A stretch of DNA of 64,000 nucleotides from an uncultured Pseudomonadota bacterium (GCA_903828595.1 CAIKMS010000033.1:62001-126000); one strand, 5' to 3'. Positions 1 to 64,000 are shown, counted from the first letter of the stretch. Program-made: numbers and translations. Notes: generated by a model not told the origin, from the sequence alone.

Positions 1-2
1 GC

Positions 3-1637
3 ACTCAGGACCAGCGGCTGCGCGTGGTTTGGACCGCACGCTTGACCCCGCACAGCGCCTACGTACGCCAATCCCTGAACTTTACGGCAACCCAAGATTT
101 GAGCCTGCCCAAAATCACCCTGATCAGTATGGCACTGCCCCAGGCCATGGTGTCCGGCACTACCGATGGCGCCCCCATCGTCACCGCAGACTCTTTCTTC
201 GCCTTTGAGCACCCTATGGCCCATGCGATGGTTACTGGCGGACAGGCCACCATGACCTTGCGTCGCAAATTACCGTTACGGGCCGGTGTACCGGTTGAAT
301 ACGCCTCGATTGTAGGCGTAACCGTCCCCGGCCAGATGCGGCGGGGATTTAACGAGTACTTAGAGGCCGAGCGCGCCCATCCGTTTCGGACGTTCTTGCA
401 TTACAACTCCTGGTACGACATCGGGTATTTCAGTCGCTATACCGAAGCCGAAGCACTCAATGTTGTTACCCGTTACGGGCAAGAACTGGTCTCCCATCGC
501 GGCGTTGTTCTGGACTCGTTTTTATTCGATGACGGCTGGGATGACACGCAAAGGCTATGGACGTTTAACGCCGCCTTTCCTGACGGCTTTAAGAACATAG
601 CAAAGGCAACGGCACGTATCGGCGCCGCACCCGGGCTTTGGCTCTCGCCTTGGGGTGGATACGGACCGCCGCGACAGGAGCGACTAAAATCTGCCCAAAA
701 TTCAGGCTTTGAGGTTGATGACCAAGGAATCGCTTTATCGGGCCCTCGTTACTACGCCTACTTTAGCCAAGCGATGCACGACCTACTGTCGCAGGCATCG
801 ATCAATCAATTCAAAGTAGACGGCATTGGCAGCCCGGATAAGGTGACCCCGGGCAGCGCTTTTGACAGTGACTTTGCGGCCGCCATTACGTTGATTGACG
901 ATTTACGCCTCGAAAAACCCGATCTGTATATCAATCTCACCACGGGAACGTGGCCATCGCCGTTTTGGTTACGCACGGCAGATTCCATTTGGCGCGGCGG
1001 CGAGGACCACGAATTTGCCGGCTCCGGCACTGATCGCCAACGATGGATTACCTATAGAGATGCGGATACCTATGGCGGAATTGTCCGGCAATGCCCGCTA
1101 TTTCCTTTGAACTCGTTAATGCTACACGGGATCATTTACGCTTCGCATGCCAAAGGCTTGAATACCGACCCGCAGGGAGATTTTGATACTGAAGTGTGGT
1201 CGTACTTTGCCAGCGGCACCGGACTACAGGAGTTGTACGTCTCACCCGAGCTGATGACCCCCAAAAACTGGGATCTGCTGGCTAAGGCGGCCAACTGGGC
1301 ACGCGCCCGTGCACCCATCCTCAAGGACAGCCACTGGTTAGGCGGCGACCCCGCTCGAGATAACGTTTACGGATGGGCCTCCTGGAATCCGACAGGTGCG
1401 GTCCTTGCCCTACGCAATCCATCCACCCGTAGGCAAACCTTCAGTCTCCACTTAGACGAGGCACTGGAGCTACCCAAGAGCGCGAGCCGGCGTTTCAAGA
1501 TCCACAGCGTCACCGGAGCAACGCCTGCGGCGATGCTAAACGCTAACCAAGTAATGGACGTAACGCTTGCGCCACACGGGCTTATCGTCTGGGACTTAGA
1601 GCCGCAAATACCCCAAAGGGTTACTACAACTCGGTAA
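3..1637 (+). CDS. Alpha-galactosidase-like glycoside hydrolase (clan GH-D type), 5' partial
   Basis: The frame is open to the first base, so the gene starts upstream of the window; the GTG at 24 is only the first internal start-type codon. The 530-odd visible residues resemble the catalytic half of clan GH-D (GH36/GH27-like) enzymes: an LHYNSWYD segment, a DSFLFDDGWDD strand and, later, FKVDGIG, where the Asp (codon at 819-821) sits where the family has its catalytic nucleophile. The C-terminus looks like the usual beta-sandwich cap. By family it would hydrolyse alpha-galactosides or related glycans; the substrate is unknown. It runs convergent to the aminotransferase gene ending at 1677. Family-level call is fairly good; a more specific one is not possible without the N-terminus. 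Confidence 0.7.
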   Translation, partial: TQDQRLRVVWTARLTPHSAYVRQSLNFTATQDLSLPKITLISMALPQAMVSGTTDGAPIVTADSFFAFEHPMAHAMVTGGQATMTLRRKLPLRAGVPVEYASIVGVTVPGQMRRGFNEYLEAERAHPFRTFLHYNSWYDIGYFSRYTEAEALNVVTRYGQELVSHRGVVLDSFLFDDGWDDTQRLWTFNAAFPDGFKNIAKATARIGAAPGLWLSPWGGYGPPRQERLKSAQNSGFEVDDQGIALSGPRYYAYFSQAMHDLLSQASINQFKVDGIGSPDKVTPGSAFDSDFAAAITLIDDLRLEKPDLYINLTTGTWPSPFWLRTADSIWRGGEDHEFAGSGTDRQRWITYRDADTYGGIVRQCPLFPLNSLMLHGIIYASHAKGLNTDPQGDFDTEVWSYFASGTGLQELYVSPELMTPKNWDLLAKAANWARARAPILKDSHWLGGDPARDNVYGWASWNPTGAVLALRNPSTRRQTFSLHLDEALELPKSASRRFKIHSVTGATPAAMLNANQVMDVTLAPHGLIVWDLEPQIPQRVTTTR

Positions 1638-1676
1638 ACCTGGCCTTGCGCGTCATCGCTTAAGTGGCGCGCCTTG

Positions 1677-2987
1677 TCATCTTTGGGCGAGTACCGAAGA
1701 GAAGACATCGAGGAAATGATCGGCATGCTCACGGGTGAACACCAAGGGTGGACGAATTTTTAAAACGTTCGCCATCGGCCCCGCGGCACTAATTAACACT
1801 CTCTTCTCGCGCATTGCATTGACGATACGCGTGGTCTGACTCGTTGCCGGTACTTTGGTTTGCCGGTCCATAACCAGTTCCACACCGATAAAAAGCCCGG
1901 CACCGCGCACATCACCAATCACCTCGTAGTGATCTGCCAGAGCAGACAGTCGGCTACGCAAATACTGCCCCACATCACGGGCATTTTCCTGAAGCTTTTG
2001 TTTTTGAATAATCTGCAGCACCGCTTGACCCACGGCGGCGGCAACCGGATTTCCCCCAAAGGTATTGAAGTATCGTGCTTTAGCAAACTCTTGGACCACC
2101 GCAGGCTGCAGGGCGACCGCCGCCATTGGATGGCCATCACCCATCGGTTTACCCATGGTGACCATGTCCGGGATAAGGCCATGGCGCTCAAATCCCCAGA
2201 ATGCATCGCCAGTGCGACCCAGTCCCGCCTGAACCTCATCAGCAATAAAGAGCCCGCCAGCGGCCCGTATTGCAGCGACCGCGGGCGCCAGAAAACCCGC
2301 GGGATCAGCAAATACGCCGTCGCTGGAGAAAATAGTATCCACCAACAGAGCAGCTGGACGAATGCCACACGATTGCATGTCCGCGATGGCCTCGCGCACC
2401 GAGGACAAGAATGCCAACGCAACCTCTTGTCCACCACTGTGATAATGATCGGGCGCATCAATCAGACGAACATGATCAGCGACGGCTACCGGGGCACCCA
2501 GGGAGGGAGACATCTCGGCAATCAGTTTGGTCGTGCCATGGTAGGCCAATCGAGTCACTATGACTCCAGTGCCTCCGGTACACGCCTGTGCAATTCGGTA
2601 AGCAAGATCATTGGCCTCGCTGCCGGTACAGGTAAACATGACATGCCCTAAGGCCGAAGGCATGGTCGCCAGCAATTGCTCGGCATAGTCCAAAATACCC
2701 TCATGCAAATAACGCGTATGCGTATTTAGTATTCCCGCCTGCCGCGCCAACGCAGCAACCACCTCGGGATGGCAATGACCCACGCTAGGCACGTTGTTAT
2801 AGGCATCCAAGTACGCATTACCCTGCGCGTCGTATAACCATACGCCCTCGCCACGAACTAGGTGTAAGGGACGCTGATAGAACAGCCGATAGGACGGACC
2901 AAGCAATCGGTCGCGACGCTGTATCAGGGCTTGTTCCGACTCGGACAGAACAATCTCGCCCGCTCTAAATGCATTGATCATTGACAT
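1677..2987 (-). CDS. Class-III PLP enzyme, ethanolamine-phosphate / phosphohydroxylysine phospho-lyase-like
   Basis: A 436-residue fold-type I PLP enzyme. The cofactor aspartate lies in IADEVQAG (D250) and the Schiff-base lysine in TMGKPMGDGHP (K280). The MGKPMG-x-GHP signature is that of the AGXT2L1/AGXT2L2 branch of class-III aminotransferases, which remove phosphate and ammonia from phosphoethanolamine or 5-phosphohydroxylysine instead of transaminating. The gene starts 4 bases after the stop of an APH-type kinase, as expected for a kinase that phosphorylates an amino alcohol and a lyase that eliminates the phosphate. The subfamily comes from the lysine motif and context; an ordinary omega-aminotransferase is the alternative. 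Confidence 0.8.
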   Translation of the reverse strand: MSMINAFRAGEIVLSESEQALIQRRDRLLGPSYRLFYQRPLHLVRGEGVWLYDAQGNAYLDAYNNVPSVGHCHPEVVAALARQAGILNTHTRYLHEGILDYAEQLLATMPSALGHVMFTCTGSEANDLAYRIAQACTGGTGVIVTRLAYHGTTKLIAEMSPSLGAPVAVADHVRLIDAPDHYHSGGQEVALAFLSSVREAIADMQSCGIRPAALLVDTIFSSDGVFADPAGFLAPAVAAIRAAGGLFIADEVQAGLGRTGDAFWGFERHGLIPDMVTMGKPMGDGHPMAAVALQPAVVQEFAKARYFNTFGGNPVAAAVGQAVLQIIQKQKLQENARDVGQYLRSRLSALADHYEVIGDVRGAGLFIGVELVMDRQTKVPATSQTTRIVNAMREKRVLISAAGPMANVLKIRPPLVFTREHADHFLDVFSSVLAQR

Positions 2988-2991
2988 GCCA

Positions 2992-4050
2992 TCACTCCGA
3001 AGAACACGCTTGTCTTAATAGTTCACAGCCCTGCGCACGTCCGATAACCGCGCAGCGTTCAAGTCCTGACCAAGCCGCCGGCGCATTTCGAAAAATATAA
3101 TCACGATTGGCGGGGTGCAAACTCACTCGCCAATTGGTAATTACCACCGTCAGTAGCAGCCGGGTTGCTATAAGATCAAATAAAATTTCGACTTCCTGCT
3201 CTTGCAGCGGGCAGATCCGATTAAATGCACGGACCATATCAGGAGCAAAACCCAGCGGGGAGCCTGATGAAGCCACATGGTAAGCCGCCGCGACAGCCAG
3301 ATCATTGATACGTGGCGCACGAACCATGTCTCCAAAATCAATCACACCACAAACATGGTCTGGATCTTGAGGTTCAACCAGTACATTAGACGGCTGGAAG
3401 TCGTTATGTATCACTTGCCATGGTAGCCCCGGCAACGCGGGAAGTGCATACCGCTCAAAGTTATCAAGACACTCACAGGCCATGGCGCGCCGATCCGGAT
3501 CTTCCAGCAGATCCAACCACGGGCGTAGGGTCGCCGCATGAGTCAGGTCCCAGCGCAACTGGTAGCCATCAGCCGGATGACGGAAATCCTGTAAAGCTAA
3601 ATCCAGTCGAGCCAGCAAGCTACCCAGATTGGCGGTTTGCCTTGCAGACCGTGCAGCCTCGTGCAAAGGCGTACCGGGAAGATACCTCAGCAGGCGTAAC
3701 GACCTTAATTCTTGAGCCAGAAAGACCGGCTGTAGAAACTCTTCGCTACGTGTCATCACCAAGTGCGGTATGGGGAGTGTTGGATCGAGCTTCTGGACAT
3801 GCCTAAAGGCTTGGGTCTGAAAGTCAGTCACGCTGGGATCTTCAGCGGCATTACTAATTTTTAGTAAAAACCGTTCCCCGCTAGACGCCGTTAAGTGGAA
3901 ATTCTCATCGCGTTCAGAGGCTAACCGGCGAGCCTGAGCGACGATCCCGTAATGCACATGAGCAAGTCTTTCAATTTCTTCGAGTGAAGTGATAGACACA
4001 GCCGAGGCAACTACATCAGCGTTTGATAATTGATCACTACCGTGCTTCAT
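2992..4050 (-). CDS. APH-fold small-molecule kinase (hydroxylysine-kinase-like)
   Basis: A 352-residue aminoglycoside-phosphotransferase-fold protein. The catalytic loop reads VIHNDFQPSNVLV (H-x-D-x4-N) and the metal-binding motif is GVIDFGDM (DFG). This family includes hydroxylysine kinase, homoserine/choline-type kinases and antibiotic kinases. The ATG overlaps the stop of the upstream small exported-protein gene (ATGA at 4047-4050) and the phospho-lyase-like gene follows after 4 bases, so the three are probably translated as a coupled set. I infer phosphorylation of a hydroxylated amino acid or amino alcohol as the first catabolic step. An antibiotic-resistance role is less likely in this setting. 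Confidence 0.78.
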   Translation of the reverse strand: MKHGSDQLSNADVVASAVSITSLEEIERLAHVHYGIVAQARRLASERDENFHLTASSGERFLLKISNAAEDPSVTDFQTQAFRHVQKLDPTLPIPHLVMTRSEEFLQPVFLAQELRSLRLLRYLPGTPLHEAARSARQTANLGSLLARLDLALQDFRHPADGYQLRWDLTHAATLRPWLDLLEDPDRRAMACECLDNFERYALPALPGLPWQVIHNDFQPSNVLVEPQDPDHVCGVIDFGDMVRAPRINDLAVAAAYHVASSGSPLGFAPDMVRAFNRICPLQEQEVEILFDLIATRLLLTVVITNWRVSLHPANRDYIFRNAPAAWSGLERCAVIGRAQGCELLRQACSSE

Positions 4051-4271
4051 ATGGGTAAGTAAGTCTGCATCACTGTGCTGGCACCAAAGTTTGGCACGAC
4101 GCTCTGCGCGGTATGCTCATAGTTGTCGCCCAAAGGTGAGCTCAACCCGCAGTTCGTAGGTGGTAACGAATCGGCCGCGACGCCAAGATTGGCATAGACA
4201 GCAATGCTGATTCCCACTAGCGTCAAAAATAGCCGTCGCATAACCCGGCTCCTGATCGTAAAATTGCACAA
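4047..4271 (-). CDS. Small exported protein of unknown function
   Basis: A 74-residue ORF whose second methionine (MRRLFLTLVG) begins a convincing Sec signal: two arginines, a hydrophobic core, then an Ala-Ala site before DSLPPTNC. The mature part is only about 40 residues with one cysteine and matches no family I recognise. Its stop overlaps the kinase start by four bases (ATGA), a common sign of a real, translationally coupled gene. The true start may be at residue 11 (position 4241). It could be a periplasmic peptide linked to the kinase/phospho-lyase pair, or a decayed gene fragment. Confidence 0.45.
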   Translation of the reverse strand: MCNFTIRSRVMRRLFLTLVGISIAVYANLGVAADSLPPTNCGLSSPLGDNYEHTAQSVVPNFGASTVMQTYLPI

Positions 4272-4327
4272 TCAATCTTCTGCGATAGCATAAGTATCAC
4301 CCTAAGCTGTGTCCTCAAGGAAACTCG

Positions 4328-4672
4328 GTGCGCGCTGCGCCGACGAAAAAGGCCATCACCATGTTACTGATCCAGCCAGCTTCGGCGCCGGTCATTGACC
4401 CCGCTGTCATCCCCCATCTTTGCCAAATTCGCTACTTCGGCGAGTTCCTGATGAATCTTGGAGCCACCGAAAATATCGCAATAACCCTGCAAGCCTCTCC
4501 GCCAGCTGCCCGCGCCTGGACAGAGATTAGACAAGCCTTGCAGGCGCTATCGCTAACGCACCCCGAACTGTTTAACGCTGCACCCCCGCCCCATCCAAGT
4601 CAGTTAAGTAACCTAATTTTGTGGGCACACGAGCAGTTGTCGCAGGTGGCGCGGCCACCGCGCCGCTGTTAA
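4328..4672 (+). CDS. Hypothetical protein, 114 aa
   Basis: Not recognised. A GTG start at 4328 is preceded by AAGGAAA at a suitable distance, better than the region ahead of the ATG at 4361. The protein is soluble, rich in Ala, Leu and Pro, with no signal peptide, membrane segment or obvious motif, and ends in a Pro/Arg-rich tail. The last codons form a GC-rich hairpin (7-bp stem at 4648-4664) and overlap the 3' end of the convergent RIO kinase gene by four bases. It may be a narrow-distribution gene; spurious prediction cannot be excluded. Confidence 0.4.
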   Translation: MRAAPTKKAITMLLIQPASAPVIDPAVIPHLCQIRYFGEFLMNLGATENIAITLQASPPAARAWTEIRQALQALSLTHPELFNAAPPPHPSQLSNLILWAHEQLSQVARPPRRC

Positions 4673-5532
4673 CCCGGGGCATCCTGTAAAGCGGCCAGTC
4701 GGCGAAGCTCACGAAACTCGGCCTCTAAACGCTCCGCTTCAATCTGCTCCAGAACAGCACCGACATCAGTAGGCGTTTCGTCCTGAGTGAACTCACCGGT
4801 CAATACACTGTCAGGGGTTAAAAGGCTGTCTTCATAAAGAGACCAAATCTCGCGCGCATACTGGGTGCGGTCTAACTCAGGCGCAAACCGCGCGAACGTA
4901 TCCCTCATGTTGTTCACATCGCGTTCAAACATGGCATAGGCATTATTGTTACCGGCCGCATTAACAGCCTGAGGCAGGTCGATAATTACGGGACCTTGTC
5001 CGTCTATCAGAACGTTATATTCGGACAAATCACCGTGAATAAGCCCCACGCAAAGCATCAGAACGATTTGCCGAATCATAAACGCATGCCACTCGACGGC
5101 CTGTAAGGCCGTCAATTCAACATCGTTTAATCGAGGCGCGGGAAAACCCTCAGGGTCTGTGACTAACTCCATCAACAGGACACCCTGGAACACCCCATAG
5201 GGCACGGGAACCCGAACTCCCGCGCCATGCAGACGATACAGCGCATCAACTTCGGCGCTTTTCCATTCCGCCTCTTGTACTTCCCGGCCGTGGCGTCCCC
5301 GCTTACCCAAAGCACGCGCATCGCGACTGTTGCGCGTTTTTCGACCTTCCTGATATTGCGCTAGCTTGTGAAAACCCCGCTGCTCGGCCTCTTTATAGAC
5401 CTTGGCGCAACGAATCTGTCCGGCGCAGTCAACTACATAAACAGCCGCTTCTTTTCCACTCTTCAGCTGTCGGACCACACTGTCTACGATCCCGTCGTCT
5501 ATCAGTGGCGCTAGCCCTTTGGGTATTTTCAT
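4669..5532 (-). CDS. RIO1-family atypical Ser/Thr protein kinase
   Basis: A 287-residue bacterial RIO kinase. Landmarks are the shortened P-loop with SGKEA (S25-A29), the ATP-anchoring lysine in CAKVYK (K44), the catalytic loop LIHGDLSEYNVL (H166, D168, N173) and the metal-binding IIDLPQAV (D185), all of RIO1 type. The 195-285 region is an acidic helical tail. Bacterial members are cytosolic kinases of poorly known target. The gene stands 124 bases downstream of the alpha/beta hydrolase stop on the same strand and may have its own promoter. Confidence 0.9.
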   Translation of the reverse strand: MKIPKGLAPLIDDGIVDSVVRQLKSGKEAAVYVVDCAGQIRCAKVYKEAEQRGFHKLAQYQEGRKTRNSRDARALGKRGRHGREVQEAEWKSAEVDALYRLHGAGVRVPVPYGVFQGVLLMELVTDPEGFPAPRLNDVELTALQAVEWHAFMIRQIVLMLCVGLIHGDLSEYNVLIDGQGPVIIDLPQAVNAAGNNNAYAMFERDVNNMRDTFARFAPELDRTQYAREIWSLYEDSLLTPDSVLTGEFTQDETPTDVGAVLEQIEAERLEAEFRELRRLAALQDAPG

Positions 5533-5656
5533 GCGCTCAGTGTAAAGACAAACCGTTGTGGCCGGCCGATTTTCTTACCGCTACAGGCAGCCCCACCAAC
5601 GATTAGAGATTTACAGCCCTAACGTTAAGCCGGCCTTAATAGAGCAATGTCCGTGT

Positions 5657-6469
5657 TTAGCGCCGTTGACGAGACTTAACGTCCAAATGGGTGCCTAAGG
5701 CTTCTATGATCACGTCAGGCGACTCGGCCATCAGCATGTGCCCGGCGCCGGGAACGATGACCAGTCGTGACTGGATGATCGCCTCGCTCAGTGCACGCCC
5801 CTGCCGTAGCGGCGTCATTTGGTCTTTCTCGCCGCAGATCAATACGGTCGGGCTAGTCACTTTAGCGGCATGGGCTAAACCATCGCGGTGGTTGTTGCAG
5901 GCGTCCAGATCGGTGAATAAAACGCCCTTGGGCGCACGCTCTAAAATACGCTCACCTAAACCTACCATCCACAAACCCGGTGCCGGACTGGCGCCGATGC
6001 CCGCGGCGTAGCCGTAACCCCAGAGATTGACCATATCGATCGCATCGTGATGGTTGTCCCTGGCTGCAGCCAGCAGGTCTGCATGGACGGGCATGGCAGC
6101 GGCGGTACCAATCAAAGCCAGATGACTTACCCGCGCCGGCACCATCGAGGCCACGGCCAGGGAGACCAACGAACCCATCGAATGACCAATAACCGCGGCC
6201 GCATCCACCTTTAGCGCATCCAGAACCGCAATCACCCATTCGGCCATCGCATGAATCGAATGAAGGGCCACCCCCGCCGAAGCGCCGTGCCCTGGTAGGT
6301 CAAGGGCCAGCACATTCCATCCATGAAAAGACAGCCAACGGCTCTGCGCGGCCCATACCGTATGATCCAGTCCGGCTCCATGTAAAAAAACCGCCGTAGG
6401 ACGATCCGGTAAATGCGCACGCCCACCCGTGGCGGCAAAAACACTAAGCCCGTTTACTGTTATCTGCAC
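5657..6469 (-). CDS. Alpha/beta hydrolase
   Basis: A 270-residue serine hydrolase with a complete triad: nucleophile S97 in GHSMGS, acid D216 in GEKDQMTP and H244 in GAGHMLM, with the HGAG oxyanion motif at 30-33. The GTG start has AGGA eight bases upstream, located at the stop of the sulfhydrylase gene, so the two are probably cotranscribed (14-base gap). Although metX also encodes an alpha/beta-fold enzyme near metY in many genomes, this protein is too short and has the wrong nucleophile motif for MetX. The substrate is unknown; esterase, lactonase or C-C hydrolase are possible. Confidence 0.8.
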   Translation of the reverse strand: MQITVNGLSVFAATGGRAHLPDRPTAVFLHGAGLDHTVWAAQSRWLSFHGWNVLALDLPGHGASAGVALHSIHAMAEWVIAVLDALKVDAAAVIGHSMGSLVSLAVASMVPARVSHLALIGTAAAMPVHADLLAAARDNHHDAIDMVNLWGYGYAAGIGASPAPGLWMVGLGERILERAPKGVLFTDLDACNNHRDGLAHAAKVTSPTVLICGEKDQMTPLRQGRALSEAIIQSRLVIVPGAGHMLMAESPDVIIEALGTHLDVKSRQRR

Positions 6470-6483
6470 GACAGAGGTCCTTT

Positions 6484-7779
6484 TTAGGCTTTGGCCGCTA
6501 GGCGCAAGGCCTGACTTAAATCAGCGATGATGTCATCAACAGATTCAATACCGACGGATAAGCGAATCATGTCCTCGCCTATCCCCGCATTCAGCAATTG
6601 TTCAGTACTCATCTGCTGATGGGTCGTGCTGGCAGGATGGATGACGAGCGTTTTTGCATCACCCACATTAGCCAGGTGGCTTCCCAGCCGCACAGCATCA
6701 ATAAACTTCGCGCCCGCGGCACGTCCGCCTTTGATACCAAAACTGATCATAGAGCCTGCACCGCGCGGCAAGATCTGTTTGGCCAATTCGTAATCCGGAT
6801 GCTCGGGCAGGCTGGGATGCACAACCCAGGTCACGGTCGGGTTTTTCTGCAAAAATGCGAGAACGGCGGCCGTGTTATCCATGTGCCGCTGCATACGCAA
6901 GCTAAGCGTTTCCACACCCTGAAGCAAATGAAAAGCATTGGCCGGTGACAGACAAACGCCAAACTGACGCAAGCCTTCGGTACGCGCGCGCATCAAAAAG
7001 GCCGCCGGCCCGAACTGTTCGGTGAAGGTGATGCCGTGGTAGTCCGGTACAGGCTCACTGAGCATCGGAAACTTCCCCGATTCAGCCCAATCAAAACGAC
7101 CCCCATCAACTACGGCACCGCCCACGGCGATGCCATGCCCACCGATCCATTTGGTCACAGAATGCATGACCAAATCGGCCCCCAAATCCAGCGGCCGGCA
7201 CAGGTATGGTGTTGCAAAAGTACTGTCGATCAGCAACGGAACACCCGCCGCGTGCGCGATCTCAGCAATAGCGGGGATGTTGAAAACTTCCAAGCCCGGG
7301 TTACCGATGGTTTCCCCGATGACAAGGCGAGTATTGGGCTGAATAGCAGCCCGAAATCCCGCTAGGTCCCGCGGTTTGACGAACGTCGTTTTGATGCCAA
7401 AACGCGGCAACGTGTAACTCAGCAGATTGCTGGTCCCACCGTACAGGCAACTGGAGGCCACGATGTGGTCGCCGGCGCCAAGCAAAGTGGCAATAGCCAT
7501 ATGCATGGCGGCCATGCCACTAGCGGTACACACACTACCCACGCCGCCTTCCAGCGCCGCCAGGCGTTCCTCCAAAACGGCCACGGTTGGGTTGGAGATT
7601 CGGCTGTAAACATAGCCGGGGCGCTCAAGGTTAAACAGCGAAGCCGCTTGATCCGAGTCCTCGAAGACGTACGAGGTCGTCTGATAAATAGGAACGGCAC
7701 GCGCGCCGTGCACCGGATCGGGGTGCTGCCCTGCATGGAGACTGAGCGTGTCAAATCCGGGGGGTCGCGGTGCAGCCAT
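6484..7779 (-). CDS. metY: O-acetylhomoserine sulfhydrylase (Cys/Met PLP family)
   Basis: A 431-residue Cys/Met-metabolism PLP enzyme that makes homocysteine (or methionine from methanethiol) from O-acetylhomoserine. It shows the family's GYVYSRISNPT region, a SGMAA cofactor loop and the PLP lysine in HSVTKWIGGHG (K210). The length and the insert before the C-terminal domain suit MetY better than cystathionine synthase or MetZ. The start at 7779 (MAAPRPPG) is chosen because GAGGAG lies nine bases upstream; a 25-residue longer reading begins without family similarity. It leads the hydrolase gene and is divergent from the acyl-CoA dehydrogenase gene. Confidence 0.88.
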   Translation of the reverse strand: MAAPRPPGFDTLSLHAGQHPDPVHGARAVPIYQTTSYVFEDSDQAASLFNLERPGYVYSRISNPTVAVLEERLAALEGGVGSVCTASGMAAMHMAIATLLGAGDHIVASSCLYGGTSNLLSYTLPRFGIKTTFVKPRDLAGFRAAIQPNTRLVIGETIGNPGLEVFNIPAIAEIAHAAGVPLLIDSTFATPYLCRPLDLGADLVMHSVTKWIGGHGIAVGGAVVDGGRFDWAESGKFPMLSEPVPDYHGITFTEQFGPAAFLMRARTEGLRQFGVCLSPANAFHLLQGVETLSLRMQRHMDNTAAVLAFLQKNPTVTWVVHPSLPEHPDYELAKQILPRGAGSMISFGIKGGRAAGAKFIDAVRLGSHLANVGDAKTLVIHPASTTHQQMSTEQLLNAGIGEDMIRLSVGIESVDDIIADLSQALRLAAKA

Positions 7780-8036
7780 CAGCTCAAACTCCTCGCACCA
7801 AAGCAAGAAACGCTTCAGTCTCAATAAGGTCCGGATAACGTCGCAAACTGGCACCCGGACGGGTCAAACATCAGGGCCAAGAATACGATGTTGCCTACCC
7901 AGAAGCCACTCAAGCCGGCGTCAACAAAAAACACCGGATTTTGGCTGCGGACCGTTGCGCCAGTCCGCGGGTCGGGTATCGTGGGAGCCTAAAGTGACCC
8001 TGCCGAGCGTTGCTCTACTGGCGAGGAAATAGTCTG

Positions 8037-9830
8037 ATGTACCGTGCACCTTTAAAAGATATTCAGTTTGCCTTAAACCGCGTAGTGGGCAGCGATGTAC
8101 TCGCCCCTTGCCCGGCATACGCCGAATATTCGACCGAAACGGCGCAAGCGATCCTTGCCGAAGCCGGGCGATTCGCGGAGTCCGTGCTGGACCCCCTGTA
8201 TACGAGTGCGGATCGTGAAGGCGCGCGCTGGACCCCGGATGGTGTGCTGACTCCATCGGGCTTTAAAAATGCCTATTCTGGCTATGTTGAGGGCGGCTGG
8301 CCACAACTGCGAGGCCCTACGGCCTACGGAGGACAAGGATCACCCACCTTGCTCCTCACCGCCGTAGACGAGCTTTTTACAGCCGCTAACGTAGCCTTTC
8401 GCCTGTGTCCACTACTAACCACCGGCGCTATTGAAGCATTGACCCAGTGCGGCAGCGACGAGCAGAAGGCAACTTTCCTACCACCGATGATCAGTGGCCA
8501 ATGGACTGGCACGATGAACCTGACTGAACCTCAGGCCGGATCGGACCTAGGATTGCTGCGAACGCGTGCCGTAGCCGATGGCGCGCACTATCGAGTGTAT
8601 GGTCAGAAAATCTTCATCACGTATGGCGAGCACGACCTTGCCGAGAATATCGTGCATATGGTGCTTGCGCGCATCGACGGTGCACCGGCCGGCGTCAAAG
8701 GCATTTCTCTTTTTATTGTGCCCAAGTTTTTGGTCAATGAAGATGGCAGCCTGGGCGAACGCAATGACGTGCACTGCGTCTCCATAGAACACAAAATGGG
8801 CATCCAGGGCAGCCCGACCTGCACCATGCTCTATGGGCAGAAAGACGGCGCGATTGGCTACCTGCTGGGTGAGCCGCATCACGGCCTTGAATACATGTTC
8901 ATCATGATGAACGCCGCACGGTTAGGGGTCGGGATTGAAGGCTATGCAGGGGCCTCCAGAGCCTATCAACGTGCCCTGGACTGGGCCCGTAATCGAGTTC
9001 AAGGAAAGCCGCCGGGACCGCCTGTGCCGACTCCTTTGCCTATTGCCTACCACCCGGATGTATACCGGATGTTAGTGACGATGAAATCGCAGATCGAGGC
9101 CATGCGATATCTCGCCCTATATACCGCAGCTCAACTGGATCTGGGTCACCACCATCACGACGCAGCCCAGCGCCAGGTTGCTCTTGCGCGTAGCGACCTG
9201 TTAATTCCGGTGGTTAAAGGCTGGAGCACGGAGACAGGCCTGGAGTTATGCTCAGTGGGTATCCAAATTCACGGCGGCATGGGCTTTATTGAAGCAACCG
9301 GCGCTGCCCAATCACTGCGTGATGCTCGAATCAGCACGATCTACGAGGGAACCACCGGGATCCAGGCCGCTGACCTGATCGGCCGCAAACTGTTCCGTGA
9401 TAAAGGCCAGGCCCTCAGCGCGCTGCTCGCCGATATCCGCCTTGAATTAGCCGCGGAGACCACCAGTGATGCAAAACTGCAGGCTGTCGTCGCAGCCACC
9501 TTGGAAAATGTTACCCGACTGGAAAGGGTAGCCAAGACACTCATTGAATTGATGAGTACCAACCCCGCGCTTGGCAGCGCGGTCTCGGTACATTTCTTAA
9601 AGCTTACAGGTCTAACGCTCGGTGCCTGGCTGATGTCACTTGCGGCTCAGCGAGCCCATGAAGATATCCAAAGTGTAGCCAGTGACTCTGAGGATTATGG
9701 ATTTTTAGAAGCGAAAATTCAGACTGCGCAGTTTTTTGCAGCGCAAATACTCCCGCAGACCCTCGGACTGGAGCAGATTATCTGCCATGGAGCCGCGGCA
9801 GTGATCGACAACAATCCAGCGCTGCTCTAG
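8037..9830 (+). CDS. Acyl-CoA dehydrogenase, long form with C-terminal domain (DmdC-like)
   Basis: A 597-residue flavoprotein that oxidises an acyl-CoA to the enoyl-CoA. It has the N-terminal helical domain, the FAD-binding NLTEPQAGSD (161-170), the IHGGMGFIEATGA region and the catalytic glutamate in IYEGTTG (E437), then an extra C-terminal helical domain typical of the ~600-residue class that includes DmdC and some FadE proteins. The ATG at 8037 has GAGGAA eight bases upstream. Its position opposite metY is compatible with methylthio-acyl metabolism, but substrate chain and type cannot be read from sequence. Confidence 0.9.
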   Translation: MYRAPLKDIQFALNRVVGSDVLAPCPAYAEYSTETAQAILAEAGRFAESVLDPLYTSADREGARWTPDGVLTPSGFKNAYSGYVEGGWPQLRGPTAYGGQGSPTLLLTAVDELFTAANVAFRLCPLLTTGAIEALTQCGSDEQKATFLPPMISGQWTGTMNLTEPQAGSDLGLLRTRAVADGAHYRVYGQKIFITYGEHDLAENIVHMVLARIDGAPAGVKGISLFIVPKFLVNEDGSLGERNDVHCVSIEHKMGIQGSPTCTMLYGQKDGAIGYLLGEPHHGLEYMFIMMNAARLGVGIEGYAGASRAYQRALDWARNRVQGKPPGPPVPTPLPIAYHPDVYRMLVTMKSQIEAMRYLALYTAAQLDLGHHHHDAAQRQVALARSDLLIPVVKGWSTETGLELCSVGIQIHGGMGFIEATGAAQSLRDARISTIYEGTTGIQAADLIGRKLFRDKGQALSALLADIRLELAAETTSDAKLQAVVAATLENVTRLERVAKTLIELMSTNPALGSAVSVHFLKLTGLTLGAWLMSLAAQRAHEDIQSVASDSEDYGFLEAKIQTAQFFAAQILPQTLGLEQIICHGAAAVIDNNPALL

Positions 9831-9874
9831 CCAGTCCTGATTTTAAAGATCCCCAGAAGGTCAGGAACTAGCTC

Positions 9875-10507
9875 ATGTACCTACCCGCGCATTTTCGCGA
9901 AGAGCGCCCGGAAATTTTGGACGCGTTTATCGCCGACCATCCGTTAGCCACGATCATCGTTGCGACACCGGATGGCATGGTTGCCAATCATATGCCGGTC
10001 CAGCTTCAACGCTTTGAAGAGGACCGTGTAGTCTTACGCGGTCACATCGCTCGCGGTAACACGCTTTGGAAGGCAGCTACTGAAACATCGCCGGTGCTGG
10101 CCATCTTTGGTGGCGCCGAGCACTACATTACACCGGGTTGGTATCCAGCTAAAAAAGAACATGGCAAGGTAGTACCGACATGGAATTATTCGGTTGTCCA
10201 TGCCCACGGATTTATTCGGTTCATCGACGGTATCGAAGAAAAACGAGATCTAGTCAGCAACCTCACCGACAAGCACGAGGCGTCGCAGGCGCAACCCTGG
10301 GCCATAACTGACGCACCTGACGACTATATTCAAGGCATGCTTGCAGCCATTGTGGGTTTTGAGATCCGGGTTGACCGCCTGGAGGCAAAGTTCAAAGCCA
10401 GCCAAAATCGCAACGAAGCCGACAGAAAAGGGGTGGAATTAGGACTGACCGAGCTCGACGTCCACGCCGCTGCACGACGGGAACTGGTCCGCCCGCCATC
10501 TATCTAA
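9875..10507 (+). CDS. PaiB-type FMN-binding protein
   Basis: A 210-residue protein beginning [13 protein letters not shown], the characteristic PaiB/transcriptional-regulator-like split-barrel FMN-binding family. Also typical are the HMPVQL segment, the GHIARGN turn, [21 protein letters not shown] and the C-terminal KASQNR motif. Founding members were described as repressors of sporulation and protease genes in Bacillus, but many relatives are probably flavin- or heme-handling oxidoreductase-like proteins. It is 44 bases downstream of the acyl-CoA dehydrogenase on the same strand and may share its transcript. Role here is unknown. Confidence 0.88.
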
Positions 10508-10548
10508 AGGCATCATCTTTTTTATTGCTCATCAAAAACTGGAACACC

Positions 10549-11403
10549 ATGGCTTTATCTGAGCTTGCTACACCCAACGCCAACCAAATAAAAACCTGGA
10601 ATGAGAAATCAGGACCGACTTGGGTTAAGTATCGAGAGCAACTTGATGCGCAAATCCGCGAACTTGGCCTAGCGGCCCTGGATCGGCTCAGCCCCAAGCC
10701 CGGCGACCGTAGTTTGGATATTGGTTGTGGCTGTGGGGATACCGTGCTGCAACTGGCCGCGGCCGTAGGCGATACCGGTCACGTTACCGGAATTGATATT
10801 TCACGACCCATGCTTGAGGTGGCGCAGCACAGAGCTGAGCAACAAGGCTTCACTAACATTACGTTCAAAGAACTGGATGCTCAAGAAGCCCCACTACCCA
10901 ACGCCGGTTATGACGCTTTGTATTCTCGGTTTGGTGTCATGTTCTTTGACGACCCCGAAAAAGCGTTTCGAAATTTGCATGCCAGCCTTCGACCCGGAGG
11001 TCGCCTCGCGTTCGTCTGCTGGCGCACGATCCAGGAAAATCCATGGATGCTCGAGCCGTTCAAGGCTGCCCAATCGGTGCTCCCGCCCATCCCTGCGAGT
11101 GACCCGCTAGCACCTGGGCCGTATGCATTGGCCAATCCCGATCGGCTCGAGCGTCTCCTGCATCAAGCTGACTTTAGGCACACTACCATCGAGCGCTACG
11201 ACACATGGGTTGGCGGCCAGAGCCTGGACGATGCCACCCAACTGAGCTTGAAGGTGGGTCCTCTAGGCACCGTCCTGCGGGAGAACCCACACTATCTAGA
11301 CTCGGTCACTGACGTTGTTAGACTGGCTTTACAGCCCTATAACACCGACTCGGGTGTACAGATGCGAGCCGGTGTCTGGTTGGTCACCGCCAGCCAGGGT
11401 TAG
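10549..11403 (+). CDS. Class I SAM-dependent methyltransferase
   Basis: A 284-residue methyltransferase with motif [10 protein letters not shown] (56-64) and the acidic ribose-binding GIDIS (81-85), followed by a motif-II-like [10 protein letters not shown] and a motif-III-like [12 protein letters not shown]. The overall layout resembles UbiE/small-molecule methyltransferases. The ATG at 10549 is preferred over a TTG eight codons upstream because the motif-bearing domain begins shortly after it; the ribosome-binding site is weak for both. It sits between the PaiB-type gene and the DUF3237 pair. Substrate unknown. Confidence 0.85.
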
Positions 11404-11461
11404 TTGCGTCTGACTTTTGGATTTGAACGCTCGCAAACTGAAACCCATGGGGGACTATAAA

Positions 11462-12022
11462 ATGGATCGGCGCAGTGTCTTGCTAGGCCTCACTCTCCCG
11501 GTAATTGGTAGCCCGTCTCGTACCGATGCAGCCGCTACCGCCGCGGCCCCCTTTACCCCACAACGCCATGATATGCCGACCCTGGAGTTCGCCTACGAGG
11601 CAACAGTGCTGCTGGCACCGGACGTGTCTCATGGGAAAACCCCTTTAGGGGAGCGTACGCGAGCGCCGATTATCGGTGGTACCTTCGCGGGCCCTCGTAT
11701 TAGCGGCCGCGTCATTTCAGGTGGCGCGGACTGGCAGTTAATGCGCGCCGACGGCTATCTAGTCCTTGAGGCCGACTATTTCATGGAGGCCTCTGATGGG
11801 ACGCAAATTCGCGTACACAACAAAGGGCTTTGGCATAGCCCAACCGGGGATTGGCCGGCTGACTACGCATTGACGACACCCGAATTTGAAGCACCCATGG
11901 GAACCCATGATTGGCTGAACAGGCATGTATTTGTAGGCACGGTTGGGCCAGGCCCGGGTAAGGAACCAGCCGTAGTGATTACCGTCTACACAATACTTCC
12001 CCCAATGACGGCTGTGGGCTGA
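11462..12022 (+). CDS. Exported DUF3237-family protein
   Basis: A DUF3237 protein (about 185 residues from this start) with an N-terminal segment MDRRSVLLGLTLP that looks like a twin-arginine signal, followed by an Ala-rich cleavage region. The body carries the family's features: LEFAYEA strand, GTFAGPRISGRVISGGADWQ and a second ADYFMEASDGTQIRVHNKG strand set, forming a small beta-barrel. Upstream in-frame codons (from 11417) add no recognisable feature. Its stop TGA overlaps the next ATG by one base (TGATG at 12020-12024), so the two DUF3237 genes are likely translationally coupled. DUF3237 has no settled biochemical role. Confidence 0.75.
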   Translation: MDRRSVLLGLTLPVIGSPSRTDAAATAAAPFTPQRHDMPTLEFAYEATVLLAPDVSHGKTPLGERTRAPIIGGTFAGPRISGRVISGGADWQLMRADGYLVLEADYFMEASDGTQIRVHNKGLWHSPTGDWPADYALTTPEFEAPMGTHDWLNRHVFVGTVGPGPGKEPAVVITVYTILPPMTAVG

Positions 12023-12477
12023 TGACAGGCGTCGTTTCCACACAGCCACTACTCTATTTTTGTGTAAACGTGGGGTCAGCGCTGACCGTGGGTCACCTCG
12101 GTGGCGGTCTGCGCCGCTTCATACCCATTACCGGTGGCACGGTTAGCGGCGCGCATGAAGGGGTGATTTTGCCCGGTGGTGGCGATTGGCAGACCGTCTT
12201 AGCCGATGGCTCTTTGGAACTGGAAGCGCGCTACCATATATCCATTGGGGATGCTGTTGTTGAAGTCCAATCCAACGGCTTACGTACGGGCTCCCCGGAG
12301 GTACTAGCCCGCTTATCGGCCGGTGAGATCGTACCAACGCAGGAGTATTATTTTCGTACTGCGGTTCGTTTGCGCAGTGGCGATGAGAAGCTCGCCTACT
12401 TAAACAAGTTGCTTTTCGTGAGCACGGGCGAGCGTCGAGCCTCGCAAGTGCATCTTTCTATCATTCCAATTCTTTAG
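12022..12477 (+). CDS. DUF3237-family protein, cytosolic paralogue
   Basis: A 151-residue second DUF3237 protein without a clear signal peptide. It has the same pattern as its upstream neighbour: ITGGTVSGAHEGVILPGGGDWQ, then LADGSLELEARYHI. The two are clearly diverged, not a recent duplication. The ATG overlaps the upstream stop by one base and the FAD monooxygenase starts eight bases after this stop, so a single polycistronic unit is likely. One predicted exported and one cytosolic member in the same operon is unusual and may mean they handle the same ligand in two compartments. Confidence 0.75.
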   Translation: MTGVVSTQPLLYFCVNVGSALTVGHLGGGLRRFIPITGGTVSGAHEGVILPGGGDWQTVLADGSLELEARYHISIGDAVVEVQSNGLRTGSPEVLARLSAGEIVPTQEYYFRTAVRLRSGDEKLAYLNKLLFVSTGERRASQVHLSIIPIL

Positions 12478-12485
12478 GTGCTTGC

Positions 12486-13739
12486 ATGCGTATTGCCATC
12501 ATAGGCGGCGGGATCGTCGGCTTAACTACCGCACTAAGCCTGGCACGGGTCGGCCTAAAACCTACGGTATACGAAGCGGTCGTGGAACCCGCCCCGCTGG
12601 GCGTAGGAATCAATTTACTTCCACATGCCGTCCGCGAGCTCAGTGAATTGGGGCTACTTGAAAAGTTAAAAACGATTGGAGTGCCGATTGAGGAACTGAT
12701 TTATTGGATGTCGGATGGCCGTGAAGTATGGCGCGAACCACGAGGCACTAAGGCCGGCTATGGCTGGCCACAGATAGCCATCCATCGCGGTCGTTTACAA
12801 ATGCTTCTCTTAGAAGAGGCCACCCGTGCTCTCGGCAAATCGTCAATCCAATTTGCCCGTTCATTAAAGTCTATCGAGCAAAGTGCCGATGTGGTGTCGC
12901 TTTTGTTTACCGATAGGCAAACAGGTCTGCCTTGCCCACCGGTTGAGGCGGATCTTGTCATTGCGGCTGATGGCATTCATTCTGCCGTGCGACGACAACT
13001 TTATCCCTCGGAAGGCATTCCCAAGTGGAATGGGATCTCGTTATTCCGCGGCACCTCGCGCCTACCCCCTAACACGGTTGGACCCAGTACCTACTGGGCG
13101 GGGCATTCAAAACAAAAATTTGTCGGCTATCCCATATCGACAGATCCCAACAGTGGCGAGATTTTGTTGAACTGGATTTGTGATTTACCCACCGGCACAC
13201 CGGGTTCTACGCCTCGTGAGGACTGGAACCGGCGCGCTGATCCGAGTCTTTTGATCGAGCGTTACCAAGGCTGGCGGCTGCCGGGCCTTGATGTCCTTAG
13301 CATTGTGTCAGCAGCCAAGCAGGTACTGGAATTTCCGATGGTCGATCGCGATCCATTGCCGCAGTGGACCTTCGGTCGGGTCACACTTGCCGGTGATGCC
13401 GCGCATCCCATGTACCCGATTGGGTCTAACGGCGCCACACAAGGCATCATTGACGCCCGAGCGCTGGCGTTCTACGTGGCAACTCAACCATCAATAGCCT
13501 CGGCGCTTAAATCCTATGAAGACGCTCGTCGTCCACCGACCAGCGAGATTGTCCTGACCAACCGTGCCCACGGCCCGGATCGTGTGTTGGAAGTGGCTAA
13601 CGAGCGCGGGCATGATCCGGCCATTGCACTGGATAGTGTTTTCCCGCTAACGGAACGCGCCAGCATTGCACAGGGCTATAAGGCGGTAGCAGGCTTTGAT
13701 CCGACGCAGTTAGCACAGCGACAGAGCTATACCCCCTGA
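12486..13739 (+). CDS. FAD-dependent monooxygenase (aromatic hydroxylase type)
   Basis: A 417-residue class A flavoprotein monooxygenase. The N-terminal dinucleotide fold is RIAIIGGGIVGLTTALSLA; the second FAD motif, near residue 303, is LAGDAAHPMYPIGSNGATQG, and DLVIAADGIHSAVRRQL is the middle DG motif. Such enzymes hydroxylate aromatic or other activated substrates with NAD(P)H and O2. The closest style is salicylate-hydroxylase-like proteins. It follows the DUF3237 pair after eight bases and precedes a 2-hydroxy-acid dehydrogenase by 26 bases. The substrate is unknown. Confidence 0.87.
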   Translation: MRIAIIGGGIVGLTTALSLARVGLKPTVYEAVVEPAPLGVGINLLPHAVRELSELGLLEKLKTIGVPIEELIYWMSDGREVWREPRGTKAGYGWPQIAIHRGRLQMLLLEEATRALGKSSIQFARSLKSIEQSADVVSLLFTDRQTGLPCPPVEADLVIAADGIHSAVRRQLYPSEGIPKWNGISLFRGTSRLPPNTVGPSTYWAGHSKQKFVGYPISTDPNSGEILLNWICDLPTGTPGSTPREDWNRRADPSLLIERYQGWRLPGLDVLSIVSAAKQVLEFPMVDRDPLPQWTFGRVTLAGDAAHPMYPIGSNGATQGIIDARALAFYVATQPSIASALKSYEDARRPPTSEIVLTNRAHGPDRVLEVANERGHDPAIALDSVFPLTERASIAQGYKAVAGFDPTQLAQRQSYTP

Positions 13740-13765
13740 CCCAATAAACTCGGAGGAGCCCATTT

Positions 13766-14929
13766 ATGAGGCCGGCTTGTGTCATGGATTACCGGGAGCT
13801 GGCCAAGCGCAGGCTGCCGAGGTTTTTATTTGAATACATTGATGGTGGCTCGTACAACGAGGTCACGCTGCACAACAATACCCAGGATTTGGCCAACATT
13901 CGGCTCAGGCAGCGGGTGCTCAGGGATGTTGATCGGATAGATACTTCGACTACGCTATTCGGTCAGGCATTTTCGCTACCGGTTGCCCTAGGCCCGGTGG
14001 GTCTGTCGGGTCTTTATGCCCGGCGCGGCGAAGTACAGGCGGCACAAGCCGCGCATGTCAAAGGGACGCAATTTTGTCTTTCGACCTTATCGGCTTGCTC
14101 TATTGAAGAAGTGCATGCGGGCACTCACCAGCCATTCTGGTTCCAACTCTATGTGATGCGCGATCGTAGCTTCATGCGCAGCTTGCTAACTCAAGCCGAG
14201 GTGGCGGGATGCTCTGCACTGGTGTTTACCGTTGATCTACCTACGTCCGGCGCACGCTATCGTGATACGCGGTCAGGGCTTTCGGGTGCCCCGGGGTGGC
14301 GCGGTAAAGTTATCCGGGGCTCACAAATGTTACGCTGCCCAGGCTGGCTCATGGATGTAGGCCTGCAGGGTCGCCCCCATACCTTCGGCAATCTAAGACC
14401 GCTGCTGGGTAAAGATGCCCGGTTGGAGGACTTTTTTGGTTGGATCTCAGACAATATCGACGCGTCAATAAGTTGGTCCGATCTGGAAATGGTGCGCCAG
14501 CTCTGGAAAGGACCCTTGATTATAAAAGGCATCCTCGATGCAGAGGACGCGAGGCAAGCGGCAGCCCTGGGCGTGGATGGCATTATTGTCTCCAATCACG
14601 GCGGGCGTCAGTTAGATGGGGCCTCGTCAACGGCGAATGCACTGCCCTTCATTGTTGAGGCCGTCGGTGATCGTGTAACAGTCCTGGTTGACGGCGGTAT
14701 ACGTTCAGGGCTCGACGTCCTAAAAATGCTTGCTCTGGGCGCAAAAGGCGTACTGCTCGGACGGGCCTGGGCCTACGGACTCGCAGCGCGCAAGGCCGCC
14801 GGGGTAGGCGAAGTTCTCGATATCATTCACGAGGAACTTCGTGTTGCCATGGCCCTAACGGGTTGCAAAAAAATCACGGAAATTGACGCCAATATCCTTA
14901 TAAAACCCTCAACAAAAGACAGGACCTAG
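13766..14929 (+). CDS. FMN-dependent alpha-hydroxy-acid oxidase/dehydrogenase (LldD family)
   Basis: A 387-residue TIM-barrel flavoprotein. The start is fixed by GGAGGAG nine bases before the ATG. It opens with DYRELAKRRLPRFLFEYIDGG, typical of the family's N-terminus, and has the catalytic histidine in IVSNHGGRQLDG (around residue 277) and the phosphate-binding VDGGIRSGLDVLK...GAKGVLLGRAW. Family members oxidise L-lactate, mandelate, glycolate or related 2-hydroxy acids. As last gene of the DUF3237/monooxygenase series it probably oxidises a hydroxy-acid intermediate; mandelate-like substrates are one possibility. Confidence 0.9.
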   Translation: MRPACVMDYRELAKRRLPRFLFEYIDGGSYNEVTLHNNTQDLANIRLRQRVLRDVDRIDTSTTLFGQAFSLPVALGPVGLSGLYARRGEVQAAQAAHVKGTQFCLSTLSACSIEEVHAGTHQPFWFQLYVMRDRSFMRSLLTQAEVAGCSALVFTVDLPTSGARYRDTRSGLSGAPGWRGKVIRGSQMLRCPGWLMDVGLQGRPHTFGNLRPLLGKDARLEDFFGWISDNIDASISWSDLEMVRQLWKGPLIIKGILDAEDARQAAALGVDGIIVSNHGGRQLDGASSTANALPFIVEAVGDRVTVLVDGGIRSGLDVLKMLALGAKGVLLGRAWAYGLAARKAAGVGEVLDIIHEELRVAMALTGCKKITEIDANILIKPSTKDRT

Positions 14930-14945
14930 GCGCGCTTTAGGATCT

Positions 14946-16118
14946 TTAAAGACCCATTTGTTGGGCTTGCTGCCAATAACTCCAGTCCAACCACGGCACC
15001 AAACGTTGGAGGTCTGCGCACTCGATGGTGGGGCCGCCCCACAGGCGCAGGCCTAATGGCGCGTCACGATAGTTACGGATGTCATACGCGACTGATTCTT
15101 GCTCCAGACGCGCTAAAAATCCATCCAGAAAGGCTTTTTGCTGCGCGCGCTGCAACGAATCCCACGAATGGCCGGTAAACTCAAGGCAGATAGAGGTTGG
15201 CGAGAGCGTGCGCAGATCGCGCGCGAGAAATCTTACGAACTCAGTGCGCTGGACCCAGTCCCAAACGCAGTGAAAGTTGCGCTCGGTACGCGCCCATAAT
15301 TCCGGCAGGCCGCCCACTGACTCAGCCCATCGCAAACCGTCTAACGCGTCCTCAACGCAAAGCATCGATGGCGTGTTTGTCGTGAATCCATCAAATAAGG
15401 CGGTATTCAATCGCCCGTTTTTCGTCAGTCTAAATAGTTTAGGCACGGGCCAGGTGGCTTGATACGACTCCAACCGCTCTACCGCTCGCGGGGACACAGC
15501 CAGCATGCCGTGGGCAGCTTCCCCGCCCAAGGCTTTCTGCCAACTCCAAGTCACTACGTCCAGGCGATCGAAAGGCAGCGGCATCGCAAAAATCGCTGAT
15601 GTGGCATCACAAATAGTTAAGCCCGCACGCTCTTTCGGCAACCAGTCAATCCCGGGAACGCGCACACCGGAGGAAGTACCATTCCATGCAAAAACCCAAT
15701 CATGCTCGGGATTCAGATTACCCAGAGTCGGCAAATGCCCGTAATCAGCGTCGAATAAGTGATGGGCTATTTTTAATTCGTCGGCGATATCGGTTGCCCA
15801 TGCCTTGGTAAAGGTATCAAAGGCCAGAACATCCACAGGCCTTGGACCTAACAAAGACCAGAGGGCCATCTCCACAGCGCCGGTGTCTGATGCAGGCACG
15901 ATAGCCAGGCGCCAATCATCCGGCAATCCGGCCAAATCACGACTGCGTTGGATTACCTCACGTAAGCGTTCCCGTGGCGCACCCTGTCGATGGGACCTGC
16001 CAAGCAACGCACCGTTAAGACAGTCGATGGTCCAACCCGGGCGCTTTACGCAGGGACCACAGCCAAACTGCGGTCGATGGGGTTTTTCAAGGGGCCGACT
16101 CGGCATGGGTTGCGTCAT
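14946..16118 (-). CDS. serC: Phosphoserine aminotransferase, SerC-type
   Basis: A 390-residue class-V PLP aminotransferase of the divergent phosphoserine aminotransferase type known from alphaproteobacteria and archaea. It starts with the substrate-binding PQFGCGPCVKRPGW stretch and has GSSGV-like NGTSSGVRVP, the cofactor Asp in ICDATSAIF (D171) and PLP lysine in WSWQKALGGEAAHG (K195). By family it interconverts 3-phosphohydroxypyruvate and phosphoserine. It lies 62 bases downstream of the GNAT gene on the same strand, without serA or serB nearby, so a role in another aminotransferase reaction is possible. Confidence 0.85.
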   Translation of the reverse strand: MTQPMPSRPLEKPHRPQFGCGPCVKRPGWTIDCLNGALLGRSHRQGAPRERLREVIQRSRDLAGLPDDWRLAIVPASDTGAVEMALWSLLGPRPVDVLAFDTFTKAWATDIADELKIAHHLFDADYGHLPTLGNLNPEHDWVFAWNGTSSGVRVPGIDWLPKERAGLTICDATSAIFAMPLPFDRLDVVTWSWQKALGGEAAHGMLAVSPRAVERLESYQATWPVPKLFRLTKNGRLNTALFDGFTTNTPSMLCVEDALDGLRWAESVGGLPELWARTERNFHCVWDWVQRTEFVRFLARDLRTLSPTSICLEFTGHSWDSLQRAQQKAFLDGFLARLEQESVAYDIRNYRDAPLGLRLWGGPTIECADLQRLVPWLDWSYWQQAQQMGL

Positions 16119-16180
16119 CGAAAATCCTAAAGGCCAATCCTAAAGCCAAGAGACGTTAAGCCCATTATAGGGCTGTTACT

Positions 16181-16915
16181 TCAGGGTCTGCCGGCCTTAT
16201 CAAACGCATCACGAAGTTCCTGTAATGATTGCTTCTGCTGACCATTGGGACCGAAGTTACCCGGTGCAAGCCAGGCCTCGTAGGCCGGCTTGATACGTAC
16301 CCACTCGTCGTACAGCATCGAAAACCATGCCGTATCTCGGCTGCGTCCACGAACCAACATATGCTGTCTAAATACACCTTCGAAGCTAAAGCCAAAGCGC
16401 AAGGCCGCGCGTCGCGAAGGAGCGTTCAACGCGTTGCACTTCCATTCGTAGCGTCGAAACCCGAGATCATCAAACACATAACGCATTAACAAGTATTGTG
16501 CTTCCGTGGCTGCCGCTGTGCCTCGAAGATCGGCGCCGTAAAGAATATTGCCAACCTCTATGCATCGATGTTGAACATCAATACGCATAAGTGTTTCGTA
16601 TCCAACGGCTTTGTTTGTTTCTTTGTTAATGATCGCAAAAAACAGCGGATCTAAAGATGCGGCCTTGCGGCCTACGTGATCAGCAAACGCGGCTATATTT
16701 TCGAACGGGGTTTCGAACAGGTATTGCCATACGGCATTTTGGTCCGGGCCGTGTGTTTGCGACCAAAGCGACTCGGTATGAGCATCCCTATTGAGTGGCT
16801 CTAATCGTATCCTGTGGCCATCAAGCACACAGGCTGACGGCGCAATAGCCGGATGACAAGAAACCTCCTGACCTATCGGTAATCCTGAATCTGGATCAAG
16901 GACTGCGTCGCTCAT
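16181..16915 (-). CDS. GNAT-family N-acetyltransferase (RimJ/RimL-like)
   Basis: A 244-residue acetyltransferase. The order of segments is that of the RimJ/RimL-like COG1670 group: RIRLEPLNRDAH near residue 33, AVGYETLMRIDVQHRCIEVGNILYG in the central sheet, and a C-terminal FDDLGFRRYEWKCNALN followed by SRRAALRFGFSFEGVFRQH. The ATG at 16915 is preferred to the preceding TTG because GGGAG is six bases upstream. It follows the sulfatase gene by 28 bases and is probably cotranscribed. Substrate (protein N-terminus, amine or amino acid) not determinable. Confidence 0.87.
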   Translation of the reverse strand: MSDAVLDPDSGLPIGQEVSCHPAIAPSACVLDGHRIRLEPLNRDAHTESLWSQTHGPDQNAVWQYLFETPFENIAAFADHVGRKAASLDPLFFAIINKETNKAVGYETLMRIDVQHRCIEVGNILYGADLRGTAAATEAQYLLMRYVFDDLGFRRYEWKCNALNAPSRRAALRFGFSFEGVFRQHMLVRGRSRDTAWFSMLYDEWVRIKPAYEAWLAPGNFGPNGQQKQSLQELRDAFDKAGRP

Positions 16916-16943
16916 CAAAAACTCCCGATCAGACTACCTTTCA

Positions 16944-18500
16944 CTAAGGTCGGGGGAATCGAGCCATCGCCTCAAGATCGTTGAGATCCTGATCGTTACG
17001 AATATAAAGCTTCGACGCGTCACGAACGGGTTGGTAGTCCCACGGCGCAAAGCGACCCTCACGCAGAGCCTCATAGACCCGATGCCGCCGCTTCTGACTG
17101 GCCAGAACATCCTCATTTATCGCACGCAAATCCCAGCGCCGGGCGACTTCAGCCCTAAATTCAGCCACCACCTCGGAGTAGCCCGGATCCTGCGCAAGAT
17201 TAATCAGCTCATCCGGATCTTGCGCCAAATCGTACAGCTGATCCGGGTCAAATACTGAGTGGATAAATTTATGGCTACCCACTCGGATCATCACCACAGG
17301 CGCTATCGCGGCCTCACCCATGTACTCACCCAGCACTTCACCACGACCCGTGTTTCCTTCGAGTTGAGCCACCAGGCTATGCCCGTCCGGCTCATCCGCA
17401 TACACCACCGGGGCTACACCCGCTAGCTCGCACAAGGTCGGCAGGAGGTCAACTAGCGAAGCCGGTTCTGCCACACGCCTGGGAGCGTAACGCTCCGGCG
17501 ATGAGACGATCAACGGAATGCGCGCGGCACCCTCGAAAAAGTTCATTTTGTACCAAAGGCCGCGCTCACCGAGCATATCGCCATGGTCAGAGGCCAGCAC
17601 GATGACTGTATTTTGATCCAGTCCCGCCTGCTCCAATGTCGATAGCAGTCGGCCAATCTGGTCATCCACGTAGGACACTGCGCCGTAATAGGCACGACGC
17701 GCAGCCAGCACCTGCTTTGAACTCACCGGTTGCTGATCCAAACCGATAACGTGACGAATTCGCTGGGAGTGTCGATCCAGTTCACTTACCGGAATGGTGA
17801 TCCGCGGCATGTCAATATCAACGCCCTCGTACCGATCCCAATAGGCCTGAGGAACCGTGTACGGGTCGTGTGGATGGGTCATAGACACCACCATTGCAAA
17901 CGGTCGTTGGTCCTTGCTACGCGCAATATCAAAAAGCTTCTGTCGGGCGGCGTAGACGACTTCATCATCAAAATCAATTTGGTTGGTTCTAACGCATGGT
18001 CCGGCCTGAGTTACCGAATCCATTGTGTGGTACCAACTCGGACGAACCTCCGGCCGAGTCCAGTCCGGCGTCCAGCCAAAATCCGCCGGATAAATGTCTG
18101 TCGTTAACCGCTCTTCGAACCCGTGTAACTGGTCCGGACCGCAAAAGTGCATCTTGCCGCTTAAGATCGTTTGATAACCCGCGCGACGCAGATAATGAGC
18201 GAAAGTCGGAGTTGCCGAAGCCAACTCAGCCGCGTTGTCATACGCCCCAATCTTGGAGGGCAATAGACCGGTCATCATCGAAAAACGGGAGGGCGCGCAC
18301 AGTGGACTGTTACAGTAAAAAGAATCGAACACGACCCCACGGCTGGCAAGCAGGTCTACGTACGGGGTAATCGCTGTGCGGTTGCCGTAAGCCGGCAGCG
18401 CGCTGGCACTGAGCTGATCCGCCATCAGTATCAAAAAATTCGGTTGATCAGTCACGACACTCTCCACGCCGGCTAGGACACTAGCCGGCGATAATCCCAT
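16944..18500 (-). CDS. betC: Choline-sulfatase-like type I sulfatase
   Basis: A 518-residue alkaline-phosphatase-fold sulfatase. PNFLILMADQLSASALPAYG gives the first metal ligands and CAPSR (C68-R72) is the formylglycine site, so a maturation enzyme is needed elsewhere. The phrase SPLCAPSRFSMMTGLLPSKIGAYDNAAE-like region (split here for length) and the C-terminal WDYQPVRDAS are typical of choline sulfatase, which cleaves choline-O-sulfate to choline and sulfate. No Sec signal is evident. A GTG at 18455 with GGAGAG upstream is an alternative start. It lies 49 bases after a TonB receptor gene, suggesting linked uptake and hydrolysis. Confidence 0.8.
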   Translation of the reverse strand: MGLSPASVLAGVESVVTDQPNFLILMADQLSASALPAYGNRTAITPYVDLLASRGVVFDSFYCNSPLCAPSRFSMMTGLLPSKIGAYDNAAELASATPTFAHYLRRAGYQTILSGKMHFCGPDQLHGFEERLTTDIYPADFGWTPDWTRPEVRPSWYHTMDSVTQAGPCVRTNQIDFDDEVVYAARQKLFDIARSKDQRPFAMVVSMTHPHDPYTVPQAYWDRYEGVDIDMPRITIPVSELDRHSQRIRHVIGLDQQPVSSKQVLAARRAYYGAVSYVDDQIGRLLSTLEQAGLDQNTVIVLASDHGDMLGERGLWYKMNFFEGAARIPLIVSSPERYAPRRVAEPASLVDLLPTLCELAGVAPVVYADEPDGHSLVAQLEGNTGRGEVLGEYMGEAAIAPVVMIRVGSHKFIHSVFDPDQLYDLAQDPDELINLAQDPGYSEVVAEFRAEVARRWDLRAINEDVLASQKRRHRVYEALREGRFAPWDYQPVRDASKLYIRNDQDLNDLEAMARFPRP

Positions 18501-18549
18501 GACTTTCCCGGAAACACTACTTCAAAAGCCACCGCGCCGGACGCAGTTC

Positions 18550-20874
18550 TCAATAATGCCAGCTGACGGACAAACCAATGGTTCGAGGCCTGTTAGTAAA
18601 CATCCGTGAGCGGGTGTCCGCGGCGTAATTATCGGAGATAAACCGCGATAACGTGGCCTGCTTATTCAGCACGTTATTCAAGAAAAGGTTAAATTCCCAC
18701 GGCCCTCGACTCATTCCAGCGCGTGTATCGAGTAGTGCGTATGAGCGCTGAAACGTTGCAGGATCAGTGCGCGCAAAATCTGCATAGGACTCGCCCACGT
18801 ACTGACCGTCTAGCCGTACGAAGCCGTCATAGCCGGGCATGGGGTGAAACACATACTTTGCTGAAAGGTTACCGTTCCACTTAGGGACATTTTCCAGCTG
18901 CTGACCAGCAACACCACCCAATTCGGGCACGTCGGCGGCCAACTCGGCCTGAGTAAAACCAACGCCCAGACCCAGCTGGAGATGCTCGCCAAGCTTACCG
19001 TCGAGTTCAAGCTCCGCACCGTGCACAACAGCCTTTCCAGCATTTTCGGTAATTTGATAGGAGCACGGCAGCGTCTGGCCCTGCTGAACATCGTTCCACT
19101 TAATGTAGTAAGCCGCGGCATTGGCCGTGAGCGCCCCATCCCACCAACGTGTCTTCGCGCCCGCCTCATAATTCCACAAGCTATCAGGCCCGTAAGGGCC
19201 GTAATCCTGGCCACACCCTTTTTGCGCCAGATTGCTGGTATTCACACCACCTGGGCGAACTCCACGCGATACGCTGGCATAGTACAGCTGCGTATCTGAG
19301 GCTTGGTAGGACAATTCGGCTTTGGGATTAAATCCGGTGTTCTTCGCGGCGCCTGACGACAGCGTGGCTCCCCCGTTGGATAATCCATCCTCGTAGCGGA
19401 CCGCGCTGTACTCAAGGTCATACCAACGCAGTCCGCCAGTCGCGCGAAGCTTGCTGGTGATCTGATAATTTAATTCAGTGAACAAGGCTGCTTGCTTAGG
19501 CGCGTAATCGCCATGCTGCGAATAATTAGTGTCGTCCAATGGGCCAGGGCCAAAGAAGGCTATCGAGGTCGGTGAATTTCTAAAGTTGGCGTCATAACCG
19601 GGTACAACGTAGTTCACGAAATAATGCCGATTGCTGTTATTGAAATAGGCGCCAACAACGCCACTTAAATCCGAACCCGCCGGATTAAAAGACAAACGAA
19701 GCTCTTCCGTGAATTCACGAGTCGTGACAATAGGCGCGTAGACACTCGCAAGAAACTTACCCTGTGGAATATTTACCTCAAGCGCCTCGGTTTGATCATC
19801 GGGCGTGGTCTCCTGGCGATGCATATAAGAGGTGGTCGAAAGCAACGAACCGAATCCTAAATCATAGTTAATCGACAAATTGCTCAGCACGAAGCGATCG
19901 GGGTAGGCCTCCGACACATTAAATGGGCGGTTCTGAACCAGCGGACCACCGGACTGACCGGACACCACGTCAAAATCAGACGGGCCACCCATCTGTAGAT
20001 CCTGAATCCAGACCGATGGTGTAACCGTCAAAGCATCACCAATCGCAACCTTTAAAGTCGTTCTCAGGCTATAAAGCTTCTCAGTATTTACGGAATGAAC
20101 GACCGCGCTAGGCTTTGACGGCGAGATTGGATAGGCGGGGAATGCGGGATCCGCATTGGGATTAGGGGCCCAAACACCGACGTTACGATCAATAAAACCG
20201 CTGAAGTCCTTGTAGGTCGCCACGACACGCAGAGCGGCCACATCATCAATCAGCGGCACGTTATACATGCCATCAAGCCGAAGATTACCACCGCCACCTT
20301 GGGTATTTGAACCTTCCATTTTTACGGCGACCTCAGCGCTCTTCAGGTTAGGCTGATTGGTAATTAAACGGATGGTTCCACCCATAGAGCTCGCACCGTA
20401 TAAAGTGCCCTGTGGGCCGCGCAGCACCTCGACACGGGCGAGATCAAAAAGGTCCGGATCAATGCTCGCGTTCGCGCCATCACCACCGGAGGGCAGGATG
20501 GGCGTTTCGTCCACGTAAAGACCGGTAGTAGGCGCATTACCGCCAATGGACGCGATACCGCGAATCGAATAACTGCTGCGACCGGGGCCTGCGGAGTTCA
20601 ATACGACACCCGGAATACGCGCCGCTAGCTCAGAAAAATTCTGTGCACCGCTTTGAGCCAAGACATTGGCAGGGAATGCCACAATACTCAGAGGCACTTT
20701 TTGCAGGTTTTCACTGCGCTTTTCTGCTGTGACTACGATGTCATCAAGAACGGCATTGGACACCACGGCGGTGGGGGACGCCGCCTGACCCAAGGATAGG
20801 TCAGGTTGCAATGCACCAGCTAAAACAAAAACGACCAGCGAGTGGGGTGATCGAAATTTCACGAGGTATTTCAT
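18550..20874 (-). CDS. TonB-dependent outer-membrane receptor
   Basis: A 774-residue receptor. A Sec signal (residues 1-30) is followed by the TonB-box-like DDIVVTAEKR, a plug domain with NLQKVPLSI, SIRGIASIGGNAPTTGLYVDETP and RVEVLRGPQGTLYGASSMGG, and a beta-barrel ending in the aromatic VSWHY that the assembly machinery recognises. The plug style is that of the large catabolic receptor families of sphingomonads and other oligotrophic proteobacteria. It is upstream of, and close to, the sulfatase gene. The ligand is unknown; a sulfate ester is an inference from context. Confidence 0.93.
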   Translation of the reverse strand: MKYLVKFRSPHSLVVFVLAGALQPDLSLGQAASPTAVVSNAVLDDIVVTAEKRSENLQKVPLSIVAFPANVLAQSGAQNFSELAARIPGVVLNSAGPGRSSYSIRGIASIGGNAPTTGLYVDETPILPSGGDGANASIDPDLFDLARVEVLRGPQGTLYGASSMGGTIRLITNQPNLKSAEVAVKMEGSNTQGGGGNLRLDGMYNVPLIDDVAALRVVATYKDFSGFIDRNVGVWAPNPNADPAFPAYPISPSKPSAVVHSVNTEKLYSLRTTLKVAIGDALTVTPSVWIQDLQMGGPSDFDVVSGQSGGPLVQNRPFNVSEAYPDRFVLSNLSINYDLGFGSLLSTTSYMHRQETTPDDQTEALEVNIPQGKFLASVYAPIVTTREFTEELRLSFNPAGSDLSGVVGAYFNNSNRHYFVNYVVPGYDANFRNSPTSIAFFGPGPLDDTNYSQHGDYAPKQAALFTELNYQITSKLRATGGLRWYDLEYSAVRYEDGLSNGGATLSSGAAKNTGFNPKAELSYQASDTQLYYASVSRGVRPGGVNTSNLAQKGCGQDYGPYGPDSLWNYEAGAKTRWWDGALTANAAAYYIKWNDVQQGQTLPCSYQITENAGKAVVHGAELELDGKLGEHLQLGLGVGFTQAELAADVPELGGVAGQQLENVPKWNGNLSAKYVFHPMPGYDGFVRLDGQYVGESYADFARTDPATFQRSYALLDTRAGMSRGPWEFNLFLNNVLNKQATLSRFISDNYAADTRSRMFTNRPRTIGLSVSWHY

Positions 20875-20907
20875 AAGCCTGTCCTATTTGCGGTCAGTGT
20901 TTGGATC

Positions 20908-20936
20908 AATATAATGAGTTACTTGCGTAATCGCCA
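20908..20936 (-). promoter_or_regulatory. Candidate sigma-70 promoter for the TonB receptor gene
   Basis: Read leftward, TGGCGA (20931-20936) and TATATT (20908-20913) are separated by 17 bases, with the receptor ATG 33 bases further on. The -10 box is one mismatch from consensus and the -35 box three, so this is suggestive only. Confidence 0.3.
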
Positions 20937-20952
20937 GCGACAACCTGGGTAA

Positions 20953-20972
20953 ACCACGCCTTTGGGCGTGGT
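20953..20972. other. Perfect hairpin upstream of the TonB receptor gene
   Basis: An 8-bp perfect stem (ACCACGCC pairing with GGCGTGGT) with a four-base loop, not followed by a T-run on either strand, so a factor-independent terminator is unlikely. It lies just upstream of the candidate promoter and next to a direct repeat of GCAGCACC (20979-20986 and 21005-21012). It could be an operator, but only the symmetry is seen. Confidence 0.35.
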
Positions 20973-21132
20973 GTCTGGGCAGCACCACCACCGTCTAACC
21001 TGTAGCAGCACCAACCGTAGCGTTTGTGCCTAACTTCTAGGGTTAGAAATCAGACTTAAGGGTATTTACTGCCTAACCCTCTCCTAGTTCTGCCGTACTA
21101 TCTGTCTACCATTTAAAAACGGACGGTCCACT

Positions 21133-21750
21133 ATGCGAATCACCATCATTGGGTTAGTCGTTGCGGTGTTGGTTTTACTGGTGCCACTGATGGCACGAGC
21201 CATCGAAGAACCCAGCTATGAAATAACCAGCCGTATGGGCGAGATAGAAGTTCGCCAGTACGCCGGGTATACGGTGGCCGAAGTGGTGGTTGGTGGCACC
21301 GCCGAGCAGGCCGGTAACGAAGCGTTCCAGATCCTTGCAGGTTATATTTTCGGCAAAAACACCAGCGCCACAAAACTCGCCATGACCGCACCGGTCACAC
21401 AAACTCCGGCGTCAACCAAGCTACCCATGACAGCACCGGTTACACAGTCGCTTACCGCCGAGGGGTATCGGGTCCAGTTCGTTTTACCTAAAGGTATCAC
21501 CCCTGAAACGGCGCCCCGCCCTGTCGATACTCGTATCACCCTTCGCTGGGTAACACCCACCAAGCGGGCCGTTATTCGCTATTCAGGTTTTTGGTCGGAC
21601 AGCAATTACAATGAGCACCTTGCAAAACTCGAGGCCGCCCTGAAGACGGCTCATGTGGCCTGGGTGGGTGAGCCGGTCTACTCGCGCTATAATCCACCGT
21701 TCTGGCCATGGTTTTTGCGCCGCAACGAAATTTGGTTGGCACTGGAATGA
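21133..21750 (+). CDS. SOUL-family heme-binding protein, exported
   Basis: A 205-residue SOUL/HEBP-type protein. Residues 1-23 form a Sec signal ending ...MARAIEEP. The mature protein has the family hallmarks YEITSRMGEIEVRQYAGYTVAE, two KLxMTAPVTQ stretches, and the C-terminal VGEPVYSRYNPPFWPWFLRRNEI. Family members bind heme or tetrapyrroles by hydrophobic contacts. It stands alone between two leftward units, with a short intergenic region containing TACTAT (21096-21101) as a possible -10 box. A periplasmic tetrapyrrole-binding role is inferred from the signal peptide. Confidence 0.9.
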   Translation: MRITIIGLVVAVLVLLVPLMARAIEEPSYEITSRMGEIEVRQYAGYTVAEVVVGGTAEQAGNEAFQILAGYIFGKNTSATKLAMTAPVTQTPASTKLPMTAPVTQSLTAEGYRVQFVLPKGITPETAPRPVDTRITLRWVTPTKRAVIRYSGFWSDSNYNEHLAKLEAALKTAHVAWVGEPVYSRYNPPFWPWFLRRNEIWLALE

Positions 21751-21834
21751 ATCCGGTACGAGTCGTCCGAGGCTAGCTCGGACGACACAACCACGATCCT
21801 AAACACAGCAACCCCAACAATCCCGTACGAGCCC

Positions 21835-24333
21835 TTAACTGCGTAATCGAAGACCTTTGGGGTCATAAAGCGCTGTCAATGATGGGGTCGCGCTGACACG
21901 CCCTGACGCTAGGGCGATTTCATAATTCCCGGCTAAAACGTATTCGTCGCTGACACCGTCCTCGTGGCTTACATAGCCTAAGGCCACTGAAGCACCCAGG
22001 GTGTGGCCGTACATGGCGGATGTAACCAAACCGGTACGCTCCCCGTCCCGAAAAATAGGCTCGTTGTGATACAGCAGCGACTCTGAGTCGTTCAGTAAAA
22101 ACTGCACGAGACGCCGACGCGGCAGGCCCAATTGACGTTGTGCAATCAACGCCTCGCGCCCTAGGAATCCACCGGCCTTATCCCACGCTACAGTGAAGGC
22201 CAATCCAGCTTGCAATGGCGAATCATCAGGACCTACATCATGAGACCAGTCCCGGTAGCCTTTTTCCATACGCAGTGAGTTAAGGGTGTGATAGCCGCAA
22301 TGGCGTAGACCGTAGTCCTTTCCCGCCGCAACGATCGCGTCATAAACCGGCAACACAAAGCAGGTGGGTACATAAAGCTCCCATCCTAACTCGCCCGCGT
22401 AACTTAAACGGATAGCTAACACCGTCTGATAGCCCAGCCTAATTTCACGGGCCGCGCCGTAAGCAAAGGCTTCGTTTGACAAATCATCGGTCGACAGGGA
22501 CTGCAATAGACTGCGCGAGTTGGGTCCCTGAATATTCAACATCGAATACGCATCGGTGATATCCGTCACCACACAAAAATCCGATGGCTGAATGTGGTTG
22601 CGAATCCAGGATTCGACATGTGTCAATGTAAAGGCAGCCGTGACCACCCAAAACCGGTCAGAACTCAGGCGTGTCACGGTCAGATCTGCCTCGATCCCCG
22701 CATCCTTGTTCAGGAATTGGGTATAGACACAGCGTCCTGTAGCGACGTCGACGTTTGCGGTCGATAGATAATTCAGTACCTTGACCGCGTCACGACCCTG
22801 TATCAGCAGTTTTCCAAAAGACGTCTGCTCGAAAAGCCCCACCGTTTTCCTCACCGCGTGATGCTCTTGGGCGTTATTCTCAAACCAATTTTGACGGCCC
22901 CAGCTGTATTGATAATGCGGATCTTGTCCGGGATTGGCGTACCAGTTAGGCCGCTCCCATCCAGCTGACTCACCAAAACATGCGCCTGCCGCCGCTACCC
23001 GATCGTGCAGGATGCTCTTTTTAACCCCGCGCGCGGTTTCCCATTGGCGAAACGGCCAATGATCTTGATAGCCAATGCCCAGCGCTTCGGTGATGCGATC
23101 ATGCAAATAACGATCGTTATCTTGCCAGGCGTGGGTACGACGAAGGTTGACCGACCAAACGTCCATCGGTGCTCGTCCCTCAGCAATCCAGTGCGCCATC
23201 ACAAAGCCGGCGCCTCCTCCCGACAAAATGCCTAAGGAGTTAAAGCCGGCAGCGACAAAAAAGTTCCGCAGATTAGGCGCTTCGCCCATCAGGTAGTTGT
23301 GATCTGGAGTGAAGGACTCAGGCCCGCAGAAAAGCAGTTTGATCCCAGTATCAAACAAACGCGGCACACGCCGCATAGCCTTTTCAATATGCGGCGCCAT
23401 GCGATCCCAATCCGGTGGGATATCTCCAAAACTAAAATCCTCAGGAATGCCCGTTTGACCCCAAGGACGTGCCACAGGTTCAAACAGGCCCAGCATGATT
23501 TTTCCGGCCTCCTCACGAATATAGGCCCCGTTCCCAGGATCACGCAGAATCGGCAGCAATGGATGGACTTCAGCAACCGCCTCCGAGATCAAGTAATAAT
23601 GCTCCGCCGCCTGTAGGGGCACGTTCACGCCGGCCATACGGCCCACTTCTCTGGCCCACATGCCAGCACAATTCACTACGATCTCAGCGTGGATATCGCC
23701 CTGATCGGTGGAAACACCGCTGACACGATCGCCCCTGCGTAGGATCGCCGTGACCTTTGTATGCTCGAAGATACGCACCCCGCCTGCACGTGCGCCTTTG
23801 GCTAGAGCCTGTGTCACGTCGGTCGGGTTTACGCGCGCATCGTTAGGAAAATGAAATGCCGTGACCAGATCACTGACGTCGGCTAATGGCCACAGGCGCT
23901 GCACTTCAGCGGGGCTAATTTCGTGGGCTTCCACGCCGAAGGAGGCTGCCAAGTTGACTCCCCGTCGCATTTCCTGAGCTTTATCGGCAGACATGGCTAG
24001 CTGAATGGAGCCACAACCAATCAGGCCAGTGGCCTGGCCGGTTTCTGCCTCCAAACGCCGATACAAATCCTGGGTATATTTAGCGAGCTTGGTCTGAGTT
24101 TCCGTATCGCGTAACGTCGTCAACAAGCCTGCGGCGTGCCACGTCGTACCCGAGGTCAATTGGCTACGCTCCAGTAGCACCACATCCGTCCAGCCAAGCT
24201 TAGCCAGGTGATACGCGATCGAGCAGCCGATAACGCCACCCCCAATGATGACGACACGGGCCTGCGACGGAATCTTTGACGGCGAACTGCTCACTTTTCT
24301 TACCCCTTTACTTTTGCCTAAGGCACCCATCAT
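21835..24333 (-). CDS. FAD- and folate-dependent N-methylamine dehydrogenase (dimethylglycine/sarcosine dehydrogenase-like)
   Basis: An 832-residue fusion of a DAO-type flavin domain (GGGVIGCSIAYHLAKLG, 31 onward) and a GcvT-type folate domain with C-terminal barrel (from about residue 430). SGTTWHAAGL contains His66 at the position where dimethylglycine dehydrogenase and sarcosine dehydrogenase carry covalent FAD. The expected reaction is oxidative demethylation with transfer of the one-carbon unit to tetrahydrofolate. Its ATG abuts the amidase stop, but a GTG at 24294 has AAAGGGG eight bases upstream and may be the true start. The precise methylamine is unknown. Confidence 0.87.
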   Translation of the reverse strand: MMGALGKSKGVRKVSSSPSKIPSQARVVIIGGGVIGCSIAYHLAKLGWTDVVLLERSQLTSGTTWHAAGLLTTLRDTETQTKLAKYTQDLYRRLEAETGQATGLIGCGSIQLAMSADKAQEMRRGVNLAASFGVEAHEISPAEVQRLWPLADVSDLVTAFHFPNDARVNPTDVTQALAKGARAGGVRIFEHTKVTAILRRGDRVSGVSTDQGDIHAEIVVNCAGMWAREVGRMAGVNVPLQAAEHYYLISEAVAEVHPLLPILRDPGNGAYIREEAGKIMLGLFEPVARPWGQTGIPEDFSFGDIPPDWDRMAPHIEKAMRRVPRLFDTGIKLLFCGPESFTPDHNYLMGEAPNLRNFFVAAGFNSLGILSGGGAGFVMAHWIAEGRAPMDVWSVNLRRTHAWQDNDRYLHDRITEALGIGYQDHWPFRQWETARGVKKSILHDRVAAAGACFGESAGWERPNWYANPGQDPHYQYSWGRQNWFENNAQEHHAVRKTVGLFEQTSFGKLLIQGRDAVKVLNYLSTANVDVATGRCVYTQFLNKDAGIEADLTVTRLSSDRFWVVTAAFTLTHVESWIRNHIQPSDFCVVTDITDAYSMLNIQGPNSRSLLQSLSTDDLSNEAFAYGAAREIRLGYQTVLAIRLSYAGELGWELYVPTCFVLPVYDAIVAAGKDYGLRHCGYHTLNSLRMEKGYRDWSHDVGPDDSPLQAGLAFTVAWDKAGGFLGREALIAQRQLGLPRRRLVQFLLNDSESLLYHNEPIFRDGERTGLVTSAMYGHTLGASVALGYVSHEDGVSDEYVLAGNYEIALASGRVSATPSLTALYDPKGLRLRS

Positions 24334-25902
24334 TTACATGGAAGGTGGAGGCATTTTGCCCAGAACGGACTCTATCGCAAGTCCGAGACTTAAAAGCGCC
24401 CGATCCGAGTTTTGCGGCCCGTCAAACTCCAGCGCCACGGGTAAGCCGTCGCTGGCGAGTCCCACCGGTAGCACCAGCCCCGGCAGACCCGCGCTACTGC
24501 CTGGGGCTATGTTGCGAGCTACGGCAATATCAAAGCGCACGGACTTACCTCGTACCGTCAACTGCGTCTCATCGCCTATGCGAGGGGCCGTGACCATGGT
24601 TGTCGGAAACACGATAGCGCTGGCCTGAGTATGGGCAAAATAGTCCCGGAAAGTCTGCTTCAAACGAGGCAGGAACTTGTGTACCGCCAAATGATACGCG
24701 TCCTCAGAGACGAAACCCTTAGCGCCCGGCAATACAAAATCGGCAAAGGTGGCGCGTATGTCAGGACTGGCTTGGCGGACGACCTCATCAAACGATACAT
24801 GGGCGCCATAGCTCGCTAAATACTGAGCCAATTGACTGCGCACATCGTGGTTCTGCACTTGGTCGGTAATTTCATCAATCAAAGCAGCCAAACCGGGCAC
24901 TTCCGCTTCAACGATAATCACACCGGACTCACGCAATTTTCGCAACGCCTGATCAGTCAGGCGCTCCACCTCTGGCTCGAGTCCTTCAAACCAATAGCCT
25001 TTAGAGACGGCAAGTCGTATGCCAACCAGCGATTGAGCTGGCAAAGGACGCGGATCACCGCTAACCACGGCATCAAATAAAGCGACGTCAGCCATGCAAC
25101 GCGCATGCGGACCGACTTGATCAAACAGCGAACTTATCGGCACAGCCCCGTGAGTGGAATAGCGTCCCGTAGTCGGACGAAAACCAACCACTCCGCATAA
25201 GGCCGCCGGAACACGAATCGACCCTTCAGTGTCTTCCGCCAAACCCAGAGGCGCCATGTGCGCCGCAATCGCGACGGCCGTGCCGCCGCTGCTACCGCCA
25301 GGAATACGGGTGATGTCATAAGGGTTATGGACCGCACCGTACGCTAAGTTGTTGCTGGTCCAGCCGTAAGACAGCTCATGCAGATTGGTTTTACCCAAAA
25401 TTAACGCCCCAGCGCCGCGTAAGGAGGCAACCACCGGAGCATCCGCCGCCGGTTTAAAATGCCGCAGAGCCGGTGTACCTGCCGTCGTGGGGTACTGTGC
25501 GGTGTTGACACTGTCTTTTATCGGTATCGGCAGCCCGTGCAGCGCGCCTAAATGCCCACCAGACTGGCGTTGACGATCCGCGGCACGGGCGTGCTCCAGA
25601 ACGGTGTCCGGTTGAATCGTAATAAAGGCATTCAGCGCCTTAAATTGCTCGCAACGTTTAAGAAGGACACCGGCGTAATGCTCTGAGGTGAAGTCACCGG
25701 CTTTCATAGCCGCCACCGCCTCGCCGGCCGATAACTCCAGCAAAGGATCTGCTACCGACCCGGACGTGGAGCTTGCCATGGCCGTCCCGACTGAGGCGCC
25801 CAGCGCGGCCGTGCAGGCCGAGGCCGAGGCACCCAAACAAAAGTCCCGACGCGATAAAAAACCCGGATCAGAGTTTGACGACGCTGGATCGGATGGCTTC
25901 AC
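24334..25902 (-). CDS. Amidase-signature hydrolase, Tat-exported
   Basis: A 522-residue amidase with the full Ser-cisSer-Lys triad: K129 (IPIKDS), S204 in GGSSGG and S228 in EDTEGSIRVP, with the same 75- and 24-residue spacings as FAAH. EDTEGSIR instead of the common DTGGSIR resembles mandelamide-hydrolase-type members. Residues 17-45 form a twin-arginine signal (LSRRDFCLGAS), so the enzyme probably acts in the periplasm. The GTG start has AAGGAG seven bases upstream. It heads an operon with the demethylating dehydrogenase. I infer that an N-methylated amide or amino-acid amide is hydrolysed before demethylation. Confidence 0.87.
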   Translation of the reverse strand: MKPSDPASSNSDPGFLSRRDFCLGASASACTAALGASVGTAMASSTSGSVADPLLELSAGEAVAAMKAGDFTSEHYAGVLLKRCEQFKALNAFITIQPDTVLEHARAADRQRQSGGHLGALHGLPIPIKDSVNTAQYPTTAGTPALRHFKPAADAPVVASLRGAGALILGKTNLHELSYGWTSNNLAYGAVHNPYDITRIPGGSSGGTAVAIAAHMAPLGLAEDTEGSIRVPAALCGVVGFRPTTGRYSTHGAVPISSLFDQVGPHARCMADVALFDAVVSGDPRPLPAQSLVGIRLAVSKGYWFEGLEPEVERLTDQALRKLRESGVIIVEAEVPGLAALIDEITDQVQNHDVRSQLAQYLASYGAHVSFDEVVRQASPDIRATFADFVLPGAKGFVSEDAYHLAVHKFLPRLKQTFRDYFAHTQASAIVFPTTMVTAPRIGDETQLTVRGKSVRFDIAVARNIAPGSSAGLPGLVLPVGLASDGLPVALEFDGPQNSDRALLSLGLAIESVLGKMPPPSM

Positions 25903-25998
25903 CAGATTTCTCCTTCACTAACGACGATAATGTAATCTGAGGGGACCCCAAAGCACGGCCCGATCGCCATGATAAGCGTTGTCAGGAAAATGCGTCAT

Positions 25999-26322
25999 AT
26001 GCTCAAGCCAAGAATGTCCGTTGCAAATTTAAGCTATGGATTTAAAGACTCGACCCGCTGGCATCGTCACCGCATGCATCCCGGCGGCCTGCTCTTAGTC
26101 GCGGCGATACTTTCGGGCTGCGCCGCCTCACCAAAGCCTGAAGTCGTTGTGGAATCGCGCATACCGCGAGCAGGCGCAGACCGGGATGCGCACGGTTGCA
26201 TCGGGTCGGCCGGCTATCGGTGGTGCGAACGACTTCAGCAGTGCCAACGACCTTGGGAGTTAGCGGCAGAAAAAGGCCTGGCGAATGACGCAGAAACCGT
26301 GGCGGCGTACTGCCAACCTTGA
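25999..26322 (+). CDS. Small Cys-rich lipoprotein
   Basis: The recognisable part is a hydrophobic segment LLLVAAILSGCAAS, a lipobox (LSGC), and a C-terminal Cys-rich unit CIGSAGYRWCERLQQCQRPWE, a pattern I know from other small bacterial lipoproteins of unknown role. The start is uncertain: in-frame ATGs occur at 25969, 25990, 25999, 26014 and 26074. The last gives the shortest signal but no basic n-region; 25999 has AGGA eleven bases upstream. The gene is divergent from the amidase and 110 bases before a serine hydrolase. Function not known. Confidence 0.55.
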   Translation: MLKPRMSVANLSYGFKDSTRWHRHRMHPGGLLLVAAILSGCAASPKPEVVVESRIPRAGADRDAHGCIGSAGYRWCERLQQCQRPWELAAEKGLANDAETVAAYCQP

Positions 26323-26432
26323 TCCGGACGTCAAGGGGATTTCGCCGTGCGTCGTCGTGCCGTTGCCGAGCTTTATGACAGCACGAGTCTGTCATCGCAA
26401 CGGATCAGCCACACTCAACTAGAGACCTAATT

Positions 26433-27680
26433 GTGATTTCATTGCTGCATCGCACGATCTTGACGGCTTTTTTTAGCATCGCCCTTGCCACGACTGCCAG
26501 CAGCGCGCCGAAGAGCGCGCAAGCCCAGTTCGAGGCTGAGTTAGCCCGTGGTATGGCGAAGGGTATGCCGGGCATCTCAGCGGCCATTGCGACCAGACAA
26601 GGGGTCATTTGGACCGGTACGGTGGGATATGCCGATATTGCCACTCATTCCAAAACTAATGAGGCCTACCTGTATGGCATAGGCAGCATTACCAAGACCT
26701 TTGTCGCCTGCGTGGTTCAAGAATTAGCAGACGAGGGCCGCTTGAACTTGGATCAGACGGCGGCCGATATTTTAGGTGTTGACCAACTGGCCGATATTCC
26801 CAACGCCAATCAAGCGACCGTGCGACAACTCCTAAGCCATACCAGCGGCGTACCAACTTGGGAGTTTGACGCTGATTGGATCCGCCGAGGCCGTGGATCT
26901 GATCTGCTAACCGAGCGCTACTGGCGTAAAGATGAAACTCTAAACTACATACGCGGCGGGCGGCACGCGGCTACCAATGAACCCGGCAAGGGCTATGCTT
27001 ATTCCAACTCGAATTACACCATTCTTGGCTTAGTGGTTGAAAAGATCACCGGGCATGACGTGCTGGAAGAATTGCATCACCGGCTGCTGGATCCGTCAGG
27101 TCTAACAGAAATCAAGATGGAGGGGTTCGAGGCCATCGACCCATTAAGAATTCCCGGTCGCTATCACTTCAACACAAAGGAATTTCAGCGGGATGCCGGT
27201 TTACATTCCTCGTTCCAGTCCGTCACCCCCCAGCTCATTGATGTAAGTCGATCCAATCTGTCAACCGAATGGACCGCCGGTGGATTGATGGCCAGTGCAC
27301 GTCATCTGGCTGAATTTGCCCGAGCTTTGCGTGACGGCCAAATCGTCAGCCAGGCTGCGATGGACCGTATGATGACATTCACCCCAACCGACGAGGCCGG
27401 TGAACAAGCCGGCCAGGGCCTATTCAGAGAGAGACTCGAAAACGGTTCGCTGATCGGTTACGACGGCGGGGTATTAGGCTTTGGCGGGGTCATGGGCTGG
27501 CTGGAGGGCGAAGACTTAGTCGTTGTGATTCTGACCAACGTGGGAACCATGCATTCCGGTGACACCGCTTTTTACCCGTTGCAGTTGGTCAGAAAAGCAT
27601 CCTTCATTACCGCGGCTCGTCGCCTCGCTCTTGAGCTATCACCCCATAGAAAGCCAGCACGCCCGACCGTATCCCCGTAA
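26433..27680 (+). CDS. Beta-lactamase-fold serine hydrolase (class C / D-aminopeptidase type), exported
   Basis: A 415-residue penicillin-recognising serine hydrolase. After a Sec signal (1-25) come the SxxK motif GSITKTF (S85, K88), the YSN motif in YAYSNSNY (Y190-N192) and a C-terminal strand in which the usual KTG is replaced by YDGGVLGFGG, typical of esterase/D-peptidase members and not of true AmpC. The GTG start follows AGAGA by about seven bases. Such proteins hydrolyse D-amino-acid peptides, esters or peptidoglycan fragments in the periplasm; an antibiotic-resistance role is not indicated. Confidence 0.88.
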   Translation: MISLLHRTILTAFFSIALATTASSAPKSAQAQFEAELARGMAKGMPGISAAIATRQGVIWTGTVGYADIATHSKTNEAYLYGIGSITKTFVACVVQELADEGRLNLDQTAADILGVDQLADIPNANQATVRQLLSHTSGVPTWEFDADWIRRGRGSDLLTERYWRKDETLNYIRGGRHAATNEPGKGYAYSNSNYTILGLVVEKITGHDVLEELHHRLLDPSGLTEIKMEGFEAIDPLRIPGRYHFNTKEFQRDAGLHSSFQSVTPQLIDVSRSNLSTEWTAGGLMASARHLAEFARALRDGQIVSQAAMDRMMTFTPTDEAGEQAGQGLFRERLENGSLIGYDGGVLGFGGVMGWLEGEDLVVVILTNVGTMHSGDTAFYPLQLVRKASFITAARRLALELSPHRKPARPTVSP

Positions 27681-27684
27681 AGCG

Positions 27685-27930
27685 TCAAAGCCACCCCTGC
27701 CGCCAATGAGAGGCATTTTTTAGATCCTCCCACCGGATGTGCTGCGCTCGTTTCGAATGCACTGCCTCGATTTCAACCCACTCAACAGGCTGCCCTTCCT
27801 CGGCAGGCTCCACCAGCGCAACAACCATAAAGTGCTTCTCACGGTTTTTCGGGCTCACGGCAGTCCACTTCGTGTGTAGCAGCTTTTTCGGGTGCAATGA
27901 CAGCACCGCGCCGTTTTTTGGACTCGTCAT
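27685..27930 (-). CDS. TIGR02450-family Trp-rich protein
   Basis: A small protein of 81 residues with the conserved LHPKKLLHTKWTAVSPKNREKHF block, WVEIEAV, RWEDLK and terminal HWRQGWL, the tryptophan-rich TIGR02450 family of gammaproteobacteria and cyanobacteria. The ATG at 27930 has GAGGA five bases upstream, better than an in-frame start five codons earlier. Convergent with the serine hydrolase (4-base gap) and divergent from the PH-domain gene. No biochemical function is established. Confidence 0.88.
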   Translation of the reverse strand: MTSPKNGAVLSLHPKKLLHTKWTAVSPKNREKHFMVVALVEPAEEGQPVEWVEIEAVHSKRAQHIRWEDLKNASHWRQGWL

Positions 27931-28001
27931 ACGTATCCTCAACACCCGTGCAGCCCATTATACTGAGCCCATCGACAAACTTTGACCTTGGAATCTGCCT
28001 T

Positions 28002-28448
28002 ATGACTCAATATACCCAACGCGTACTGACCGAGGGTGAGAACCTGATTTACTCGGCACGATTAAGTCTGTGGGCACAATGGTCATCTCTGGCCATCGGT
28101 GGATTTTTGCTTATTTTGGTCGTTTTTAGCCGTTGGTTATTGCCGCTTTCGTTAATAGGTGCTTTTCTGCTTTTAAAGGTCTGGTTGGCTTATCAAACGA
28201 CCGAACTATCGATTACCAACAAACGCATCATCAGCAAGGCTGGCATCCTAAGTCACACCGTGATGGAACTGCGATTGGATAAAATCGAAAGCATTCGAGT
28301 ATCCCAGTCGATTTTCGGGCGAATTTTTGGCTACGGGTCAGTTACTCTCGCCGGCACCGGCGGCGACAAAACGCCGATTGAACACATCTGTGCGCCGGCT
28401 GAATTTCAAAAGCACTTTATGATCGCCAACGAGAAGCGAAACACGTAA
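28002..28448 (+). CDS. Membrane protein with bacterial PH (YdbS/DUF304-like) domain
   Basis: A 148-residue protein: N-terminal strand TEGENLIYSARLSLW, two adjacent transmembrane helices (residues about 30-70), then a bPH2-type domain with TTELSITNKRIISKAG, LRLDKIESIRVSQSIFGRIFGYGSV and TLAGTGGDKTPI. Members anchor in the inner membrane with the PH-like domain in the cytosol. The ATG at 28002 begins the conserved region; the longer open frame upstream overlaps the opposing Trp-rich gene. Function unknown; it stands as a single gene before a pseudouridine synthase. Confidence 0.85.
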   Translation: MTQYTQRVLTEGENLIYSARLSLWAQWSSLAIGGFLLILVVFSRWLLPLSLIGAFLLLKVWLAYQTTELSITNKRIISKAGILSHTVMELRLDKIESIRVSQSIFGRIFGYGSVTLAGTGGDKTPIEHICAPAEFQKHFMIANEKRNT

Positions 28449-28511
28449 GACATTGGGGTTGCGTGTCATAAGGCTAGGGCAGCGATAAATTCCGCATCAT
28501 CCCCGAGACTT

Positions 28512-29414
28512 TTGCAACCCTGCACCCAAGCTAGGCTCATAACTTTGCAAATCAGCGCGTCGAGCATCGTACACTTACCCGTTGGGCGGTGGTCCACTGT
28601 TCTGGATTGCCTGTGTGAGCACTTCGCCCACATTCCACGCTCAATCTGGGAAAGTCGTGCACAACGCGGCCTGCTGTTGGACGAGAACCACCAAACGCTG
28701 AGCGCGGAGAGCCCGTACCGTGCGGGCATGCGCGTTCATTATTGGCGAGAAGTCGCTAACGAACCGCGCGTACCGGTTGAAGAGCGCATCCTCTTTCAAG
28801 ATGAGCATTTGATCGTTGTCGACAAACCCCACTTCCTGACGGTCACACCCACCGGTCCTTGGGTAGAGGAAACGCTACTCCGACGCCTGCAAAAGCGACT
28901 CAGCCTTCCCGATCTGGCGCCGTTACACCGACTCGACCGCCTGACGGCCGGGCTGATTCTTTTTGCCGTAAATCCATCTGAACGAAATGCTTATCACGAC
29001 CTCTTTCGATCTCACCGTATCCTCAAAGTTTATGAGGCTTTAGCGCCACCGATTACAAACCTGTCATTTCCTGTGAAGCGACGTTCTCGGCTTGTGCGCG
29101 GCAATCCCTTTTTTCTATCCTGCGAAAGCCCAGGCGTTGCCAATTCCGAAACCCTTATCGACGTGATAGATGCCACCGGCGCCTTTTGGCGATACGACCT
29201 GCGACCCGTCACAGGTCACAAACATCAGCTAAGAGTGCATATGGCAGCCCTAGGCGCGCCAATCCTTAACGATCCATTCTATCCGCACGTTTTACCCGCA
29301 GCGCCTGATGACTACAGCAAGCCCTTGAAGTTACTCGCCCGGGAAATTCAATTTAGAGATCCTATAAAAAATATCGAGCGCTCCTTCCGAAGCGCCTTAA
29401 GCTTAGTGCGCTAA
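28512..29414 (+). CDS. RluA-family RNA pseudouridine synthase
   Basis: About 290-300 residues. The catalytic motif is LHRLDRLTAGLILFA, in which the Asp attacks the uridine; DEHLIVVDKPHFLTVTP is family motif I and TGHKHQLRVHMAALGAPILND is motif III. The N-terminal LPVGRWSTVLDCLCEHF unit is the S4-like extension of one COG0564 subgroup. No ATG is available; the frame could start at TTG 28512 or TTG 28545. Which RNA is modified cannot be deduced. No partner genes adjoin it. Confidence 0.88.
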   Translation: MQPCTQARLITLQISASSIVHLPVGRWSTVLDCLCEHFAHIPRSIWESRAQRGLLLDENHQTLSAESPYRAGMRVHYWREVANEPRVPVEERILFQDEHLIVVDKPHFLTVTPTGPWVEETLLRRLQKRLSLPDLAPLHRLDRLTAGLILFAVNPSERNAYHDLFRSHRILKVYEALAPPITNLSFPVKRRSRLVRGNPFFLSCESPGVANSETLIDVIDATGAFWRYDLRPVTGHKHQLRVHMAALGAPILNDPFYPHVLPAAPDDYSKPLKLLAREIQFRDPIKNIERSFRSALSLVR

Positions 29415-29522
29415 GCTTTTTGCCGTGAACGCTGGCTCTTAAACCGGAACATCACGTCTAGCCACTCACGTCGGCCTGCCGGTCATTGCACGTCTGTAGA
29501 CAACGCTTTAAGGCCAGGTCTT

Positions 29523-29559
29523 AAAAAGAAAAAGGCGCCTTTCTTGCGAGAGGCGCCTT
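29523..29559 (-). terminator. Rho-independent terminator of the second TonB receptor gene
   Basis: Read leftward after the receptor stop (29582), a 9-bp perfect stem (29551-29559 with 29532-29540, AAGGCGCCT arms) and a 10-base loop are followed by TTTTTCTTTTT. This is a textbook intrinsic terminator and the strongest in the window. Confidence 0.88.
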
Positions 29560-29581
29560 ATCGTCACGATAGTCTTAAGTC

Positions 29582-31999
29582 TTAGTAGCGGTAGGTGACC
29601 GTAACACCCACAGTACGTGGCGTCAGGCCACGGCCGAAGTAGTTAGTGTCAAATACGGCACCGTTATTCCAAGGTGCTTTAGTAATGGTTGGGTAATCAC
29701 GCGACACAAAAACTGCCGTGTGATAGTTCAGCAAGTTCTGCGCAAACACCGAGATATCGGCCCCACCAATATGCAGACCGCCACGTGCCGATAGCACATT
29801 GATCATCGGTAAGCCCGGCTGCGTCGGATCTGAGTTTACGCCTTGAGCGCTATCCAGATACGGCAACAAGCTTTGCTGCGCAGTGGAGTACTGATAATCC
29901 ACACGCAGGTAGGGCTTGTGTTCCACCGAAGCGAAGGTGTACTCGGCGTTCGCCGTGATATTCCATGGCGCTGCGAGTAAGTGGTCGCCCTGGGCAACAA
30001 CAGGCACGGGTGGCCCACTGCCCTGTGGCAGAGCAACTGTCTGCTTGAAGTACGTCGAGGTGTATGCCGCCGTTGCACCTAAGGTCAACGCATCGCTTGC
30101 GCGCCATTGCAGTTCGATGTCACCGCCACGACCCGTCGCTTCGCCTAAGTTCGGCACGAAGCCTAAACCGCAAGCCAGGTACACGAACTGCTGAATGTTG
30201 GTCCAATTCAAGTAGTAAGCGGAGGCATTCAGCTGGACCCTGCGATCCATCAACGTGTTCTTCGAACCTACTTCGTACAACCACAACGAGTCAGAGGTAA
30301 ACGTGGTTGGCGGAATCACGCCGCAGTTGGACGGCAGGCGCGCATTAGGACCGCCTGGACGGAAGCCCTTTGAGGCACTGGCGTAAAGCAGATTGTCGGG
30401 CGTGGCTTTGTAGTTCAACACAAAGCGCGGCGTTACCGGCGTCTCGGTCAGACTGGATGTGCTGTTAATCGCCGTCGGGCTATCAGGTGCCGTACTGCCG
30501 TTTAACGCCCCCCACTCCTGAACGATAGCGGTCGTGTCGATGCGCGAAGCGCGCACACCGGCGGTCGCCTTCCACTTCTCGGTCAGGTTCAAGCTGACTT
30601 CCCCGAACAGGGCCATCTGCTTATCCAACGCGCTAAAAATCGGCTGGTTGTAAATAGGTGTCTGCGGCGTTGAACCGACAATACCGCCCACACCGGCTGG
30701 GTTGTAAATGTACTCAGTCGAATCCTCTAGCACGTGCGCGTAGTAAAGGCCGGCCGTCCATTGCACAAACGCCTTCGGATCCACCGAACTTACGCGCAGT
30801 TCTTCGGAGAAGTTATCCTGATGATCGGTAAAAGTTGCCGAGACAGCATTTGCCGCTGTCGGATACTGGTTGCCACCAAAGACGGTGTTGAACCACTGGC
30901 TATAGTCTGAGGTCGAGTGCTGATCACGCGAGAAGTACGACGTATTCGAGGTCACATGCACCCAAGATGGTGACCACTCCGCTTTTACGGCCGCGATGTA
31001 CCAAGGATCGGTACTTGGATTGCGCTGCTGGTTACCCGTGACGTAATGGCTGTTGGCAGGATCCGATATGTTCAACCAGTAAGCACCGCTGTCGTTGTAC
31101 TGCAGGCTCTGCATGTAGAACGACGGGCTGATGGTCAAATCATCCATCGGAACCCATTTTAAGGCCGCACGGAACGTACCGGTATCGTGCCAGTTGGCAT
31201 TCTTCTCAGTGATTCCTGTGACGGTTGGCGTGCCGGAGTACAAGGTCGCACCACCACCACCACCGGCAAAATAGTCAGCCGGTGTTGACGGGGGCGCTGC
31301 ATAGGTCGCGCGATCAACCCAGCCGCCATCTTCGCGATAAGAAGCACTGACGCGGAAACCTAAAACGCCATCAATGATAGGGCCGCCAACCGCCAGACCG
31401 GCATCGTAGTTGTTGCCGCCGTGATCGATGCTTCCCAGTTCAGCACGCGCATACACTTGGTAGTCATGCAAGCTGGCCTCGGGCGTAATGAAGCGAACCG
31501 TACCACCCTCGGAGCCTGCACCAAACAGCGTGCCTTGCGGGCCTTTGAGAACCTCGACGCGCTCGAGATCAAAGAGTGCCGGGTACGGGTTCACGGTGCC
31601 GAAATTCAAATGTCGAGTCTGGATGGGTGTGTCATCCACATACACGCCGGTGGTTGACGCACCGGCAGAAGACTGGATGCCGCGGATCGAGATATCCGAT
31701 CCTTCATCGTTGTAGTTACCAGAGGAGCCGCTGCCGTTGCGGATGAAGGTCACGCCCGGGCTGACGCGAGACAGGTCGTCGATGCCCTTAACACCTTGCT
31801 GATCCAGCTTTTCCTGACTGTACACGGTGATCGTCATCGGCACGTCGTTGATCTTCTCGGAGCGCCGCTGCGCCGTCACGACGACTTCGTCAAGACCTGC
31901 CATTGAGGGCGCGGTTTGCGCGAAGGCACTAGTGGACAACAAGCCTTGCAGCAAAACACCTGAAGCACAAAACATAAACCGACGAAAATCTCGCGACAT
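29582..31999 (-). CDS. TonB-dependent outer-membrane receptor
   Basis: An 805-residue receptor with a Sec signal (SGVLLQGLLSTSAFA), the box LDEVVVTAQRR, a plug containing INDVPMTITVYS, DISIRGIQSSAGASTTGVYVDDTP and RVEVLKGPQGTLFGAGSEGG, and a barrel that ends in VTVTYRY. The start at 31999 is preferred to an ATG 22 codons upstream because GGGAGA is six bases before it and the signal peptide then begins the protein. It is monocistronic, ending in a strong terminator. Its gene is followed upstream by no obvious partner; the substrate is unknown. Confidence 0.93.
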   Translation of the reverse strand: MSRDFRRFMFCASGVLLQGLLSTSAFAQTAPSMAGLDEVVVTAQRRSEKINDVPMTITVYSQEKLDQQGVKGIDDLSRVSPGVTFIRNGSGSSGNYNDEGSDISIRGIQSSAGASTTGVYVDDTPIQTRHLNFGTVNPYPALFDLERVEVLKGPQGTLFGAGSEGGTVRFITPEASLHDYQVYARAELGSIDHGGNNYDAGLAVGGPIIDGVLGFRVSASYREDGGWVDRATYAAPPSTPADYFAGGGGGATLYSGTPTVTGITEKNANWHDTGTFRAALKWVPMDDLTISPSFYMQSLQYNDSGAYWLNISDPANSHYVTGNQQRNPSTDPWYIAAVKAEWSPSWVHVTSNTSYFSRDQHSTSDYSQWFNTVFGGNQYPTAANAVSATFTDHQDNFSEELRVSSVDPKAFVQWTAGLYYAHVLEDSTEYIYNPAGVGGIVGSTPQTPIYNQPIFSALDKQMALFGEVSLNLTEKWKATAGVRASRIDTTAIVQEWGALNGSTAPDSPTAINSTSSLTETPVTPRFVLNYKATPDNLLYASASKGFRPGGPNARLPSNCGVIPPTTFTSDSLWLYEVGSKNTLMDRRVQLNASAYYLNWTNIQQFVYLACGLGFVPNLGEATGRGGDIELQWRASDALTLGATAAYTSTYFKQTVALPQGSGPPVPVVAQGDHLLAAPWNITANAEYTFASVEHKPYLRVDYQYSTAQQSLLPYLDSAQGVNSDPTQPGLPMINVLSARGGLHIGGADISVFAQNLLNYHTAVFVSRDYPTITKAPWNNGAVFDTNYFGRGLTPRTVGVTVTYRY

Positions 32000-32225
32000 G
32001 AATATCTCCCTGTATCGAAAACCACCGGCTAACCGTTCGTCAGCCGTATCATCAAACTCAAACATCGGCGTCCTTGTTCTGGCTCTCTAATCGCTTCACG
32101 TTGCTGCGAAGCAACAGTCAGTACAAGGATTGCTGAACTGTAAAAATACTCTAATTTTTGTCCCGTGCCCACCTCAAGCCGTCGCAGGGCCACCACAGCC
32201 ACCGCCGCCGCAAGGCCAATGGGCC

Positions 32226-33071
32226 CTAGCCAGGGCTCGATAGAGCTTGGTTTAAAACCTGCGCTATGCGTACTCCTGCCCGTGTCAGCAGCATGGGCAT
32301 CAGGCTAACTGCATGCTCCTCGTAGGCACTGGTAAGCTGCAGTACTTGGGGAATGGGCCCGTGACACACATTGTTGGATAACTCACCGTACACGACGTCA
32401 ACGGCCAGCTGATGGCTTTGCGCCATCCAGTCCTCCGGTTGGCCCTGTCCCCAGGCTTTCAAATCCGAGATGTAGCGTTGCCGCCACATAGTGGCGATGG
32501 TCCGATAATTTTGCCCTTGCGTCGCCTCATGCACCCAATCCACGTCCCACACGCTATGGAGATTTCGGACGGCCGATTGCCCCGGCAACCGTACTTTGAC
32601 GTCGTTGCCACCTCGATCCTGATTATCGGAGGCGTGTAAAGGCTGAGCCATGTCACCGAGCACGTGAACCAGAAAAAGGACAGCCAGAACCCGGCTGTCT
32701 TTCGACTGTCGATGATCTGACAGCACGCTACGAAAATGGCGAATAGCCGCGGATGCACACGCACCGTTTGGGCAGTAATCACCAAGCGAGCTTTCCGCGG
32801 TGCAAAGTGGCTGATCGTCGTAATGCCAAAGCGGCGACTCCGGCCAATCTCTCTTTAACTGCGCGCGCTGCTGATCAGCCACTAACGCCCACTCGGCCAG
32901 GTTGTCGGAACCCATTAATTCGATCAACGCCGCTCGAGCCGAATCCGACAATAGAGCGGCGGCTATTTCACCGGTAATGCGGTGACCCTCCACCCCAAAG
33001 GCTCCACAAGGCGAGGTGAAAAACAAACCCATGCCAACCAGGATGGAAAATTTTCTTAGCCAGGAACCCAC
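32226..33071 (-). CDS. S1/P1-family nuclease, exported
   Basis: A 281-residue zinc nuclease with a Sec signal (1-24). The mature part shows VEGHRITGEIAAALL, then WHYDDQPLC, RVLAVLFLVHVLGDMAQPLHASDNQDRGGNDVKV, all typical of the trinuclear zinc site (H30, the HxxGDMxQPLH histidines, the D in DRGGND). In the family the first mature residue is normally Trp and its backbone binds zinc; here it would be Phe25 (AFGVEGH). GTG start with AGGGGG upstream. It would degrade single-stranded nucleic acid in the periplasm. Confidence 0.88.
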   Translation of the reverse strand: MGSWLRKFSILVGMGLFFTSPCGAFGVEGHRITGEIAAALLSDSARAALIELMGSDNLAEWALVADQQRAQLKRDWPESPLWHYDDQPLCTAESSLGDYCPNGACASAAIRHFRSVLSDHRQSKDSRVLAVLFLVHVLGDMAQPLHASDNQDRGGNDVKVRLPGQSAVRNLHSVWDVDWVHEATQGQNYRTIATMWRQRYISDLKAWGQGQPEDWMAQSHQLAVDVVYGELSNNVCHGPIPQVLQLTSAYEEHAVSLMPMLLTRAGVRIAQVLNQALSSPG

Positions 33072-33188
33072 GGTTACCCCCTGCGGTATGAAGCACTCGT
33101 CCTCAGTTCACCCGTGCTAATGGTACGCGCAAGCGTGCAGGGATAAACTGCTCGCCTTCCTGTCACGTTGCCCCCTCTGGAGCCTTGC

Positions 33189-34142
33189 ATGTCGGATTAT
33201 CAGTTTGCTTACCTCACCAGCACCAGTCACCCCGGTTTTTTAAATGCGCCACCGCTGGAAACCCGACCGGACGCGGCCTTCGTAGTTGCCGGCATTGCCT
33301 GGGATGGTTCGACAACCAATCGTCCCGGTGCTCGCCTGGGCCCGTATCAGATCCGTCGTGCAAGCCACATGCTCTGCGATGCGGGACATCCCGTCTTTGA
33401 TCTGTCACCTTCAGATTTAGTCGCCGATCTGGGTGATCTGCCGCTGCCGAATACGTCGATCGAGCGTATGCGTGAAACCTTAGCGCCGATGGCCAAAGCG
33501 TTAGTAGACAAACACCACATGGTTTGGCTAGGTGGCGACCACTCGATAACTTTACCGCTGCTGCGCGCCTACCGAGCTAAGGTCGGTCGGCCATTGGCCC
33601 TGGTCCATTTTGATGCGCATTGCGACACCTGGCCGGACCATGCCGGCGAGCCGTCAGGGCATGGCACGTGGGTCTGTGATGCGGTCAACGAGGGACTGAT
33701 TGATCCCACCTTGACCGTGCAAATTGGACTGCGCTCGGCCGGTGCCAAAGAGATCAGACAGTACATTGCCGATCGCGGCGGTCTGATCTACACGGCTCGA
33801 GACTTACGCGGACTGGACAATACCCGGGAGCTGCAGCACGTCATGGATGCGTTTCGCAGCCGCGTACAGAAAGCCGATGCCCCGCCGGTCTACCTCTCAC
33901 TGGACATTGACTGCCTGGACCCAGCGTACGCCCCTGGCACCGGAACACCCGAACCGGGTGGATTAAGCACCAGCCAGGTACTGACGTTACTGGAAGGCTG
34001 GAGCGATCTGGATTTCATCGGTATGGACTTATGCGAGGTCTCTCCGCCGTTCGATCACGCCGAGTTAACCAGCAATGCCGCATCCACGCTGATTTGGACC
34101 TACATCAGCGGCCAAGCCGCCAAACGGGCAACCAAGGCCTGA
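33189..34142 (+). CDS. Agmatinase-family ureohydrolase
   Basis: A 317-residue ureohydrolase with all six manganese ligands in place: H118 (GGDHSI), D142, H144 and D146 (HFDAHCD), D239 and D241 (SLDIDCLDP). The APGTGTPEPGG loop near 248-259 is typical of agmatinase and guanidino-acid hydrolases rather than arginase. Expected reaction: agmatine (or a similar guanidino compound) to an amine plus urea. The ATG at 33189 has TGGAG seven bases upstream; seven earlier codons add no conserved sequence. Its product putrescine would feed the polyamine cluster at 49-62 kb, though the genes are far apart. Confidence 0.87.
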   Translation: MSDYQFAYLTSTSHPGFLNAPPLETRPDAAFVVAGIAWDGSTTNRPGARLGPYQIRRASHMLCDAGHPVFDLSPSDLVADLGDLPLPNTSIERMRETLAPMAKALVDKHHMVWLGGDHSITLPLLRAYRAKVGRPLALVHFDAHCDTWPDHAGEPSGHGTWVCDAVNEGLIDPTLTVQIGLRSAGAKEIRQYIADRGGLIYTARDLRGLDNTRELQHVMDAFRSRVQKADAPPVYLSLDIDCLDPAYAPGTGTPEPGGLSTSQVLTLLEGWSDLDFIGMDLCEVSPPFDHAELTSNAASTLIWTYISGQAAKRATKA

Positions 34143-34157
34143 AGTCCTTCGGTGATC

Positions 34158-34181
34158 GCCCGAGCCGCCTCAGGCTCGGGC
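34158..34181. terminator. Possible bidirectional hairpin between convergent genes
   Basis: GCCCGAGCC (34158-34166) pairs perfectly with GGCTCGGGC (34173-34181) around a six-base loop. The Rieske gene's stop codon lies in the loop region. There is no T-run on either side, so factor-independent termination is not certain. Confidence 0.4.
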
Positions 34182-35360
34182 CATTTCGGTTGCCACCCAG
34201 CGGTGGAAGTTCAACAGTGCCCACTCCTCGGGCATCAGGACGCCTCGCTCATGAGGTAGCGCGCGCAGTCCCCGCTGATTGAGTTCCGCCACGGCGGCGT
34301 CTTCCAACATGACAACGCTGGTGAACTCGACGATCGCTGACAGATCAAATTGAGGGTTCTTCAAAGTCTCAGGGGCGACAAAAAACTCTACGCACAATTC
34401 TGTTTGTTCAGGCCCCAAGGGACGTAGGCGAACTACCCGAACGTAATCCACGTGCGCTGCGACAAACATGGTCGGCAAGGCGGTAACGTAAACATGACCC
34501 AACTTTCGGTCTTCAGGCGTGAGCTTGGGGAAATGCTCAGCGGTAGACTGTCCATCGCGCGACCAAGTCACCGCACCGTTACGCAAGCCACCCTTATATC
34601 GAGGATCTTGATACTTAGGATCATCCGATGCCGCATGGGCTTGCCACTGCGGATCATCCTGCTCGTCCATTAGCGCTCGTGAAAAGATTGGCACCAGCTG
34701 ACACAGTGACGGATGCACCGTGGGACAATGCAGGCACTCGTTGTAATTCTCCCAAAACACTTTCCAATTACAGTTCATGGTTTTGGTGAATGAGTGCGCA
34801 ATGACCAGATCACGCATAGGCCAGTTATCCAAGCGACTCAGTGGCGCATCAAAGCCTGCCTCAAACGGCGGCGGATCTACCGCCAGATTTACGAACACAA
34901 AACCGTTCCACTCACGAAGCGCAACGCTGTAGAGGGACCAGTCTTTTCGATCAAAGCCTTCGGGCAGCGTCTTAGAGCTCGTCCGAAGCAACTCGCCTTT
35001 GAGGCTGTATGACCAACTGTGATAAGGACATATCAAGTGGGAGCTGGCCAGCCGGCCTGAAGTATCGGTGCACAGCGCGGCGCCTCGATGTCGGCACGTG
35101 TTATGAAAGGCCCGTAACTCACCGGATTCATCCCGAAGTAAGATCAGGCGCTGCGAGCCGATTTCAACCGTCTTAAAATCCCGTGGGCTGGTCAGCTCCG
35201 AAGTGCGGGCGACGTAAATCCAGTTCCGGTACCAAATTTTCGCCAGTTCCAATTCATAACGTGCGGGATCGTAATAATCACTGGCCGGCAGGCCGGGCAC
35301 GGCTTTTATCAAACCATTGTGGGTCTGTGACATGGCAGGTGTTTGTAATTCGGCGTTCAT
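34170..35360 (-). CDS. Rieske non-heme iron oxygenase alpha subunit (GbcA-like)
   Basis: A 396-residue oxygenase. The Rieske centre is C89-x-H91 (NTCRHRG) and C111-x2-H114 (CPYHSW). The mononuclear iron site is ENYNECLHCPTVHP, with H211 and H216. The NECxHCPxVHP signature is that of the quaternary-amine group (glycine betaine, stachydrine or carnitine oxygenases) more than of aromatic-ring dioxygenases. The start at 35360 has AGGAA six bases upstream. No reductase gene is adjacent, so electrons must come from elsewhere. It is divergent from a phytanoyl-CoA dioxygenase-like gene with which it may share a promoter region. Confidence 0.87.
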   Translation of the reverse strand: MNAELQTPAMSQTHNGLIKAVPGLPASDYYDPARYELELAKIWYRNWIYVARTSELTSPRDFKTVEIGSQRLILLRDESGELRAFHNTCRHRGAALCTDTSGRLASSHLICPYHSWSYSLKGELLRTSSKTLPEGFDRKDWSLYSVALREWNGFVFVNLAVDPPPFEAGFDAPLSRLDNWPMRDLVIAHSFTKTMNCNWKVFWENYNECLHCPTVHPSLCQLVPIFSRALMDEQDDPQWQAHAASDDPKYQDPRYKGGLRNGAVTWSRDGQSTAEHFPKLTPEDRKLGHVYVTALPTMFVAAHVDYVRVVRLRPLGPEQTELCVEFFVAPETLKNPQFDLSAIVEFTSVVMLEDAAVAELNQRGLRALPHERGVLMPEEWALLNFHRWVATEMARA

Positions 35361-35522
35361 CGAGCGTTCCTCACCGGGATCTTCGCAAGCGTTTGGCAGA
35401 CGACAGATACACAGTCTAGGCGAAAACTGAACCCAGCCAAAATATTGCTGCGCACCATGACGCATCCGCAAGCTGACCAGTCGCGCTATACTTAATTCAT
35501 CCGATGATGTAAGGATCTCGCT

Positions 35523-36344
35523 ATGTCCGCTACCTCGATGATCGTCTCCGACCTAGACCGAGCGCGCTATGCCACTGACGGTGCAATCTGTCTGCGTGGA
35601 TTGTTTACCGCTGACGAGGTGGCCTTGATGAAACAAGGCATCGAGCGCAATTTGGCTGACCCCGGGCCTTTAGCGATCGTGGCGAGCAAGCCCGAGGATC
35701 CCGGGTTTTTTATTGAGGATTTCTGTAACTGGCAGCGTTTTTCAGAGTACGAGACGATTATTCGTCACTCAAAAGTGGCGCAAGCGGCCGCCGAATTAAC
35801 CTGCAGTCAAACCGTGCGCTTCTTTCATGACCATCTGCTAGTGAAAGAGCCCCGAACCGCGCAACGCACACCATGGCATCAGGACCAGCCTTATTACAAC
35901 GTGGAGGGCCGTCAGAACGTCAGCGTCTGGATTCCGGTAGACCCCGTTCCTAAAGCCTCGTCCTTGGAGATGATTGCTGGCACACACCTGGGTCCCTGGT
36001 ACATGCCGCGAAGTTTCAAGGACCAGCAAGCTAAGTGGTTTCAGCCCGGAGAACTGCAGGATCTACCCGACATCGCAAGCAATCCGGACGCATTTCCGAT
36101 CCTAAGTTGGGCATTAGAGCCCGGTGATGCGGTTTGCTTCAACATGCTGACGCTACACGGCTCGGCCGGTGTCTCAGGCTCTCATCGTCGGCGTGTGCTG
36201 TCCTTACGATTTCTAGGCGATGACATGCGCCATGCACCTCGACGTTGGGCAACCTCGCCGGATTTTCCGGGATTAACGCACGAGCTTGCCGCCGGAGCCC
36301 CTATGGATCATCCGTTGTTTCCCGTGGTGTGGAGCCAAGGCTAG
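35523..36344 (+). CDS. Phytanoyl-CoA dioxygenase (PhyH) family Fe(II)/2-oxoglutarate oxygenase
   Basis: A 273-residue 2OG oxygenase. The facial triad appears as H119 and D121 in TPWHQDQPYY and H212 in LTLHGSAGVSG, with an arginine at about 224 to hold 2-oxoglutarate. The family hydroxylates acyl-CoAs, ectoine, and various small amines or acids; the substrate here is not evident. The gene is divergent from the Rieske oxygenase gene with 162 bases between starts. TATACT at 35487-35492 may be its -10 box. Confidence 0.87.
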   Translation: MSATSMIVSDLDRARYATDGAICLRGLFTADEVALMKQGIERNLADPGPLAIVASKPEDPGFFIEDFCNWQRFSEYETIIRHSKVAQAAAELTCSQTVRFFHDHLLVKEPRTAQRTPWHQDQPYYNVEGRQNVSVWIPVDPVPKASSLEMIAGTHLGPWYMPRSFKDQQAKWFQPGELQDLPDIASNPDAFPILSWALEPGDAVCFNMLTLHGSAGVSGSHRRRVLSLRFLGDDMRHAPRRWATSPDFPGLTHELAAGAPMDHPLFPVVWSQG

Positions 36345-36383
36345 AGGCAGGGCCACCGCTCCACAAGCCGCCCGTGTGATCCG

Positions 36384-37574
36384 TTAATGCGTTAAACGGT
36401 TGGCGCGCCCGAGAATCTCGCGAACCCGCTGATGAGGTAACCCTTGCACTGCGTGACCATCAATGCCGACCGTATCTTTACCGGCTACCAAGGCATTAAT
36501 AATGGCCTCCTCGGTTGCCTCTACCGTGGCCGCAAATAAGCTGTCCAGCGAATCGTTAGGCACCATAGTCAGCGACACCAAAGCATCAGCCTGTGTGGCT
36601 TGCGGATTCGCGGTGGAAAACGCGATGAAAATATCGCCGGAGCCATTACCCGAAATACTGCCATTACGACCCAGGCCCAACGGTACCCGCCGCGCAAGAC
36701 GCTTCAACTGACCGGGTAATAAGGGCGCATCGGTAGCCACAACGACGATGATAGAGCCGGTCTCCGCACGATCCGACGGAACCCACGCGTAGGGATCTAA
36801 TCCCGCGATTTCACGACCCACTGGAATACCGGCAATTCGCAGATTCTGCCGAGTCCCGTAATTACACTGCACCAGCACACCCACCGTATAACCCTTGCCA
36901 AACAGCTCAACCTGGCGCGATGAAGTACCAATACCCCCCTTAAAGCCGTTACAAATCATGCCGGTGCCACCGCCCACGCCACCCTCAGCCACAGGCCCAC
37001 CTTGTGCCTTACCCAGCGCCTCCAGGGCATGGGCGGTGGTCACATGAAAGCCATTGATGTCGTTTAACCAGCCGTCCCATGTCTCCGCTACGACCGGTAA
37101 CGACCACCACGCCCCCGTGGCATCAGCCTCACCCTTGGCAACCCGCCAACGCACCACCGCATCGCGAACCACGCCCACACTGTGGGTGTTGGTGATCATC
37201 ACCGGCCCCTCGAGAAAGCCCGACTCGTCCACCCACGTCGTACCCGTCATCTCACCATTACCGTTTTGCGCATACCAACCCGCAAACACGTTTTGCGTTA
37301 CGGACTGCTCACCCCGCGGCAAAATAGCGGTAACGCCGGTTCTAACTGGCCCTTTGCCTACCACTAACTTTCCTGACCCTGAGATTAAAGTCACCTGTCC
37401 CACGGTAACGCCCGCCACATCGGTAATCGCGTTCAAAGGCCCAGGAGTACCGTCAAACGGGATTCCTAAATCACGAGCACGCATTACCGGCTCACCAAGC
37501 GTGCCAGCCAGCACCTGGCCAATCCCCAGCAACGCAAAGCCCAGCACGTAACACGCCAACCAAAATGGTTTCAT
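36384..37574 (-). CDS. P1 family (DmpA/S58) self-processing aminopeptidase, exported
   Basis: A 396-residue Ntn-type hydrolase of the DmpA group. After a Sec signal (1-24) it shows MRARDLGIPFDGTPGPLNAITDVAGV, GGVGGGTGMICNGFKGGIGTSSR and the cleavage site ETG-SIIVVVATDAPLL, in which G273-S274 would be cut so that S274 becomes the nucleophile. Known members act on D-Ala amides, beta-peptides and N-terminal residues. The ATG has GGAGA seven bases upstream. It is divergent from the propeller/PHP gene. Confidence 0.9.
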   Translation of the reverse strand: MKPFWLACYVLGFALLGIGQVLAGTLGEPVMRARDLGIPFDGTPGPLNAITDVAGVTVGQVTLISGSGKLVVGKGPVRTGVTAILPRGEQSVTQNVFAGWYAQNGNGEMTGTTWVDESGFLEGPVMITNTHSVGVVRDAVVRWRVAKGEADATGAWWSLPVVAETWDGWLNDINGFHVTTAHALEALGKAQGGPVAEGGVGGGTGMICNGFKGGIGTSSRQVELFGKGYTVGVLVQCNYGTRQNLRIAGIPVGREIAGLDPYAWVPSDRAETGSIIVVVATDAPLLPGQLKRLARRVPLGLGRNGSISGNGSGDIFIAFSTANPQATQADALVSLTMVPNDSLDSLFAATVEATEEAIINALVAGKDTVGIDGHAVQGLPHQRVREILGRANRLTH

Positions 37575-37704
37575 GGTGAAATTCTCCGGATGTTGCAGAC
37601 GATCCCGTCACGTTAAGTGATTAGCCTATAGCTTGCATCACCCGTTCGTGTGAATTAGCGTGGTTTTCTGTCACAGACCTGTATCGCCCTAAACAAGGAC
37701 TACT

Positions 37705-40248
37705 ATGTTGCGCCGCATCTATCCAATGGTTGGACTGGTATTCATCGCCGCCACTGTACTGTGGCCTTTGGCGAGTAACGCGCAACGCCAACCCGTGCTA
37801 GGGCAAATTGATTTGCCCCATCCCTATTATTTTCGCGAACTTTACCTGCCACAGCTCACTCAGGGCCCCTCCAGCCTGACCTGGTCACCCGACTCCAAGG
37901 AAATCATTTACTCCATGGCCGGTACGCTGTGGCGTCAACGTCTCGACTCCACCGAGGCGGTACAACTCACCGACAACACGGGTCTGGATTACCAGCCGGA
38001 TTGGTCACCAGACGGTAAACGAGTTATCTATAGCTCCTATAGAAACGATGCCATTGAGCTGTGGCTACTCGATATTGACTCCGGCCGAACCACACAACTC
38101 ACCCATAACAACGCCGTGAATCTGGAGCCGCGCTGGTCTCCTAATGGTCGGCAAATCGTCTTTGTCTCCACGCAAGCAACTAAACACTTTCATTTGTTTA
38201 CAGCCACCCTGGTCGGGGATTCTTTATCGAGCGTGACGGCGCTTACAAAAGACAAGAAAAGCCCGCTGCGACGCTATTACTACAGTGCCTATGACCATGA
38301 AATTAATCCCACCTGGTCGCGTGACGGTAAGGAAATTTTATATGTATCTAATCAAGGCCACATCCATGGAACCGGAGGCTTTTGGCGAATAGCGGCCAAG
38401 GCTGGCGCCGTGCCTCGCGAAATTCACTACGAAGAAACCAACTGGCGCGCGCGCCCGGAAGTTTCTCCAGACAACTCTATGGTACTTTACAGTTCCTACC
38501 TAGGCCGCAACACGCACCAATTGTGGCTTATGCCTGCGCAAGGCGGCGATGCCCTGCCGCTTACTTACGGCGATTTTGATGCCACGGGCGCACGTTTCTC
38601 CCCCGACGGCAAATCAATAGCCTACCTGTCAAATGAACAAGGCGATTTTGAATTAAGGCTGATCCATTTCCCTGGTCATGACAGTCAGCCGATACTCACA
38701 ACCCGAAAGCACACCTTACGTCCTACCGCAGAACTGCATGTGCACGTGGTAGATAGCGAAGGACAACCCTTAGCCGCTCGCCTGAGCATCACCGATGACA
38801 GAGGCCAGCCTGCCACTGCACAACACGCGTGGACCCATGCTGACGACAGTTACGACCGACACAAAAGTTCCCATGAAATCCATTACTTTCACACCGCTGG
38901 AAATTCCGATGTCACGGTCCCGGCAGGCGGGATAACGGTGAGCGCCTCACGGGGTCTGGATGCACCCGTGGTGCAAAGGCAGATTCAACTTTCGGCAAGT
39001 CAGCACGCAGACCTCACTCTGACGCTCAATCCCCGGGCCTTTGTTACCGACCAAGGTACAGCCTGGGTGTCCGGTGATGCACACGTCCACATGAACTATG
39101 CCGGCAATTACCGCAACACACCCCAACGACTGGCACAGCAAGCGCGCAGCGAAGGCTTGTCTATCGTGAATGCGCTGGTTGTGAACAAAGAACAGCGGAT
39201 ACCAGACATCGCGTACAGCTCGGAGGTTGGAAATATTCACGAGCCCGACGTGCTAGTCGTGCATGGTCAGGAATTCCATACCAGCTACTGGGGACACTTG
39301 GGACTACTGCACCCCGAAGGTGGCCTGCTGTTACCCGGCTACGTGGGCTATCCCAACACGGCAGCGGCCTCTCTGGTTCCAACCAATGCCGATGTCGCCG
39401 ATATGGCGCATGCTGAAGGGGCCGTCGTGGGCTATGTACACCCCTTCGACGAACTGCCCGAACCCATCGCTAAGCCAGTCGAGCGGTTGACCAACGAGTT
39501 ACCGATTGACGTGGCCCTAGGCAAAGTCGACTACATGGAGATCTTAGGCTTCAGCGATCATCGCAGCACAGCTGCCATCTGGTATCGCCTGCTCAATCTT
39601 GGCTTTCGGATACCCGCCGCAGCGGGTACCGACGCCATGGCTGACTACGCCTCGCTTCGCGGCCCGGTAGGCCTGAACCGCGTCTACGTTCAGGTACCCA
39701 AAGGTCCTTTGGACATCAACCGTTGGCTGGAGGGCCTGCGTGCCGGACGAACCTTCGCAACCAACGGCCCTCTGTTGTCATTCGAGCTCGAGGGCCAAGG
39801 ACCCGGTAGCCAGCTAAACCGTTCGGGCAGCGTGACCACGCTGCAATTTAAAGCCCGATTAAGCTCCATCGTGCCGGTTGATCGTCTTGAAGTGGTGTGC
39901 GACGGACAGGTCGTGGCCAGCCTGCTAAAGGGGACCGCGAGTAAGGAGGCGACCATCGAAGGCCCGGTCACTCGTACTAAAAGCGGTTGGTGCCTGTTGC
40001 GTGCGGATAGCAATGACTCCGCATACCCTGTTTTGGATACTTATACCTACGCGACGACCAGCCCCGTTTACCTGAACCTCAACGGCACAGGTCCCCGCTC
40101 TAAAGACGACGCCGCGTTCTTCCTGGCTTGGATTGACCGTGTCAGACAAACCACCAGCCAGCATCCAGACTGGCGCAACATGGCTGAAAAACAACGCGTT
40201 CTAGGGCAGATTGACCAGGCTCGACGGGAGTTTGTAAAATTGCAGTAA
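37705..40248 (+). CDS. Exported PD40 beta-propeller / PHP-type (CehA/McbA) metallohydrolase fusion
   Basis: An 847-residue protein. Residues 1-26 are a Sec signal. Residues about 35-345 contain five or more TolB-like PD40 units (repeating SPDSKEIIYS, SPDGKRVIYS, SPNGRQIVFV, SPDGKSIAYL). A beta-rich linker follows, and from about residue 450 a CehA/McbA-like PHP hydrolase begins with SGDAHVHMN (metal-binding HxH) and continues with VVHGQEFHT, GYVHPFDE and AAGTDAMADY. CehA relatives cleave carbamates and phosphoesters. Probably periplasmic. The propeller may bind substrate or a partner. No operon partner. Confidence 0.82.
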   Translation: MLRRIYPMVGLVFIAATVLWPLASNAQRQPVLGQIDLPHPYYFRELYLPQLTQGPSSLTWSPDSKEIIYSMAGTLWRQRLDSTEAVQLTDNTGLDYQPDWSPDGKRVIYSSYRNDAIELWLLDIDSGRTTQLTHNNAVNLEPRWSPNGRQIVFVSTQATKHFHLFTATLVGDSLSSVTALTKDKKSPLRRYYYSAYDHEINPTWSRDGKEILYVSNQGHIHGTGGFWRIAAKAGAVPREIHYEETNWRARPEVSPDNSMVLYSSYLGRNTHQLWLMPAQGGDALPLTYGDFDATGARFSPDGKSIAYLSNEQGDFELRLIHFPGHDSQPILTTRKHTLRPTAELHVHVVDSEGQPLAARLSITDDRGQPATAQHAWTHADDSYDRHKSSHEIHYFHTAGNSDVTVPAGGITVSASRGLDAPVVQRQIQLSASQHADLTLTLNPRAFVTDQGTAWVSGDAHVHMNYAGNYRNTPQRLAQQARSEGLSIVNALVVNKEQRIPDIAYSSEVGNIHEPDVLVVHGQEFHTSYWGHLGLLHPEGGLLLPGYVGYPNTAAASLVPTNADVADMAHAEGAVVGYVHPFDELPEPIAKPVERLTNELPIDVALGKVDYMEILGFSDHRSTAAIWYRLLNLGFRIPAAAGTDAMADYASLRGPVGLNRVYVQVPKGPLDINRWLEGLRAGRTFATNGPLLSFELEGQGPGSQLNRSGSVTTLQFKARLSSIVPVDRLEVVCDGQVVASLLKGTASKEATIEGPVTRTKSGWCLLRADSNDSAYPVLDTYTYATTSPVYLNLNGTGPRSKDDAAFFLAWIDRVRQTTSQHPDWRNMAEKQRVLGQIDQARREFVKLQ

Positions 40249-40445
40249 ATCCATTAGAAACAGGCATCAACAGAACACCGAGGGTGCGAAGTTACGCGTG
40301 TGGGAGCCTTTTTTGGAAAAAACTGGCAGAATAATCGGTTGGAGGTTAATGACAGCGGCTAACGCGTCAGCATCAACTAAAACCTGCCATCGGACAAAGA
40401 ATTCAGCGCTGAGTGACTACGCGCACTGGGTGACGGGACGAATCA

Positions 40446-41231
40446 ATGCGCGCTGACTTCAACATGATCCCGCCTCCTACACTGCACAGTCAGCACGCCA
40501 TGCGTGCGACTTTGCTGCAATTTTTCATTGATTGCTCATCGATGTCTGAGTTGACGAAATGGCTGGAGTCCATCGGCGAGAGTATTGACGGCAGCAGTTC
40601 CGAATTGCGAATCCGATTGCGTAATGCAACGAAGTTTGTGGAGCAAGATGCGGCGAAATTGCCGCGCACCGCCATCTCTTTCATCAGCCGTTATGGCGAT
40701 GAACAGCTCACCTACCTGTGTGAAATTCTAGGAATATTCGCCGGTGGTGACGTAGATGCCAAAGTACGGCGAATCATGCGGCATATCGGTACCGCTGAGC
40801 GCTGGCTGCCGCCGAAAACCTCATTAGAGGAACGTCCGTTAAATCGTGGTCATATCAGGCCTTTCGTCGAATATTACTTGGTCTCCAAGGATGCGAAGTC
40901 CTTAGATGATTTCTCAATGCCACTGATCCAAGAACTCATCGAGATTTTCGGCGAGAAGCTTGTTCATGAAAACCGCTCCGTGGGAAAAACCGTCAAGGAA
41001 GTTATTACCGCACACGTCGGCGAGACCTTAGCCACCGGGGTTGGTGTCTTGGTTCAGCGCCCAAGCTCCTCGGCAGAGCTACGGAATTTGTTGCGAAAAG
41101 CTAAAGTTTTTAAGGAAGTTTATGCTGACGATCTGATCGTTATGCTGATGCCCGATAAACTGGACTCCATGGACCGGCGTATGGCACTTTCCGGGTTACT
41201 CGCTGAAAACATTGCGGTTGTCATTAAATAG
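40446..41231 (+). CDS. Unrecognised 261-aa soluble protein
   Basis: No family recognised. The protein is predicted mostly alpha-helical, without signal or membrane segment. An N-terminal stretch (residues about 33-58, ELTKWLESIGESIDG then SSSELRIRLRN) is weakly reminiscent of a SAP/HeH nucleic-acid-binding helix-loop-helix, but only by eye. The rest is rich in charged residues, with a C-terminal MDRRMALSGLLAENIAVVI. ATG follows GGGACGA at a plausible distance. 197 bases separate it from the upstream gene and 84 from cytochrome b561. Possibly lineage-restricted. Confidence 0.6.
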   Translation: MRADFNMIPPPTLHSQHAMRATLLQFFIDCSSMSELTKWLESIGESIDGSSSELRIRLRNATKFVEQDAAKLPRTAISFISRYGDEQLTYLCEILGIFAGGDVDAKVRRIMRHIGTAERWLPPKTSLEERPLNRGHIRPFVEYYLVSKDAKSLDDFSMPLIQELIEIFGEKLVHENRSVGKTVKEVITAHVGETLATGVGVLVQRPSSSAELRNLLRKAKVFKEVYADDLIVMLMPDKLDSMDRRMALSGLLAENIAVVIK

Positions 41232-41315
41232 CGCAACCAGGCGATTAAGCGGCTAATAGCGCGACATTCGCGATGACGACCGTGGTTTTTCGTCAATTTT
41301 TTAAGGGGTTCCTGA

Positions 41316-41888
41316 ATGTCTACAGTCACGCGATATACCCGAACGGCAATGGCGCTGCACTGGCTGATCGCGCTATTCATGCTGATCAACGTAGTCTTGG
41401 TATGGATCGTGGATTACGTGGGCGAGAGTCACGAAAGGACCGTCGTCGATCTGCATAAGTCCATCGGCATCACGGTGCTGGGTCTGGCGCTGCTGCGAGT
41501 GTTGTGGCGTTATGCCAATCCGCCGCCGGCCTTTCCCGTTGAGTTTTCGATCCGTGAGCAGCGCGCGGCACATTGGGCTCACGTCGGGCTCTACCTGTTA
41601 ATGTTGGGCTTACCCTTGACGGGCTGGCTACACGATTCGGCCTGGAAAGATGCGGCAAGCCACCCCATGGCACTGTTTAATGCGATTCCATGGCCGCGAA
41701 TTAGTTGGGTTATGCAGACCGAACCAGTGACTAAGGAGTGGTTACACCACTGGTTTGGAAAAGCTCATGAGTGGCTGGCTTACGGGCTTTACGGGTTGTT
41801 TTTGCTACACGTGGCGGGCGCCTTAAAGCACCAGTTTATCGACAAAACTCCCGAACTGCAGCGCATGCTACCTGGTAAGAACTCTTAA
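41316..41888 (+). CDS. Cytochrome b561
   Basis: A 190-residue four-helix inner-membrane diheme cytochrome. RYTRTAMALHWLIALFM contains the first heme histidine (H15), VDLHKSIGITVLGLALLR the second region, AAHWAHVGLYLLMLGLPLTGW the third and WFGKAHEWLAYGLYGLFLLHVAGALKHQF the last. Bacterial members move electrons from quinol or serve as superoxide:quinone oxidoreductase (CybB). It stands alone, and a strong inverted repeat follows the stop. Confidence 0.92.
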   Translation: MSTVTRYTRTAMALHWLIALFMLINVVLVWIVDYVGESHERTVVDLHKSIGITVLGLALLRVLWRYANPPPAFPVEFSIREQRAAHWAHVGLYLLMLGLPLTGWLHDSAWKDAASHPMALFNAIPWPRISWVMQTEPVTKEWLHHWFGKAHEWLAYGLYGLFLLHVAGALKHQFIDKTPELQRMLPGKNS

Positions 41889-41921
41889 ACGCGACGGCAG
41901 TCGTAAGCGTCGCTTAAGTTT

Positions 41922-41950
41922 GCTCACGGCCCGTCGGGCGGGCCGTGAGC
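41922..41950. terminator. Long GC-rich hairpin between convergent genes
   Basis: An 11-bp perfect stem (41922-41932 with 41940-41950; arms GCTCACGGCCC/GGGCCGTGAGC) and seven-base loop between the stops of cytochrome b561 and the VOC gene. No T-run follows on either strand. A second short inverted repeat (GCGACG/CGTCGC, 41891-41913) precedes it. Probably a bidirectional terminator. Confidence 0.55.
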
Positions 41951-41972
41951 GGCTCATTGCTATCAGGTAAAA

Positions 41973-42341
41973 CTAGCCCATGAAAAACGCGCAGAACTTG
42001 TTTCCTTCCAGGTCACGGAAATAGCCCGCATAGAAACCCTCACCGCGGGCACCGGCAGCGCCCTCGTCTTTACCGCCTAAGCTTATCGCTTTGTTATAGA
42101 CCGCATCGACCTGCTCTTTGGACGTTGCCCGAAACGACACCATCGAGCCGTTGCCGACCGTCGCCGGTTGACCGTCCGCTGGCTTGATCAGCAGAAACTT
42201 AGGCGAAGACTCGCCAGCAGACCAAGCAACGAATCTTTCCATTTCCCAATCACGCTTAGCACCCAGTTCAGCCAATAGTTGATCGTAGAATTTCGCCGAT
42301 TCAGCCAGGTCATTAGTACCAACGCAAACATATCCAATCAT
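41973..42341 (-). CDS. VOC (glyoxalase/bleomycin-resistance) family protein
   Basis: A 122-residue vicinal-oxygen-chelate protein: MIGYVCVGTNDLAESAKFYDQLLAELG at the N-terminus and FYAGYFRDLEGNKFCAFFMG at the C-terminus. Start at 42341 is preferred over the ATG two codons upstream because GGGAGA then has normal spacing. It follows the PGDYG-like gene by 61 bases on the same strand. Substrate unknown; stand-alone members of this subgroup are often of unassigned function. Confidence 0.88.
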   Translation of the reverse strand: MIGYVCVGTNDLAESAKFYDQLLAELGAKRDWEMERFVAWSAGESSPKFLLIKPADGQPATVGNGSMVSFRATSKEQVDAVYNKAISLGGKDEGAAGARGEGFYAGYFRDLEGNKFCAFFMG

Positions 42342-42408
42342 GGCCATTCTCCCAAGAGATTAAAAATACGTACGACTTAAAAACCCATCCGATACAGCTA
42401 AGACAGAA

Positions 42409-42843
42409 TCATTCCAGGCCCACCAATCGATACACGCGCGCAAAGCGCACGGCATCGGCAATACCGTGATCATCCGGTTGATACTGCAACAGCCAGTCTC
42501 CCGGCTTACCGACTAACCGATCCCCCGAGGCACGCCGAACGGCAAAATCCGTCAAATACTGACGAGCCCAGACCGTGCGAGGAACGTTACGGTACTGCCC
42601 GGAGCCACCAGCTGTCGTGCCCGGTTCAGCAACGTACTTGCTGGAAAAAACCTCGGCCGAGACACTCCAGCAGTCGCCATCACTGCCCGTAATCACCGCA
42701 TCGCCCGACCCGTAATGATTGGGTCCTACCCGGCTCATCACCGATCCAGGTTCAACGGCAAAGACGACGCTGACCACCTCATCCTTCGCGTAGGTCTTCG
42801 CGAGGGGATCATGACGCAAATCCATGGCCTCAAGTAACTGCAT
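42409..42843 (-). CDS. PGDYG-domain-like small protein
   Basis: A 144-residue soluble protein. Features are GSGDAVITGSDGDCWSVSAEVFSSKY and a C-terminal GDRLVGKPGDWLLQYQPDDHGIAD, which resembles the PGDYG family (here PGDW) and is repeated twice in outline: each half has a GD-hydrophobic core. ATG has AGGGTGGGG upstream. It starts 30 bases after the HyuA-like stop and is likely cotranscribed. No function is known. The family call rests on the short motif. Confidence 0.6.
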   Translation of the reverse strand: MQLLEAMDLRHDPLAKTYAKDEVVSVVFAVEPGSVMSRVGPNHYGSGDAVITGSDGDCWSVSAEVFSSKYVAEPGTTAGGSGQYRNVPRTVWARQYLTDFAVRRASGDRLVGKPGDWLLQYQPDDHGIADAVRFARVYRLVGLE

Positions 42844-42873
42844 GCCCCACCCTGCCTGCCAGCAAGCGACTTA

Positions 42874-44904
42874 TCAGCCCGATACGCCTAATGCCGCTAA
42901 CGGACGGCCCGTGGCCGTCGCCCGCACGGTAGCCTCGGCGACATAGATTTCATCTCCATTGTGCGCTCGCTTCTCCAGAACCTCGACCTCAACACGGGGC
43001 GCACTGGCCCCGGCCTTGAGAGCGGCATTCATGGCTAATGCTTCAGCCACCTGCCGCGCATGAGCTAACGCTAATTCGTAATTCTCAAACGATTTCAGCG
43101 CTGCAGGATCATGCACGCGAAAAACCTTGAAGGTGGGCTGGTTGATCAAAATATCGACTGTCTGCGACACCGTACCGGCCACGGCACCAACGGCATTACA
43201 CACCGCGGCAAAATCAGGAATAGCCAGTGGTGATCCTAAGCGCTGGGCCACCTCCGGATAATAGGAGGACACCGGGGCGCCGATGGCGACTAAAGCACGG
43301 TCCAATCCCAAGCCGGCGGAGAGCAGCGTTGAAAAACGCTTGCCACTCACCGTGTCATCCAACAGACGGTCACCCAGGGGACCAAAACCCTGGCCCAAGT
43401 TCTGAAGGCCCGGGTCCTGCGCAAGGGCTGCCTCCAACACTACACGGCCGGACCGTCGCACCACACTCTCACGCACGCGTGCACAAAGATCTTCCACGCT
43501 GGCTGCCGTCAGGTATCGGCGTATGTTGCGCTCTTCCTTGACCAATATCTGGGCGCCACACAGCGCCGCTTCCACATTCCAGTCGTTTTGTAAGCCCAAC
43601 AGGTGCATCGCATCGCTCGGCGTAAATGCCGCAAATAGCACAAGGCCCAGGTCAGCCAAGGACTCCAACGTGCGCAGGGCAGCGGTGCTGGTAATCAGAC
43701 TGGAAGCCAGTTGCGGCTCATCACCCAACGAGTCCCAGACGGCTCGGTGCGCGGGCGACAAGGTGTCGCTGGCTCCTTTTTCTCGCGAGCGAACCACGAA
43801 TTGACCGGAGCGCTCCGGATAACGCTCGAGCGAGGCTTGATGACGTAACTTATCCAGAGTGGCTGGCCACTGTTTGACCAGCAGACTCAACGGCATCGCA
43901 CGACGCGGGCCGATCAAAAGATTACCCGCGCGGTCCAGGCGAATCTCGCTGTCACCACCCAGGCCATGGGTGTGCACATCCACCGCCTCAACCATCGTGC
44001 GCCAGCCACCGACCAAGGCGCCCTCAGAATTAATAACCGGCCGTCCGTTAGTGACCACGGCGACATCCGTGGTGGTGCCTCCCATGTCGGAGACCAAAAA
44101 GTCGCTAAGCCCCGTGAGAAATCCCGCTCCCACGACACTCGCAGCCGGGCCCGACAGAATCGTTTCCACCGGGCAATCCAACGCCACGTCGGAGCGCATC
44201 AGTGATCCATCGCCTTTGACCACCATGAGCGGTGCTTTAATGGATTCGGCATCCAGCACGGCTGATACCGCTTCCACCAAATGCCTGATCTGCGGCGTCA
44301 GGCGCGCATTGAGTGCCGCAGTGAGCGCGCGGCGCGGCGCATCCAGTTTCGAAGTGAGTTCGTGAGCACAGGTAACCGGCTTGTGGGTGATCTCACGCAC
44401 GATCTGTCGAACCCGAAGTTCATGCGAAGGATTACGCACCGAGAAACTCGCCGCGACGGCGTAGGCCTCTACGCGGTGATCGTGCTTAGCGATGATCGCG
44501 CGCACAGCATGTTCATCCAAGGCTGCCTGCTCGTCGCCAACGGCCGTATGCCCGCCTGCAATACACTCAACCGGACTGGAATCTTCTGAGGCTCTTAAAC
44601 CCGAGCGATTTGCCATCGCCTCATCAAAACCCACCAAAATCGAACAGATGGGGCTAAATCGTTTTTCGACGACCGCGTTGGTCGCCAGCGTGGTCGATAC
44701 CGAAACCAGTCGCACATCAGCCCGCGTGTGACCCGCCGGAATCTTATCCAGGATCGCGCGAATCGCACCGCCTAAGCCAATGGCCAAATCCTCGCGCGTG
44801 GTCAGTGCCTTAGCGCTGCAAAGGACACCCCCGCCGGCCTGCAACAACACCGCATCCGTATAGGTTCCACCGGTATCCAGCCCTAACCACAACTCCGAGC
44901 TCAT
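42874..44904 (-). CDS. Hydantoinase/oxoprolinase subunit A (HyuA-like)
   Basis: A 676-residue ATP-dependent amidohydrolase subunit. The ASKHA-type phosphate loops are LGLDTGGTYTDAVLL near the N-terminus and VSDMGGTTTDVAVV in the middle. DDTVSGKRF and the PVSSYYPEVAQRLG region fit N-methylhydantoinase A rather than acetone carboxylase. Start 44904 has GAGG about nine bases upstream; the longer reading has no family similarity. The usual HyuB partner is absent on either side; a PGDYG-like gene follows instead. It would open a hydantoin or 5-oxoproline-type ring with ATP. Confidence 0.85.
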   Translation of the reverse strand: MSSELWLGLDTGGTYTDAVLLQAGGGVLCSAKALTTREDLAIGLGGAIRAILDKIPAGHTRADVRLVSVSTTLATNAVVEKRFSPICSILVGFDEAMANRSGLRASEDSSPVECIAGGHTAVGDEQAALDEHAVRAIIAKHDHRVEAYAVAASFSVRNPSHELRVRQIVREITHKPVTCAHELTSKLDAPRRALTAALNARLTPQIRHLVEAVSAVLDAESIKAPLMVVKGDGSLMRSDVALDCPVETILSGPAASVVGAGFLTGLSDFLVSDMGGTTTDVAVVTNGRPVINSEGALVGGWRTMVEAVDVHTHGLGGDSEIRLDRAGNLLIGPRRAMPLSLLVKQWPATLDKLRHQASLERYPERSGQFVVRSREKGASDTLSPAHRAVWDSLGDEPQLASSLITSTAALRTLESLADLGLVLFAAFTPSDAMHLLGLQNDWNVEAALCGAQILVKEERNIRRYLTAASVEDLCARVRESVVRRSGRVVLEAALAQDPGLQNLGQGFGPLGDRLLDDTVSGKRFSTLLSAGLGLDRALVAIGAPVSSYYPEVAQRLGSPLAIPDFAAVCNAVGAVAGTVSQTVDILINQPTFKVFRVHDPAALKSFENYELALAHARQVAEALAMNAALKAGASAPRVEVEVLEKRAHNGDEIYVAEATVRATATGRPLAALGVSG

Positions 44905-45087
44905 TCCACCCACCTCACTGACTAAAATCCACTGTGGCGTCGCCACATTATTTACGGCCAAACCCGCTTGACGCATGCACCGGCCGCGAGTGTAAGCACG
45001 CCCGCACAGGCTGCAACCCTCAAGCGCGCAACGCCGTTTTCGGCAAGCTGATGATAAATCAGAAGCTCACTGGCTTAATGATATGAT

Positions 45088-46005
45088 TTATATATATTTT
45101 GTTACCGGTGGGTAGCGAACTTTAATAGCGTCTATCGTCGCGTCTTTTCGTACCCAAATCGCCTGCAACCAGTCACTCAACTCGGCCCGCAAACTGGCGT
45201 CGCTAGCATAGTCCCCGCCACACAATCGCTCGGGTACGTTGAACTGCTCGACCTGGACCACGATATCGGGTACGCGTCCGCAGAGAAAATCCCAAAAACT
45301 AGGGATCCCCGCCGGGTATACGATGGTGACGTCCAGAAACGAGCGAAACCGTGCACCCAAAACCGCCAGGCTCAACCCTAACGCCCCGGCGCGCGGCCGC
45401 AGTAGGTGACGGTAGGGCGATTTTTGCTTCGCCTGTTTGTCCGCCGTGAAGCGTGTTCCTTCCGGGAAATTCATAACACTCGTCGGCGTGAGCGCAAAAC
45501 GCGCGCAAGAGCGTCGCGCCGTCTCTAAATCTTGTTGGCGTTTTTCCGGGTGTCGCTGCAAATAGCTGGCGGAATGGCGGCGCATAAACGGAAAATCCAG
45601 CGCCCACCAGGCTAAGCCGATAACAGGCACGTAAATCAATTGTTGTTTCAGGAAAAATTTCAACAACGGAATTTTTCGATTAAACACCCGTTGAAGAACA
45701 AATATGTCCACCCACGTCTGATGGTTGCAATTTACCAGGTACCAAGAATCGTGCGCTAAAGCACCGACACCAGAAATCGACCATTGTGTATTTTGCGAGC
45801 CTCGAAACAACTGGTCATTAATCGAGATCCACGTGCTCGCAATCTGGTTTAACACCGGATCAATGCGACGTCGAGCAAACCGCACGCGCAAAACCAGCTT
45901 CATCACGGCAATAAGCAACAGCGGTATCGAACAAAGGATGGTGCTTATAACAATAAGCAAAAAAACCATCGCCCCGCGAACTACCGGTGGCAACAGTGTC
46001 AACAT
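45088..46005 (-). CDS. PlsC-family acyltransferase (YihG-like)
   Basis: A 305-residue membrane-associated lysophospholipid-type acyltransferase. A transmembrane helix occupies residues 10-40. Catalytic motif I is NCNHQTWVD (H95, D100) and motif III is NFPEGTRFT (E182-R185), preceded by WWALDFPFMRRHS. The length and pattern match YihG/YihN-like enzymes. Inner-membrane phospholipid remodelling is the likely role. The stop lies in an AT-rich segment near 45088. Confidence 0.9.
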   Translation of the reverse strand: MLTLLPPVVRGAMVFLLIVISTILCSIPLLLIAVMKLVLRVRFARRRIDPVLNQIASTWISINDQLFRGSQNTQWSISGVGALAHDSWYLVNCNHQTWVDIFVLQRVFNRKIPLLKFFLKQQLIYVPVIGLAWWALDFPFMRRHSASYLQRHPEKRQQDLETARRSCARFALTPTSVMNFPEGTRFTADKQAKQKSPYRHLLRPRAGALGLSLAVLGARFRSFLDVTIVYPAGIPSFWDFLCGRVPDIVVQVEQFNVPERLCGGDYASDASLRAELSDWLQAIWVRKDATIDAIKVRYPPVTKYI

Positions 46006-46267
46006 AAAGACTCCCGTATTTCGCCCGAGAGCTTAAACCAATCGGGGCTTTCCATAGGGAAAATCACGTCCAGCACAGGGTCCGGCCTAACGACTCAGGC
46101 AAAAAATGGCCGCGATCTAGGCTACCAGAGAAACACCGGCAAAACCGCTGATCACCAACCCTGGTACCTTGAAAAAAGCCCGCCATATCGACACTATGCT
46201 GCCCAATCTATGGTGTCTTTGGCTGCAAGGACAGCTAACCATTTCGGTTATCAATGAGGTTTTCCCT

Positions 46268-46858
46268 ATGCACAGCAAGCTTGATGACGTTGCGCTGGAT
46301 CAACTGTTTCGCAACGCCCGATCCTACAATCGCTGGACGGATCAGCCGCTGGAAGAGTCCATCATCAAAGAGCTCTACGAACTAATGAAACTAGGACCAA
46401 CCTCGGTGAACACGAGCCCCGCACGGTTCATTTTTGTACGTTCGGCGGAAAGCAAACAACGTCTGGCTGCCTGTGTTTCACCCGGCAATGTGATTAAGGT
46501 TGAGCAGGCGCCAGTGGTTGTCATCGTCGGAATGGACTTAGCATTTTATGAAAAGATGGATTACCTGTGGCCTCATGACCCATCCGTGAAGAATTGGTTT
46601 ACCAATCCCGATAGCGCTAGAGCCACGGCCATGCGCAACTCGACGCTGCAAGGTGCGTACATGATGATGGCTGCGCGGGCTTTAGGCCTGGACTGCGGAC
46701 CTTTATCCGGCTTCGATCCCATCAAAGTCAATGAGCAATTTTTTGCCGGGACCACAATCGAAAGCAATTTTCTATGCTGCTTGGGTTATGGCTCGCAGGA
46801 AGCTCTTTTTGCCCGCCATCCTCGCTTACCATTCGCCGAAGCTTGCCAATTTTCGTAA
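46268..46858 (+). CDS. rutE: RutE-like malonic semialdehyde reductase (nitroreductase fold)
   Basis: A 196-residue FMN-dependent protein with the nitroreductase pattern RNARSYNRWTDQPLEESI, LMKLGPTSVNTSPARFIFV and LGLDCGPLSGFDP, exactly the length of E. coli RutE. RutE reduces malonic semialdehyde, or a related toxic aldehyde, to 3-hydroxypropionate in the Rut pyrimidine pathway. No other rut gene is present here, so a general aldehyde-detoxifying role is possible. The ATG at 46268 follows GAGG by eight bases. Confidence 0.85.
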   Translation: MHSKLDDVALDQLFRNARSYNRWTDQPLEESIIKELYELMKLGPTSVNTSPARFIFVRSAESKQRLAACVSPGNVIKVEQAPVVVIVGMDLAFYEKMDYLWPHDPSVKNWFTNPDSARATAMRNSTLQGAYMMMAARALGLDCGPLSGFDPIKVNEQFFAGTTIESNFLCCLGYGSQEALFARHPRLPFAEACQFS

Positions 46859-46918
46859 ACGGCTGACTAAGTCCGGTGGCGCCTTATCAAGCGCTACCGG
46901 ACTTAAATGCGAACGCCA

Positions 46919-47914
46919 TTACCTGCTTGCTGAATCAACTCGCAATACGAGATTACCAATCAAGGCACCCTGCTGCACAAGATCGTGGGCCTGCGCAATA
47001 GAAGCCAGTGGCAACTCCGCGGCCACGTGATGCTTGAGCATTCCGCTTTGTAACGCCAAAGACAGCTCCTCAATGATCTGTGTTCTGTCTGTTGCGCTTA
47101 GCTCGTACACTAAAAACGATTTAACGGTAATGCTACTGCGCATCATCCAAAGCGCTGGCACGCTGCATTGCGCATCGTTTGTACCGTAAACGACCACAGT
47201 TCCATGAGGCTTGAGTACAAGGGGAACTAACGATGCGTTGGCGCTGTAATTCAGATCAATGATGGCATCAACCCCGCGGCCCTGAGTCAAGTGCTGTACG
47301 CGCTCGCTAACGGCCTCTTCTACATAGTTAATGGCAACATCCGCACCTACCGCTAAGGCGGTCTCAGCCTTTCGGCTGTTACTAATCGTTGTAATGACAC
47401 GAATTCCGCGATGTTTACAAAACTGGATGACGTATTGACTGACCGCACCGGCTCCGCCGTGCACGAGTGCAGTATCACCCCGATGCAAATTACTCAATTT
47501 TACCGCCTGGGCGGCGGTCATAGCCGGGATACCTAAGCAAGCTCCTTCGGCGAAATCCGTATTATCGGGTAGAGGCACCGCCTGGTTTGCAGGCAGCGCA
47601 ATAAACTCAGCCGCAGTGCCGTGCGAGCGTTGCCACTGCCCATTCCACAACCAAACCCGTTGCCCAACGCGCGCAGCGTCCACGCCGGCACCCACCTGAG
47701 TGATTACGCCGGCGCCGTCACTGTGGGGAATCACCGGAGCGGTTAAGGGGACGGACGTGGTTAAACCACTGCGTGACTTCCAATCGGAAGGATTGACACC
47801 GGATGTTGCGACCCGAACCAAAACCTCGCCCGAGGAAGGCTCAGGCGTGGGCAAATCGGCAATCTCAAAAACCTCACTGGCCGGCCCGCGAGTCCGATAA
47901 AACGCAGCTTTCAT
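46919..47914 (-). CDS. NADPH:quinone oxidoreductase-type zinc-free MDR protein
   Basis: A 331-residue medium-chain dehydrogenase/reductase. The N-terminal GroES-like fold has ATSGVNPSDWKSRSGL and PHSDGAGVITQVGAGVD; the Rossmann fold has VHGGAGAVSQYVIQFCKHRG. Zinc-binding cysteines are absent, as in quinone reductases. Length fits Qor-like enzymes. It is convergent with the RutE-like gene and divergent from the EamA transporter. Substrate unknown. Confidence 0.9.
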   Translation of the reverse strand: MKAAFYRTRGPASEVFEIADLPTPEPSSGEVLVRVATSGVNPSDWKSRSGLTTSVPLTAPVIPHSDGAGVITQVGAGVDAARVGQRVWLWNGQWQRSHGTAAEFIALPANQAVPLPDNTDFAEGACLGIPAMTAAQAVKLSNLHRGDTALVHGGAGAVSQYVIQFCKHRGIRVITTISNSRKAETALAVGADVAINYVEEAVSERVQHLTQGRGVDAIIDLNYSANASLVPLVLKPHGTVVVYGTNDAQCSVPALWMMRSSITVKSFLVYELSATDRTQIIEELSLALQSGMLKHHVAAELPLASIAQAHDLVQQGALIGNLVLRVDSASR

Positions 47915-48120
47915 AACACGTCACTCCCTACTTATCCCACCGCCATGGTACCAAACGACCGTACTCGCTGAGCCAAGGGTATAGCGCTCTACGCAGAATC
48001 CTGACGAATTGGGGGCCTATCGAACAGAAGAACAAGACAACCGGTCCAACTGTGCCTACACTGCCGGCGCACTCGCAAGGTATTGCGATATGTACCCCGC
48101 CCAAATTTTGAGCCCTGCCC

Positions 48121-49002
48121 ATGAGCAACGTCACACTGTATCTGCTTTCGATCGCCATCTGGGGCTCCACGTGGCTGGCGATTAAGTTTCAACTTGGAGT
48201 CGTTGAACCCGCCGTTTCGGTCGTCTGGCGGTTTGGTCTGGGAAGCATTGTCCTGTTCGCTTACGCGAATTTCCGGCATCTGCCCATCAAGCGTCCGGGT
48301 AAAGACCACGGCTGGTTAATAGTTCAGGGTGCCTTCCTATTCGGCATCAATTACGTAGCCGCCTACGAATCCGAGCAAACTTTACCCTCGGGTATTGTCG
48401 CGGTTCTATTTTCCTTAGCTGTCTTTTTTAATCTGATTGGTGCTCGCCTGTTCTTCAAAACACGGATTGAACCCATGACACTGATCGGTGCGATTATTGG
48501 GTGCACCGGTGTCGCTCTGGTGTTTTCTCCTCAACTACTGCAGTTAAACGCATCAGGCGGGGTGTTACGCGGTGCTTTATTTGCAATTGGATCTGCGCTG
48601 CTAGCTGCCGTGGGCAGTATGGTGGCGGCGCGCAATTACCGTACCGGGATGCCCGTCCTACAAACCACCGCCTGGTCGATGCTCTACGGATCGGTCACGG
48701 CAGCCTTTTGGGTAGCCATCTCAGGCGGACATTTTCGCTTTGAGACCTCGGCGAGCTATGTCATTTCATTTATTTACCTGATGCTCTTCGGTTCGGTCAT
48801 CGCGTTCATGTCGTATTTGACCTTGATGAAACGCATAGGCCCGGGCAAAGCAGGCTATGCAAACGTAGCAACACCCATTGTGGCCTTAGGGCTATCGACG
48901 CTATTCGAGCACTTAGTCTGGCAACCGATTATGATCGCCGGCGTTGTCCTTTGCTTGGTAGGCAACTTATTTGTGCTCCACAAAGGCAGGCGCACCCGAT
49001 AA
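48121..49002 (+). CDS. EamA/DMT-superfamily transporter
   Basis: A 293-residue inner-membrane protein with about ten predicted transmembrane helices in two EamA halves. The first half begins VTLYLLSIAIWGSTWLAIKF; the second carries LLAAVGSMVAARNY, VISFIYLMLFGSVIAFMSYLTLMKRIGPGKAGYANVATPIVAL and an LLVGNLFVLH-like end. DMT exporters move amino acids or metabolites. It is divergent from the quinone reductase gene and ends before the hairpin at 49031. Substrate unassigned. Confidence 0.92.
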   Translation: MSNVTLYLLSIAIWGSTWLAIKFQLGVVEPAVSVVWRFGLGSIVLFAYANFRHLPIKRPGKDHGWLIVQGAFLFGINYVAAYESEQTLPSGIVAVLFSLAVFFNLIGARLFFKTRIEPMTLIGAIIGCTGVALVFSPQLLQLNASGGVLRGALFAIGSALLAAVGSMVAARNYRTGMPVLQTTAWSMLYGSVTAAFWVAISGGHFRFETSASYVISFIYLMLFGSVIAFMSYLTLMKRIGPGKAGYANVATPIVALGLSTLFEHLVWQPIMIAGVVLCLVGNLFVLHKGRRTR

Positions 49003-49020
49003 GTTGATCTGTACAGCGAC

Positions 49021-49059
49021 CAAACAAAAACGCCTCCCACCGAGTACTCGGGGGAGGCG
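49021..49059 (-). terminator. Rho-independent terminator of the glutamine-synthetase-like gene
   Basis: Read leftward after the stop at 49081, an 8-bp outer stem (49052-49059 with 49031-49038) plus a 5-bp inner stem with TA loop is followed by TTTTTGTTTG. The hairpin also fits at the end of the rightward EamA gene, but only the leftward strand has the T-run. Confidence 0.82.
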
Positions 49060-49080
49060 TCTTCAAGGCGGCCGCGTGGA

Positions 49081-50475
49081 TTAAATACAATCCAAATACA
49101 GGCGATAATCCAATTCGGACACTTCGCTAGCGACACGGAAAAACTCGGCTTCCTTAATCGCGATATACGAGCGGTGTAGGGTCTCTCCCAGCGCATGGCG
49201 CAGAAAGTCCGAACTCTTCGCCAAATCAATTGCAGAGCGCCAGTCGCGTGGGATCGTGATCTTGGAGCGGTCAATGGTGTCGTAACCGTTTCCCGTCACC
49301 GGATGGCCAGGATCCAACTCCCTCTCAATGCCTGCCAGCATACCTGCCAGGATAGTGGCACCAACCAGATAGGGATTGGCATCAACCCCCGCTACGCGAT
49401 GCTCAAAGCGACGCGCACGAACAGCACCGGCTGGGATGCGGATAGCCACACTGCGATTATTAACGCCCCAGTTCGGGGCAACCGGCGCGTAACTTTTTGC
49501 CGCAAAACGACGCCACGAATTAGCGTGAGGCGCGAAGATGATCATGGAGTCTGCCATGGTTGCCAGCATGCCACCCACCGCATGGTGCAGGATTGGCATG
49601 AGCTGCCCGGGGGTCGTTTCTGAAAAAACGTTCTGATCTTTTTCATCCAGCATCGACATATGCAAATGCATACCAGAGCCGGCGTAACTTGGCAGGGGCT
49701 TCGCCATAAAGCACGCAGTGATTCCGTGACGACGCGCGACACCGCGTACGAGTCGTTTTAAAACGACCAAGTCATCAGCCGCACGGGCAAAATCCTCTCG
49801 GTAGTGCAGCGTAAGCTCATACTGTCCTGGCGCATACTCAGAGATTAATGATTCCAACGGTAGATCTTGTGCAGCGGCGGCTGCATAAATATCGCTAAAC
49901 AGCCCCTGCATGCCGTCCAGCTCCTCTAAACCGTAGACTTGCGTGCCGTTGCCAGGTCGCCCGTCCAGTGTTGCCGGTGCCGCACGAAATGTACCGTCGG
50001 CGTCTCGCTCACTGGAAAACAGAAAGAACTCTAGCTCGAAAGCACCGGCTGGCCGCAATCCCTTCTTGGCCAAGGCCGACAATTGCCTAACCATCGCATG
50101 ACGTGGATCCGAGCCTGCTTCCACGCCGTCTAAGTCGTACATGGAAACCAACACCTGTGCTCGCGGCGGTGATGTCCATGTCAATGGCTTCAACGTACCG
50201 GGAATAGGCCAGACTACCTGATCACCGTCGCCGTTTTGCCAGATCAGTCCGGTTTCCTCAACGTCCTCGCCAGTTACATCGAGGCCCAGAATTGAAGTCG
50301 GCAAGTTTCTGCCCACTCGATACAGAGAGAGTAATTCATGACGGCGAATCATTTTGCCGCGACCGATGCCGTTGGGGTCAACCAAAACAATGTCGATAAC
50401 TTCGATTTCGGGATAACGCGCTAAGAACTCTTCAGCTTCTGCGGGTTGCGCACCGCTGGGTGTATAGTCAGTCAA
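49081..50475 (-). CDS. puuA: Glutamine-synthetase family ligase, gamma-glutamylpolyamine synthetase-like
   Basis: A 464-residue GS-fold ligase with VDPNGIGRGKMI, an ELEFFLF metal ligand segment, GSGMHLHMSM and NRSVAIRIPAG near the active site. The length and style match PuuA/GlnT-like proteins rather than nitrogen-regulated GlnA. It would couple ATP to joining glutamate and an amine. The start is TTG, clearly: a TGA stop lies two codons before it and GGAGA seven bases before it. It is 71 bases downstream of the class-III aminotransferase gene. Confidence 0.82.
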   Translation of the reverse strand: MTDYTPSGAQPAEAEEFLARYPEIEVIDIVLVDPNGIGRGKMIRRHELLSLYRVGRNLPTSILGLDVTGEDVEETGLIWQNGDGDQVVWPIPGTLKPLTWTSPPRAQVLVSMYDLDGVEAGSDPRHAMVRQLSALAKKGLRPAGAFELEFFLFSSERDADGTFRAAPATLDGRPGNGTQVYGLEELDGMQGLFSDIYAAAAAQDLPLESLISEYAPGQYELTLHYREDFARAADDLVVLKRLVRGVARRHGITACFMAKPLPSYAGSGMHLHMSMLDEKDQNVFSETTPGQLMPILHHAVGGMLATMADSMIIFAPHANSWRRFAAKSYAPVAPNWGVNNRSVAIRIPAGAVRARRFEHRVAGVDANPYLVGATILAGMLAGIERELDPGHPVTGNGYDTIDRSKITIPRDWRSAIDLAKSSDFLRHALGETLHRSYIAIKEAEFFRVASEVSELDYRLYLDCI

Positions 50476-50546
50476 GATTCAATCTCCAAAGGAGCCGACC
50501 ACCACGAGCACCTCTTGGTGCTCTGTAGAATGCGGCGAATTCGTTT

Positions 50547-51920
50547 TTAGTGTGTGACCAGCCACTGAGCCAACTCAGAGAACGCAGCGATCAGTCGATC
50601 GACCTGTGCTTTACTGGTGGCTGGGCAGACCAACATCATGTTGTGAAATGGCGCAATCATGCAGCCGCGATTTACCAATCCCAAGTGCAAGGCTCGCTCT
50701 AAGTCTGTGCCATGGGCGTTTTGGGCCTCAGTACCATTACGCAGCGGTCCAGGCGCACAGATGAACTCCACGCGCGCCCCACAGCGCACGGCATGCCAAG
50801 GCAGGCCTGTTCGGGCAATGACTCGCGCAAGGCCATCGCAAAGCTGTCCCGCAAGGCTCTCCATATGCGCGTAGGCCTCATCAGTCATGACCTCACTCAG
50901 GGTCGCTTGCATGGCTGCTAAGGTCAGAGCATTGGCCGATAACGTGGTTCCTATACCCGAGTAACCCGCGTCTTTGGCATGGCGCAACTCGTCCCAGCCG
51001 GCGGCGATAGCATCAGTAAAACCCCAGACGCTGGCGGGTAAACCACCGGCTACGGGCTTACCCAACACGAAGATATCTGGCTGCAGACCATGCGCCCGGG
51101 TATAACCGCCAGGCCCGGTAGAAATCGTGTGCGTCTCGTCTATTAAAAGAAGGGTGCCGGTATTGCGCGTCAATTGGCGCAACTGCTCGTGATACCCCGG
51201 GTCCGGGAGCACCATGCAGCAATTGGTCAGTGCAGGCTCTGTGATTACACAAGCAACATCGCGAGCCTCTAGTGCCTGCTCTAAACCCGCCAGGTCATTG
51301 AACTCGACAACTTTGCTCTGTGCGGTCAAATCAACAAACTGGCCCATCAAACCCAGGCGGTTGATCGACTGACCGTGATGCAATTGAACGAAGGTTTCGT
51401 CCACTGACCCATGGTAGCAGCCGTTCATCACCAAAATTTTGCTGCGCCCCGTCACCGCTCGGGCTAGCCGTAAAGCAAAACGATTCGCATCCGTCGCCGT
51501 GGTCGCGATTTGCCAATGCGGCAGTCCGAATCGCTCCTGCAACAGCTTGCCCACAGCATGAGTGGCTTGCGTAGGTAACATGTAAGTTAAGCCACGCGCA
51601 GCCTGGTCGGTAATCGCGCGAGCTACCGGTGCCGGTGAATGCCCAAACATGGAGCCCGTATCACCGAGGCAGAAATCCGCTAGTTCGTTGCCGTCGATAT
51701 CTTCAAGCGTTGCCCCGTGAGCCCGCTGAACGATCATCGGAAAGGGCATGGGCCAGTCGAGCATCCAATGCATAGGGACGCCACCATAATAGCCGTGGCT
51801 TCCCTCCGCAGCACTCGCCTGAGCTCGCGGCCGGGCCGCGGTGTAGCGCTCTACTTCAGTCTCATATAGGGACCGGATGCGGCTTAATGCCACACCACCA
51901 ATCTGCGCATCGTTCGTCAT
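50547..51920 (-). CDS. Class-III PLP aminotransferase/aminomutase-like enzyme
   Basis: A 457-residue fold-type I PLP enzyme resembling glutamate-1-semialdehyde aminomutase and its transaminase relatives. GDTGSMFGHSPAPV, LIDETHTISTGPGG (D261) and VLGKPVAGGLPASVWG (K288, Schiff base) are visible. A true GSA aminomutase is unlikely because the gene sits in an amine-catabolism cluster with a GS-like ligase. It probably transfers an amino group from a polyamine-derived or other amine. The start at 51920 is uncertain; an in-frame ATG at 51959 is also possible. Confidence 0.83.
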   Translation of the reverse strand: MTNDAQIGGVALSRIRSLYETEVERYTAARPRAQASAAEGSHGYYGGVPMHWMLDWPMPFPMIVQRAHGATLEDIDGNELADFCLGDTGSMFGHSPAPVARAITDQAARGLTYMLPTQATHAVGKLLQERFGLPHWQIATTATDANRFALRLARAVTGRSKILVMNGCYHGSVDETFVQLHHGQSINRLGLMGQFVDLTAQSKVVEFNDLAGLEQALEARDVACVITEPALTNCCMVLPDPGYHEQLRQLTRNTGTLLLIDETHTISTGPGGYTRAHGLQPDIFVLGKPVAGGLPASVWGFTDAIAAGWDELRHAKDAGYSGIGTTLSANALTLAAMQATLSEVMTDEAYAHMESLAGQLCDGLARVIARTGLPWHAVRCGARVEFICAPGPLRNGTEAQNAHGTDLERALHLGLVNRGCMIAPFHNMMLVCPATSKAQVDRLIAAFSELAQWLVTH

Positions 51921-52207
51921 GATCAAAACTCGCTTTTCACGCTCAAAGTGGCACCCCAATCTCTTGGGGTCTACTTATTTGCGCGGACTGACAGTATCTC
52001 AGAATCGCCGATATTTTTCTATTTTTCAGAAGGTTAGGTCAAATACAGTGACAATATGCGAGGTTGCACAGCAGCATTTAACGCAAGTCCCTGAATTGTT
52101 GAGTAGTTAAACGATGGGCTACTGCACGCAGTCATCTACGCCGGCTGCATGGATGCGGGATAGCCGTTACTATGCCGCGCCAAGCCCCCTACAAAGGAAC
52201 CGTGCGC

Positions 52208-52984
52208 ATGAGTCAGCCTGTCCAATACGATGCTCTAGTAACCGGCGCGGGCTCCCCCCACGGCATTGGCTTTGCTATCGCCAAGCGTTTAGCTGAGGGC
52301 GGCTTATCCGTGGCCTTAGTCAGCACGACGGATCGCATCTACGACCGAGCCTCTGAGTTAACGATCCTCGGTTATACCGCACACGGATTCATCTGCGATC
52401 TGACCGACTTTGATGCCACACAAGCTCTCGCACACAACGTAGGTCCAGTCTCAGTTTTAGTGAACAACGCCGGAATGGGCTCCAGTCGCGAACCCGCCAT
52501 TTTGAAACCCTTCGCCGATTATTTGGAAACGGACTGGGACCGCATGGTGGCTTTGAGCTTAAAAACCGCATTCTGTGCAACTCGGGCTTTTCTGCCAGCG
52601 ATGTTAGATGCCGGCTATGGCCGGGTCATCAATGTCGCATCCACCTCCGGAGCCTATGTGGCCAATCCCAATGAAGTTGCCTATGCGGCAGCTAAAGCGG
52701 GCATGGTGGGACTTACAAAAGCTCTGGCTGTTGAAGTAGCCTCGCGCGGTGTAACGGTCACGGCGGTGGCTCCAGGCTGGATTGCTACCGCAGCCTCAAC
52801 CGACGGGGAGTTGGCGGGGGGTCTCAACACACCGACCGGCCGCGCAGGTACGCCCGATGAAGTAGCGCATGCAGTAGCCTTTTTAGCGTCTAAAGGGGCA
52901 AGCTATATTAACGGTGAAACCTTAGTCATTGACGGGGCGAATATCCTTCAAGAGTACAAAGGGCCGGCCGCGGATTACTACTAA
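52208..52984 (+). CDS. SDR-family oxidoreductase
   Basis: A 258-residue classical short-chain dehydrogenase. The cofactor loop is TGAGSPHGIGFAIAKRL; the active site is INVASTSGAY followed by YAAAKAG. AAGGA is upstream of ATG 52208 at normal spacing; a start 12 codons earlier lacks one. It leads a rightward operon with a second SDR (45-base gap) and an HDAC-fold hydrolase. Likely NAD(P)-dependent alcohol/ketone oxidoreductase; substrate unknown. Confidence 0.88.
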   Translation: MSQPVQYDALVTGAGSPHGIGFAIAKRLAEGGLSVALVSTTDRIYDRASELTILGYTAHGFICDLTDFDATQALAHNVGPVSVLVNNAGMGSSREPAILKPFADYLETDWDRMVALSLKTAFCATRAFLPAMLDAGYGRVINVASTSGAYVANPNEVAYAAAKAGMVGLTKALAVEVASRGVTVTAVAPGWIATAASTDGELAGGLNTPTGRAGTPDEVAHAVAFLASKGASYINGETLVIDGANILQEYKGPAADYY

Positions 52985-53029
52985 GTATCGCGGCCTGAAA
53001 ATCATCCCCAACCTCAAAGGCGAAAATCC

Positions 53030-53794
53030 ATGCGAACAGTCTTAATCACGGGTGCCGCCAGTGGCATGGGCTTAGCAATTGCAAAGAGATTTTTGAGCGG
53101 TTCTGACAATCTTGTGTTGGTGGATATCAACGCCCAGAAGCTTGCGCAGGCTGCGCAGGAACTGCAGGCACCAACTGGTCAGTTGTCTGAAGTTGTCGCT
53201 GACGTCTCCCAACCTACTGACTGTGCTCGACTGGTTCAGGCCGCCCTGTCGTTTTCTGGTCGTCTGGACGTGGTCATCAACAGCGCAGGAATTTGGGTGG
53301 AAGGCCCGTCCGAACAGGCTAGCGAAGAAGAATGGGACCGTACCTTGAGTGTTAATCTCAAAGGTCCTTTCTTCGTTTGTCGTCATGCCATCCCCCACCT
53401 AGAAAAAACCAACGGCTGCATCATTAATATCGCCTCCGATGCAGGCTTGGTAGGCAACGCAGGTGCCAGTATCTATTCGGCATCCAAAGGCGGCCTGGTC
53501 TTATTGTCACGCTCCTTAGCGCTTGAACTGGCGCCTAAGGGCATCCGAGTTAACGCTGTTTGTCCGTGTGACGTAGCCACACCAATGATCGACTATCAGG
53601 CGGCTACCTACGGCAACGGCGACCCCGAGCAGTACAAGCGAAACCTGCTGGCACACTACCCACAAAAACATCGCGCTCGATTTGCGACGAGTGATGAGGT
53701 GGCCGAGCTGGTGCACTATCTTGCCTCTGACAAAGCCGCGCCCATCACCGGAGCCGCACTTCCCATAGACTTTGGCCTGACCGCAGGCTACTAG
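53030..53794 (+). CDS. SDR-family oxidoreductase
   Basis: A 254-residue classical SDR with TGAASGMGLAIAKRF, the NSAG strand, catalytic Ser in IINIASDAG and YSASKGG. The Asp in LVDINAQ after the second strand suggests NAD+ preference. It lies between the first SDR and the amidohydrolase (27 bases). The two SDRs share no more than family-level similarity, so they likely catalyse different steps. Confidence 0.88.
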   Translation: MRTVLITGAASGMGLAIAKRFLSGSDNLVLVDINAQKLAQAAQELQAPTGQLSEVVADVSQPTDCARLVQAALSFSGRLDVVINSAGIWVEGPSEQASEEEWDRTLSVNLKGPFFVCRHAIPHLEKTNGCIINIASDAGLVGNAGASIYSASKGGLVLLSRSLALELAPKGIRVNAVCPCDVATPMIDYQAATYGNGDPEQYKRNLLAHYPQKHRARFATSDEVAELVHYLASDKAAPITGAALPIDFGLTAGY

Positions 53795-53821
53795 CCCTAA
53801 CCCCTTTTTTGGAGACTTCTG

Positions 53822-54928
53822 ATGCTACCTACCGGTCTCGTCGCACACGAACGCTACTTTTGGCATGACCCCGGCCGTGGTTCCGGGTTTTCGACCGCTA
53901 GCATCTACTTGCAGCCGGATCGTCATCCAGAGGATCCTGATACCAAACGCCGTTTGTTGTCGCTGTTGGAGGTGTCGGGTCTGCTTGATCAATTGCATCG
54001 TATTGCGCCGCGGCCTGCCAGCAATGATGAACTCCAATACTTTCATACGCAGCGCTACATAGACCACGTGCGGGTATTGTCTGACGGCGTCGGTGGTGAG
54101 GCAGGTGACAGTGCAATGGTCGGCCAGGGTAGTTTCGAAATTGCTGCCCTATCGGCCGGTGGTTGTCTGGCAGCTGGCGATGCGGTGATGTCTGGTCAAG
54201 TACGTAATGCCTATGCCTTAGTACGTCCACCCGGCCACCATGCTGAGGCGGATAGCGGTCGCGGCTACTGCCTGTTCGGCAATGCGGTACTGCTTGTTAA
54301 GCATCTACAAAAAAAACATCACTTAAACCGTATCGCGGTAGTTGACTGGGATGTGCATCATGGCAATGGTACCGAATCGGCTTTCATTGCCGACCCATCA
54401 GTGCTTACGATCTCGATACATCAGGATCATAACTATCCAATTGATGCAGGCTCTATTGACGTGAACGGTGAGGGGTTGGGTCGTGGTACCAACATCAATA
54501 TTCCCTTACCGCCCGGATGTGGCGAAGGAGCCTACCTCGCCGCTGTGGAACGGGTCGTTATTCCCGCACTGGAAAAATTTCGCCCCGAACTGATCGTGAT
54601 CGCGTCCGGTTTAGATGCTTCTATGATCGACCCCATTGGCCGAATGATGTGCACAAGCGAAACCTATCGGCTCATGACGCGCCAACTCATGGCCGTCGCC
54701 GATCAGTTATGCCAGGGAAGAATCGTAGCTACCCACGAAGGCGGGTACTCCAACGCATACGTACCGTTTTGCGGACTCGCGGTGATTGAGGAGCTCAGTG
54801 GGATCCGCACACCGGTCATTGACCCGTACTTGGCAGAATTTGTGATGATGTCCGGCCACGTGCTGCTGCCGCATCAAGAAGCCATCATCGAACAGGCCAG
54901 ACAATTAGTCGCTAACATCCCTGATTAA
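53822..54928 (+). CDS. Histone-deacetylase-fold deacylase, possible acetylpolyamine amidohydrolase
   Basis: A 368-residue zinc deacylase of the arginase/deacetylase fold, class II HDAC-like. The charge-relay pair is H139-H140 (PPGHHAEAD), zinc ligands D177, H179 (DWDVHHGNGT) and D265 (GLDASMIDP), and the transition-state Tyr is Y309 (HEGGYSNAY). Bacterial relatives deacetylate acetylpolyamines or other acylamides. The residue at the HDAC10 gatekeeper position (Glu in DPEG) is Ile here (DPIGRM), so the polyamine specificity of HDAC10 is not supported by that residue. GGAG precedes ATG. Last gene of the SDR operon. Confidence 0.86.
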   Translation: MLPTGLVAHERYFWHDPGRGSGFSTASIYLQPDRHPEDPDTKRRLLSLLEVSGLLDQLHRIAPRPASNDELQYFHTQRYIDHVRVLSDGVGGEAGDSAMVGQGSFEIAALSAGGCLAAGDAVMSGQVRNAYALVRPPGHHAEADSGRGYCLFGNAVLLVKHLQKKHHLNRIAVVDWDVHHGNGTESAFIADPSVLTISIHQDHNYPIDAGSIDVNGEGLGRGTNINIPLPPGCGEGAYLAAVERVVIPALEKFRPELIVIASGLDASMIDPIGRMMCTSETYRLMTRQLMAVADQLCQGRIVATHEGGYSNAYVPFCGLAVIEELSGIRTPVIDPYLAEFVMMSGHVLLPHQEAIIEQARQLVANIPD

Positions 54929-54955
54929 CCGCCAGCAAATACGGGCCAACGCTCA

Positions 54956-54997
54956 GCTTACAGCGCAACTGTTAACTCGTCGCGCTGTAAGCGTTTT
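54956..54997 (+). terminator. Rho-independent terminator inside the 3' end of the opposing permease gene
   Basis: An 11-bp perfect stem (54956-54966 with 54982-54992; arms GCTTACAGCGC/GCGCTGTAAGC), a 15-base loop and then GTTTTAAT on the + strand. It lies 27 bases after the amidohydrolase stop and includes the permease's final codons and stop on the other strand. It ends the SDR-SDR-HDAC transcript. Confidence 0.6.
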
Positions 54998-56316
54998 AAT
55001 ACCCAGCCGTAGCATAAACCGATGGCTAACCAGGAAAGACCGACTTTCCAGGTAAGAGCACTCATGCCTTTGAAAACCATCAAAACAACCATCATGCCAA
55101 GAACGGGCACGCACCAGTGTACAAACCACGCTTTCGATCGCTGACGGATAGCGTACAGGTTAATTACCGAAACATGAAGCAGTAGAAACCCGCTCAACGC
55201 GCCAAAATTTACGATGTAGGCTAAATCGTCCAGGCGATTTTTCATAGCCAGGCCGATGCTCAGCGATAAGGCCGTTGTGACCAGCATAGCCACATAAGGT
55301 GTACCGTATCGCGGATGCACTCGAGCAAGAACATGCGGTAACTGCCGATCCCGACCCATGGCAAACAACACCCTCGCAACACCCACCTGCATAGGTAAGG
55401 CATTGGATACACCAACCACGATGGCATATGCCCAAGCTAGCGATAGCCCGGCCCAGCTACCAATAGCATAGGCAGCCATTTCATAAGACGCCGTTGCAGG
55501 GTCTTTAAAAGTAAACCCAGGCAGCACATTGCCGCATACCCAGGCTACGACCACAAAGAAGGTGGCACTAATCACCAGCACCGAGATAATAGCCCTACCC
55601 ATGATTGACCGACTGCCATCTCGCACCTCTTCCGCCAAGGTCGAAATAGCATCGAAGCCTAAAAACGACAAAACGCAGATCGAGGTTGCACTCAGTATTC
55701 CGCTGAAATGAAATTTGGGCGCATCAAAAAACGGCTTTAGAGTCAGGGCTCCATTGCCCTTGCCGTTATGGAGCGCCACCAGCAAAAAACCTAGCAAGGC
55801 CACCACCACTACGATCTGCGCCACCACGGCGATCGCGTTAGCTTTGGACGTGACTGTCACACCAAACCAGTTTACGGACAGAGTGATAGAGACTAAGGCG
55901 ACGATCCAAACCGAGCGATCAATTCCTGGTACGAGTGTCTCCATGGCCACAGCAATAAGCACATACACAAACGCAGGAATCAGTAGGTAGTCGAGAAGAA
56001 TCATCCACCCTGCAATAAATCCGGGAAAATTTCCAAGAGAATAGCGTGCAAAGCCATACACGGAGCCAGCGGACGGTACCGTCTCCGTGAGCATCGCGTA
56101 ACTCTTGGCCGTGAAGTACATGCAGACCGAACCCAACAGATAGGCCAAAGCGACCATGCCGTTTGATTCACTCCAGACAAAACCTAAAGTGCTCAACGGA
56201 GCGATGGGTGCGATATAGGCTAGCCCGTAGACCACAAGGTCCCAATAACCCAGCGAGCGGCGTAAAGTGGGCGTTATTCCTGCCTTAGAAGAACCGTCGC
56301 CAGAACTTGTTGTCAC
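54958..56316 (-). CDS. APC-superfamily amino acid/polyamine permease (PuuP-like)
   Basis: A 452-residue inner-membrane permease with about twelve predicted helices. LGYWDLVVYGLAYIAPIAPLSTLGF and the SAGSVYGFARYSLGN motif are typical APC features; later segments include FLGFDAISTLAEEVRDGSR. GTG start has GGGAG eight bases upstream. The last codons form a terminator for the convergent operon. Proton-coupled uptake of putrescine or a related amine is inferred from the neighbouring oxidase, regulator and transaminase. Confidence 0.85.
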   Translation of the reverse strand: MTTSSGDGSSKAGITPTLRRSLGYWDLVVYGLAYIAPIAPLSTLGFVWSESNGMVALAYLLGSVCMYFTAKSYAMLTETVPSAGSVYGFARYSLGNFPGFIAGWMILLDYLLIPAFVYVLIAVAMETLVPGIDRSVWIVALVSITLSVNWFGVTVTSKANAIAVVAQIVVVVALLGFLLVALHNGKGNGALTLKPFFDAPKFHFSGILSATSICVLSFLGFDAISTLAEEVRDGSRSIMGRAIISVLVISATFFVVVAWVCGNVLPGFTFKDPATASYEMAAYAIGSWAGLSLAWAYAIVVGVSNALPMQVGVARVLFAMGRDRQLPHVLARVHPRYGTPYVAMLVTTALSLSIGLAMKNRLDDLAYIVNFGALSGFLLLHVSVINLYAIRQRSKAWFVHWCVPVLGMMVVLMVFKGMSALTWKVGLSWLAIGLCYGWVLKRLQRDELTVAL

Positions 56317-56377
56317 GCCTCACGCTCCCTAGTTATCCCGGCATTCGCCAAGACCGCTAGCGTATACGGGTCAACGC

Positions 56378-57691
56378 TCAGAATCGATCACGGATTGCAT
56401 AAAACGACATGGCAGCCACCAGGGTCGGCCAACGCAAACGCGGGCCTCCCGGAAAGGCTGGCACCGGCACGGCAGCAAAAGCGTTCAAAGCCTCGTCATC
56501 ACCACCAATTGCATCCGCCAAGATCTTTCCTGCATAGGGAGCCAAGACCACACCTAGTCCGGAAAAACCGCTGGCGTTGTAGAAACCGGTGGCAATCTCC
56601 CGGATGTAAGGCATGCGGCTAGGCGTAATCGACAGCGTACCGCCCCATGCGTACTCGAAACGTACATCAGCCAGTTGCGGGAACACCCCCAGCACGCGCG
56701 GCCTGACAACCGCGCCAATATCTTTGGGAAATCGATAACGGTAGTTCTCGCCGCCCCCAAAAAGCAGCCGATGATCCGGAGTCAGGCGATAGTAATGAAC
56801 CACGAATCGAGAGTCTGACACCGACTCGCCCTGCCGGATCAGGGATGCAGCACGTTCTTTACCCAACGGCTCGGTAACCGCAATGAAGTTATTTATAGGC
56901 ATGACATGCGTTTCAACATCGCGTGACAACCCGCGTAAATAGCCGTTGCACGCCATAATTACCTTGGCAGCACGGACCGACCCGCTCGCTAGACCCACCC
57001 GCCAGCCAGTGCCGTCACGGTCCAAGGCGGTCACCATCGCATGCTCAAATAATCGCGCCCCCTGATTCTGCGCCGCCTTGGCGATGCCCAAAGCCAGGTT
57101 CAAGGGGTGCAGGTGGCCGCCCCTAGCATCCAGTGATCCGCCAAAGTAAGTGTCCGTTCCAATACGCTCACGAATTTCATTTCGCTCAAGATATTGCAGG
57201 GCCTCATAGCCATACTCATTGCGCAATTTTTTAACGTAGGCGGCCGTTCCGGCGCTGTATCGAGCCTTATGATCGGCGTGGATGTAGCCTAAACGATAGT
57301 CACAGTCGATCCCGTGGTTAGAGATCAGCCAGTCCAAATGATCACGGGCGTCTAAAGCATAATTCCACAGCTTTTTCGCCGCCGGCACGCCCAATTTGTT
57401 TTCTAGCCAGTCTTGGTCCTGACGAAGTCCGACATGAATCTGACCCCCGTTACGTCCGGACGCTCCCCAACCCAACAAAGACTGTTCCAAAAGAATCACA
57501 CGGCGTCCCTGGCGAGCGAGATGCAATGCCGAACACAAACCGGTAAATCCGCCACCAATGACGCAAACATCAGCCTCCAAGTCGCCTTGCAAACGCTCGC
57601 CGACTACGGTGAGGTTGGTAGTGGCAGCGTAGTAAGAAGGCGCATGGGTTACCGTAGGAGCCAGTGCATCGCCATTAGCAGAACTCAACAT
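56378..57691 (-). CDS. puuB: Gamma-glutamylputrescine oxidase-like FAD oxidoreductase
   Basis: A 437-residue DAO-fold oxidase. The dinucleotide fold is DVCVIGGGFTGLCSALHLA (41-59); LLGWGASGRNGGQIHVGL is the phrase typical of PuuB/OrdL enzymes. It should oxidise the primary amine of gamma-glutamylputrescine, giving the aldehyde, H2O2 and ammonia. It is next to the permease (61-base gap) and downstream of the GntR gene on the same strand. Related oxidases also act on other N-substituted amines, so the exact substrate is open. Confidence 0.87.
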   Translation of the reverse strand: MLSSANGDALAPTVTHAPSYYAATTNLTVVGERLQGDLEADVCVIGGGFTGLCSALHLARQGRRVILLEQSLLGWGASGRNGGQIHVGLRQDQDWLENKLGVPAAKKLWNYALDARDHLDWLISNHGIDCDYRLGYIHADHKARYSAGTAAYVKKLRNEYGYEALQYLERNEIRERIGTDTYFGGSLDARGGHLHPLNLALGIAKAAQNQGARLFEHAMVTALDRDGTGWRVGLASGSVRAAKVIMACNGYLRGLSRDVETHVMPINNFIAVTEPLGKERAASLIRQGESVSDSRFVVHYYRLTPDHRLLFGGGENYRYRFPKDIGAVVRPRVLGVFPQLADVRFEYAWGGTLSITPSRMPYIREIATGFYNASGFSGLGVVLAPYAGKILADAIGGDDEALNAFAAVPVPAFPGGPRLRWPTLVAAMSFYAIRDRF

Positions 57692-57757
57692 GAAACCACC
57701 CTAGGGATAACAAGCACGCGCTGCCAGGCCGTGAGACACCAAAGCGCCCATGAACAT

Positions 57758-58414
57758 CTAAGCGCCGAAATCACTTTCACCAATCAAACTCATCCCGTCG
57801 CGAATATCGGCGCGAATAGCCCGGCCCAACTCTTCCGCATTTCCATCCGCCATTGCCGTCAATGCTCGCTCGTGCTGATCGACAAGATTGGCAGTACCGT
57901 AGCGCCCGTAGACGACCCGCATGAACGGACCAAACTGCAACCAAAGAGTTTCAATCAATGCCGTCAGAGTACGTCGGGGTTGCGCGCGATATAGCGTGAA
58001 GTGAAAGTGAAAATTACCTTCCATGTAACGGTTCACATCGCCACCTTCCAAGGCAATCGCCATAGATTCGTCGTGCTGAACCAACTGCTTACGAAGACTC
58101 GTGGTCACATACGGCAACGCGGCGACCGCCGCTTCCGGCTCCAAAAGCTCGCGGCAACGGAGCAAATCGTCAAAGCGACTTTGGGTCATGGCGGGTACGA
58201 CAATTCGACGTTTAGATCGAATATCGACGGCACCCTCCGCCGCTAAACGACTGAGCGCCTCGCGAACCGGGGTTTGGCTGACGCCCAGTTCCAGCGCCAA
58301 GCCACGGGTGGATAAGGTACTGCCGGGCATGAATTTGCCCGTAACGAACCGCTGACGCAACTCACTGTGTACGTTGGCGTGCAAAAGACCGGTCGGTACT
58401 AAGCAATTATTCAC
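57758..58414 (-). CDS. GntR-family transcriptional regulator (FCD subfamily)
   Basis: A 218-residue repressor. The winged HTH (residues 28-68) contains STRGLALELGVSQTPVREALSRLAAEGAV, then KRRIVVPA. The C-terminal FCD ligand domain has RELLEPEAAV, NFHFHFTLY and DQHERALTAMADG, with the histidines that usually bind a metal and carboxylate effector. GTG start. Between the transaminase and PuuB-like genes, it is a good candidate regulator of the polyamine genes, binding an amine-derived acid; its operator was not identified. Confidence 0.9.
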   Translation of the reverse strand: MNNCLVPTGLLHANVHSELRQRFVTGKFMPGSTLSTRGLALELGVSQTPVREALSRLAAEGAVDIRSKRRIVVPAMTQSRFDDLLRCRELLEPEAAVAALPYVTTSLRKQLVQHDESMAIALEGGDVNRYMEGNFHFHFTLYRAQPRRTLTALIETLWLQFGPFMRVVYGRYGTANLVDQHERALTAMADGNAEELGRAIRADIRDGMSLIGESDFGA

Positions 58415-58499
58415 TACAGGCTCTCAAACCAAATTAAGGCTCGTTTGACAGAGCAGCCACACGAACGGCCCAGCTCACATGACGACGGAAACACCCCAA

Positions 58500-58517
58500 C
58501 CGGAGCACAGGCTCCGG
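58500..58517 (-). terminator. Short hairpin after the transaminase gene
   Basis: CCGGAGC and GCTCCGG (7-bp perfect stem, four-base loop) lie just past the stop at 58532. Only a weak T-rich stretch follows, so termination is possible but unproven. Confidence 0.35.
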
Positions 58518-58531
58518 CCGGGCGTGCCAAG

Positions 58532-59926
58532 TTACGCAGCAGGTAATGCGCGTAACTCAGCTTCCGCTTCGTTGAGTGACCGCTCAATAGTGTCGACAAT
58601 ACGGTCGATCTCTTCACGGGTCACGATTAAAGGTGGGCACATCACCAGCGAGTCTCGCACCGCACGCACCATCAGCCCGTTACGGATACAGAAGTCACGA
58701 ACGATAGGACCTGCTGTGCCCTCCTTTCCGGTAAAGCGCTTGTTGGTGCCTTTTTCCGAAACAATTTCCACAGCACCAATCAGTCCTAAGGAACGTGCTT
58801 CACCGACTAAAGGATGTTTATCCAAGCGACGTAAGGCTGCGGCAAGGTAAGGGCCCATTTCGTCGCGGCAGCGTTCAACCAACTGCTCACGCTCGATAAT
58901 TTCTAGGTTCTTTAACGCAACCGCGGCCGAGGTCGGATGGCCTGAGTAGGTAAATCCATGCAGAAACTCCCCACCATGCTCGCGCAGCACATCAATGATG
59001 TCCGAGGAGACAGCGGTAGCCGAAATAGGAATGTAGCCCGAGGATAAACCCTTGGCCATTGAGACAATGTCAGGCTTAACTCCGTAGTGCTGAAAACCGA
59101 ACCAGCTACCCAGTCGACCAAATCCGCAAATCACTTCATCCTGAATCAATAAGACGCCGTACTTCTTCAAAATGGCATCAACACGTGGCCAGTAACCCTC
59201 TGGAGGGATGATGACGCCACCGGCGCCTTGCACAGGCTCAGCAATAAAGGCAGCTACACGCTCTGGCCCAATCTCCAAAATCTTAGCTTCAATTTCATTG
59301 GCCGCCCGCTCGGCGAACGCTGCCGGGTCCTCACCGAAGCCCTCATTAAACTGGTAGGGCTGCATGACATGCTCAACCCCGGGGATCGGGAGATTGCCCT
59401 GCTCATGCATACCTTTCATGCCACCAAGACTCGCGCCAGCGACGGTTGAGCCGTGATATGCATTCCAGCGACTGATAAACACCTGACGCTGTGGCTGACC
59501 TTTCAGCGCCCAGTAGTAGCGCGCCAAACGAAAGGCAGTGTCATTGGCTTCGGAACCGGAACAATTGAAGAACACGTGCGAGAGCTTACCGCCCAATTTA
59601 GAGGCCAATTTAGCGGCCAAACGCACTGGCGGCTCCGTAGCCGTCTTGAAGAACGTGTTATAAAACGGCAGCTCTAGCATCTGCGCTTGGGCTGCGTCAG
59701 CCAGCTCCTTACGCCCATAACCTACGGTTACACACCACAGACCAGCCATTCCATCCAGAATGGACACGCCTTCAGCGTCGGTGATCGTACAACCCTGGGC
59801 GTGGGAAATAATTCGCGCGCCACCAATATCTTGCTGCAGCCGATAATCACTCTGCGGCGGCAGGTGGTGTGCCATATCGAGCCTGCGTAGGTCGGCTAAG
59901 TTCTCAGCCGTCATTGCGGTCGCCAT
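58532..59926 (-). CDS. spuC: Putrescine-pyruvate aminotransferase-like class-III transaminase
   Basis: A 464-residue class-III aminotransferase. LWCVTVGYGRKELADAA, FFKTATEPPVRLA, AYHGSTVAGASLGG, LLIQDEVICGFGR (D263) and SMAKGLSSGYIPIS (K292) follow the pattern of SpuC and related omega-amine:pyruvate transaminases, including the Phe-rich N-terminal part of the substrate pocket. It would convert putrescine or another diamine to the aminoaldehyde. Start at 59926 is chosen since AGGAG is seven bases upstream; upstream ATGs run into it. Upstream is the SpdH-like gene (86 bases). Confidence 0.87.
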   Translation of the reverse strand: MATAMTAENLADLRRLDMAHHLPPQSDYRLQQDIGGARIISHAQGCTITDAEGVSILDGMAGLWCVTVGYGRKELADAAQAQMLELPFYNTFFKTATEPPVRLAAKLASKLGGKLSHVFFNCSGSEANDTAFRLARYYWALKGQPQRQVFISRWNAYHGSTVAGASLGGMKGMHEQGNLPIPGVEHVMQPYQFNEGFGEDPAAFAERAANEIEAKILEIGPERVAAFIAEPVQGAGGVIIPPEGYWPRVDAILKKYGVLLIQDEVICGFGRLGSWFGFQHYGVKPDIVSMAKGLSSGYIPISATAVSSDIIDVLREHGGEFLHGFTYSGHPTSAAVALKNLEIIEREQLVERCRDEMGPYLAAALRRLDKHPLVGEARSLGLIGAVEIVSEKGTNKRFTGKEGTAGPIVRDFCIRNGLMVRAVRDSLVMCPPLIVTREEIDRIVDTIERSLNEAEAELRALPAA

Positions 59927-60012
59927 TTTCATACTCCTCATCATCATTTATGAAAAATCACATCAGTACCAAAAAGACAAAGCAGTCAGTGACACTCCCA
60001 GTGTCCTACCCC

Positions 60013-61953
60013 TTAGGAGTTCAGGATCTCACCGACCGCGCGATAGGCTTGCTCGATAGCAACATCCGTATAGGCGCCTCCACCCGAATCAGAGTTAGCT
60101 ATAGCAATTCGGCCGAAACGTTGGCGACCCACGACCCACGGCCGCTGGTCATCGCTAAGTTCTGGATCCCAAAGTGGGTTGTATTCCGGGGCGTAGCCGT
60201 GTGGCCAACGATTGACCGTGATCGCGGTAATGTCGCGAGCCGGGTCAAATCCCCCATTACCCAAAATGCGTCCCAACTGGGAGCGAATTTCGCGTTCAAA
60301 AGTTTCAAACGAGGTGGCCAGCAATTCGGCACGTCCGGCGCGGTGCTGATCCGCCTCACTTAGGCCGGGCTTGCATGGGGTTCGCACCATATGCACTAAG
60401 TTAGGCTCAGACGAGTTCAGAGGCCCTTCATATCCACCAATCATGGAGTGCGAATTCAGGTGCAGGTACGAATGGTAGCAACCCGGTGCGTATATTTGAT
60501 TAACGCCGAGTTTTTCAAAGGCCTTCCAGTCTTTGATTGCCACGCTCGTGTAAACCAGGGGTGTCTTGACCAAACTATGCAATGCCGCCTTTTGTGGCTC
60601 GGGCAACTCGGGACACAGATACGGGATCATCATGTTGTAGGAAGCTAAAACACAGGCCTTGGCTCGTACCGTATGCGCCTTACCCGCTCGTTGATAAGTA
60701 ACTTCTACGTCACGTGATTGGCGCGGATCACCCACGTGGCGTACGCGCGTGACCATGCTGTTGAGGCGAATACGTGACGGGGACTGTGGTCGGTCCAGTT
60801 GTGCGTAATCGATTCGTGCGGTTACCACGTCAGCTGCGCTGTTACCTGGCACGGCTTGCGGAATCAACGCACGCACCAGTAAGCGGGCAATGGACGCATT
60901 GCCGTCGGGGAAATGAAAGCGCGTCGAACCTCCAGTGTCGGCGTACCCCGCCGGAGTAAAGCCCATGCGCGCGGTGGAACCCGGTTCTAAGTTCAATCCT
61001 TGAAAGCCGGGAAGACCAATTCCCCAACAATCCAAGGCCGAGATCGCATCAGCGCCGACTCCCCACTCACCGTGCGGGCGTGCCTGATAAAACTCAACTA
61101 CTGCTGGGTCGGCCTTGACTAAGTCCGTCAAAAAGGCCCGATAACTGATTCGGGATAAGCGATCTTTTTTCTGAGCGGAGGACAGACCCGGCAAATAATC
61201 GACCGTACCGGTCTCAATCCGCGCCATATCGGCAATCGCCTTCTCAGACAGCGGTGCTCCGGCCAGCGACAGTTTGGAGGGGCCTTTGCCGTCTCTGACC
61301 ATTAAAAAGTCAGCGCCGAAAGTCTCGCGGTCAAAAAACGCACCGTCGCCTAACCCGCGATCTTTATAAAAACTCTGGTTCCACGCCGTTTTCGCCAAGC
61401 CCTCGACATCAATACCTAACGTCTTCATGAGGCCGGCGGCTACCGTGCCATAAGGCTTGGGGCTGTCAATCAGCAAAGTGCCACCGTTCATCAGGTGCAT
61501 TCGGCCGTTGAGTTCGAACTCATTGCGCTTAGCGTGCCCGCCAAAATCATCGTGGTTATCGAGAATCAAGATTTTGGCAGCAGGCCCCGCGGACTGGCGA
61601 AAGAACTGGGCGGCCGACAAACCGCTGAGGCCGCCACCGACGACGACCAGGTCGTAGAACTCGCCAGTAGCCTGCGGTAATTGCGCAGGAGCTTGCCCGT
61701 CTCGAAGCGCATGGGCCGCCTCAAAAGACCCCGGGTGACTACCGCGCATGCCAGTCAATGACGGTGGGTAATAGCCTGGCGCGTCCTGCCCGCTGGGTGG
61801 CTCTCGCAGCCAGGTATCGCAGCCACTGAGTAAGGGTGCGGAGATGGCGCCAACGGCGACGGCAGCACCCTGCACAAAGTCACGTCGACTAATCGGTTGA
61901 TCCATGCCCAAGGCACGATCCGTGGCAGAGCGAAGTTTGCGATTCTCAGTCAT
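60013..61953 (-). CDS. spdH: Spermidine dehydrogenase-like FAD oxidoreductase, Tat-exported lipoprotein
   Basis: A 646-residue flavoprotein. Residues 20-47 are a twin-arginine signal (ISRRDFVQGAAVAVGA) that ends in a lipobox, LLSGC (C45), so the mature enzyme may be a Tat-exported lipoprotein. The FAD fold is VVVGGGLSGLSAAQFF (103-118), followed by DNHDDFGGHAKRNEF, characteristic of SpdH. SpdH cleaves spermidine to 1,3-diaminopropane and 4-aminobutanal, or putrescine-related products. GGGAG lies six bases before ATG. AT-rich upstream region; no cotranscribed gene on that side. Confidence 0.85.
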   Translation of the reverse strand: MTENRKLRSATDRALGMDQPISRRDFVQGAAVAVGAISAPLLSGCDTWLREPPSGQDAPGYYPPSLTGMRGSHPGSFEAAHALRDGQAPAQLPQATGEFYDLVVVGGGLSGLSAAQFFRQSAGPAAKILILDNHDDFGGHAKRNEFELNGRMHLMNGGTLLIDSPKPYGTVAAGLMKTLGIDVEGLAKTAWNQSFYKDRGLGDGAFFDRETFGADFLMVRDGKGPSKLSLAGAPLSEKAIADMARIETGTVDYLPGLSSAQKKDRLSRISYRAFLTDLVKADPAVVEFYQARPHGEWGVGADAISALDCWGIGLPGFQGLNLEPGSTARMGFTPAGYADTGGSTRFHFPDGNASIARLLVRALIPQAVPGNSAADVVTARIDYAQLDRPQSPSRIRLNSMVTRVRHVGDPRQSRDVEVTYQRAGKAHTVRAKACVLASYNMMIPYLCPELPEPQKAALHSLVKTPLVYTSVAIKDWKAFEKLGVNQIYAPGCYHSYLHLNSHSMIGGYEGPLNSSEPNLVHMVRTPCKPGLSEADQHRAGRAELLATSFETFEREIRSQLGRILGNGGFDPARDITAITVNRWPHGYAPEYNPLWDPELSDDQRPWVVGRQRFGRIAIANSDSGGGAYTDVAIEQAYRAVGEILNS

Positions 61954-62281
61954 CGTGGGCTCCCAGTCCTATAGACCTCGGGCCTCTCCCCGGACCATCC
62001 AGAGCAGGCAGCTAACGAAAGTTGACGTTACCTGTAGGCGCCGTCACGGTCAATAAACTGTGATCGCAGATGAGCGTAATCGATCATCATAATTTACGAG
62101 GATAACCGAGTATAAATAAATTTAAATTATATAAATCAGTAATTTGAACGATTGTTATTAGAGCCCGTCTTAGATCAAGTATCGACAGAAAAACTGACAC
62201 AATGACGTGATCACAGCAAGCCGGATTGCTACGCGGGCCTCATGCCCCGCTCTGCCTAGGACCACTCCGCTGGCTCAATAT
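61954..62281 (-). promoter_or_regulatory. Intergenic region, AT-rich promoter zone of the SpdH-like gene
   Basis: 328 bases lie between the SpdH-like start and the PotA-like stop. No ORF or RNA gene is evident. The segment 62086-62160 is markedly AT-rich; read leftward it contains TATAAT (62126-62131), a possible -10 box, but no good -35 box at 16-18 bases. It probably drives the leftward spdH-spuC transcript. Confidence 0.5.
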
Positions 62282-63430
62282 TTAGTGATCTAAAACGATC
62301 GCTGCGTTGACTTCCCAGCTAACGGTGACCGAATCACCCCAATCGATCGCCCGCTCGGCTGTCCGGCGATCATTCTGCAAAAAGGCGGTGATGATCTTCC
62401 CACTGGAAACCTTGATCTGGTATGTCGAGCGGTTGCCAAGATAGCCTAGCTCCCACACCACGCCCTGCACCCGATTGTCGGCACTTTCTTCGCCTATGGG
62501 ATCTTTGCTGAGCCATATCTTCTCGGGTCGAACAGCAATCCACACGCGCTGCCCTACGGCCACCCGACGCACATCGTCCACCCGCACCTCACAACCCAGC
62601 TCATCACAACGAACAGTGATCAGGGAAGGCGCACAACTAACCACGGTGCCTTCAAAGAAATTGGTGGTACCGATGAAATCAGCTACAAAGCGTGACCGAG
62701 GAAATTCGTAAATTTCTGACGGAGTTCCAACCTGCAAGACTTTGCCCTGATTCATCACGGCAATACGGCTGGACAGTGCCATCGCCTCGTCCTGATCGTG
62801 GGTAACAATCACAAACGTCGTGCCAATTCGATCCTGAATGTCCATCAACTCAAATTGAGTTTGCTCGCGCAACTTTTTATCAAGTGCAGACAGCGGCTCA
62901 TCGAGCAACAGGACCTTGGGTCGGCGGATGAGCGCCCTGGCCAGCGCTACACGCTGTCGCTGCCCACCCGAAAGTTGATGCGGTTTTCGGCCGCCAAACT
63001 TACCCAGCTGCACCATATCTAGCGCATCACTGACGCGTTCTTTCTTTTCGGCCTCTGAAATCTTCAAAGTTCTGAGACCATAACCGACATTCGCCTGAAC
63101 GCTCATGTGCGGGAACAGTGCGTAAGACTGGAACATCATATTGACCGGCCGCTCGTGCGCAGGCACGCCCACCATGTCGACACCATCGATCAGTATGCGG
63201 CCGCTAGTTGGTGTCTCAAAGCCGGCCAGCATTCGCAATAACGTGGTCTTGCCGCAGCCGGATGAGCCTACCAACGCAAATATTTCGCCCTTGAAAATTT
63301 TCAATGCCACATTGTCAACCGCACTGAAAGCACCGAATGACTTCGAGATACCATCAATGATGATCTGCGGCTGCGCCTGCGTATCCAGCCAGGGTTTTTT
63401 CTCAACTAACTTTGGCGCGGAGTTTGTCAC
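62282..63430 (-). CDS. potA: Polyamine-type ABC transporter ATP-binding protein (PotA-like)
   Basis: A 382-residue ABC ATPase with Walker A GSSGCGKT (55-62), Q-loop MFQSYALFPHMSV, signature LSGGQRQRVALARAL, Walker B VLLLDEPLSALDKKLREQ and the H-loop VTHDQDEAMALS, then a TOBE-type C-terminal domain. TOBE and length fit PotA/PotG and other Fbp/Ugp-like importers; polyamine specificity is inferred from the neighbouring genes. GTG start has AGAGGTAG upstream. Membrane and solute-binding components are not in the window and may lie beyond 64000. Confidence 0.86.
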   Translation of the reverse strand: MTNSAPKLVEKKPWLDTQAQPQIIIDGISKSFGAFSAVDNVALKIFKGEIFALVGSSGCGKTTLLRMLAGFETPTSGRILIDGVDMVGVPAHERPVNMMFQSYALFPHMSVQANVGYGLRTLKISEAEKKERVSDALDMVQLGKFGGRKPHQLSGGQRQRVALARALIRRPKVLLLDEPLSALDKKLREQTQFELMDIQDRIGTTFVIVTHDQDEAMALSSRIAVMNQGKVLQVGTPSEIYEFPRSRFVADFIGTTNFFEGTVVSCAPSLITVRCDELGCEVRVDDVRRVAVGQRVWIAVRPEKIWLSKDPIGEESADNRVQGVVWELGYLGNRSTYQIKVSSGKIITAFLQNDRRTAERAIDWGDSVTVSWEVNAAIVLDH

Positions 63431-63491
63431 CGGTCACTACCTCTACAGCCTCGACGCCCTTGCTCGCCGGCATTCGTTTCAAAATGTCAGA

Positions 63492-64000
63492 CTAGCGATC
63501 GGCAGGCGGCGTCACTCGACGACGCTCCGGGGCAAAAAACGGCTTCTCCACAACCTTAGCCTGGACCATACGACGCTCCCAGACTAACTCGCGGTTCAGG
63601 TAAATTTCCGCCCATACGGTAGCTCCCATCGCGAAATGCGGCGCATTCACTATCGCTAAGGCGATATTGCGCTTACAGGTCGGCGACCACATCGCGGAAG
63701 TCACATTACCCACTTCGTTCTGGCCAGCCTTGTCCGAGTACAACAACGCACTGTGCGCTGCTTTGTTTCCAGCAATATCTAAGCCAACCAAGCGGCGCTT
63801 CACGCCGCTCGCCTGTTCGGCCATCAAGGCACGGCGACCGTTGAAGTGACCCTTCTTAAAATCAATAAGCCAGTCAAAACCGAGTTCAAGAGGTGAGCGA
63901 TCACGACCCAGGCGAATGGTAGATTCTGAAGAGATAAAATCGTAGTGGGGCATCAAAAATCCAGCCTCAATACGCAATGCGTTTAACGCCTGGGAACCGA
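63492..64000 (-). CDS. GcvT-family aminomethyltransferase-like protein, 5' partial
   Basis: The frame stays open to base 64000, so only the C-terminal 168 or so residues are seen. GSQALNALRIEAGFLMPHYDF and GRDRSPLELGFDWLIDFKK are typical of GcvT-like folate-binding domains; the C-terminal barrel with MWSPTCKRNIALAIVNAP follows. Members transfer one-carbon units from glycine, dimethylglycine or DMSP-like donors to tetrahydrofolate. A flavin domain or a separate protein upstream cannot be judged. It is 61 bases upstream of the potA-like gene on the same strand and probably cotranscribed. Confidence 0.8.
   Translation of the reverse strand, partial: GSQALNALRIEAGFLMPHYDFISSESTIRLGRDRSPLELGFDWLIDFKKGHFNGRRALMAEQASGVKRRLVGLDIAGNKAAHSALLYSDKAGQNEVGNVTSAMWSPTCKRNIALAIVNAPHFAMGATVWAEIYLNRELVWERRMVQAKVVEKPFFAPERRRVTPPADR

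Follow-up and report, generated by a model that had tools for sequence, protein, structure and literature searches.

Gene layout of the locus

The window analyzed here is a 64,000-nucleotide stretch from an uncultured Pseudomonadota bacterium (GCA_903828595.1, CAIKMS010000033.1:62001-126000), with positions counted from its first base. Between positions 11462 and 14929, four genes on the same strand encode two DUF3237 proteins (D1 and D2), a class A FAD monooxygenase (FMO) and an FMN-dependent 2-hydroxy-acid dehydrogenase (FMN_dh). A first-pass annotation of the window had reported these four genes, and all of them were recovered in the sequence where it had placed them. The features of the locus are as follows:

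8010..9830, + strand: acyl-CoA dehydrogenase gene (ACAD; PF12806, 83.6 bits; PF00441, 75.7 bits), heading the presumably older ACAD-PaiB-SDR-FMN_dh block
9875..10507, + strand: gene for a PaiB-like FMN-binding protein (PF04299, 208 bits), left flank of the putatively replaced SDR site
10525..11403, + strand: SAM methyltransferase gene (PF13649, 82 bits), within the same putatively inserted block as D1-D2-FMO, of uncertain link to the module
11462..12022, + strand: D1, DUF3237 protein, apparently exported, with a twin-arginine-like signal (judged by eye) and no lid helix
12020..12024, + strand: TGATG, where the D1 stop and the D2 start overlap (seen in the sequence), one base shared
12022..12477, + strand: D2, apparently cytosolic DUF3237 protein with a lid helix, the form that is paired with the FMO in other genera
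12486..13739, + strand: FMO, PhzS-like class A FAD monooxygenase, 417 aa
13766..14929, + strand: FMN_dh, LldD-like FMN 2-hydroxy-acid dehydrogenase, 387 aa
14946-16118, convergent with FMN_dh: serC

The coordinates also uphold the TGATG overlap and the reported gaps of 8 bases between D2 and FMO and of 26 bases between FMO and FMN_dh, with GGAGGAG preceding the latter gene. The same-strand run, however, starts upstream of D1 with the ACAD, PaiB and methyltransferase genes, which the first-pass annotation had omitted (gaps of 44, about 41 and 58 bases along ACAD-PaiB-methyltransferase-D1), and it terminates at 14929, facing the convergent serC. The D1 reading frame has a possible earlier start (TTG, 11417), but GGGGGA before the ATG at 11462 and an MDRR start in all three orthologues make 11462 the likely one. 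No RNA families or tRNAs were found in the window. The host is probably a freshwater gammaproteobacterium. Close relatives are metagenome bins, several of them with lake names, from which the label "freshwater" stems. The class follows from a Cupriavidus DUF3237 protein that is identical to one from a genome of the same class as the window, the Burkholderiales being placed in the Gammaproteobacteria by GTDB.

Two kinds of DUF3237 protein

D1 (186 aa) and D2 (151 aa) both score over the curated PF11578 (DUF3237) cut-off of 24 bits (108.5 bits over positions 1-148 and 115 bits over positions 3-145, respectively), and no further DUF3237 gene was found in this genome (3.09 Mb, 94% complete). The two had been described as diverged, and a quick tree of the family agrees, placing them in separate deep clades and thereby ruling out a recent tandem duplication as the source of the pair. 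In this tree, the D2 clade comprises proteins encoded next to the FMO and spans more than one phylum, and the D1 clade is made up of members from the bacterium's own taxonomic family together with other Pseudomonadota. D2 shares 50-53% identity with the FMO-adjacent DUF3237 proteins of a sister species (G001), of a member of another genus (G018) and of a further locus (L064).

The two proteins also differ at their N-termini and in the lid region. D1 starts with a twin-arginine-like signal, MDRRSVLLGLTLP, whose MDRR motif is retained in two orthologues (L043 and L045), and no export signal is present in D2. The proposed split, with a Tat-like signal on one copy only, is hence preserved in orthologues as judged by eye, and on these N-termini D1 looks exported and D2 looks cytosolic. 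Most members of the D1 clade have Tat- or Sec-like N-termini, again assessed by eye and subject to some doubtful gene starts. The lid helix and the arginine of the YFRT motif are both missing from this clade. D2 keeps the lid, with a helix at 92-99 and a YYFRT motif, and retains the conserved residues R31, R32, D55, Q57, Y71, R88 and R112, candidate catalytic residues on the basis of their conservation. At the site where lidded forms such as 3c5o and 3g7g carry their helix, D1 has none, and its sequence reads YALTT.

AF2 models of the two proteins, with mean pLDDT of 86 for D1 and 93 for D2, show confident barrels. In Foldseek comparisons of these models, both rank solved DUF3237 structures first, followed by the fungal PhnH and then by weaker matches to the barrel cyclases AbyU and PloI4; the TM score of D2 to 3c5o is 0.94, and the TMt of D1 to the same structure is 0.86. 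The closest solved structures of both are the UPF0311 proteins RPA1785 (3c5o), ABAYE2633 (4pux) and CA_C3321 (3g7g). D2 resembles them in having the lid region and the conserved residues, whereas D1 is without the lid region and without the arginine or lysine of their Y(Y)FRT/K motif. The apparently exported, lidless D1 clade constitutes a defined subgroup in which a different role can be tested.

Linkage to the monooxygenase and a rearranged neighbor

The FMO belongs to the PhzS-like flavin oxidoreductases (PF01494, 91.8 bits; NF005720, PRK07538, 508.9 bits over 1-414, above its cut-off of 400), with intact GGGIVG, DGIHSAVR and GD motifs. The D1-D2-FMO trio recurs in the sister species G001 at another locus (contig C250, L043), where identity to the window is 73% for D1, 52% for D2 and 72% for FMO. 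The conservation of this same-strand order in another species and at another locus is more than chance. D2-FMO pairs are also found in G018 and L064, and a pair of a D1-like gene with the FMO in L068. Among 80 FMO loci fetched by similarity to the window FMO, covering Pseudomonadota and Actinomycetota, a DUF3237 gene lies within 8 kb of the FMO relative in 26, mostly adjacent and on the same strand, with some of the flanks cut off at contig ends. A rough chance expectation, based on the density of DUF3237 (72 matches in 299 genomes, the window's two included), amounts to far less than one such locus among the 80. The linkage extends to the Streptosporangiaceae, Microbacteriaceae, Acidimicrobiaceae, Rhodobacter and Cupriavidus, and plasmid records with such pairs are seen in Novosphingobium humi, the Comamonadaceae, Peteryoungia, Embleya and Nonomuraea.

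Because the 80 loci contain clusters of near-identical genomes (Microbispora, Cupriavidus), adjacency was assessed on trees. It requires 10 changes on the FMO tree and eight on the DUF3237 tree, with at least seven in each forced by strongly supported branches of these quick trees. Furthermore, DUF3237 is present in all six of the FMO carriers among 59 relatives and in 10 of the 53 non-carriers (Fisher p 1.8e-4, relatedness not corrected). The association is not universal: D1 and FMO lie on separate contigs in G002, which has no D2, and the FMO stands without an adjacent DUF3237 gene in G022, L067 and L069. The recurrent linkage across FMO relatives and trees bears out the tie that had been proposed between DUF3237 and the FAD monooxygenase, and supports the conclusion that DUF3237 and this FMO belong together as the conserved unit of the locus. 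Within the parts of the DUF3237 literature covered by a limited search, no report of the pair was found.

Seen from the DUF3237 side, the linkage is a specific one. Among 60 Pseudomonadota DUF3237 loci drawn from the matches in the 299 genomes, irrespective of their neighborhood, this FMO is nearby in only one, a Cupriavidus copy within 6 kb, and most DUF3237 proteins hence work without it. Random placement of DUF3237 genes, which the first-pass annotation had regarded as fatal to its proposal, thus comes close to what is seen across DUF3237 as a whole, whereas this FMO clade departs from it. A homologue of FMN_dh is near DUF3237 in none of the 60 loci.

FMN_dh matches PF01070 (427.5 bits) and fits the PRK11197 subfamily (NF008398, 574.8 bits), falling short of the LldD-specific cut-off (NF033901, 515.8 bits against 550), and its catalytic Tyr/Asp/Lys/His/Arg motifs (FEYIDGGS, FQLYV, FTVDLPTSGARYRD, IIKGI and SNHGGRQLDG) are present. 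These intact residues, the shared strand, the short gaps and the ribosome-binding site ahead of the gene are what speaks for a single pathway of D1, D2, FMO and FMN_dh, as had been envisaged, with FMN_dh oxidizing a 2-hydroxy acid intermediate, for instance a mandelate. Such a pathway is nonetheless quite improbable. In both of the other genomes of the genus that were compared, the FMN_dh orthologue sits behind an SDR gene in a PaiB-SDR-FMN_dh arrangement away from DUF3237, and none of the FMO neighborhoods examined contains an FMN_dh homologue. In G002, ACAD-PaiB-SDR-FMN_dh runs to the contig end and is preceded by ABH and OAHS genes on the opposite strand. In G001, PaiB-SDR-FMN_dh is followed by GNAT and TonB-receptor genes, as in the window, and occupies a contig (C101) other than that of the trio (C250). 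On the synteny in these two genomes, FMN_dh is rejected as a pathway member and regarded as a neighbor by rearrangement that stands outside the module.

The flanks in the window match those in G001 and G002, but methyltransferase-D1-D2-FMO stands in the place of the SDR gene, and the SDR of the PaiB-SDR-FMN_dh block was not found in this assembly. PaiB is syntenic in L258 and L259, and ACAD in L259. The methyltransferase-D1-D2-FMO segment would therefore have entered an ACAD-PaiB-SDR-FMN_dh block in place of the SDR, a direction that rests on parsimony over three genomes of the genus; whichever the direction of change, the association of FMN_dh with the trio is not fixed. Homologues of the methyltransferase (46-50% identity) reside at other loci in relatives. 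A mobile element around the inserted block was considered and rejected, since positions 10200-14200 contain no direct or inverted repeats of at least 16 bases and the G+C content of the block (55-59%) is similar to that of the flanking genes (53-57%). Operon neighbors in one genome can hence mislead, FMN_dh appearing operonic with the trio without being conserved with it.

Candidate chemistry of the module

The view that DUF3237 proteins have no settled function is outdated. PhcF and PhcG of Sphingobium SYK-6 and PinX of Novosphingobium rhizosphaerae are reported to be decarboxylases whose reaction opens a furan ring during the breakdown of lignin dimers (PMC12607616, PMC12997858). Their membership in the Pfam family of D1 and D2 is stated for PinX and drawn from homology for PhcF and PhcG. 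All three are described as acting after an oxidation step, as proposed here for D2, but that step is a GMC-type alcohol oxidation of lignin dimers, whereas the partner of D2 is a PhzS-like FMO. Hydroxycinnamate or gentisate clusters elsewhere also include DUF3237 genes. The occurrence of these decarboxylases in sphingomonads and the DUF3237 genes of hydroxycinnamate clusters would fit a lignin-dimer route in which D2 is a decarboxylase of the same type and the FMO prepares or funnels a monomer. That route is unlikely here: lignostilbene dioxygenase (PF03055), which would process the stilbene or diene product, has no match in this genome (G000) or in G001, G002 or G018, and neither feruloyl-CoA synthetase nor the hydratase/lyase is seen beside the genes. 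Intradiol and homogentisate dioxygenases were not detected in this genome either, leaving no ring-cleavage pathway that would hint at the substrate. PF02900 matches in this genome were discarded as evidence of ring cleavage because the family also matches in E. coli.

The best solved relative of the FMO is PhzS (2rgj/3c96; E 2e-78, 268 bits spanning almost the full length), followed by weaker matches to tetracycline destructases. The substrate of PhzS is a phenazine carboxylate, 5-methylphenazine-1-carboxylate. Together with a weak similarity in fold between D2 and both pyocyanin demethylase (5k21) and Diels-Alderases, and with the patchy distribution and variable genomic sites of the genes, this relationship could suggest detoxification, the FMO inactivating or modifying a phenazine-, quinolone- or tetracycline-like natural product that the DUF3237 barrels bind or convert. 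We regard this as rather unlikely. In the tree, PhzS lies outside the FMO clade that is linked to DUF3237. No phenazine genes were seen around this locus, and neither these nor resistance genes were seen next to the copies that were examined. The neighbors of other copies suggest uptake and catabolism instead, with amidohydrolases and ABC transporters in Salinibacterium and Rhodobacter, a periplasmic binding protein in Cupriavidus, and a tannase/feruloyl esterase gene beside a further pair. These neighbors favor a two-step catabolism of an aromatic compound, and an oxidized aromatic is a plausible substrate by analogy.

Taken together, the evidence inclines us towards a functional unit of DUF3237 and FMO, here D1-D2-FMO with FMN_dh outside it, and the pairing probably marks a two-step module that modifies aromatic compounds. 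In this module, the FMO would act in the cytosol, using NAD(P)H and O2 to hydroxylate, possibly decarboxylatively, an aromatic or quinonoid substrate. D2, with its closed beta-barrel, lid and conserved arginines, would then act without a cofactor on the oxygenated and unstable product, by decarboxylation, ring opening or closing, or tautomerization, like other reported DUF3237 enzymes. D1, apparently exported, lidless and devoid of the conserved arginine, would most likely handle a related compound in the periplasm, through binding or a different conversion. The small barrel fold, and the missing lid and arginine of D1, might also be taken to indicate that D1 and D2 are not enzymes but accessory, lipocalin-like carriers of the FMO substrate. 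Such a role is doubtful, given that the characterized members PhcF, PhcG and PinX are reported to be enzymes and that the seven conserved residues are present in D2.

Few reactions have been assigned to the widespread DUF3237 family, and its recurring pairing with this FMO provides a testable hypothesis, in which the FMO product is the DUF3237 substrate. More tentatively, DUF3237 and the PhzS-like FMO may represent an undescribed two-enzyme module of Pseudomonadota and Actinomycetota, in which the barrel finishes the reaction of a flavin hydroxylase without a cofactor and the exported, lidless D1 subfamily extends this chemistry to the periplasm. A partial parallel is offered by the fungal DUF3237 protein PhnH (6jjs/6jjt), which matches D1 and D2 in fold and D1 weakly in sequence, but differs in its fungal origin, low identity (about 20-25%) and role in secondary metabolism. 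PhnH acts in phenalenone biosynthesis, a pathway in which the FAD monooxygenase PhnB also acts.

DUF3237 genes on both sides of the monooxygenase in Rhodobacter kunshanensis

7488-9697 of locus L119: DUF3237-FMO-DUF3237, Rhodobacter kunshanensis

In this locus the PhzS-like FAD monooxygenase (FMO) is flanked on each side by one DUF3237 gene, the two belonging to different clades, and next to this group lies an amidohydrolase (PF07969), along with an ABC transporter. This double-DUF3237 arrangement is independent. FMO-DUF3237 pairs repeatedly have an Amidohydro_3 protein next to them, together with genes for ABC transporters (L076, L116 and L119; Actinomycetota and Rhodobacter), a recurrence suggesting that the substrate may be imported and of an amide or ester type.

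Other flavin enzymes near DUF3237

2474-8063 of locus L275: DUF3237, GMC oxidoreductase and FAD monooxygenase, Roseinatronobacter plasmid

A distant FAD monooxygenase, other than FMO, lies ~2.4-3.4 kb from a DUF3237 gene in eight related genomes (L189, L193-L198 and L200; f61, same phylum), possibly a second flavin-DUF3237 association. On the Roseinatronobacter plasmid, DUF3237 has the GMC oxidoreductase next to it, as well as the FAD monooxygenase, which is unrelated to FMO. In Sphingobium SYK-6, GMC enzymes act before the reported DUF3237 decarboxylases PhcF/PhcG.

Surroundings in the window

8010-10507: left part of the ACAD-PaiB-SDR-FMN_dh block (acyl-CoA dehydrogenase, PaiB-like protein, SDR, 2-hydroxy-acid dehydrogenase)
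16944-18500: choline-sulfatase (TIGR03417, 798 bits)

Comparison with syntenic loci L258 and L259 indicates that the block is conserved in the genus; its SDR was not found in the window's genome assembly. Neighbours of the choline-sulfatase are a GNAT gene and one for a TonB-dependent receptor; the syntenic stretch of same-genus genome G001 contains no match for the sulfatase.
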